Shown: positions 1-28,479 of the stretch, in pieces | How positions within the stretch are numbered: position 1 is the stretch's first letter | Layout of the letters: every line of letters begins with the position of its first letter | Source of the DNA: Desulfuromonadaceae bacterium | GTDB lineage: Bacteria > Desulfobacterota > Desulfuromonadia > Desulfuromonadales > Geopsychrobacteraceae | Length of the DNA stretch: 28,479 nucleotides | NCBI GenBank assembly: GCA_013138655.1 | Contig: WTCI01000347.1 | Coordinates: 1-28,479 of the forward strand | Direction: 5' to 3' | The notes under the pieces: generated by a model | Told to the model about the DNA's origin: nothing | Databases searched by the model: none | What the model saw: the letters and a program-made list of their open reading frames with translations, nothing else | Made by a program: the position numbers and the translations under genes

Positions 1-2
1 CG

Positions 3-311
3 GAAGAGAGAGATGAGCTGAGCGAGGAACTCACCAGTTTCAAAAATGCCGAACACCCCACCACAAATCCCAAAATTAATGCGTTAGGTGCCATCAAAGA
101 AGGGGTTGTCATCAGCCTCGGTGAGACAACGGAAGAGTTCAAGCACGAGGTGAGCGGACCGGTCACCATTATCGAAAATTCCCAGCACGGCGGATTACGC
201 CAACTTTCCCACTCCCCGCTGAAAATCTCTGCTGAAAAGCTGGAAGCAGAAGCCTTGGATGCAGAAAATAATGAAAATGAAACCGACCCTGTCACGCACG
301 ATGAGACCTGA
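3..311 (+). CDS. C-terminal end of a DUF342 / FapA-like protein (partial)
   Basis: An open frame enters from the left edge and ends at TGA 309-311, giving the last 102 residues. It starts with a charged helical stretch (EERDELSEEL), continues with a short beta-rich part (INALGAIKEGVVISLGETTEEF, then a GPVTIIE strand), and ends in an acidic tail rich in Glu, Asn and Asp. A coiled helix followed by an 'INALGAIKEGVVISLG' strand pattern is how the DUF342 (FapA, flagellar assembly protein A) family ends, where the beta part belongs to a polymer-binding beta-helix. The assignment is by pattern only because the N-terminal domain lies outside the window. The gene converges on hemG with 39 nt between the stops and no obvious terminator. 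It is certainly coding; the family name is moderately sure. Confidence 0.6.
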   Translation, partial: EERDELSEELTSFKNAEHPTTNPKINALGAIKEGVVISLGETTEEFKHEVSGPVTIIENSQHGGLRQLSHSPLKISAEKLEAEALDAENNENETDPVTHDET

Positions 312-350
312 CAGACTGATTTACCCCTTTTCATTGCCCGGGTTTCAGGG

Positions 351-1760
351 TCAGTGACGATTCCGGAGCTGTGCAATCACTTTTTCTGCCGTCTGGTTCG
401 ACGCGTTGACACAGTCGTTCAGCCCGATGCCGAAGAAGGCGTTGCCGGTCAACAACAGCTCGGGCTGATCGGCCAGGGAATCCTCGATCGCCAGCAGTCG
501 CTCGCTATGGCCGCGCGTGTATTGCGGGATAGCGTGCCGGTGACGAAAAATCCGCACAAAGTCGGGCTCGGCATCAATCCCCATGATCTGTTTCAAATCC
601 GTCATGGTGCGATCTTTCACCTCTTCTTCCGTCAACTCGATCGCGCCCGGGTTGGTTGCTCCACCCATCATAGATCGAAGCAGCACCTGCCCTTGCGGCG
701 CACGATTGGGGAAGATGCTCGAATCCCACAAAGTCCCGAGGATATTGCACCCCTCAGCTTTGGGGATCAGGTAACCGAAACCATCCAGACTATGGGTCAG
801 CTTTTCCCGCTGGTAGCCGAAACAAACCACGTTCATGGTGGCATAAGGAATTTCCCTGAGTAGTTCGGATGTTTTCCCGCTCAACTCTTCCAACATCCCG
901 GCAACTGCATAAGCGGGAACCGCACTGACCAGAATGTCCGCTTCAAGCTGTTGACCATTTTCCAGGTGGAGCAGATAGCCGCCTTGCGTCTGTACCACCC
1001 GCGTAACCCGGCTGCCGGTTTTTACCTGCCCTTTAAGAGCACTTTCAATACCATCAGTAAGTTGCTGAATCCCCCGCTGGAAAGAGGTCAAAACCCCACC
1101 GGGCCCGGCCGCGCTGGCGACGACCTTACCGGCCTTTTTCTCCGCTTTCTTCTTTTTCGCCAGCTTAATCATGGCCTTGATCAGGCCGCCATGCTCCTGC
1201 TCCAGCTGATAAATTTTCGGGAAACAGCTTTTCAGACTCATGGTTTCCGGATCACCGGCAAAAATCCCCGAGACCATCGGCGCAATCAGCTTATTGAGTG
1301 CTTCAGCCCCCAAGCGCCGACGACCAAACTCAGCCAGGGTTTCATCACTGGAATCAATCCGTTTCCGCACCAGCAGCTCGCCGGCCAGGCGGAATTTCCC
1401 CGGCCAGGAGATCAGTTGCGATTTAAGAAAAGAGAGGCCGTTCTCCGGCAGGCGATGCAGCATCTGATCAGAATAGATAAAACGCTTGCGGGCGTTGTCG
1501 TCGGAATGGAGCACCTCTCCGGAGATCCCCAATGACTCGCAGAGTTCCAGAGTCATCGGCTTGTTGTCGAGAAAGCCGTTCGGGCCCCATTCACAGAGAA
1601 AACCATCCTCCTGAAGTGAGCAGATTTTCCCGCCGGTGCGATCGAGCTTTTCCAGTACCAGTACCTCGACCTCAAGTTCGGCTTTTTCAGCCAGTTGCTC
1701 GACAGCATAAGCGGTAGTCAGGCCGGAGATTCCGGCGCCGACGATGACAACACGGGTCAT
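351..1760 (-). CDS. hemG: Protoporphyrinogen oxidase, oxygen-dependent type (HemG/HemY)
   Basis: This 469-residue flavoprotein oxidises protoporphyrinogen IX to protoporphyrin IX, the penultimate step of haem synthesis, probably at the membrane surface. The N-terminus carries the FAD dinucleotide-binding fold (VVIVGAGISGLTTAYA, residues 4-19), then an acidic strand end with EKLDRTGGK and the family motif EWGPNGF near residue 60. The C-terminus has the second FAD contact (LLLTGNAFFGIGLNDCV). The length matches the HemY/PPOX family, which is unlike the short flavodoxin-type E. coli HemG. The ATG is preceded by AGGAG at a 5-nt spacing, which fixes the start. A sigma70-like promoter lies at 1807-1836. 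A supply of haem fits the nearby cytochrome c maturation genes resB and ccsB. Other FAD-dependent amine-oxidase-fold enzymes are possible but much less likely. Confidence 0.9.
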   Translation of the reverse strand: MTRVVIVGAGISGLTTAYAVEQLAEKAELEVEVLVLEKLDRTGGKICSLQEDGFLCEWGPNGFLDNKPMTLELCESLGISGEVLHSDDNARKRFIYSDQMLHRLPENGLSFLKSQLISWPGKFRLAGELLVRKRIDSSDETLAEFGRRRLGAEALNKLIAPMVSGIFAGDPETMSLKSCFPKIYQLEQEHGGLIKAMIKLAKKKKAEKKAGKVVASAAGPGGVLTSFQRGIQQLTDGIESALKGQVKTGSRVTRVVQTQGGYLLHLENGQQLEADILVSAVPAYAVAGMLEELSGKTSELLREIPYATMNVVCFGYQREKLTHSLDGFGYLIPKAEGCNILGTLWDSSIFPNRAPQGQVLLRSMMGGATNPGAIELTEEEVKDRTMTDLKQIMGIDAEPDFVRIFRHRHAIPQYTRGHSERLLAIEDSLADQPELLLTGNAFFGIGLNDCVNASNQTAEKVIAQLRNRH

Positions 1761-1806
1761 ATCAGCTCCTCTGAAAAGGGTAGAAAAGAATCTTAATTGG
1801 GCGGAA

Positions 1807-1836
1807 ATACTACCCTCTTAAAGAGATAAAGGTCAA
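1807..1836 (-). promoter_or_regulatory. Putative sigma70 promoter of hemG
   Basis: Read on the minus strand there is TTGACC (1831-1836), an 18-nt spacer and TAGTAT (1807-1812), about 50 nt upstream of the hemG start. The -35 box matches 5 of 6 consensus bases and the -10 box 4 of 6. Strength is inferred only. Confidence 0.4.
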
Positions 1837-1873
1837 GCAGTTGAAAACCAAACCGGTGTTGAGAAGCTTCTAC

Positions 1874-1902
1874 TTGACGCTCGACAAAGCGCTTCCTATA
1901 GT
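1874..1902 (+). promoter_or_regulatory. Sigma70 promoter for the DnaJ-like gene
   Basis: TTGACG (1874-1879), a 17-nt spacer and TATAGT (1897-1902) form a near-consensus sigma70 promoter facing the DnaJ-like gene. Transcription would start near 1909, leaving a leader of about 170 nt that contains the whole palindromic repeat at 1928-2039. The divergent hemG promoter lies about 40 nt to the left. No sigma32-type heat-shock box was recognised. Confidence 0.6.
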
Positions 1903-1927
1903 GTTGCTGCAGTCAGAACAAAACATG

Positions 1928-2039
1928 ATGGCGTCGCAAGAAGTCCGCCCCCTACGTTACAGTGGTTTTTCAAGATTCTATGTATGCCTTCCCTCCTGAA
2001 AAACACTAAGCCTTGTAGGCGAAATTTTTGCTTAGCCAT
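1928..2039. repeat. Imperfect palindromic repeat, copy 1 (leader of DnaJ-like gene)
   Basis: This 112-bp stretch is a copy of the sequence at 19878-20000. The two share AAGTCCGCCC near the left end, TATGTATGCCTTC in the middle, and CTGAAAAAC, GCCTTGTAGG and CGAAATTTTTGCTTAGCCA at the right. The left half is a diverged reverse complement of the right half, so a transcript could fold into one long hairpin. This copy has a decayed left end (GGCGTCGCAAGAA against GGCTAAGCAAAAA) and lacks roughly 9 nt at the centre. It sits between a good promoter and the start codon. An upstream TTG at 2028 inside the repeat is not a credible gene start. Confidence 0.8.
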
Positions 2040-2078
2040 CTCAAGGTTTTTTGCGAGAGTATCTCAGGAGAATATTTC

Positions 2079-2951
2079 ATGGCCCAGGATTATTATGCCA
2101 CCCTCGGTGTCGAGCGTACTGCCGATGCCGCAACGATAAAGAAAACATACCGCAAGCTGGCACAGAAATACCACCCGGATCGCAACCCGGGGGATAAAAG
2201 TGCCGAAGAGCGTTTCAAGCAGATTACCGAAGCCTATGCCGTCCTCTCAGACCCGGAAAAACGCAGCCAATACGATCAATTCGGCGCCAGCGGCTTCCAC
2301 CAGCGTTTTAGCCGGGAAGATATTTTCCGCAACATGGATTTCGGCGACATTTTCGGGAGTACCGGCGGTGAAGACCTGTTCAGCCAGCTGTTCGGTGGAG
2401 GGCACGGCAGAAGCGCTCAACGCCGGCCGAGCAAAGGGCAGGATTACTCCATGCAGATCAGTATTCCTTTCCGCCTCGCGGTACAGGGAGGGGAGCGGCG
2501 CATCGACTACCGCAGTGACGGCAAAGTTGAGCAGATCAAGGTGCGCATCCCGGCCGGGATCGAAACGGGTACCAAGCTCCGGGTTTCCGGCAAGGGAGGA
2601 GTCAGCCCGAGAGGAGGGGTCACAGGAGACCTGTTCTTACAGGTTGAGGTCGAACCCGACCCGCTTTTCAGTCGCGAGGGGAACGATCTGCTGGTCAGGG
2701 TTGAAATTCCCTTCAGCGGTATTTGTCTCGGGACAACCGCAGAGGTGCCGACTCTTGGCGCCAGCAAACGGGTGAAAGTTCCGCCAGGTTTGCAGCCGGG
2801 ACAAAAAATCAGGCTGCGGGGATTCGGCGTAGCCGCTTCGGGCAGAAGGCCGGCTGGCGACCTCTTTGCCGTCATTGAAGTCGCCGTTCCGAAATCGCTG
2901 ACGGGAGAACAGGAAACATCAATAAAACAACTGCAAGAAACCGGGCTATAA
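2079..2951 (+). CDS. DnaJ-class co-chaperone without zinc finger (CbpA-like)
   Basis: The product (290 residues) is a J-domain co-chaperone that should stimulate the ATPase of DnaK and present unfolded substrates. Residues 1-70 are a J domain with the HPD motif at 32-34 (YHPDRNPGD) and QYDQFG at its end. A Gly/Phe-rich linker with FGDIFG and QLFGGG follows at about 75-110, and then two DnaJ C-terminal beta-barrel subdomains (about 130-285). The four CxxCxGxG zinc motifs of canonical DnaJ are absent, which places it with CbpA/DjlA-like class B proteins; length is close to E. coli CbpA. ATG 2079 is chosen because AGGAG lies 8 nt upstream; the longer frame from TTG 2028 starts inside a repeat. 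It is monocistronic here, with its own promoter and no hspQ/cbpM partner visible. Confidence 0.88.
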   Translation: MAQDYYATLGVERTADAATIKKTYRKLAQKYHPDRNPGDKSAEERFKQITEAYAVLSDPEKRSQYDQFGASGFHQRFSREDIFRNMDFGDIFGSTGGEDLFSQLFGGGHGRSAQRRPSKGQDYSMQISIPFRLAVQGGERRIDYRSDGKVEQIKVRIPAGIETGTKLRVSGKGGVSPRGGVTGDLFLQVEVEPDPLFSREGNDLLVRVEIPFSGICLGTTAEVPTLGASKRVKVPPGLQPGQKIRLRGFGVAASGRRPAGDLFAVIEVAVPKSLTGEQETSIKQLQETGL

Positions 2952-3052
2952 AAGATTTTCTGTATCATATCGCAGGATTTCTGAAGTCCCCGACACGGCC
3001 GCAAAAGTCACTGCCGATTTTCCAGAGATTGTCAACGTAAACGGCATTTCAC

Positions 3053-3082
3053 TTGTGTAAAAAATCACTAACAGGCTATAAT
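3053..3082 (+). promoter_or_regulatory. Putative promoter of the ccs (cytochrome c maturation) genes
   Basis: A perfect TATAAT (3077-3082) lies 18 nt after a poor -35 (TTGTGT, 3053-3058). Transcription would begin near 3089, close to the start of the small exported protein at 3105/3114. The weak -35 could mean an activator is required; this is inference. Confidence 0.45.
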
Positions 3083-3104
3083 TACAAATTCATTTTCAAG
3101 GAAG

Positions 3105-3548
3105 ATGGCTGACGTGGCGGAACGCACCAAGATCAAAAAATTTCTGTTATTGACGGTTCTGATCGGTTTCGTGCTGATCAGCGGCAGCTTGCAGAATACC
3201 TTCGCTTGCCCGACTCAGGTCGAAGATGGCTATCTAACGGTCATCAGGGTCAACAACTGCCACGCGATCACGATAGAACCTGAGGTCATTGCCAGCTGTC
3301 CGAACAGGGCCTGCCATCAGGGGAGCCCGAACCACCAGGATCTCGGTGGACCGGAAATCTACGGTTCATACAAATTCTCCCAACCGTTACTCAACAGCTC
3401 GCGCCAAGCGGAACCTCAGCACCGCCCCGGCGCCATATTTGTGTCACCGTCGGTCGATTTACAATCCTCACTGCCCATCCGCGCAAGCCTCTCAACAACT
3501 TCATACCAAGCCCTTCAGAGTATTCGTACCACTGTCCTGCTGATGTAA
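3105..3548 (+). CDS. Small exported protein of unknown function upstream of resB
   Basis: The family was not recognised. The 147-residue product has a basic N-terminus (RTKIKK), a hydrophobic core (FLLLTVLIGFVLISG, residues 13-27) and a plausible signal peptidase I site after TFA (34), so it should be periplasmic or membrane-anchored. The mature part has four Cys (35, 52, 65, 70), including CPNRACH; there is no CXXCH haem motif. The C-terminal half is rich in Ser, Gln, Pro and Arg. AAGGAAG at 3098-3104 directly abuts ATG 3105 but is 9 nt from an in-frame GTG at 3114, so GTG may be the true start. The gene follows a TATAAT box and precedes resB by about 100 nt, so a role connected to cytochrome or metal chemistry is possible but unproven. 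Confidence 0.5.
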   Translation: MADVAERTKIKKFLLLTVLIGFVLISGSLQNTFACPTQVEDGYLTVIRVNNCHAITIEPEVIASCPNRACHQGSPNHQDLGGPEIYGSYKFSQPLLNSSRQAEPQHRPGAIFVSPSVDLQSSLPIRASLSTTSYQALQSIRTTVLLM

Positions 3549-3649
3549 AATCCTGCTTTCTCTCAGGCTGACGTCGGCCAGCTTTGCTGGTTATAGTGAC
3601 CAAATGTGTCATCTTTTCGGATGACGAGAGATTATAGGAGAATTCTGCT

Positions 3650-5020
3650 TTGACAGAGAAAAAAAATAGCTATATCGACTGCGTTTGGGACTTTTTCTGT
3701 TCCCTGAAACTAACCCTTTTTATCATGCTGTTGCTGGCTCTGCTGTCGATCATCGGGACGGTTCTGCAGCAGAATGCCCCGGCCGAAGAATATATCCGCG
3801 AATACGGCCAGTCCAATTACGAGCTGTTCGTCAATCTGCAGTTCATCGATATGTACCATTCCTGGTGGTTCATCGGTCTGCTGGGGCTGTTCAGCATCAA
3901 CCTGATCTGCTGTTCAATCAAGAATTTCCCGCGGGTCTGGAAATTCGTCAAAGAACCGATGCTGGTCGCCACCCCCGGCACCCTGAAAAATTCAGACAAC
4001 CGCCTTGAAATGAACAGCAAAGAGGAAAAAGAGCAGCTGGCGGAACGCCTCAGCACTTTCCTCGGGAAAGAGTTTGCCAAAACCATCCGTAGCGAAAGCG
4101 ACGGGAAAATTTTTCTCTTTGCGCAAAAGGGAATTTATTCGCGCTTTGGTGCCTATATGACCCACCTGTCGATCCTGATCGTCATGGCCGGCGCCGTTAT
4201 CGGTAACATCTGGGGCTACAAAGCTTACGTCAATATCGCTGAAGGGACTTCGACCAATCGGGTCTGGGCACACTCCGGTCAACTGCCGATCGATCTCGAC
4301 TTCACCGTATATTGTGAAGACTTTGATGTCAGTTATTATCCCGGCGGTAACCGTCCCAAAGATTACAGCAGCAATCTGGTGATCCTCGAAAACGGCAAAG
4401 AGATTCTGCGCAAAAGGATCGAGGTCAACGATCCGCTGACCTATAAAGGGCTTACCTTTTATCAGTCGAGCTATGGTTCCACCGGCAATCCAGTCTTCAA
4501 GGTCAAAGTTACCGTCAACAAAACCGGTGAAGCATTCAACTTCAACGCCCGCCAGGGGGAACATATCAAACTGCCGGACGGCCATGCTTTCGCCGTGACT
4601 AGTTTCACCCTTAACGATCGTAAGTTCGGACCGGCGATGCAGTTGCATGTCAACACCCCCGATGGCAAACGCGGCAGACCCTTTATCGTCTGGAAAAATT
4701 ATCCCGAGATCGATGTCAAGCGGGGCGGTCTTTTCAGCTTTGCCTTAATTGACCATGACGACCCGCAGTATACCGGTCTGCAGGTTGCCAAAGATCCGGG
4801 CGTAGAAATCGTCTGGCTAGGCTGCATCCTGATGGTCTTCGGCTCCCTGACCGCCTTCTTCTTTTCTCACCGGCGACTCTGGGTCTGCCTGGAAGACGAC
4901 GGCGGCAAAACCAAGGTACAGATTGTCGCCAACGCCCACCGGAATCAGCCCGGCTTCTCCCTGGCGTTCGACGACCTGAGCCAGAAGCTGGAAGCAACGA
5001 TTGAAAACAAATCCCAGTGA
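3650..5020 (+). CDS. resB: Cytochrome c biogenesis protein ResB (Ccs1)
   Basis: ResB forms with CcsB/ResC the system II haem exporter and synthetase that attaches haem to apocytochromes c on the outer face of the cytoplasmic membrane. The 456-residue protein has the family layout: transmembrane helices at about 18-41, 72-92 and 165-185, a large extracytoplasmic beta-rich domain (about 190-385), and a last helix near 388-410 followed by a short cytoplasmic tail. Conserved ResB phrases include KLTLFIMLLLALLSIIGT, GRFGAYMTHLSILIV-like text and DPLTYKGLTFYQSSYG. The start is TTG 3650, supported by AGGAG at 3636-3640 with a 9-nt spacer; no in-frame ATG fits. Two small hairpins (CCAGC-TTT-GCTGG at 3578-3590 and GTCATC-loop-GATGAC at 3608-3625) precede it and could modulate read-through. 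It ends 14 nt before ccsB. Confidence 0.9.
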   Translation: MTEKKNSYIDCVWDFFCSLKLTLFIMLLLALLSIIGTVLQQNAPAEEYIREYGQSNYELFVNLQFIDMYHSWWFIGLLGLFSINLICCSIKNFPRVWKFVKEPMLVATPGTLKNSDNRLEMNSKEEKEQLAERLSTFLGKEFAKTIRSESDGKIFLFAQKGIYSRFGAYMTHLSILIVMAGAVIGNIWGYKAYVNIAEGTSTNRVWAHSGQLPIDLDFTVYCEDFDVSYYPGGNRPKDYSSNLVILENGKEILRKRIEVNDPLTYKGLTFYQSSYGSTGNPVFKVKVTVNKTGEAFNFNARQGEHIKLPDGHAFAVTSFTLNDRKFGPAMQLHVNTPDGKRGRPFIVWKNYPEIDVKRGGLFSFALIDHDDPQYTGLQVAKDPGVEIVWLGCILMVFGSLTAFFFSHRRLWVCLEDDGGKTKVQIVANAHRNQPGFSLAFDDLSQKLEATIENKSQ

Positions 5021-5034
5021 AGGAGGGATAAATC

Positions 5035-5895
5035 ATGGATAGTGGACAAATCTTCAACCTTGTGACCATCATTTACTTTGCTGCGATGGTCTTGTTCTTT
5101 CTTTACCTCGCCGCCCGTAATAACACGCTCGGGCTGATTGCCACCCTGGCGTCTTTCGGTGGTTTTATTGCCCATACAGCTGCCCTGGGGCTACGCTGGT
5201 ATGAGTCCTACCAGATTCTCGGTGAAGATGGTCGGGCACCGCTGACCAATCTCTACGAATCAGTGGTGTTCTTTTCCTGGTCAATCGTTCTGGTCTACCT
5301 GCTGCTCGACTGGAAGTACAAGCAACGCTCGGTCGGTGCTTTTGTTATGCCTTTCGCCCTGTTCAGCATGCTGGGGGCGCAGATGTGGCTCAACTCCGGC
5401 ATCGACCCCCTGGTCCCGGCCCTGCAGAGCAACTGGCTGACCTACCATGTTATTACCTGCTTCCTCGGCTATGCCGGATTTGCCGTCGCTTGCGGGGTCT
5501 CAATCATGTACCTGATGAAGATCGGCAAGGAAGAAAAGCATCAAGGGGAAAAGCCGATGGGTGGTTTGCTCGGCCTCTTCCCGTCGACCCGAATTCTTGA
5601 CGATATCAACTACCGGGCCATCATGATCGGTTTCCCGCTGATGACCCTGGGGATTGTCACCGGTGCCGCCTGGGCCAATTACGCTTGGGGAACCTATTGG
5701 AGTTGGGATCCGAAAGAAACCTGGAGCCTGATCGTCTGGTTTATCTATGCCGCTTTTATCCATGCCCGCTTCACCCGCGGCTGGGTCGGGCGTCGCGCAG
5801 CCTGGCTGTCGATTCTCGGTTTTGCCGCGACGATTTTCTGTTATCTGGGTGTTAACCTGGTTCTTTCCGGTCTGCACTCCTACGGCAGTGTCTGA
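5035..5895 (+). CDS. ccsB: Cytochrome c biogenesis protein CcsB (CcsA/ResC type)
   Basis: This is the haem-handling integral membrane subunit of system II cytochrome c maturation, partner of ResB. The 286-residue protein has about eight hydrophobic segments and the diagnostic tryptophan-rich WWD-type haem-binding segment WGTYWSWDPKETW near residue 220. Conserved His residues flank it (an HTAALGLRW segment near residue 43, NWLTYHV near 140 and AAFIHARF near 240), as expected for the haem ligands. AAGGAGG lies immediately after the resB stop and 8 nt before ATG, so the two genes are one transcription unit. Naming varies: the same family is called CcsA in plastids and ResC in Bacillus. A strong hairpin at 5914-5958 follows the gene. 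Confidence 0.92.
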   Translation: MDSGQIFNLVTIIYFAAMVLFFLYLAARNNTLGLIATLASFGGFIAHTAALGLRWYESYQILGEDGRAPLTNLYESVVFFSWSIVLVYLLLDWKYKQRSVGAFVMPFALFSMLGAQMWLNSGIDPLVPALQSNWLTYHVITCFLGYAGFAVACGVSIMYLMKIGKEEKHQGEKPMGGLLGLFPSTRILDDINYRAIMIGFPLMTLGIVTGAAWANYAWGTYWSWDPKETWSLIVWFIYAAFIHARFTRGWVGRRAAWLSILGFAATIFCYLGVNLVLSGLHSYGSV

Positions 5896-5913
5896 TCGGT
5901 ATCTCCTGCCAAA

Positions 5914-5958
5914 GCAAACAATAAAGGGCGGTCACTTCGATCGCCCTTTATTGTTTGC
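5914..5958. terminator. Long perfect hairpin after ccsB
   Basis: A perfect 17-bp stem (GCAAACAATAAAGGGCG at 5914-5930 against its reverse complement at 5942-5958) encloses an 11-nt loop. It lies 19 nt after the ccsB stop. The 3' arm contains TTTATTGTTT rather than a run of U after the stem, so it is not a textbook intrinsic terminator but should block or process the ccs transcript. Confidence 0.75.
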
Positions 5959-6143
5959 CCCGCGGAGCGGGCAAATCCGGCCTGTTACAAGAAGCAGGTG
6001 TCGCCCTGATCGGGAGGAAGGTAATCCGCATTGCAAGGGGTTTCCAGGGCGTTGTATGGTACTCCACTCGTCGAGAATTACTCCGCAAGTCAAGATTTTT
6101 CTGAAAAACTTTCTGAGGTCAGGTTTTTGTCAGAGAGTTCTTG

Positions 6144-6149
6144 TATACT
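6144..6149 (+). promoter_or_regulatory. -10 box of a candidate small-RNA promoter
   Basis: TATACT (6144-6149) lies in the ccsB-trkH gap in an AT-rich context. No clear TTGACA exists 16-18 nt upstream (the region reads CAGGTTT), so the promoter is only a candidate; it is reported because a strong factor-independent terminator follows 50 nt later with no gene between. Confidence 0.3.
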
Positions 6150-6156
6150 CGACCCG

Positions 6157-6242
6157 GAATTTAAAGAATATACCTGACGAACAGGTTCTGGAGGGGGGAA
6201 GCCCCGATCATCTTAACGGATGATCGGGGCTTCCCGTTTTTT
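6157..6242 (+). ncRNA. Candidate small RNA between ccsB and trkH
   Basis: From the likely start after TATACT to the T-run at 6237-6242, a transcript of about 85 nt is predicted. It would contain a small hairpin (ACCTG 6172-6176, loop ACGAA, CAGGT 6182-6186), a purine-rich single-stranded segment (CTGGAGGGG, 6188-6196) and a terminal 17-bp terminator stem. There is no convincing reading frame with a ribosome-binding site. No known RNA family was recognised. The gap from 5959 to 6143 shows nothing else identifiable. Confidence 0.4.
6196..6242 (+). terminator. Strong intrinsic terminator, plus strand
   Basis: A perfect 17-bp stem (GGGAAGCCCCGATCATC at 6196-6212 against 6219-6235) with a 6-nt loop is followed by GTTTTTT. 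The U-run is on the plus strand only; on the minus strand the stem is followed by C-rich sequence, so it is not designed to end trkH transcription. It lies after the ccsB hairpin and therefore probably ends a separate transcript. Confidence 0.85.
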
Positions 6243-6251
6243 ATCCTCAGA

Positions 6252-7697
6252 TTATTTGCGCCAGAAGGATGGGAAGAAGAGAACCAGCACGGTAAAGAGT
6301 TCCAGGCGTCCCATCAGCATGCAGATAATCAAAACCGTTTTCCCGAAGCTCGGGATATGCGCAAAATTGTCAACCGGGCCGACCGTTCCCAGTCCGGGTC
6401 CGATATTCGCCAGGCAGGCGATCACCGCCGCGCCTCCGGAGATCAGGTCCATGCCGCAGGCTGCCATCAGCAGTGAGGCGATGACGAATATCCCGATGAA
6501 AAGAGCAAAGAAGCCGAGGATCGATTGCAGCACTTCCTTGTCGACGGGGCGGTTACCAAGTTTGACCAGGCGGATGGCACGCGGATGGATCAGGCGGAAA
6601 ACCTGAACCTGGGCATGTTTGAGCAAAAGTAATATTCTGGCAACCTTCATGCCGCCGCCGGTTGAGCCGGCACAACCGCCGACAAACATCAACATGACCA
6701 ACAGATATTGTGGCAGGATCGGCCAGGTCTCATAGTCGGCGGTACCGAAACCGGTGGTGGTGCTAATTGACGCCACCTGAAACATGGAGTAGCGCAGGTT
6801 TTCACCCGGGGTCTGGTAAATACCGCCGAACCAGTTGAAGGTGATGATGATCAGTGTGATGATGAAAATCAGACCGATATAGCAGCGAAACTCTTCGTTA
6901 CGATAAAAATCTTCCAACTTCCCGCGTAACAGCTGAAAGTGCAGGGTGAAATTGATCCCGGCAAGAATCATGAAAATGGTGACAACCATATCGATATAGC
7001 TGCTGTCGAAAGCCGCGATGGAGGCATTGCGCGTTGAAAAACCGCCAGTTGCCAAGGTCGCGAACGAGTGACAGAGCGCATCGAAAAAATTCATGTCGCC
7101 GAGCATCAGCAACAAGGTTTCCAGCGCAGTCAGCAGCAGGTAAACACCCCAGAGTAATTTAGCCGTATCCTGGATTCGCGGTCTCAGGCGATCAGCCGTT
7201 GGCCCGGGGACTTCCGCTTTAAACAGCTGCATCCCGCCGACGCCCAGCATCGGCAGAATCGCCAAGGACAGGACAATGATTCCCATGCCGCCGAGCCATT
7301 GCGTCAATGAGCGCCAGAACAGCAGGCTTTCCGGCAAAGTTTCAATGTCGGTCAGGATGGTTGAGCCGGTGGTGGTGAACCCGCTCATGGTTTCGAAAAT
7401 GGCATCGATTGGCGCGGGGATGACCCCTGACAACAAATATGGCAAGGCACCGAAGATGGCAAAGAATGTCCAGCCGAAAGTGACGATGGCAAACCCTTCG
7501 CGAACCGAAAGGTCTTTGGGGCTTTTGCAGAAGGTGAATAGCAGGCCGCCGACACTGAAGCAGAGCAGGGATGAATAAATAAAAGCGGGCCAGGCTTCAT
7601 CGTGATAGTAGAGGGAAAAAAGCACCGGCAACAGCAGGGCCCCACCAAGATAGAGGAGCAGAGCCCCGAGTATCCGCAGCGTCAGAATGAGGTTCAT
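6252..7697 (-). CDS. trkH: Potassium uptake channel subunit TrkH
   Basis: TrkH is the membrane-embedded K+-translocating subunit of the Trk system, gated by TrkA. The 481-residue protein has four M1-P-M2 repeats. The filter-loop glycines are visible as ETMSGFTTTGST (first), ATLATGGFST (second), ASISTTTGFG (third) and CLANIGPGLGTVGP (fourth), with hydrophobic helices flanking each. The N-terminal D0 domain (two helices, residues 1-65) identifies TrkH rather than the shorter KtrB. The ATG directly follows the trkA stop with no spacer and no clear Shine-Dalgarno sequence, so translation is probably coupled to trkA. The two proteins together form the complete functional system. Confidence 0.93.
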   Translation of the reverse strand: MNLILTLRILGALLLYLGGALLLPVLFSLYYHDEAWPAFIYSSLLCFSVGGLLFTFCKSPKDLSVREGFAIVTFGWTFFAIFGALPYLLSGVIPAPIDAIFETMSGFTTTGSTILTDIETLPESLLFWRSLTQWLGGMGIIVLSLAILPMLGVGGMQLFKAEVPGPTADRLRPRIQDTAKLLWGVYLLLTALETLLLMLGDMNFFDALCHSFATLATGGFSTRNASIAAFDSSYIDMVVTIFMILAGINFTLHFQLLRGKLEDFYRNEEFRCYIGLIFIITLIIITFNWFGGIYQTPGENLRYSMFQVASISTTTGFGTADYETWPILPQYLLVMLMFVGGCAGSTGGGMKVARILLLLKHAQVQVFRLIHPRAIRLVKLGNRPVDKEVLQSILGFFALFIGIFVIASLLMAACGMDLISGGAAVIACLANIGPGLGTVGPVDNFAHIPSFGKTVLIICMLMGRLELFTVLVLFFPSFWRK

Positions 7698-9050
7698 TCA
7701 GGCAAAAAACCTTTCGACTTTCTGTAGGGATTCCGGCAGGGAGAAAATAACGACCCGGTCCCCTTCGGCCAGCTCGCTTGTTCCGGTCGGGATTTCGAAG
7801 GAAGATCCATGGACAATGGCGCCGATGATGGCACCACGCGGGAAGTGTAATTTGCTTAACGGTGTCGCCGTCAGGCCACTATCCCCCTTGATTTCGAACT
7901 CGAGAACTTCTGAATTACTCCCTTCAACCGCCGTCAAGGAGATGATCTCACCACGACGGACAAATTTCAGGATTGCGCCGGCCGCTGCCATGCGCGGTGA
8001 AACACAGGCATCGATTCCCAGGTCAGCCGCGAGGCCAAGCAGTTCCGGTTGACTGACCAGCGCCAGGGTCCGGCGAACCGAATGCTGCTTTGCCAACAGG
8101 CAGGTGAGGATATTTGTCTGATCGTTTCCGGTGACGGCGATGAAAACATCCGCATCTTCCAGCCCTTCATCAAGCAGGGTCTGGACATCCAACCCTTCGG
8201 CGTTAATGACGACCGTTTTGTTCAGCTGTTCTGCCAGCTTATAGCAGTGACTCTCACTTTTTTCGATCAGTTTGGTGTTGAATTCCAGATTTTCCATGCT
8301 TTGCGCCACTTGTGCACCGATGCGGCTACCGCCGAGTATGAACGCTCGGTGGGTGGGTTTATCGTCTTTTTTTTCTGACTGAAGGAGATAGTTGATTGCC
8401 GGCAGTTCGTTTTTATGAGCAAAAACGTAGATCCTGTCACCGGCCTGGATACAATCGTCACCACGCGGGATAATGGTGTCGTTGCCGCGGTTGATGGCGA
8501 CGACGACAAACCGGTAAATGCCGCGTAATTCGCCCAGTTCAGCAAGGGTCAGATCACAGATTGGGCTTTCCGGGGGGATGCGAAGTCCTTGAAAGAGGAT
8601 CTGTCCCTCGGCAAATTCCGCAACATCGAAGGCCTGTGAATTGCAGGCCAGTTTGCAAAGTTCTTCGGCCACGGCATCTTCAGGATTGATCAGCAGATCG
8701 ATGCCGAGTTTTTCTTTGGAAAGAATTGCTTTGTTGTCGGTGTACTCGATACTTTTCGTTCTGGCAATGCGGGTTTTAACCTGGTATTCACGCGCCAGCA
8801 GACAGGCGAGGATATTGACTTCATCCATATTGGTGGCGGCAATGAAGATATCAGTCTCTTTGATCCCCGCTTGTTCAAGGATTTCAGCACTGGCGCCATT
8901 GCCGGTTACGCCGAGAACATTCAGCCGATCCTGAACCCGCTCAATGGTTTCCTCGTCCTGATCGACCAAGGTGACGGCGTGCCCTTCACGGGAGAGACGG
9001 TCGCAAAGAAAGTAGCCGACCTGCCCGGCCCCAACTATAAGGATTTTCAT
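7698..9050 (-). CDS. trkA: Trk system regulatory subunit TrkA
   Basis: TrkA is the cytoplasmic nucleotide-binding ring that gates TrkH. The 450 residues form two tandem RCK units. Residues 1-120 are a Rossmann fold with GAGQVG at 7-12 and an acidic residue after strand 2 (TLVDQDEET), followed by an RCK-C domain to about 220. A second Rossmann fold starts near 233 with AFILGGSRIG, followed by another RCK-C domain. The full tandem length is the TrkA type, against about 220 residues for KtrA. It is first in the trkA-trkH unit. The ribosome-binding site is weak (AAGAG 12 nt upstream). The gene diverges from the HNH gene across a 115-nt AT-rich gap with no clearly matched promoter. Confidence 0.93.
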   Translation of the reverse strand: MKILIVGAGQVGYFLCDRLSREGHAVTLVDQDEETIERVQDRLNVLGVTGNGASAEILEQAGIKETDIFIAATNMDEVNILACLLAREYQVKTRIARTKSIEYTDNKAILSKEKLGIDLLINPEDAVAEELCKLACNSQAFDVAEFAEGQILFQGLRIPPESPICDLTLAELGELRGIYRFVVVAINRGNDTIIPRGDDCIQAGDRIYVFAHKNELPAINYLLQSEKKDDKPTHRAFILGGSRIGAQVAQSMENLEFNTKLIEKSESHCYKLAEQLNKTVVINAEGLDVQTLLDEGLEDADVFIAVTGNDQTNILTCLLAKQHSVRRTLALVSQPELLGLAADLGIDACVSPRMAAAGAILKFVRRGEIISLTAVEGSNSEVLEFEIKGDSGLTATPLSKLHFPRGAIIGAIVHGSSFEIPTGTSELAEGDRVVIFSLPESLQKVERFFA

Positions 9051-9165
9051 AGGTTATCTCTTGATTGAGTGATATCTTTTTACTTAAGCAATTCTCTAAA
9101 ATCGCATAAATTAAGAAATTGTGCAATCATCACCACACTCAAGGTTCGCAGGAATGAGGGTCTCC

Positions 9166-9465
9166 ATGGATTTTAATTTTGAAGTCGACGAAGTAACAAT
9201 TCGCCGAGAACGGGAAAAAGCCCGGGCTTTACGCAAGCAGGGCTGGTGGCAGAACCGGATCGCTAAAGGAGTTTGCCATTATTGTGAAAAATCATTTCCA
9301 CCCAAGGAACTGACTCTGGATCATATTGTTCCCCTGGCGCGTGGTGGACGTAGCACTAAGGGGAACTGTGTCCCTGCCTGTAAGGAGTGTAATAACCGGA
9401 AAAAGGATCTGCTGCCGCTGGAGTGGGAAGAGTATTTACAACACTTGAAAGATGCGATTGAGTCG
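9166..9465 (+). CDS. Small stand-alone HNH endonuclease domain protein
   Basis: The 100-residue product has a basic/acidic N-terminal helix (RREREKARALRKQ) and then a compact zinc-stabilised HNH fold. Cys37 and Cys40 (CHYC) with Cys72 and Cys75 (CKEC) are the likely zinc ligands; DHIVPLARGG carries the catalytic His53, and NNRK supplies the Asn. Everything needed for the beta-beta-alpha-metal nuclease site is present, so it may nick or cut DNA, but no target or partner can be inferred. Two in-frame upstream starts exist (GTG 9121, ATG 9154). ATG 9166 was chosen because GAGGG lies 5 nt before it, whereas ATG 9154 abuts AGGA. It has no phage or restriction genes around it. The stop TAG overlaps the terminator stem by one base. 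Confidence 0.78.
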
Positions 9466-9467
9466 TA

Positions 9468-9495
9468 GCAAAGGCTGCCGGTGGGCAGCCTTTGC
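9468..9495. terminator. Hairpin between the convergent HNH and glucan genes
   Basis: A perfect 12-bp stem (GCAAAGGCTGCC 9468-9479 against 9484-9495) has a 4-nt loop. It starts at the last base of the HNH stop codon and lies 15 nt from the glucan-synthase stop. There is no long T-run on either side, but position and symmetry fit a shared bidirectional terminator. Confidence 0.7.
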
Positions 9496-9510
9496 TGTTC
9501 AACGGACTCC

Positions 9511-12500
9511 TCAGAGCGCCGGCATTTGTCGGTAGCCACGAGCCTTGAGGTAGAGTTCTTGATACTGAAGGGCAGAGTTGCCCCAGCTGAAATCCTGGCT
9601 CATGCCCCGTTTGACCAGGGCCAGCCAGCGACTGCGCTCTGGGTAGATGGTCAGCGCCCGGTCGATTGACGAGAGTAATTGATCCGCCGAAAAATCGTCA
9701 AAAACAAAACCGTAACCCTGTCTCGGGTTTTTGTCGGCATCAATCACCGTATCCGCCAGTCCGCCGGTCTTGCGGATCACCGGCAAAGCACCATATTGCA
9801 GGGCAATCATCTGGGTCAGCCCGCAAGGTTCGTATAAACTGGGAATCAGCAGGATGTCACTGGCGGCGTAAATTCTTCGCGAGAGGCCTTCGTCAAAAGT
9901 CAGGTTGATCGAAACCTGTTGCGGCCGCTGTTTCTGCTGCTCCCGCCAGAACGTCATGGCTTCACGATCACCGGAACCGAGCAGGATAAACTGGATGTCC
10001 CGTTCCAGGAGTTGTGGCCAGATCTGTTTGATCAGGTCGATGCCTTTCTGCCGATCGAGACGACTGATGACTGAGATGATCGGGATGTCATGACGGATTT
10101 CCAGCCCTAATTCCTTTTGCAGCAGCCGTTTGCAGGCCCGTTTGCCTTTCAGGTTGTTAACATTGAAGGGTGTCGGCAGGGCTGTGTCGAGGGCCGGATC
10201 CCAGGAACGACGATCCAGACCATTGACGATCCCGTGCAGATCTTCGGCACGATCACGCAAAATACCGTCAAAGCCGTGCCCCTGCTCCGGAGTTTGGATT
10301 TCCCGGCAATAAGTGGGGGATACCGTATTGATGACATCGGCGTAATTGATCCCGCCTTTGAGGATTGACAAATTGCCGAAATACTCCATCCCCCGGGAGG
10401 TTCCCAACGACTCCGGCAAATTCAACTGCGGTAACATATCCAGGGGAAAGATCCCCTGATAGCCGAGATTATGAATTGTCAGCAGTGTCGCAATATTGCC
10501 GTAGAAAGGATCATGGCGAAACTCGGTACGGAGCAGTACGGGAATCAGGCTTGTTTGCCAGTCGTGCACGTGGATGACATCGGGCCTGAAATCGAGCCGC
10601 CTGGTCATCTCCAGAACTGCCCGGCAAAAAAATCCGAAACGCAAGCTGTTGTCGGGGTAATCCCCTTCCGCTGTGCCATAGAGTGGATCCCGGTCGAAAA
10701 ATTCCGGGCAATCGATAAACCAGAAGGGTATCCCATCATAACTGGTCTGCTTTAAACTTCCCCGGTAGTTTTTCCCGGAGATGGTGATTTCGATACTTTT
10801 TCGTCCTTTTTTCAGTTTGATACCGCTGCGTTCTGCAGTGCGATAACAGGGCAGGACGACCCGAACATCGTGGCCGAGTTGCCTTAACGCACGCGGCAGT
10901 GAACCGGCCACATCGGCAAGACCACCAGTTTTGGCAAAGGGAGTCGCTTCAGAGGTGATAAAGAGAATTTTCATTGCGTGATCGCCTCCAGTTGCCGGGG
11001 GAAGTACCGGACCTGGTTCCGCTGCCGCGTCGAGACGACACAAGAAATTGTCCACTTGAAAGCCGAACTTTTCCGCCAGTCGTTCCACTCTGGAAAAAGC
11101 GCTCAGAGTGTAGCACGTTGAGATAAGTAACTGATTGAAATTATATGATTTGTTTTTGTTCAGAGAAAAAACTATGTATTGTAAAAATGTTGTCAGCAGG
11201 CGGGCAAAAGCCTCCTTGTTGAACCAATCCTGTTCTTTGTAATAATTGCACTTCAGGAGATATCGCCACTCATGCCGGTTAAATAACCGATCGAAAAGTT
11301 GATACATTTCTGCTTGATTCAACGGCAGAGTATTGATCAGTAATTCGTCAAGTTCTTCGATCAGCGCAACGGGCAGAACCGTTTTTTCAGCAGCGTGGCT
11401 ACTGAGTTGCAGTTGCAGGTAGGACGCTGTGCTATGTTGACTGATAGCTGCTGAAGAAAACTCTCCACAGAGCTGCTCCAAGAGCTTTGCCACTTGCTCT
11501 CTGGCTCTGGCCGGGCGGGTTATCTCTCTTAATTTTTGACCGAGCTTACGGGCCGGTTCCAGCAACAGGCCAAGGTAATCAAGTTGCAGGTCAGGCCGAC
11601 CGGAATCCCCGTATCTTCCCCAGAGTTGTTGCCAGCGACCGTCAGCGTCGGTCACCGTGTGGAAATCACTCAGAACACGGTAACTGTATGGCTGAAGAAC
11701 CAGTCGGCCGCCATTTAGCAGCTGGGAAATCGGTTGCAGATGCTGAACGCGATGGCTCAGATCGGTCATCAGCAGAAAATCGCCGTTCATCTCAAAGTTG
11801 CAAGCCTGAATAAATTCATCAGCCTTTTTGTCGGCTCTTTCCTGTGCTGCACCAATCCGTCCGGAAATCTGCTGTGCTGAATTGTTGCAAAGAATTAAAA
11901 CTCTTTTCTCTGCCAACCGATTACTGTAAACGAAAACGTTCTGTTCTACGCCATAATCGGAAACAAAGTCGTACAGTTGAAATTCTTCGGCGCCGCTGAA
12001 AAGGGCTCTTCTGCGCAGCAGGGGGAAGATCTCCCGTCGATGTCGCTCAACCAGTTGCTGATCGACCTCTTCGTGCTGGCGTGGAGCCAGGTATTCCATG
12101 CCGTACTTTTCGGAGTAGCCTTCAATCTGGCCGTGTCCGAACATCGGCAATCCCGGCATGGTGACCAGCATGGTGGCAATGCAAAAATATTTGTCATCTT
12201 TGCCGAACTGTTCAACCGCCGGCTTTTCATCCGGGTTGCTCATGAAATTGACAAACCGCTGCAGGATGGCCGGATCGAAGGCCAGAATATTTTTCAGGGT
12301 TTGGCGGTATTTTTCATTTTCTTCCCGCTTCAACATATTCATGAAGGCGCTGTTGTAAACCCGGTGCATTCCTAAGGTTCTGACGAAATAGCCTTCCATC
12401 AACCAGAAAGCTTCTGCAACCAGCAAGGTATCTGGCGCTTCGTCACGGATTCGATCAACCAGTTCACGCCAGAACTCGACAGGAAAGAGTTTCTGGAACT

Positions 12501-14154
12501 CTTCCTGGGGCATGGCATGATCCGCCCGCGATGGGACCCCGGCCCCACCGCCCGGCAGCGGGTACCAGAGGCGCTGAAAATGCCGTTTGGCCAGAGTCAT
12601 GGCGGCATCAAAGCGGATCACCCGAAAACGTTTGGCCGCTCGAATAACCAGTTGAATCATGGCCTCCCGCACCTCCGGCAGGAGAAAATTAAGCTGTGCC
12701 GTATCATTCCAGGGCAGGTGCGTGCCGTCATTGCCATGATAAAGATGGCGCACTTCCCCGCTCCGGCGATGCTGATAACGACAGACCACGGCCGCCTCGC
12801 TATGGTCATAGTACCCGTCTTCAATCTGGATGGAATATTCGGGGTTTTCGCTTAAGTCAGGGCCGGTAAAGCGGTATCCTGGATACGGCGGCTGGGAGGT
12901 CTGGATAAACCAGTCCGGGTGTTCGTACAGCCAGGCTGATTCGATGCCGGTGTGATTGGTGACCACATCACACGCCAGGTCGATACCCGCTTTCCGGCAA
13001 CGTTGGCGAAGATTTTCCAGGGCCGGGTCGCCGCCTAAGTCATCAGCAATCCGGTAGTCATCAATGGCATAGGCCGAGGCGGCAACCTGTAGCTGACCGC
13101 ACAGGTTCTTGATTTTCAATGAGGCTTTGGAGCGTTGCCAGATGCCGATCAGCCAGAGGCTGGTAAAGCCTTGTTCGGCCAGTTCTGCAAGTTCTTCGTC
13201 AGGGATCTGGTCAAGCCGCTCAATCTGCCGCCGGTATTTAACAGAAAGCTGCCGCAGCCAGACATAGGTGGATTTTGCCAACAGAACCGTGCGGGGCATC
13301 CAGTCAAGATCGACAGTGAAATTGGCATATTCCTGATCGGAAAAAAATGCCGGGTCAAAGGTGATGGTTTCCGGTTCGCCGGGGAATCCGAGCTTAAATC
13401 CTTCCCGGTCATGGATGGCAAACGCCCCGGCAATCGCAGCCTGTAGCTCGTCGGGGAGCAGGCCTGCCCAGGTTTGCTGTAAAAGCCGTAGCTGGGAATG
13501 CAGAGAATCTGCTTGTTGTAATGGCTCCAGGAGCCGTGCCAGCAGGGAGTCGCTCCTGTGTCCAGAGCCGTCATCAAGGTCCGGCAGAGTGCGGTCAATC
13601 CAGGAAAGTTGCTGTTGATAGCGACAACCCTGTTGCAGCTGTTGCTCTTCCGAGAGAAACAATCCCCGGGCAGATTGGAGCGCCGGGTTCTGGCTTTGCA
13701 CACGGAGAAGAAATATTTCCAGGAGCAGTTCATTGAGCTGATCAGTCTGCTCCAGTGATTCGAGCAATCGGGCACTCGCTGTTTTTGCCAGCTCAATCGG
13801 CAGGGCCGGAAATAGCTGGAGAAAATGTTGTAACAGGCTCTCCAGCTCAGGGAGCGGGGTTGTCTTGCCGGCTAATGTTAACCGGTCACGGTAAACGCGG
13901 CAGTTTCTGCTCTGTAGAAACTGCCGACCGACCGTTAACAGGATCCGGTTGATGATTGCCAGCAACTCCAGTTCTGCTGCGGTTAAGTTGCTGTCCGCCT
14001 GATGACGGAGCTGATCGGCAATTAATTGCCGCAGGTAGGTGCGGCCGGGCGGCGGATCTTTCCGGAACTGCGCAGTTAAGTCCAGCTGGTGCCAGAAGCT
14101 TCGGCCGATATGAAAACCGAGCGGAAAATGTTTGTTGCGAAAAGTTTCAGTCAT
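9511..14154 (-). CDS. glgA: GH13 alpha-amylase domain fused to GT5 glycogen synthase (GlgA)
   Basis: One uninterrupted frame joins a glucan-acting GH13 domain to a complete ADP-glucose-type glycogen synthase. Numbering from the longest start (ATG at 14184, 1557 residues): 1-300 helical, unassigned; 300-790 GH13 barrel with DVVTNH (406-411), nucleophile Asp526 in RFDAAM, acid/base Glu591 in VAEAFW and Asp652 in NFMSNPDE, so the triad is intact; 850-1055 helical, unassigned; 1055-1068 Ala/Pro/Gly linker; 1071-1557 GlgA with KTGGL (1085-1089), VHDWQ (1206), IVNGLD (1319) and SLYEPCGLTQ (1449). No signal peptide or membrane helix is seen, so it is cytoplasmic. ATG 14154 lies 4 nt after the upstream stop and was preferred to ATG 14184, which overlaps that gene by 26 nt; both have weak ribosome-binding sites. 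The GlgA part may also be made alone from ATG 10974. Confidence 0.88.
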   Translation of the reverse strand: MTETFRNKHFPLGFHIGRSFWHQLDLTAQFRKDPPPGRTYLRQLIADQLRHQADSNLTAAELELLAIINRILLTVGRQFLQSRNCRVYRDRLTLAGKTTPLPELESLLQHFLQLFPALPIELAKTASARLLESLEQTDQLNELLLEIFLLRVQSQNPALQSARGLFLSEEQQLQQGCRYQQQLSWIDRTLPDLDDGSGHRSDSLLARLLEPLQQADSLHSQLRLLQQTWAGLLPDELQAAIAGAFAIHDREGFKLGFPGEPETITFDPAFFSDQEYANFTVDLDWMPRTVLLAKSTYVWLRQLSVKYRRQIERLDQIPDEELAELAEQGFTSLWLIGIWQRSKASLKIKNLCGQLQVAASAYAIDDYRIADDLGGDPALENLRQRCRKAGIDLACDVVTNHTGIESAWLYEHPDWFIQTSQPPYPGYRFTGPDLSENPEYSIQIEDGYYDHSEAAVVCRYQHRRSGEVRHLYHGNDGTHLPWNDTAQLNFLLPEVREAMIQLVIRAAKRFRVIRFDAAMTLAKRHFQRLWYPLPGGGAGVPSRADHAMPQEEFQKLFPVEFWRELVDRIRDEAPDTLLVAEAFWLMEGYFVRTLGMHRVYNSAFMNMLKREENEKYRQTLKNILAFDPAILQRFVNFMSNPDEKPAVEQFGKDDKYFCIATMLVTMPGLPMFGHGQIEGYSEKYGMEYLAPRQHEEVDQQLVERHRREIFPLLRRRALFSGAEEFQLYDFVSDYGVEQNVFVYSNRLAEKRVLILCNNSAQQISGRIGAAQERADKKADEFIQACNFEMNGDFLLMTDLSHRVQHLQPISQLLNGGRLVLQPYSYRVLSDFHTVTDADGRWQQLWGRYGDSGRPDLQLDYLGLLLEPARKLGQKLREITRPARAREQVAKLLEQLCGEFSSAAISQHSTASYLQLQLSSHAAEKTVLPVALIEELDELLINTLPLNQAEMYQLFDRLFNRHEWRYLLKCNYYKEQDWFNKEAFARLLTTFLQYIVFSLNKNKSYNFNQLLISTCYTLSAFSRVERLAEKFGFQVDNFLCRLDAAAEPGPVLPPATGGDHAMKILFITSEATPFAKTGGLADVAGSLPRALRQLGHDVRVVLPCYRTAERSGIKLKKGRKSIEITISGKNYRGSLKQTSYDGIPFWFIDCPEFFDRDPLYGTAEGDYPDNSLRFGFFCRAVLEMTRRLDFRPDVIHVHDWQTSLIPVLLRTEFRHDPFYGNIATLLTIHNLGYQGIFPLDMLPQLNLPESLGTSRGMEYFGNLSILKGGINYADVINTVSPTYCREIQTPEQGHGFDGILRDRAEDLHGIVNGLDRRSWDPALDTALPTPFNVNNLKGKRACKRLLQKELGLEIRHDIPIISVISRLDRQKGIDLIKQIWPQLLERDIQFILLGSGDREAMTFWREQQKQRPQQVSINLTFDEGLSRRIYAASDILLIPSLYEPCGLTQMIALQYGALPVIRKTGGLADTVIDADKNPRQGYGFVFDDFSADQLLSSIDRALTIYPERSRWLALVKRGMSQDFSWGNSALQYQELYLKARGYRQMPAL
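10985..10989 (-). promoter_or_regulatory. Internal Shine-Dalgarno sequence before the GlgA domain
   Basis: On the minus strand GGAGG lies 10 nt before the in-frame ATG at 10974, whose first residues (MKILFITSEATPFAKTGG) are exactly where free-standing GlgA proteins begin. A separate 487-residue synthase could therefore be translated from within the fusion gene. The spacing is slightly long; the match could also be chance in Gly/Gly-Asp codons. Confidence 0.4.
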
Positions 14155-14158
14155 TGTC

Positions 14159-15199
14159 TCAAAGTATCGCTGTTGGCTCGGCATTACGCAAAAACTCTGC
14201 GGCTTCTTCCGGTGGAGTTGGATTCATGTGGAAGCCTGTCCCCCACTCAAAACCTGCAACATTGGTTAATTTCGGGGCAATCTCAATGTGCCAATGATAG
14301 TCCGATGGCAGGGAAGCCCAATAATCGGGGCGCCCCCAGCGTAGATGCATCGGCGGGGCGCTGTGCAGGATGAAGGAGAAGGGCGGATCACGGAGACTGG
14401 CACGCAGGCGACCCAGGGTCTCGCGGAGGGTGTCGGCCAGCAGCAACAGTTGCTGATCGGTTTGCAGGGTAAAATCATGGCTGTGCTCGAGCGGAGCAAC
14501 CATCAGCTCAAAGGGAAAACTGGAAGCAAAGGGTGCATAGACGAGGAAGTTTCCGTCATCATGAACCACTCTGTCTCTGGTTTGCCGCTCCTGATCGAGC
14601 AGGTCACAGATCAGACAGCGTTCCTTACGTTGAAAATGTTCCCGGCAGGTTGCCAGCTCAGTCGCTACCAGCGGCGGAATCAGTGGAACGGCGATCAATT
14701 GAGAATGGGAATGGGGCACATTGGCAGACGCTTCAATGCCGAAATTTTTAAAAACAAATATGTAGCGAAAACGGCTGTCCTTACGCAGATCCAGCATCCG
14801 GGTGCGGTATGCTTTCAGGACCTCGCTCAGTTCTTCGACCGTTAAGTCCGCCATGGCTTTGTGATGATCCGGATGTTCGATCACCACCTCGTGGGCGCCG
14901 ATCCCGTTCATCCGGTCGTAAAGTCCCTCCGCCCTGTTCTCCAGGTCGCCCTCAATGCGCAATGCCGGGAATCTGTTGGGAATCACCCGAACCTGCCAGC
15001 CCGGTTGATTTGCCTGACTGTTGTTTGGTCGATGAGCATAAATTTCCGGCGGGGTTTTTCCCTCATTGCCGGTGCAGAACGGGCAGGCGGTCATTTCTAG
15101 TTTGCGGCGCTGTTGTAAAAAGTCCTGCGGCCGGCGACCACGTCCCTTGGTGATAATGACCCAGTTGTTTTTCAGCGGGTCCCAACGTAATTCAGACAC
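14159..15199 (-). CDS. galT: GalT-family hexose-1-phosphate nucleotidylyltransferase
   Basis: GalT-family enzymes move a nucleotidyl group between sugar phosphates through a histidine intermediate. The 346-residue protein has the complete two-half fold: CPFC (39-42) and CLIC (195-198) as candidate zinc ligands, FKNFGIEASANVPHSHSQ with the active-site H163-S-H165-S-Q167, and the second HIT-like motif YHWHIEIAPK (301-310). Classical GalT carries HPHPQ or HPHxQ; the HSHSQ variant is, as I recall, also that of plant ADP-glucose phosphorylase in the same family, which would suit a glucan operon. Substrate is therefore uncertain (galactose-1-P/UDP-glucose, or glucose-1-P with an ADP/UDP-sugar). It begins 20 nt after the GH57 stop and ends 4 nt before the ATG of the GH13-GlgA fusion. 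Confidence 0.87.
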   Translation of the reverse strand: MSELRWDPLKNNWVIITKGRGRRPQDFLQQRRKLEMTACPFCTGNEGKTPPEIYAHRPNNSQANQPGWQVRVIPNRFPALRIEGDLENRAEGLYDRMNGIGAHEVVIEHPDHHKAMADLTVEELSEVLKAYRTRMLDLRKDSRFRYIFVFKNFGIEASANVPHSHSQLIAVPLIPPLVATELATCREHFQRKERCLICDLLDQERQTRDRVVHDDGNFLVYAPFASSFPFELMVAPLEHSHDFTLQTDQQLLLLADTLRETLGRLRASLRDPPFSFILHSAPPMHLRWGRPDYWASLPSDYHWHIEIAPKLTNVAGFEWGTGFHMNPTPPEEAAEFLRNAEPTAIL

Positions 15200-15219
15200 C
15201 TCGTTGTCCTTTCTGCGAA

Positions 15220-17334
15220 TTATACCGACCAGTTCTCTTCATCCAGCAACGGGCCGCGATAACGGAAACTGGCACTTCCTTCTGTGGGCCAGTGTCCGTT
15301 TTCCCGTTCCCCTACAATAGCATGACAGCTCAAATGGAGTGTTTCTTCTGGCTGCAGTTCAAAGGGTTGCAGCGGAACGGCCAATTCCAGAATCTGTCCA
15401 CAGGCGGCTTTCCCGATGGCGAGTTCCCTCCCCTCGGCAAGTAGAACCAGGGATTGTTCGCCCGGATTGTAGATCAGGTGGAAAAGTTTTTTGGCGGAAA
15501 TGCGTACTTCGAAATAACCATCCGGGCTGCAGAGTCGTTCTAGTAGCTCTGGCTGGTCAAGGCGAAAATAGAGGCACTGCCGGTCATAACCATAATGAAT
15601 TGTCTGCAGACTTTCCCGGTTGGCGTACATGGCACCCCCTGCCGCCAGATCAATCTGCCCGGCGGCCAGCCATTCAAAATAATCTCCGATGCGGCCGTCG
15701 ATCTGCGGGGTGACACAAGCGCTCGGCTCAACCCCTTTGATCATGATTGTGGGTGGTTTAATCCATTGATGCAGGCGGGCCGGGACGGTCAGCCCTTTCT
15801 GATGGTAGAGAACTTCGAGATGCAGGCGAAACAGGCGATCAAAGATATCGGCCTGCGCCGTCACATGCTCATCGCCAAACCACCAGAACCAGTCACTGCC
15901 TTCGGCACGCAACAGCTCGCGAACCAGCTCGGACAATGGCTGCTCCGGATTCTTGAGTGCCAGTTGAATCTCACTGCCGATAATTTCCGCGCGGGTTTGT
16001 TGCAGCAGTTCCCAGGCCAGGTTTTCTTCCGGGTGGCCGATCCAGGTGGTGAAGTCAGACCTGATCCAGGATCCGGCGGCCAGCCGATCAAGGCGTAGCG
16101 GCTGACTGGTGGCAATGGCGTCCCGGATCGTCATCATCTCCAGTTGCGGATCGTCTTGCAGCATCTGATAAAGATTGCGTAAAAACGGGTAGCCGTTATC
16201 CGGGTAGCGCTCCCAGCAATTCTCGCCATCAAGAATGATGGCTGCGGTTCCGCCGGGAGCCAGGCGGGCGATCTTATGCAGTCGTTTTCGGATATCCTTA
16301 ATTGCTTCACCCGTCTCCCAGCCGGCATAGAGGAAGCCGATCCGGTCAGAGATTTCGCGGTCGCGGAAGAGCAGGGGTAACTGGTTATACTGGTAGATCT
16401 GATAAAGTTGACCTCGATTCTGTAGCCCCTCAGCGAGACTGCGGGCGAGGATATCTTCATCTGTTGCTGCCCAGAGCGCTCCTTCCTCGCGCAGCAGGTC
16501 AGCTGCTATTTCGCTGACGGCCCCTTCTGCCGGCCACATGCCGCGAGCTCGTTTGCCAAGAATCCGATCCGCTGTCGCCAGCCCTTCGCGGATCTGGAGT
16601 CTGGCATCCTCGGGATGGCGAAAGTCAGCAGCTGGAAGCGGCAGGCCGGGAGTCGGGTTCTGGGCAATGCGCAGATCGCAAAGTAGCGGCAGAATCGGGT
16701 GTGCATAGGGAGTGACGGAGATTTCAATCTGTTGTTGCTCTTCCAGTTGGCGATGCAGATCAATCACCCGCTTGACCTCGGTATGGCAAACCTCGAACAA
16801 CTGTTGTTTCTGCACCTCGGTAAAATTGTCACCTTGTTGTAAGAGAGCTGAGATAATTGGAGATTTACGGCGCAGATGGGAGCCGGTCCAGGCCAGCAGG
16901 AACCAGACCTGCAAATCCCGTAGATCCTGATCACTGAAATGGCTGGCGTCTGCGGGCTGACCAGCGTTGCGCATTCGGTAGAGTTGATGATAGCGACGGT
17001 TGGGCAGAATCTGAGTTTCTTCATTGACAGAGAAAAACTGCTCAACGATAAATTGTCGCTCGTTTTCTGTCAATTGCGCCGGATTTTGTGTTGCCAGCAG
17101 CAGCCAGCGATCCTGGTCTCTGTCGTCGGCATAGCGTTCCAGTTGTTCCAGGAGCGTCGGCACCAGGTTGACTGTGACCCGGGCCCCGGCTTCGGCGATC
17201 GTCTCAAGCATCTCGCCATAATCCTTGACGCCATGCAGCCAGGTCCAGGGAAGCAAGGTTCGGCCGCTGACCGGATCCCGATAGTCGGGCTGGTGCATGT
17301 GCCAGAGGATGCAGACCTTCAGTGGCGTTTTCAT
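15220..17334 (-). CDS. GH57 amylopullulanase-like glycoside hydrolase
   Basis: GH57 enzymes cleave or transfer alpha-1,4 or alpha-1,6 glucan bonds with retention. In this 704-residue protein the five conserved GH57 regions can be followed: HMHQPDY (12-18), YAHPILPLL (210-218), GMWPAEGAVSE with likely nucleophile Glu270, IILDGENCWE with likely acid/base Asp369, and GSWIRSDFTTWIG with EEN (421-438). The last two patterns resemble the amylopullulanase subgroup more than branching enzymes. Residues from about 530 to the end look like a beta-rich C-terminal domain. There is no signal peptide, so it works in the cytoplasm on storage glucan or maltodextrin. Its ATG overlaps the TGA of the upstream nucleotidyltransferase gene (ATGA, 17331-17334), showing tight operon coupling. 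Debranching versus alpha-amylase activity cannot be decided from the sequence. Confidence 0.87.
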   Translation of the reverse strand: MKTPLKVCILWHMHQPDYRDPVSGRTLLPWTWLHGVKDYGEMLETIAEAGARVTVNLVPTLLEQLERYADDRDQDRWLLLATQNPAQLTENERQFIVEQFFSVNEETQILPNRRYHQLYRMRNAGQPADASHFSDQDLRDLQVWFLLAWTGSHLRRKSPIISALLQQGDNFTEVQKQQLFEVCHTEVKRVIDLHRQLEEQQQIEISVTPYAHPILPLLCDLRIAQNPTPGLPLPAADFRHPEDARLQIREGLATADRILGKRARGMWPAEGAVSEIAADLLREEGALWAATDEDILARSLAEGLQNRGQLYQIYQYNQLPLLFRDREISDRIGFLYAGWETGEAIKDIRKRLHKIARLAPGGTAAIILDGENCWERYPDNGYPFLRNLYQMLQDDPQLEMMTIRDAIATSQPLRLDRLAAGSWIRSDFTTWIGHPEENLAWELLQQTRAEIIGSEIQLALKNPEQPLSELVRELLRAEGSDWFWWFGDEHVTAQADIFDRLFRLHLEVLYHQKGLTVPARLHQWIKPPTIMIKGVEPSACVTPQIDGRIGDYFEWLAAGQIDLAAGGAMYANRESLQTIHYGYDRQCLYFRLDQPELLERLCSPDGYFEVRISAKKLFHLIYNPGEQSLVLLAEGRELAIGKAACGQILELAVPLQPFELQPEETLHLSCHAIVGERENGHWPTEGSASFRYRGPLLDEENWSV

Positions 17335-19850
17335 GCCGGGTTGTTGAGCAGGGTCAACCAGTGGTGCACTTTTTCACGGTATTCCTGCAGCAGGGCATCG
17401 GCCTGTTCTGCTTTTCCGGCTTCCGTCAGGATATGGACTAGCGGACGATAGGGATCGGGGACCACCTGCACCCAGTCGTCGCCGAAATGGACTTTGACGC
17501 CATCAATACAGGTGGTCTGCAGGTCAAGGGTCGCTTCATTCATCAGTCGCATAACTCCCCCCTTGCATTCCCAGCTGCAGGGGAGTTGAATTTTGCGGTA
17601 TGGCCGTTGGGGAAGACTCTGGCGCAAATCCGCCAGGGTCTTTTCTGACCGGACCAGCAGTTCCAGAGACTTGGCGATCGCGAAAAGGGCATCAAAGTGT
17701 GGCTGGAAACTGGTAAAGGCGATCCGTCCTTCCATGTCTCCAACCAACTGGACCCCCTTGTCAGTCGCCGCGACCCCGAGCGAGCGGCCATCCCCTTTGC
17801 CGCGGAGAATCTGGATGCGCTGTTCCCGGGTGATTTCCTCAAGCGTGTGTGGTGCAGAGATCGGAACAGCAATAGCTCCCTCTTTGCGTGTTTTTGAAAT
17901 CAGGGCAGTCATAAGTGTCAGTGTTTCTGCTTCAGAAATTGGCTGGCCCGTGCTGTCAAGATAGATTGCCTGTTCTCCGGAAGGGCCGAGCCAGAACCCG
18001 GCCGTGGCGTCAAGAGCTGTGACAATTGTTCCTATGCGGGTCAAGGTCTCGGCCTGGTCTTCCATCCGGGAGGGGAGACGGTTATCATCGACGTGGGCGT
18101 TCAGCTCGATCATTTCACAGCCGAGTTCGTTTAACAGATCGGGGAGCAGAGCAGCAGCCGGGGAGTGGTTAAGATCGATGACAACTTTCGGTTTGGCTTT
18201 GCGGATAATATCGCGATCCAGGGCTCGCAAAAAGCCCTCCCGATAATAATTGTTGATATGTGGAAGTTCTGTGATGATTCCGGGTTCATTGAAATGAACC
18301 CGGCGGAAATTTTCTTTATAGAAGATCCGCTCGATGGCTTTGGCCACTGCCGAGGAGAGTTCCATCCCCCGCTCGTCGAAAAAGACGATTTCCGTTGCCG
18401 CGGAGTCGCGCGGCGATTGCCGGAAATGCACCCCGCCGACCTCGCCGAAGGTGGTCAGTTTGTAGCGCAAGACCGGCAACGGCAGGCGCTTGACGTCACG
18501 AACATTGATTCCGGCTGAAAGCAGCCCGCCGACAAAGGCCCGTTTCAGCATGCGTGATGAACGAACGGCGTCGCGGGCCGTCAGGACGTAAGACTCTTTT
18601 GGGAGGGTGGAACCATAGGCGGCACCGAGTTTGGCGGCAAACTCCGGCGTCAGTTCGATATTGGTCAAGCCTCTGACCAAAGCTCCTTCGAAGAGGCTCT
18701 TGCGCCAGGTTTCTCCCCAGATCAGGTTGCTGGTAACAATCGAGTTGTTTTCGACAATTTTATTCGGCCAGATTTTAACATCGGCATTGATTTTGGCATC
18801 GCGGCCGATCTTGGAATTGTCGCCGATGACCACACCAGGTAAAATACTTGCACCGACGCCGACCCGGACATTCTGCCCCAGCACGGCTCCGTTGATCCGA
18901 GCATTGGCCTTGATGTAAACATTGTCCCAGAGAACAGCATCTTCAAGTTCCGCTCCGTCTTCGACGACACAGTTGCGGCCGATGATACAGTTTTTCAGTT
19001 TCGGCAGGCCGACCAGGCGGGTATTATCCCCGAGCACAACCATGCCTTTAAGATTCGATAGATTGTCGGGGCTGACCACCGCTTCGGCCCCAAGGTAGAG
19101 CCCTTTATGGGTGTAGGCAGGTTTTTCTTCGAGATTGACGGCAACTTTTTCCGCCAGAATATCCTTGCTGGTTTCCAGGTAGGCATCGCTGTTGCCGATA
19201 TCCTGCCAATAGCCCTTCAGGGTGCAGCCGAAGAGGCGATCCTTTTGTTTGAGCATCAGCGGAAAAATATCCTTTGACCAGTCACGGTTTTCACCTGCGG
19301 GGATCAGGTCGAGAACCTCCGGTTCGAGAATGTAGATGCCGGTGTTGATGGTGTCGGAAAAGACCTCTCCCCAGTCAGGTTTTTCGAGGAACTGGGTGAT
19401 TTGTCCCGCCCGATTGGTGATGACGACGCCGAACTGCAGCGGGTCGGCAACCGAGGTCAGTGTCAGGGTCGCTTGCGCCTGGTTTTCCTCATGGAACTTG
19501 ATGGCACTGCTCAAGTCGAAATCGGTGAGCAGATCGCCGCTGATAATCATGAAACGTTCATCCAGATGACGGGCCGCTGCTTTTACGGCACCGGCTGTCC
19601 CCAGGTCTTCGAGTGGGGTCACGTAGGTGATATTGATACCGTACTCACTGCCGTCACCAAAAAACTGTTTGATCGTCTCCGGTTGAAAATAAAGCAGCAT
19701 GATCAGTTCGGTGATGCCGTGTTTTTTCAGCAGGTCGACAGTATGCAGCATGATCGGCTGGTTGCAGAGGGGAACCATCGGCTTCGGGGTGTTGATCGAG
19801 AGGGGGTGCAGGCGGGTTCCGAATCCACCGGCCATGATGACAGCTTTCAT
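17331..19850 (-). CDS. Sugar-nucleotidyltransferase / hexapeptide / degenerate phosphomannomutase fusion
   Basis: The 839-residue protein begins with a nucleotidyltransferase domain (about 1-235): signature GGFGTRLHPLS (8-18), TPKPMVPL, GDLLTDFD and EKPDWGEVF. This is the ManC/GMPP/RfbA fold that makes NDP-sugars from hexose-1-phosphates. Left-handed hexapeptide repeats follow (about 250-380), then a phosphohexomutase-shaped region (about 385-835). That region keeps the fold (ARDAVRSSRMLKRAFVGGLLSAGINV) but every active-site motif is altered: HFRQSPRDS for TASHNP, LDATAGFW for DGDGDR, GDMEGR for GEESGH, VPDPYRP for RPSGTEP. It is probably inactive as a mutase and perhaps regulatory. It is first in the glucan operon and could supply the sugar nucleotide, although it is not GlgC-like. 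ATG 19850 has AGGAG 5 nt upstream; the longer frame from 19967 runs through a repeat. Confidence 0.86.
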   Translation of the reverse strand: MKAVIMAGGFGTRLHPLSINTPKPMVPLCNQPIMLHTVDLLKKHGITELIMLLYFQPETIKQFFGDGSEYGINITYVTPLEDLGTAGAVKAAARHLDERFMIISGDLLTDFDLSSAIKFHEENQAQATLTLTSVADPLQFGVVITNRAGQITQFLEKPDWGEVFSDTINTGIYILEPEVLDLIPAGENRDWSKDIFPLMLKQKDRLFGCTLKGYWQDIGNSDAYLETSKDILAEKVAVNLEEKPAYTHKGLYLGAEAVVSPDNLSNLKGMVVLGDNTRLVGLPKLKNCIIGRNCVVEDGAELEDAVLWDNVYIKANARINGAVLGQNVRVGVGASILPGVVIGDNSKIGRDAKINADVKIWPNKIVENNSIVTSNLIWGETWRKSLFEGALVRGLTNIELTPEFAAKLGAAYGSTLPKESYVLTARDAVRSSRMLKRAFVGGLLSAGINVRDVKRLPLPVLRYKLTTFGEVGGVHFRQSPRDSAATEIVFFDERGMELSSAVAKAIERIFYKENFRRVHFNEPGIITELPHINNYYREGFLRALDRDIIRKAKPKVVIDLNHSPAAALLPDLLNELGCEMIELNAHVDDNRLPSRMEDQAETLTRIGTIVTALDATAGFWLGPSGEQAIYLDSTGQPISEAETLTLMTALISKTRKEGAIAVPISAPHTLEEITREQRIQILRGKGDGRSLGVAATDKGVQLVGDMEGRIAFTSFQPHFDALFAIAKSLELLVRSEKTLADLRQSLPQRPYRKIQLPCSWECKGGVMRLMNEATLDLQTTCIDGVKVHFGDDWVQVVPDPYRPLVHILTEAGKAEQADALLQEYREKVHHWLTLLNNPA

Positions 19851-19877
19851 CGCATCTCCTAGGTCAGGACAGTTTTG

Positions 19878-20000
19878 ATGGCTAAGCAAAAAGTCCGCCC
19901 TCCGGCGTTGCAGCAGTTTTCCAGGATCTCGACATACATATGTATGCCTTCGCCCCTGAAAAACCACTACGCCTTGTAGGTCGAAATTTTTGCTTAGCCA
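19878..20000. repeat. Imperfect palindromic repeat, copy 2 (leader of glucan operon)
   Basis: This 123-bp element has perfect 14-bp terminal inverted repeats, TGGCTAAGCAAAAA (19879-19892) and its complement TTTTTGCTTAGCCA (19987-20000). The core is a palindrome, CATACATATGTATG. Between ends and core the two halves are partial complements, so it folds as one long imperfect hairpin. It is the fuller copy of the element at 1928-2039. It ends 28 bp before the first start codon of the glucan operon. No open frame of its own was seen, and no clear target-site duplication. Confidence 0.85.
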
Positions 20001-20029
20001 GCGTATTCTTTTTTACGAGACCATCAGGT

Positions 20030-20058
20030 TTTAAATTCTCTGTGGTCCTATTTGTCAG
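20030..20058 (-). promoter_or_regulatory. Putative promoter of the glucan operon
   Basis: On the minus strand CTGACA (20053-20058) is followed after 17 nt by TTTAAA (20030-20035). The -35 matches 5 of 6 and the -10 matches 4 of 6. The repeat at 19878-20000 would then be in the leader RNA. Read-through from the receiver gene upstream is an alternative. Confidence 0.35.
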
Positions 20059-20101
20059 GCTGTTTTCAGAGTGCTGTGCCGGTCACGTCATGCCGGCCTG
20101 A

Positions 20102-20455
20102 TCAGGTTTTCAGCAGGCGAACTATTTCTGCTTTGAGTTCATTCAGGTTGGAACTTTTGACAATGTATGCATCGGCCAGCCAGGAAGAGAAGTCATCTTT
20201 GTAGCAATTGTAGGCAGTGCACAGGATTACCGGCAAGCCGCTGTGCTTGTCGACAATCTTTTGTAATATGTCGAGACCGCTTTCCTGTTTGATCTGGATA
20301 TCGAGAACCACCAGGTCGATCTTTTTGTTTTCCAGCGCAGTGGCAGCTTCAAGGCAGTTTTCGGCAGTGATGACAGTATATCCTTCATCTTCCAGCTCTG
20401 CCGTATAGAGCAGTCTCAGGCCGGGTTCATCGTCAACTACGAGGATTGTCGGCAT
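20102..20455 (-). CDS. Single-domain response regulator (receiver only)
   Basis: The 117-residue protein is a bare CheY-like receiver. It has the acidic pair in LVVDDEPG (near residues 7-8), phosphoacceptor Asp in LVVLDIQI (near 50), Thr/Ala in ILCTAYN and the conserved Lys in YIVKSS. There is no output domain, so it must act through protein contacts or phosphorelay. ATG 20455 is preferred because GGAGG lies 6 nt before it; an upstream in-frame start at 20485 has no ribosome-binding site. No histidine kinase is adjacent. It lies 251 nt upstream of the glucan operon on the same strand, separated by the palindromic repeat, so joint transcription is possible but not shown. Confidence 0.85.
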   Translation of the reverse strand: MPTILVVDDEPGLRLLYTAELEDEGYTVITAENCLEAATALENKKIDLVVLDIQIKQESGLDILQKIVDKHSGLPVILCTAYNCYKDDFSSWLADAYIVKSSNLNELKAEIVRLLKT

Positions 20456-20592
20456 CGGGACCTCCGGATTATTTTCTCGTAACATGGAAAAACAGCAAAA
20501 AGAGAATTATAGCAGCTGAGATTGATAAGGCAATGGAATTAATCGTGAAAACAGGCTTGCCCTATGGTTGCTGAGCTGGCATCATCGACGCC

Positions 20593-21510
20593 ATGCGACG
20601 TAAAGCTTTTCGCCTCTATTCAACTCATTTGAAACAACGCTTCGACGGCCGGGTCCACAAGATTTCCGTCGATGCCGGTTTCGGCTGCCCGAATCGTGCC
20701 GGCGGGCGTGACGCGCATGGTTGTCTGTTCTGCGATCCCGGAGGATCCGGGGCCGTCGGGATTGAACGCAATGAGCCGATCGCCGTGCAGATTGAGCGGG
20801 GCAAGGAATTGATGCGCAGAAAGTACCGGGCGAAATGGTTTATCGCTTACTTTCAGCCCTTCTCCAATACCTTTGCTCCCGTTGAGGTGCTGCGCGACTG
20901 CTACGATCAGGCTTTGGCGGTTGCCGACGTGGTCGGCCTGGCGGTCGGCACCCGCCCTGATTGCCTGCCGCTGAAAACCCTCGACCTGCTGGCCGAATAT
21001 GATCAGCGGACCTATTTCTGGTTGGAGCTGGGGTTGCAATCGATGCATGACAAGAGCCTGAATTTCATCCAGCGTGGCCATGATTACCAGTGCTTTCTTG
21101 ACAGCTATCAGGCTGCCAGAGAGCGTGGGTTGCGGATATGCGTACACTTGATTTTAGGGCTGCCGGGGGAGAGTCGCGAAGATATTTTGGCGACTGCTGA
21201 GGAAATGGCGCGTCTGAAGGTCGACGGGGTGAAACTGCACCTTCTGCATATTCTGGAGGGAACCCCGCTGGGTGATCTGTACAAGCAGGGACAGATAGAA
21301 ATGCTTGAGATGCAGGAGTATGTCGAACTGGCGGTCGATTTTGTCGAACGCCTGCCGCCGGAGACTTTGATCCAACGCTTGACCGGAGACGGGCCGCGCG
21401 ACATTTTACTGGCGCCGCTTTGGTCGATGAATAAATGGGAAGTACTCAATGCTATCGACGCCGAACTGGAACGGCGGGGCAGTGTGCAGGGTGATCGCTA
21501 TCGGGGTTGA
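20593..21510 (+). CDS. Radical SAM protein, YhcC / TIGR01212 family
   Basis: The 305-residue protein has the unusual radical SAM cluster spacing of the YhcC family, CX11CX2C: Cys32 in GFGCPNRAGG, then Cys44 and Cys47 in GCLFC. Other family hallmarks are the opening (FRLYSTHLKQRFDGRVHKISVDAG), FQPFSNTFAPVEVL, GTRPDCLP, WLELGLQSMHDKSL and HLILGLPGESREDI. These show a 4Fe-4S/SAM barrel enzyme related to the HemN/Elp3 branch. The physiological reaction of YhcC is not known to me. The start ATG lacks a strong Shine-Dalgarno sequence, but no better start exists. It stands alone, divergent from the receiver gene. Confidence 0.88.
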   Translation: MRRKAFRLYSTHLKQRFDGRVHKISVDAGFGCPNRAGGRDAHGCLFCDPGGSGAVGIERNEPIAVQIERGKELMRRKYRAKWFIAYFQPFSNTFAPVEVLRDCYDQALAVADVVGLAVGTRPDCLPLKTLDLLAEYDQRTYFWLELGLQSMHDKSLNFIQRGHDYQCFLDSYQAARERGLRICVHLILGLPGESREDILATAEEMARLKVDGVKLHLLHILEGTPLGDLYKQGQIEMLEMQEYVELAVDFVERLPPETLIQRLTGDGPRDILLAPLWSMNKWEVLNAIDAELERRGSVQGDRYRG

Positions 21511-21938
21511 GAATAGATGGAAGTTTCCCGTACGCCGCGCGGGGCGAGGATGCCCGTTTTCGAGGTGGGACGAATCAGGGACGATCGGTACTGCTGATAA
21601 CCGTTTGCGGTGCCTGCGGTGCCGGTGAGGCACCACCCCAGGAAATCAGCAATAGCGAAGCCCAGGCCACGCTTATAAAAAGGATAGCGATACGAAACAT
21701 GGCGCGTAATCTAACAGACCGAATCGGCAGAAGCAACAGGATTTTCAGCCAGAAAGCTGCTTGCTGATCCGGCGCTTGCTGACCCCTTCCAAGGCGTGCT
21801 ATTGTGCCTTCTCCAGGTTGTGAGACCATCAAATCCTGAGGATTTTAAAAATATCAGTTTGTTCCCATTCGGAAGCTCCGGGAGGGAACTGTCAGGTTTC
21901 CGAGTCGGAAACTGGTTTTGAGAGCTTGACCCACTTCT
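21511..21938. other. 428-bp gap between yhcC-like and helicase genes
   Basis: No confident gene is present. A GC-rich hairpin (GGTGCCT 21609-21615 against AGGCACC 21628-21634) lies without a T-run. A weak promoter-like pair facing the helicase is TTGCTG (21776-21781) and TATTGT (21800-21805), 18 nt apart. A doubtful 41-residue frame on the minus strand is listed separately. Confidence 0.4.
21575..21700 (-). CDS. Doubtful small membrane peptide (41 aa)
   Basis: The frame encodes one hydrophobic helix (MFRIAILFISVAWASLLLIS) and a short Pro/Ala/Ser-rich tail. That is the shape of a small single-pass membrane protein or exported peptide. No ribosome-binding site precedes the ATG, no family was recognised, and the frame overlaps a GC-rich hairpin, so it may be a chance open frame. 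Confidence 0.22.
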   Translation of the reverse strand: MFRIAILFISVAWASLLLISWGGASPAPQAPQTVISSTDRP

Positions 21939-23984
21939 ATGTTTGATCTGAATCGCCTTAATCCACAACAACGTGAAGCTGTTACACACATTGATGGTTC
22001 CTTGTTACTGCTGGCCGGTGCCGGTTCCGGCAAGACTCGGGTGATTACCTGTAGAATTGTCTATCTCCTGCAGCAATGCGGGGTGCCGGCGGAACAGCTT
22101 TTGGCGCTGACCTTTACCAATAAGGCGGCCCGGGAGATGCGGGCGCGGGTTGAGGAAATGGTCGGTCGTAAAGCAGCCAAAGGGATGGTAATCGCGACCT
22201 TTCATGCTCTCTGTGTCCGGTTGCTGAAAAGTCACATTGAGCGGCTCGGCTACAAGAAGAATTTTTCTATTTACCCCGCTGCCGACCAGCAAAGACTGAT
22301 CCGCGACCTGCTGCGCGAAGAGGTTGCCGATGCCGGCGCCAACGATGCCGAACAGGTTCTCTGGCGGATCTCGGAGGCCAAAAATCGGCTGGTGACGGCG
22401 GATAACTATCAGGCGAACAGCCGAGATCCCCTTTCCTGCCTGGTCGCGCTGGTTTATCCCCGCTACCAAAAAGCCCTCAAAGCCTTCAATGCCGTCGATT
22501 TTGACGATCTGCTGCTGCTGGGTGTGCACCTGTTGGAGCGGCACCCTGAACTGCTGCAGCATTATCAACAGCAGTTCCGCTATCAGATGGTCGACGAGTA
22601 TCAGGATACCAACCCGGTGCAGTATCGGCTGTTGAAACTGCTGGCCGGGGGGCATGGCAACCTGTGTGTTGTCGGTGACGACGATCAGTCAATCTATGCC
22701 TGGCGGGGAGCCGACATCGCCAATATTCTCGATTTTGAAAAAGATTTCCCCGGCACTCGACTGATCAAATTGGAGCAGAATTATCGCTCTTCGGGGCAGA
22801 TCCTGGCGGCGGCCAATGCGGTGATTCAACACAACCGCAAGCGTCGGGATAAGGTACTTTGGACAGCTGCCGGTGAGGGCTCCCCGGTTGCCTACCTGCT
22901 GGCCGAGGATGACGAAGATGAAGCCCGACTGGTGATGGAGCGAATCCATGCCGAACGTTTCCGGAGACAACTCAACTACGGAGACTTCGCGGTTCTCTAT
23001 CGAACCAACAGCCAGTCGCGGGCCTTCGAGGAGCAGTTACGCTACGAGAACATTCCTTATGTCCTGATCGGTGGCCAGCAGTTTTTCGATCGCAAAGAGG
23101 TCAAGGATGTGATCGCTTACCTGCGGGTGCTGGTGAATCCCCTGGATGAAGTCAACCTGCTGCGGATACTCAATTATCCAAAGCGTGGTATCGGGGAAAC
23201 CAGTGTTGATAAAATAATCCGCTATTCAGCAGAGCGATCAATTGCGCTTTGGTCGGTGCTGAAAGAGGTTTCTCAGGTTCCTGAATTGAACGAGCGCACC
23301 AGCGAGGCCGTCAACGGTTTCGTCGGTCTGCTGGAGCGTTATCGAAAACGCTTTCAGCAGCCACTCTACCTGGTTGAGACTTTGCGGGAGTTGCTTGCCG
23401 AACTGAAGTTGGCGGAAGAAATCTATCGTCAGGAAAAGGATCTGACGGTGGCCCGCAGAAGAATTGAGAATCAGGATCAAGTCAGCAATGCCATGTCTGC
23501 TTATCTGGACAGAGAACCGCAGCCGAGCTTGGCCGGTTTTCTGGAAAAAGTTTCCCTGCTTGACGATGAGGGACCTGGGCGCAATGACAAGGAAAAAAAA
23601 CTGGCGGCCGATGCGGTCACCCTGATGAGCCTGCATTCGAGCAAAGGGCTGGAGTTTCCGGTGGTTTTCCTGGTCGGGATGGAAGAGGGTTACCTGCCGC
23701 ATAAGAAAACCATCGATGAGACTTTCGATGTCGATGAGGAGCGGCGGCTCTGTTATGTCGGGATGACCCGGGCGGAAAAACAACTCATGTTGCTGGGGGC
23801 TCGCCAGCGGCGCAAATACGGTAAGTTGGAGCAACGTGAACCGAGCCGTTTCTTGAGCGAGATCCCGGAAACGCTGCTCTTGAGGAATAAAAGCGGCGGA
23901 ACTGAACAATCAACCGCAGAACAGCAGGAGCAGAGTGCCAGTCAGTTTTTCAGCGGCATCAGCCAGTTGCTGGAAGACTCTTGA
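21939..23984 (+). CDS. rep: Superfamily 1A DNA helicase, Rep-like (UvrD/PcrA family)
   Basis: The 681-residue protein is an ATP-dependent 3'-5' DNA helicase acting in replication restart or repair. Motifs in order: Q-motif LNPQQREAV; Walker A AGAGSGKT (26-33); Ia LTFTNKAAREM; II DEYQD; III GDDDQSIYAWRGA; IV LEQNYRSS; V LMSLHSSKGLEFPVVF; VI DEERRLCYVGMTRA. Text such as GMEEGYLPHKKTIDE and KYGKLEQREPSRFL, the length near 675, and the absence of a long C-terminal tail resemble E. coli Rep more than UvrD or PcrA. The name is thus a best guess within the family. The start ATG has no good Shine-Dalgarno sequence. It is convergent with nudC. Confidence 0.9.
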   Translation: MFDLNRLNPQQREAVTHIDGSLLLLAGAGSGKTRVITCRIVYLLQQCGVPAEQLLALTFTNKAAREMRARVEEMVGRKAAKGMVIATFHALCVRLLKSHIERLGYKKNFSIYPAADQQRLIRDLLREEVADAGANDAEQVLWRISEAKNRLVTADNYQANSRDPLSCLVALVYPRYQKALKAFNAVDFDDLLLLGVHLLERHPELLQHYQQQFRYQMVDEYQDTNPVQYRLLKLLAGGHGNLCVVGDDDQSIYAWRGADIANILDFEKDFPGTRLIKLEQNYRSSGQILAAANAVIQHNRKRRDKVLWTAAGEGSPVAYLLAEDDEDEARLVMERIHAERFRRQLNYGDFAVLYRTNSQSRAFEEQLRYENIPYVLIGGQQFFDRKEVKDVIAYLRVLVNPLDEVNLLRILNYPKRGIGETSVDKIIRYSAERSIALWSVLKEVSQVPELNERTSEAVNGFVGLLERYRKRFQQPLYLVETLRELLAELKLAEEIYRQEKDLTVARRRIENQDQVSNAMSAYLDREPQPSLAGFLEKVSLLDDEGPGRNDKEKKLAADAVTLMSLHSSKGLEFPVVFLVGMEEGYLPHKKTIDETFDVDEERRLCYVGMTRAEKQLMLLGARQRRKYGKLEQREPSRFLSEIPETLLLRNKSGGTEQSTAEQQEQSASQFFSGISQLLEDS

Positions 23985-24083
23985 CTTAATTCGTGCCGTC
24001 GGACTCTGTTCGGTGAAGAAAACGATCCTCAATCCGCCCGAGTTTGAACTGACGGCGGGATAACCGTTTTATAGTGCTGAACT

Positions 24084-24108
24084 GGGGACAGAATTGAATT
24101 CTGTCCCC
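24084..24108. repeat. REP-like palindrome / possible shared terminator
   Basis: A perfect 11-bp stem, GGGGACAGAAT (24084-24094) against ATTCTGTCCCC (24098-24108), has a 3-nt loop TGA. It ends on the last base of the nudC stop codon. From memory, GGGGACAGAATT-type palindromes recur in many proteobacterial genomes near REP-associated transposases, so it may be a dispersed repeat serving as a terminator between rep and nudC. Only one copy is in the window. Confidence 0.6.
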
Positions 24109-24989
24109 TAATGATTCTGCAGATATTCCCCGGCCCGATCAATCAGGTAGCGGGCAATACTGCGACGCGGTGGGAGTACGGGGAGTTGATCGAGTTTATA
24201 CCAGGCAGCTTCCGCCAATTCGTCTTCCTGTAACTTGATGTCCCCGGCCAGATAATCGGCGACAAAGCCGGTCATCAGCTGACTGGGAAAAGGCCAGCAC
24301 TGGCTGCCGACGTAGCGAAGATGGTTGACCTGAAGACCCGTTTCCTCGCGGATTTCTCTTTCCATCGCTTCTTCCAGCGACTCGCCGAATTCGACAAACC
24401 CGGCTACCAGTCCGAAACGACCGTCCGCCCATTCCGGTTTGCGCACCAGTAGAATTTCTTTCCCTCTGACAATCAGGCCGATCACGCAAGGGTGAATGTG
24501 TGGGAAGTGCTGGCTGTCGCAGCTGTGACATTTCTTGCCCCACTCGCCCGGCAGTCGAACCAGTTGCTCCCCGCAATGGCCGCAGCGTTGGCTGGTTTTT
24601 TCCCAGTGTAAAATCATCTGTGCGATCCCGGCCAGCGACAAGAGTGTCAGTGGGAGCTGCGGGTTTCTGTCCTGCAACGAGATTGTCTGAAAATCTGGCG
24701 GCAACTCTGCCTGTCGGGCAATTTTCAGCACCCGGCAGGGTTGCTCTTGCCAGTCACCGATATATAACGGGGGGTGGACGCTGGTCAAAATCGGCGAATC
24801 CCCTTCAGGAAGCTGTGGCCCCGATGTCGTTTCCTTAATTAACAGGGCACTTCCTTGCAGGATCAGCCAGACTCCGGGGGTACCCGGATCCCGGTCTGCT
24901 GTTGACAGCTGAAAATGGGTATCCAGACTGGCCCGGTTGAACGGAAGATCGACGGTTGATGGGTAGTTGTCAGGCAGGTTGAAGTTCAT
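24108..24989 (-). CDS. nudC: NADH pyrophosphatase / NAD-capped RNA decapping Nudix NudC
   Basis: NudC hydrolyses NADH and NAD+, and removes NAD caps from RNA. The 293-residue protein has an N-terminal domain (1-150), a zinc ribbon with four Cys (RCGHCGEQL and KKCHSCDSQ), a Nudix domain with the box GFVEFGESLEEAMEREIREETG, and the NudC signature, here SQCWPFPSQLM. The usual signature is SQPWPFPxS; the first Pro is Cys here. The ATG at 24989 overlaps the upstream Nudix stop as ATGA (24986-24989), with AGG about 8 nt before, and is preferred to an in-frame ATG at 25010. The two Nudix genes form a clear unit for cleaning up or recycling NAD and ADP-ribose. Confidence 0.9.
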   Translation of the reverse strand: MNFNLPDNYPSTVDLPFNRASLDTHFQLSTADRDPGTPGVWLILQGSALLIKETTSGPQLPEGDSPILTSVHPPLYIGDWQEQPCRVLKIARQAELPPDFQTISLQDRNPQLPLTLLSLAGIAQMILHWEKTSQRCGHCGEQLVRLPGEWGKKCHSCDSQHFPHIHPCVIGLIVRGKEILLVRKPEWADGRFGLVAGFVEFGESLEEAMEREIREETGLQVNHLRYVGSQCWPFPSQLMTGFVADYLAGDIKLQEDELAEAAWYKLDQLPVLPPRRSIARYLIDRAGEYLQNH

Positions 24990-25516
24990 TGGAATAGCCT
25001 GTTTTGCCATGCATAACGCAGTAGGGCGAGCTGGGTTTTCGCGTCGCAGATAACGCCGTCGGTGATCATTTGCAACGCCTCCGCAAGGGTTATCCTCACC
25101 GGTTCGATAAATTCATCCGGCTCCAGGGCAGTGGCGGTTTTGGAGAGTTCTTCGGCGACAAACAGCTGAATCTGTTCGTTGCAGAAACCGACACTGCTGT
25201 AAACCGTACCGAGCGGGGTGATCTTTGCCGCCTGATAGCCGATCTCTTCCTGCAGTTCCCGACCAATGCAGCTTTTGCCGTCCTCCCCCGGTTCCAGACG
25301 TCCTGCCGGAATTTCGTAAATATATTTCTCGGCGGCCGGGCGAAATTGCCGGATCAAAATAACCTGCCCGTCGGAAAGGACGGGCAATGCAGCCGCTCCA
25401 CCGGGGTGCTGGACAATTTCAAAGCGGGCTTCGCGCTGATCCGGCATCCGGTGGGTCTCACGAGCCAGATCGAGAATGCGTCCCTGATAGAGAATTTCTT
25501 CGCTCAGCTTACTCAT
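24986..25516 (-). CDS. ADP-ribose pyrophosphatase-type Nudix hydrolase
   Basis: The 176-residue protein belongs to the ADPRase/NudF group, which cleaves ADP-ribose to AMP and ribose-5-phosphate. It has a short N-terminal beta domain (ILYQGRILDLARE), then PVLSDGQVILIRQFRPAAEKYIYEIPAG, the Nudix box GRLEPGEDGKSCIGRELQEEIG (all catalytic Glu and Arg present), and the loop VYSSVGFCNEQIQLFVA found in this group. ATG 25516 is chosen for the AAAGGA 8-9 nt upstream; an in-frame upstream start at 25597 has no such site. It overlaps nudC by 4 nt. Other ADP-sugar substrates, including ADP-glucose, cannot be excluded. Confidence 0.88.
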   Translation of the reverse strand: MSKLSEEILYQGRILDLARETHRMPDQREARFEIVQHPGGAAALPVLSDGQVILIRQFRPAAEKYIYEIPAGRLEPGEDGKSCIGRELQEEIGYQAAKITPLGTVYSSVGFCNEQIQLFVAEELSKTATALEPDEFIEPVRITLAEALQMITDGVICDAKTQLALLRYAWQNRLFQ

Positions 25517-25636
25517 CAAAAAATCCTTTCTCGGTTGTTCCCGAGTGTAAAGAAATCCCGCTGAACTGGCAATGCGCAAGAATAAAAAACAGCCCATTAA
25601 GGAAAAAAAGATAATAATTAGCTGTTAATAATAGAA

Positions 25637-25685
25637 AAAAACGTTATTTTGCAAACTCCTCGGAAGAAATAAAAACGTTACTTTG
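25637..25685. repeat. Tandem 15-bp motif, AAAAACGTTA(T/C)TTTG
   Basis: AAAAACGTTATTTTG (25637-25651) recurs as AAAAACGTTACTTTG (25671-25685), with starts 34 bp apart (about three helix turns), just upstream of a good ribosome-binding site at 25693-25700. Same-face spacing suggests a two-site operator, perhaps of a gene now destroyed by the IS. No regulator is recognised. Confidence 0.4.
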
Positions 25686-25706
25686 TCCGCATAAGGGGGG
25701 AACCAA

Positions 25707-25738
25707 ATGTCCGATAAATTTCAGAAAATCACCCCTGC
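25707..25738 (+). pseudogene. Possible 5' remnant of a gene cut by the IS element
   Basis: AGGGGGG (25694-25700) lies 6 nt before ATG 25707, a very good initiation site. The frame reads [11 protein letters not shown], then meets IS3 sequence near 25739 and stops at TGA 25761-25763. The rest of the original gene was not found in the window. It could instead be a rearranged part of the element. Confidence 0.35.
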
Positions 25739-26404
25739 AGTGAGAGTCGTGTTGCGCGCCTGATGAGAGAAGATGGCCTGCAAGCAAAAACGAAGCGACG
25801 CTTTAAGGCGACAACCAACTCGCAGCACAATTTACCTGTCGCTCCGAACCTGTTGAATCGGGACTTCTCCCCCAAAGAACCCAATCAGGTTTTTGCTGGC
25901 GACATCACCTATATCTGGACCGCCGAAGGTTGGCTTTACTTGGCGGTGGTCATCGACCTGCTTTTCCGGTCAGTTGTCGGTTGGGCCATGGACAAACGCA
26001 TGACCCGACAACTGGTAATGGATGCTCTAACCATGGCAGTCCAAAGGCGCAGGCCGCCACCAGGGTTGATTTTTCATTCGGATCGTGGTTCACAATACGC
26101 CAACGCAGACTTTCAGTCATCGCTGGCCAAACACGGCATGCGCTGCAGTATGAGCCGTAAGGGTGATTGTTGGGACAACGCCCCCGTTGAAAGTTTCTTT
26201 GGCAGTCTGAAGCAGGAGTTGGTATTTCACCAGAGATACCAAACCCGCTTCCATGCACAGCAGAGCATTTTTGACTATATTGAGCGATTCTATAACCGCC
26301 GTCGTCTCCACTCGACTTTGAGCTACCAAAGCCCGGCCGACTATGAGGCGACCTATTTCAAACTTGTAGTCTAACCCGGTGTCCACAAGGCCGGGGGAAG
26401 GTCA
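25739..26404 (+). mobile_element. 5'-truncated IS3-family insertion sequence
   Basis: The region holds the last two thirds of an IS3-family transposase and a typical right end (CGGTGTCCACAAGGC, then GGGGGAAGGTCA ending at 26404). The left end, orfA and the 5' part of orfB are missing; recognisable IS coding begins near 25739 with ESRVARLM. No left inverted repeat of the GACCTTCCCC type was found upstream. The element cannot move by itself. Confidence 0.8.
25763..26374 (+). pseudogene. IS3-family transposase OrfB, N-terminally truncated
   Basis: The remaining 203 residues hold the DDE integrase core: first Asp in [10 protein letters not shown], second Asp in [12 protein letters not shown], and Glu in the family phrase [17 protein letters not shown], followed by [20 protein letters not shown]. 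The catalytic triad is intact. The normal OrfB of about 270-290 residues has an extra N-terminal helix-turn-helix part (the segment before VARLMRE), and OrfA with the frameshift window is gone. The ATG at 25763 is an internal methionine of the original protein, not a natural start. It is therefore a remnant, though expression of the core from the upstream ribosome-binding site region cannot be excluded. Confidence 0.85.
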
Positions 26405-26438
26405 TGAAAGAGACAGTGACTTTTCTGTTCCTTGCTCT

Positions 26439-26604
26439 AGGAGGCTGTCGGACTATCCATGAGCCAGCTGCAAATCCGGCTGTTTGGCCCAGATTTAAGC
26501 TCCTTTTTCAGCCCATAGCTACGGCTATGCGCTCTCAAACGAGCCCAAATCCGGCCTCAAACTTCCAAATTTTCGCCTCGGCCCGGATAGTCCGACAGTT
26601 TCCT
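26439..26604. repeat. MITE-like 166-bp inverted-repeat element
   Basis: The ends are 20-bp near-perfect inverted repeats: AGGAGGCTGTCGGACTATCC (26439-26458) and, read in reverse complement, AGGAAACTGTCGGACTATCC (26585-26604). The centre is a small hairpin (CATAGC-TACG-GCTATG), and arms are partial complements, so the whole can fold as a long imperfect hairpin. No coding capacity is evident. It follows the IS3 remnant by 34 nt and precedes the receiver gene. The general build resembles the repeat at 19878-20000, but the sequence is different. Confidence 0.75.
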
Positions 26605-26722
26605 GGGCGAAAAATTCTAATTGTTCAAGATACCCTGAAATCAATAGACCTCCATGAGAAACCTGTTATAATCCCTCTGCGAAATGAGTTCGTCCCTGCT
26701 TGAAGTAAGGATCAGCTGTTCC

Positions 26723-27112
26723 ATGAGTGCAGAACATTTCACCGCTGGCGGAAAAAAAATTCTTTATGTCGATGACGAGGAAAGCCTGGCCTTGCTTGGC
26801 GAGGAGTTCCTGAGCGATCTCGACTACCAGGTGACCTGCGCTTTTGGCAGTAAGCAGGCTCTCAGCCTTTTCCAGAATGCTGAAGATGGTTTTGATCTGG
26901 TCGTGACCGATGAGACGATGCCGGGGATGAGCGGGATTCAACTGGCTCAGGAACTTTACCGAATCTCGCCGGAGACGCCGGTGATCCTCTGCTCCGGGCA
27001 TCTGTTGACGATGGCAGAAGAGGGGATGGCAAAGACTAATATCAAAGCGGTGCTGATCAAAACGGATGTCTGTGCCAAACTGCCGTCGTTGTTGGAAGAA
27101 TTTCTTTGCTGA
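26723..27112 (+). CDS. Single-domain response regulator (receiver only)
   Basis: The 129-residue product is a receiver domain with a short N-terminal extension. It shows ILYVDDEESL (acidic pair), phosphoacceptor Asp in VVTDETMPGMSG, ILCSGH and the conserved Lys in VLIKTDV. There is no output domain. The spacing and the phrase DETMPGMSG resemble receivers found in hybrid histidine kinases. ATG 26723 has AAGGA 11 nt upstream; the earlier in-frame ATG at 26684 has no such site. It is alone between a MITE-like element and a strong terminator, with no kinase nearby. Confidence 0.82.
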   Translation: MSAEHFTAGGKKILYVDDEESLALLGEEFLSDLDYQVTCAFGSKQALSLFQNAEDGFDLVVTDETMPGMSGIQLAQELYRISPETPVILCSGHLLTMAEEGMAKTNIKAVLIKTDVCAKLPSLLEEFLC

Positions 27113-27132
27113 TCGATCATGTGACCGCAGCG

Positions 27133-27170
27133 TTAAAAAAGCCGCTTCCGAAAAGAAGCGGCTTTTTTAA
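27133..27170. terminator. Bidirectional intrinsic terminator
   Basis: A perfect 16-bp inverted repeat has an 8-bp GC-rich stem (GCCGCTTC 27141-27148 against 27155-27162), a 6-nt loop, an A-run on the left and TTTTTT (27163-27168) on the right. It can terminate the receiver gene on the plus strand and the speA-cytochrome b5 unit on the minus strand. Confidence 0.9.
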
Positions 27171-27245
27171 TGGAAGCAACGGGGTCCGTTTCCAAAAACA
27201 GATCCCGGGAAAGTCCGAGAATCACGATCGGCCTGCTGCTCAACT

Positions 27246-27497
27246 CTAGGAAAAGAGCTTCTTCTTCGGTGCAGCTTCTTCCAGTTTGCCGACAACCGGG
27301 AAGCGTTCAACGATCGCCCGCACATGGGGAGCCGATTTCAGGGCTTGGGTCAGATCCTGACCGGCCTGGTGAACCCCTTCGTGGTGACCGTCTTTCCAGC
27401 GGGGGCTGTCAGTGACATTGTAGATTGTTCCGCTCACTGCGACGTAGGCGGGACGCCCTTCGCGGCCATCGTTCTGCGCCAGTTCTGCCGTTGTCAT
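27246..27497 (-). CDS. Small cytochrome b5 domain protein
   Basis: The 83-residue product starts with MTTAELAQNDGREGRPAYVAVSG, which is the beta-strand opening of the cytochrome b5 fold (TxxELAxxdGxxGxPxYVAvxG). It goes on to IYNVTDSPRW, then the haem-ligand regions DGHHEGVHQAGQDLTQ and SAPH. These give the two axial His expected for a six-coordinate b-type haem. There is no signal peptide or membrane anchor, so it is probably a soluble cytoplasmic electron carrier or haem sensor. GGGAG lies 6 nt before ATG 27497. An in-frame ATG at 27503 overlaps the speA stop as ATGA but has no proper spacing to the Shine-Dalgarno sequence. It is translationally coupled to speA or nearly so; no functional link to arginine decarboxylation is known to me. 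Confidence 0.82.
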   Translation of the reverse strand: MTTAELAQNDGREGRPAYVAVSGTIYNVTDSPRWKDGHHEGVHQAGQDLTQALKSAPHVRAIVERFPVVGKLEEAAPKKKLFS

Positions 27498-27499
27498 TC

Positions 27500-28477
27500 T
27501 CATCTCCCGCAACGTTTATAGTAAGTCGACCCCCGCAGGCGGGCGGCGAACTGATCAAGGATTTCCCGTCGCTCGGTCAGGTTAATCTTTCCGTTGCGAA
27601 CCGCCTGTTCCGTCTTGGTACGAAAGTCCTCGAACAATGTTTCCGGATGATATTCCACATAGCTGAGAACTTCAGCAATGCTGTCACCGGAAATTTCCTT
27701 GACCAGGTCAAAGCTGCCATCCTCATTGAGCCGGATACTGAGGACGTTGGTGTCGCCGAACAGGTTGTGCAGATCCCCGAGGGTTTCCTGGTAAGCTCCC
27801 ATCAGGAAGACGCCGAGAATGTAATCTTCGTCTTCCTTGAGTTGATGCAGGGGCAGGGTCTGCTGTTCGCCGCCGTTGAGGACAAAACAGTCGAGTTTGC
27901 CGTCGCAATCGCAGGTCAGGTCGGAAATAATGCCGTCGCGGATCGGGGCTTCATTCAGCCGGTGAATCGGCAGAACCGGGTACACCTGACCGATGGCCCA
28001 GGTGTCGGGCAGCGACTGGAATACGCTGAAATTGCCGTAATAGATATCTGCCAGGCTCTTGCGCAGCTCACGCAGACCTGCCGCTTCAGGGTTTGCCGCA
28101 GCCAACTCTGTCATGGTCCGTCGGGCGATACTTAAAAACAGGTTCTCGGCCAACGAGCGTTGCCGCAGGTTGAGTTTTCCCTGACGGAAGAGTTCGCGAA
28201 TCCGGTCACGGTTGGCCAGCGCCTCGTTATAGGGGAAAAAAGGATCCACTTCCTGCGGTTGCTGATGCAACAGGAACTGACGGGCAACCAGGGGCGGTGC
28301 ATCTGCCGGGCAGTTTTCAGGCAAGGACAGAGGTTCGAAACGGAGGACGTCCAGGATGTCGAACAGCAGCATGGTGGTATGGGCCACCGTGGCTCGTCCC
28401 GATTCTGTGATCAGGGTCGGATGTGCAACCTGTTTGCGGTCGAGAGTTGCCGCGACGGTTTCCACCAGGCAGCGACA
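27500..28477 (-). CDS. speA: Biosynthetic arginine decarboxylase SpeA, C-terminal part (partial)
   Basis: SpeA is the PLP-dependent enzyme that turns arginine into agmatine for polyamine synthesis. The frame runs off the right edge, so only about 326 C-terminal residues are seen; the PLP-lysine domain lies outside. Recognisable SpeA text includes PTLITESGRATVAHTTML, DIYYGNFSVFQSLPD, WAIGQVYPVLPIHRL, ISDLTCDCDGKLDCFV, GVFLMGAYQETLGDLHNLFGDTNV and a final YVEYHPETLFEDFR. CDCDGK and the 'NLFGDTNVLSI' segment are family hallmarks. The first ATG/GTG-like codon inside the window (GTG at 28465) is not the start. The stop is adjacent to the cytochrome b5 gene. Confidence 0.93.
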   Translation of the reverse strand, partial: CRCLVETVAATLDRKQVAHPTLITESGRATVAHTTMLLFDILDVLRFEPLSLPENCPADAPPLVARQFLLHQQPQEVDPFFPYNEALANRDRIRELFRQGKLNLRQRSLAENLFLSIARRTMTELAAANPEAAGLRELRKSLADIYYGNFSVFQSLPDTWAIGQVYPVLPIHRLNEAPIRDGIISDLTCDCDGKLDCFVLNGGEQQTLPLHQLKEDEDYILGVFLMGAYQETLGDLHNLFGDTNVLSIRLNEDGSFDLVKEISGDSIAEVLSYVEYHPETLFEDFRTKTEQAVRNGKINLTERREILDQFAARLRGSTYYKRCGR

Positions 28478-28479
28478 GT

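Follow-up and report, generated by a model that had tools for sequence, protein, structure and literature searches.

What does a GH13 enzyme do when it is joined, in one reading frame, to a GT5 glycogen synthase (GlgA), and is such a protein genuine? These questions are raised by the 28,479-nt contig WTCI01000347.1 (assembly GCA_013138655.1) of a Desulfuromonadaceae bacterium, referred to below as the window.

One continuous frame encodes a GH13 unit and a complete GlgA

The fusion gene occupies positions 9511..14184 on the minus strand, where, read from the first ATG at 14184, 1557 codons follow one another without a stop; the plus strand, read in frame over the same positions, has many stops. 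The preliminary description of this DNA gave the coordinates of the continuous GH13 and GT5 frame correctly, and its claim that this frame holds both an intact GH13 triad and a full-length GlgA was confirmed by translation and by Pfam and NCBIfam searches. The start codon is probably codon 11 (Met11, ATG at 14154), given that the nearest relatives begin there; this choice would yield a product of 1547 amino acids, and it eliminates the 26 bases of overlap with the GalT-like gene that lies upstream. No window of 19 residues in the fusion reaches a hydropathy of 1.6 or more, indicating no membrane segment, so that the protein looks cytoplasmic, as previously suggested.

The N-terminal helical domain (residues 11-295; 13300..14154, on the minus strand like all other parts of the fusion) has a predicted model with pLDDT 90.6 and pTM 0.85, and a PDB search returned no clear match to it among solved structures. 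It is followed by the GH13 catalytic barrel with its C-domain (residues 296-843; 11656..13299), recognized by a PF00128 match (residues 333-693, E 8e-12) and by the predicted model, in which the GH13 fold extends over residues 282-843; maltogenic amylases and neopullulanases are among the nearest folds. The C-terminal helical domain of the GH13 unit (residues 844-1055; 11020..11655) leads to the linker (residues 1056-1070; 10975..11019; sequence ...AAAEPGPVLPPATGGDHA). The two helical regions, 1-300 and 850-1055, which had been left unassigned, are both parts of the GH13 unit and are also present in its stand-alone members; the second is far less conserved. The remainder is GlgA (residues 1071-1557; 9514..10974), with a TIGR02095 match at residues 1071-1547 (567.7 bits against a curated cut-off of 328.45), a Pfam GT5 match at residues 1072-1310, and E values of about 1e-100 to the solved structures 3d1j and 2qzs.

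The GH13 unit is a widespread family with an intact triad

The GH13 unit is not confined to fusions. In one scan of named genomes, at least 557 stretches, from many phyla, were found to encode it, and the record titles of the best 80 of these include Geobacter, Treponema, Chloroflexi, Hydrogenedentota, Zixibacteria, Krumholzibacteria and Bacteroidetes. Of these best 80, five have GlgA in the same frame as the GH13 unit (L003-L006, L018), nine have it directly downstream (L008-L014, L027, L040), one has it nearby but upstream (L031, Geobacter argillaceus) and two show it weakly (L042, L078); beside the remaining stretches, several of them cut off by the end of the contig, no GlgA was found. Across 92 flanking proteins, most of them from members with no adjoining GlgA, no Pfam family was found in more than three, and GH77, found beside three Treponema members, is the sole glucan family among the 25 flanking families listed.

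The catalytic residues are Asp526, the predicted nucleophile (RFDAAM; 12607..12609), Glu591, the predicted acid/base (AEAFW; 12412..12414), and Asp652, which, with Pro651 before it, forms the predicted transition-state stabilizer site (NPDE; 12229..12234). All three lie where they had been placed before, and the corresponding columns are Asp, Glu and Asp in all 80 related loci (the best 80 of at least 557), with the caveat that the neighborhood of Glu591 was partly selected because these loci were found with the patterns EAFWLME and EKYGMEY. With both the barrel fold and the triad present (Pfam, predicted model and 80-locus alignment), the unit belongs to GH13. Its CSR-IV, however, reads NPD, with a proline before the last Asp, in 80 of 80 loci, whereas NHD is the typical, albeit non-obligatory, motif of GH13, with His in most subfamilies, according to the accessible text of PMC11239784. 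At the end of CSR-V, where L-[DN] is the mark of GH13_48, Leu498 is present in 74 of the 80 loci and Asn or Asp at position 499 in all 80, which is compatible with that pattern, but the CSR borders are our own, and CSR-IV is unlike that of GH13_48.

Pfam and NCBIfam searches gave no match of the GH13 unit to TIGR01515, CBM48 or PF02806, and none of the matches at E ≤0.001 (6 in Pfam, 20 in NCBIfam) is to a GlgE family; by these family models, the unit is neither GlgB nor GlgE. We infer that the unit is a retaining enzyme of an uncharacterized GH13 group and predict it to be active.

Fused and split states across the order

The fusion query matched 119 of the 136 genomes of the window's order. 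We read 78 loci from the order; with the window and L031 added, and L139 and L141 removed, 78 loci were sorted, of which 31 are fused, 45 are split and 2 lack GlgA on the contig. Two of the 45 split loci are odd: in L094 the stops fall within the GH13 part, and in L031 the two genes lie apart. All 20 sorted loci of the window's own family, the window included, are fused; the other 19 were taken from the longer of the matches in 40 further genomes of the family. In G077, a genome of this family outside the sorted set, the frame is interrupted within the GH13 part. Fusions are likewise present in four more lineages (f18 with f15 and f2; genus g19 of family f3; f21; and f9). Elsewhere in the order, the GH13 unit and glgA mostly lie side by side in one operon.

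These data bear directly on the possibility that a missed stop or frameshift has joined two ordinary genes. Such an artefact is made thinkable by the adjoining genes of other families: in 43 intact split loci, glgA starts anywhere from 4 bases inside the end of the GH13 gene to 222 bases past it, and in 16 of them it is in the same frame. Nevertheless, no stop separates the two parts in any of the 20 same-family loci or in the fused loci of the four other lineages, and among the 120 homologues listed (6356 were found), 79 cover 96-100% of the whole 1557-residue query, at 50-93% identity, in the full-length fused architecture, which excludes a chance join or an assembly error. The artefact is therefore refuted. 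The outcome that the preliminary description had regarded as fatal, with all close relatives carrying two genes, is not what we see: separate, adjoining genes belong to other families.

The fusion is thus conserved, and there has been recurrent change between the fused and split states. On a concatenated tree of 75 rows, 5 such changes were counted, of which well-supported branches force 4; with 48 rows, the concatenated tree gave 5 changes (3 forced), the GlgA-only tree 5 (2 forced) and the GH13-only tree 6 (4 forced). These counts do not separate gain from loss of the fusion; in both the outgroup and the next branch, the genes are split.

The operon and the distribution of branching enzymes

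The fusion gene lies in an operon that starts with a fusion of a nucleotidyltransferase, a left-handed helix and a phosphohexomutase (17331..19967, minus strand), the nearest solved structures of which are guanylyl or uridylyl transferases and phosphohexomutases. Then come a GH57 enzyme (15220..17334, minus) and a GalT-like nucleotidyltransferase (14159..15199, minus), the closest solved relative of which is 1z84, which we take to be At5g18200, an ADP-glucose phosphorylase. Downstream of the fusion are TrkA (7698..9050, minus) and TrkH (6252..7697, minus), which also come after glgA elsewhere in the order. This gene order varies across the order: GH57 is present in part of the families, the GalT-like gene in many, and TrkA with TrkH often; several stretches end at contig edges.

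The genome carrying the window (93% complete) encodes GlgC, GlgP and MalQ but has neither GlgB nor any CBM48 protein, including those of the GlgX type. We compared 88 genomes of the order with completeness of at least 90%, counting as GlgB only proteins over the TIGR01515 cut-off. The GH13 unit is present in 67 of these and GlgB in 15, with GlgB in 3 of the 67 genomes with the unit versus 12 of the 21 that lack it (p 5e-7 in a Fisher test that takes no account of kinship), that is, 64 genomes with the unit only, 12 with GlgB only, 3 with both and 9 with neither. By genus, the strict unit/GlgB table is 3, 28, 6 and 5 (p 0.005, kinship ignored), and it becomes 8, 23, 6 and 5 (p 0.14) when five GlgB-like proteins under the cut-off, with open frames of 596-682 amino acids, are counted in. 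In a phylum sample of 296 genomes, where 4 of the 42 unit-bearing genomes come from the window's order, GlgB over the cut-off is found in 150: 3 of the 42 genomes with the unit and 147 of the 254 lacking it (p 2e-10, kinship ignored). Of 80 genomes that matched the fusion query, 67 carry the GH13 unit, 11 GlgB only and 2 neither (G093, G094). Overall, the GH13 unit, with its active-site residues intact, sits in an operon with glgA and avoids GlgB.

The GH57 branching-enzyme C-domain PF09210 was not detected in any of the 88 genomes, with detection in 3 of 14 control genomes, and a GH77 (MalQ-type) enzyme is present in 79 of the 88. Strong GH57 matches (E below 1e-35) and GlgX-type proteins, the latter assigned from the length of the open frame and the shape of the hit, with one truncated protein also counted, nearly exclude each other: 46 genomes have the former only, 19 the latter only, 2 both and 21 neither, and among the 67 unit-bearing genomes the respective numbers are 37, 18, 1 and 11. 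An NCBIfam check of 6 of the 21 GlgX-type proteins put 5 over the GlgX cut-off, including both of those checked from family f3 (G015, G016); the G051 protein, cut by the contig end, scored 585.8 against a cut-off of 640.9. This near-exclusion suggests that GH57 covers debranching, leaving branching to the GH13 unit. The simplest assignment is that branching is performed by the GH13 unit or GlgB, and debranching by GH57 or GlgX.

Possible roles of the GH13 unit

Given that relatives bearing the unit mostly lack GlgB, the GH13 unit may branch glycogen. We predict, with a probability of roughly one half, that the fusion is a bifunctional glycogen-building enzyme in which the GH13 unit takes the place of GlgB as the branching enzyme; the branching step, deduced from gene content, stands at about even odds. 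The C-terminal GlgA would extend alpha-1,4 chains from ADP-glucose, and the N-terminal GH13 unit would work on the chains newly made by GlgA, using Asp526 and Glu591 to cleave an alpha-1,4 chain and transferring the cut piece to an alpha-1,6 position, which would create branches and fresh chain ends for GlgA. Repeated joining in evolution would keep branching together with elongation, and the fusion would channel the chains. Of the earlier idea of a self-contained GH13 and GT5 glucan enzyme, the conserved fusion and the intact triad are upheld; the priming, transfer or trimming role proposed with it was too open, and gene content points to the branching step.

A less probable explanation, in line with the earlier proposal, is that the unit acts on alpha-1,4 bonds as a transferase or hydrolase, setting chain length or priming new chains, while the operon's GH57 or another factor makes the branches. 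The maltogenic amylases and neopullulanases among the nearest folds are compatible with such an activity, the GH57 enzyme shares the operon, and GH57 amylases are raised as possible missing branching enzymes of archaea in the available portion of PMC11046441. In family f3, however, all 13 genomes have the GH13 unit, none has GH57 at E ≤1e-10 and only one has GlgB, so that 12 f3 genomes show no candidate for branching other than the unit. The absence of the GH57 branching-enzyme C-domain from the 88 genomes and the frequent presence of GH77, a potential supplier of alpha-1,4 transfer, argue in the same direction, and an alpha-1,4 activity of the unit would leave the avoidance of GlgB unexplained.

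It is improbable that the unit instead breaks or debranches glycogen at alpha-1,6 bonds, with the fusion coupling synthesis to remodeling. In the genome of the window, this role would be vacant without a GlgX-type or other CBM48 enzyme, unless GH57 fills it, but 12 of the 13 f3 genomes have a GlgX-type enzyme alongside the unit, and it is GlgB, not GlgX, that it avoids. More improbable still is a GlgE-like transferase using a sugar-1-phosphate donor. Trehalose synthase and maltokinase are the partners of the GlgE pathway; neither was matched in the six operon-region proteins scanned, and the family models speak against GlgE itself. The branching role remains our preferred assignment.

Relationship to known systems and implications

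The C-terminal 487 residues of the fusion resemble ordinary GlgA in their above-cut-off TIGR02095 match and their similarity to 3d1j and 2qzs, but about 1060 additional residues precede them. With GlgB (GH13_9), the GH13 unit shares the fold, the triad and, apparently, the gene-content slot, whereas it differs in lacking CBM48, TIGR01515 and PF02806, in its NPD motif and in having a helical N-terminal domain of its own. To the maltosyltransferase GlgE, which is subfamily GH13_3, its sequence similarity is non-significant and it has no family-model match. Fungal alpha-1,3-glucan synthases (Ags1/Mok1) carry GH13 and then GT5 in one chain, and they had been offered as the comparison; they have transmembrane segments, whereas hydropathy indicates none here, and the GT5 part of our fusion is an ordinary GlgA. 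They are not the nearest case: the GH13 unit forms a widespread family of stand-alone proteins, with its gene directly upstream of glgA in related genomes. The GH13_48 maltogenic amylases 4gkl and 3dhu have 422 and 449 amino acids compared to about 1050 for the GH13 unit, match it in sequence mostly around CSR-I, and belong to a subfamily with NHD in CSR-IV, as stated in the accessible text of PMC11239784, rather than NPD. The glgA-glgB fusion of Criblamydiaceae and Waddliaceae likewise combines a synthase with a GH13 enzyme in a single polypeptide, the branching domain of which is inactive according to the available sections of PMC11046441; there the partner is GlgB, whereas here a different GH13 group lies at the N-terminus with its triad intact.

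In the literature searched, which covered few subscription journals, we found no description of the GH13 unit-GlgA fusion or of this GH13 group. To our knowledge, branching enzymes are held to form two groups, GH13 (GlgB type) and GH57. More tentatively than the branching role itself, we propose that the present group might constitute a third class of glycogen branching enzyme, distinguished by NPD where NHD is typical and by a helical N-terminal domain of its own; this enzyme would replace GlgB across Desulfuromonadales-type bacteria, and perhaps in other phyla, and would have been joined several times to glycogen synthase so that one chain makes branched glycogen. One glycogen-bearing group of archaea shows neither type of branching enzyme, so that an undiscovered enzyme has been suggested, according to the part of PMC11046441 available. 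The GH13 group described here is a concrete, cloneable candidate that avoids GlgB in the phylum sample, lies in a glycogen operon and is repeatedly joined to the synthase. If the GH13 unit does branch, glycogen pathways that seem to have a gap when only GlgB is considered would be complete in many such bacteria, and a natural fusion of synthase and branching enzyme would be available for the making of designed alpha-glucans.

Neighboring enzymes and domains of the fusion

Immediately upstream of the gene encoding the GH13 unit, the amylase-like enzyme that is fused to the N-terminus of GlgA in the window, lies a gene for a GalT-like protein (14159-15199, minus strand). The nearest solved structure is 1z84 (E 5e-63), that of the plant protein At5g18200, an ADP-glucose phosphorylase; a role in controlling ADP-glucose would fit a protein encoded in this operon. 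An 878-aa fusion of a sugar-1-phosphate nucleotidyltransferase, a left-handed helix and a phosphohexomutase (17331-19967, minus strand) belongs to the same operon, and in many loci adjoins the GH13-GlgA pair. Despite the presence of this nucleotidyltransferase, GlgC is encoded separately in the same genome.

Between these two genes, a GH57 enzyme is encoded (15220-17334, minus strand). Across 88 genomes of the order Desulfuromonadales that are at least 90% complete, GH57 enzymes (strong matches, E <1e-35) are mostly present where GlgX-type debranching enzymes, assigned by open-frame length and hit shape, are absent: 46 genomes encode GH57 only, 19 GlgX only, 2 both, and 21 neither. The window enzyme may be a debranching enzyme. 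A relative of the window GH57 (35% identity) is also part of a GlgB-type glycogen operon (genome G034, locus L172, family f7).

The N-terminal helical domain of the GH13 unit (13300-14154, minus strand) was confidently predicted (pLDDT 90.6), and a search of solved structures gave no clear match.

Downstream of glgA, in the window (6252-9050, minus strand) as in many of the loci read, are the potassium uptake genes trkA and trkH, an odd recurring partnership of glycogen and potassium genes. The window further contains a 203-aa open frame with an integrase core (rve; 25763-26374, plus strand) and a 321-aa frame, open to the window edge (27500-28465, minus strand), that matched only C-terminal domains of arginine decarboxylase.

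Unusual loci

A GH13 unit 95% identical to that of the window is found on a contig titled Chloroflexi bacterium (C2.bin.19; L002:1751-4126). This title looks wrong because the same coordinates recur in genome G078, which is assigned to the same genus as the window. Family f4 is represented by a single read locus, L094 (genome G024), in which the GH13 part contains two in-frame TAG codons, with the remainder in frame with GlgA; these codons may reflect decay of the gene, a mistake in the sequence, or translation of TAG into an amino acid.

At locus L139 (genome G093), the nucleotidyltransferase/mutase fusion is next to GlgA, without the GH13 unit. Neither GlgB nor GH57 was found in searches of genomes G093 and G094, which likewise lack this unit; therefore, the glucan of these bacteria may be unbranched, or its branches may be made by something else.
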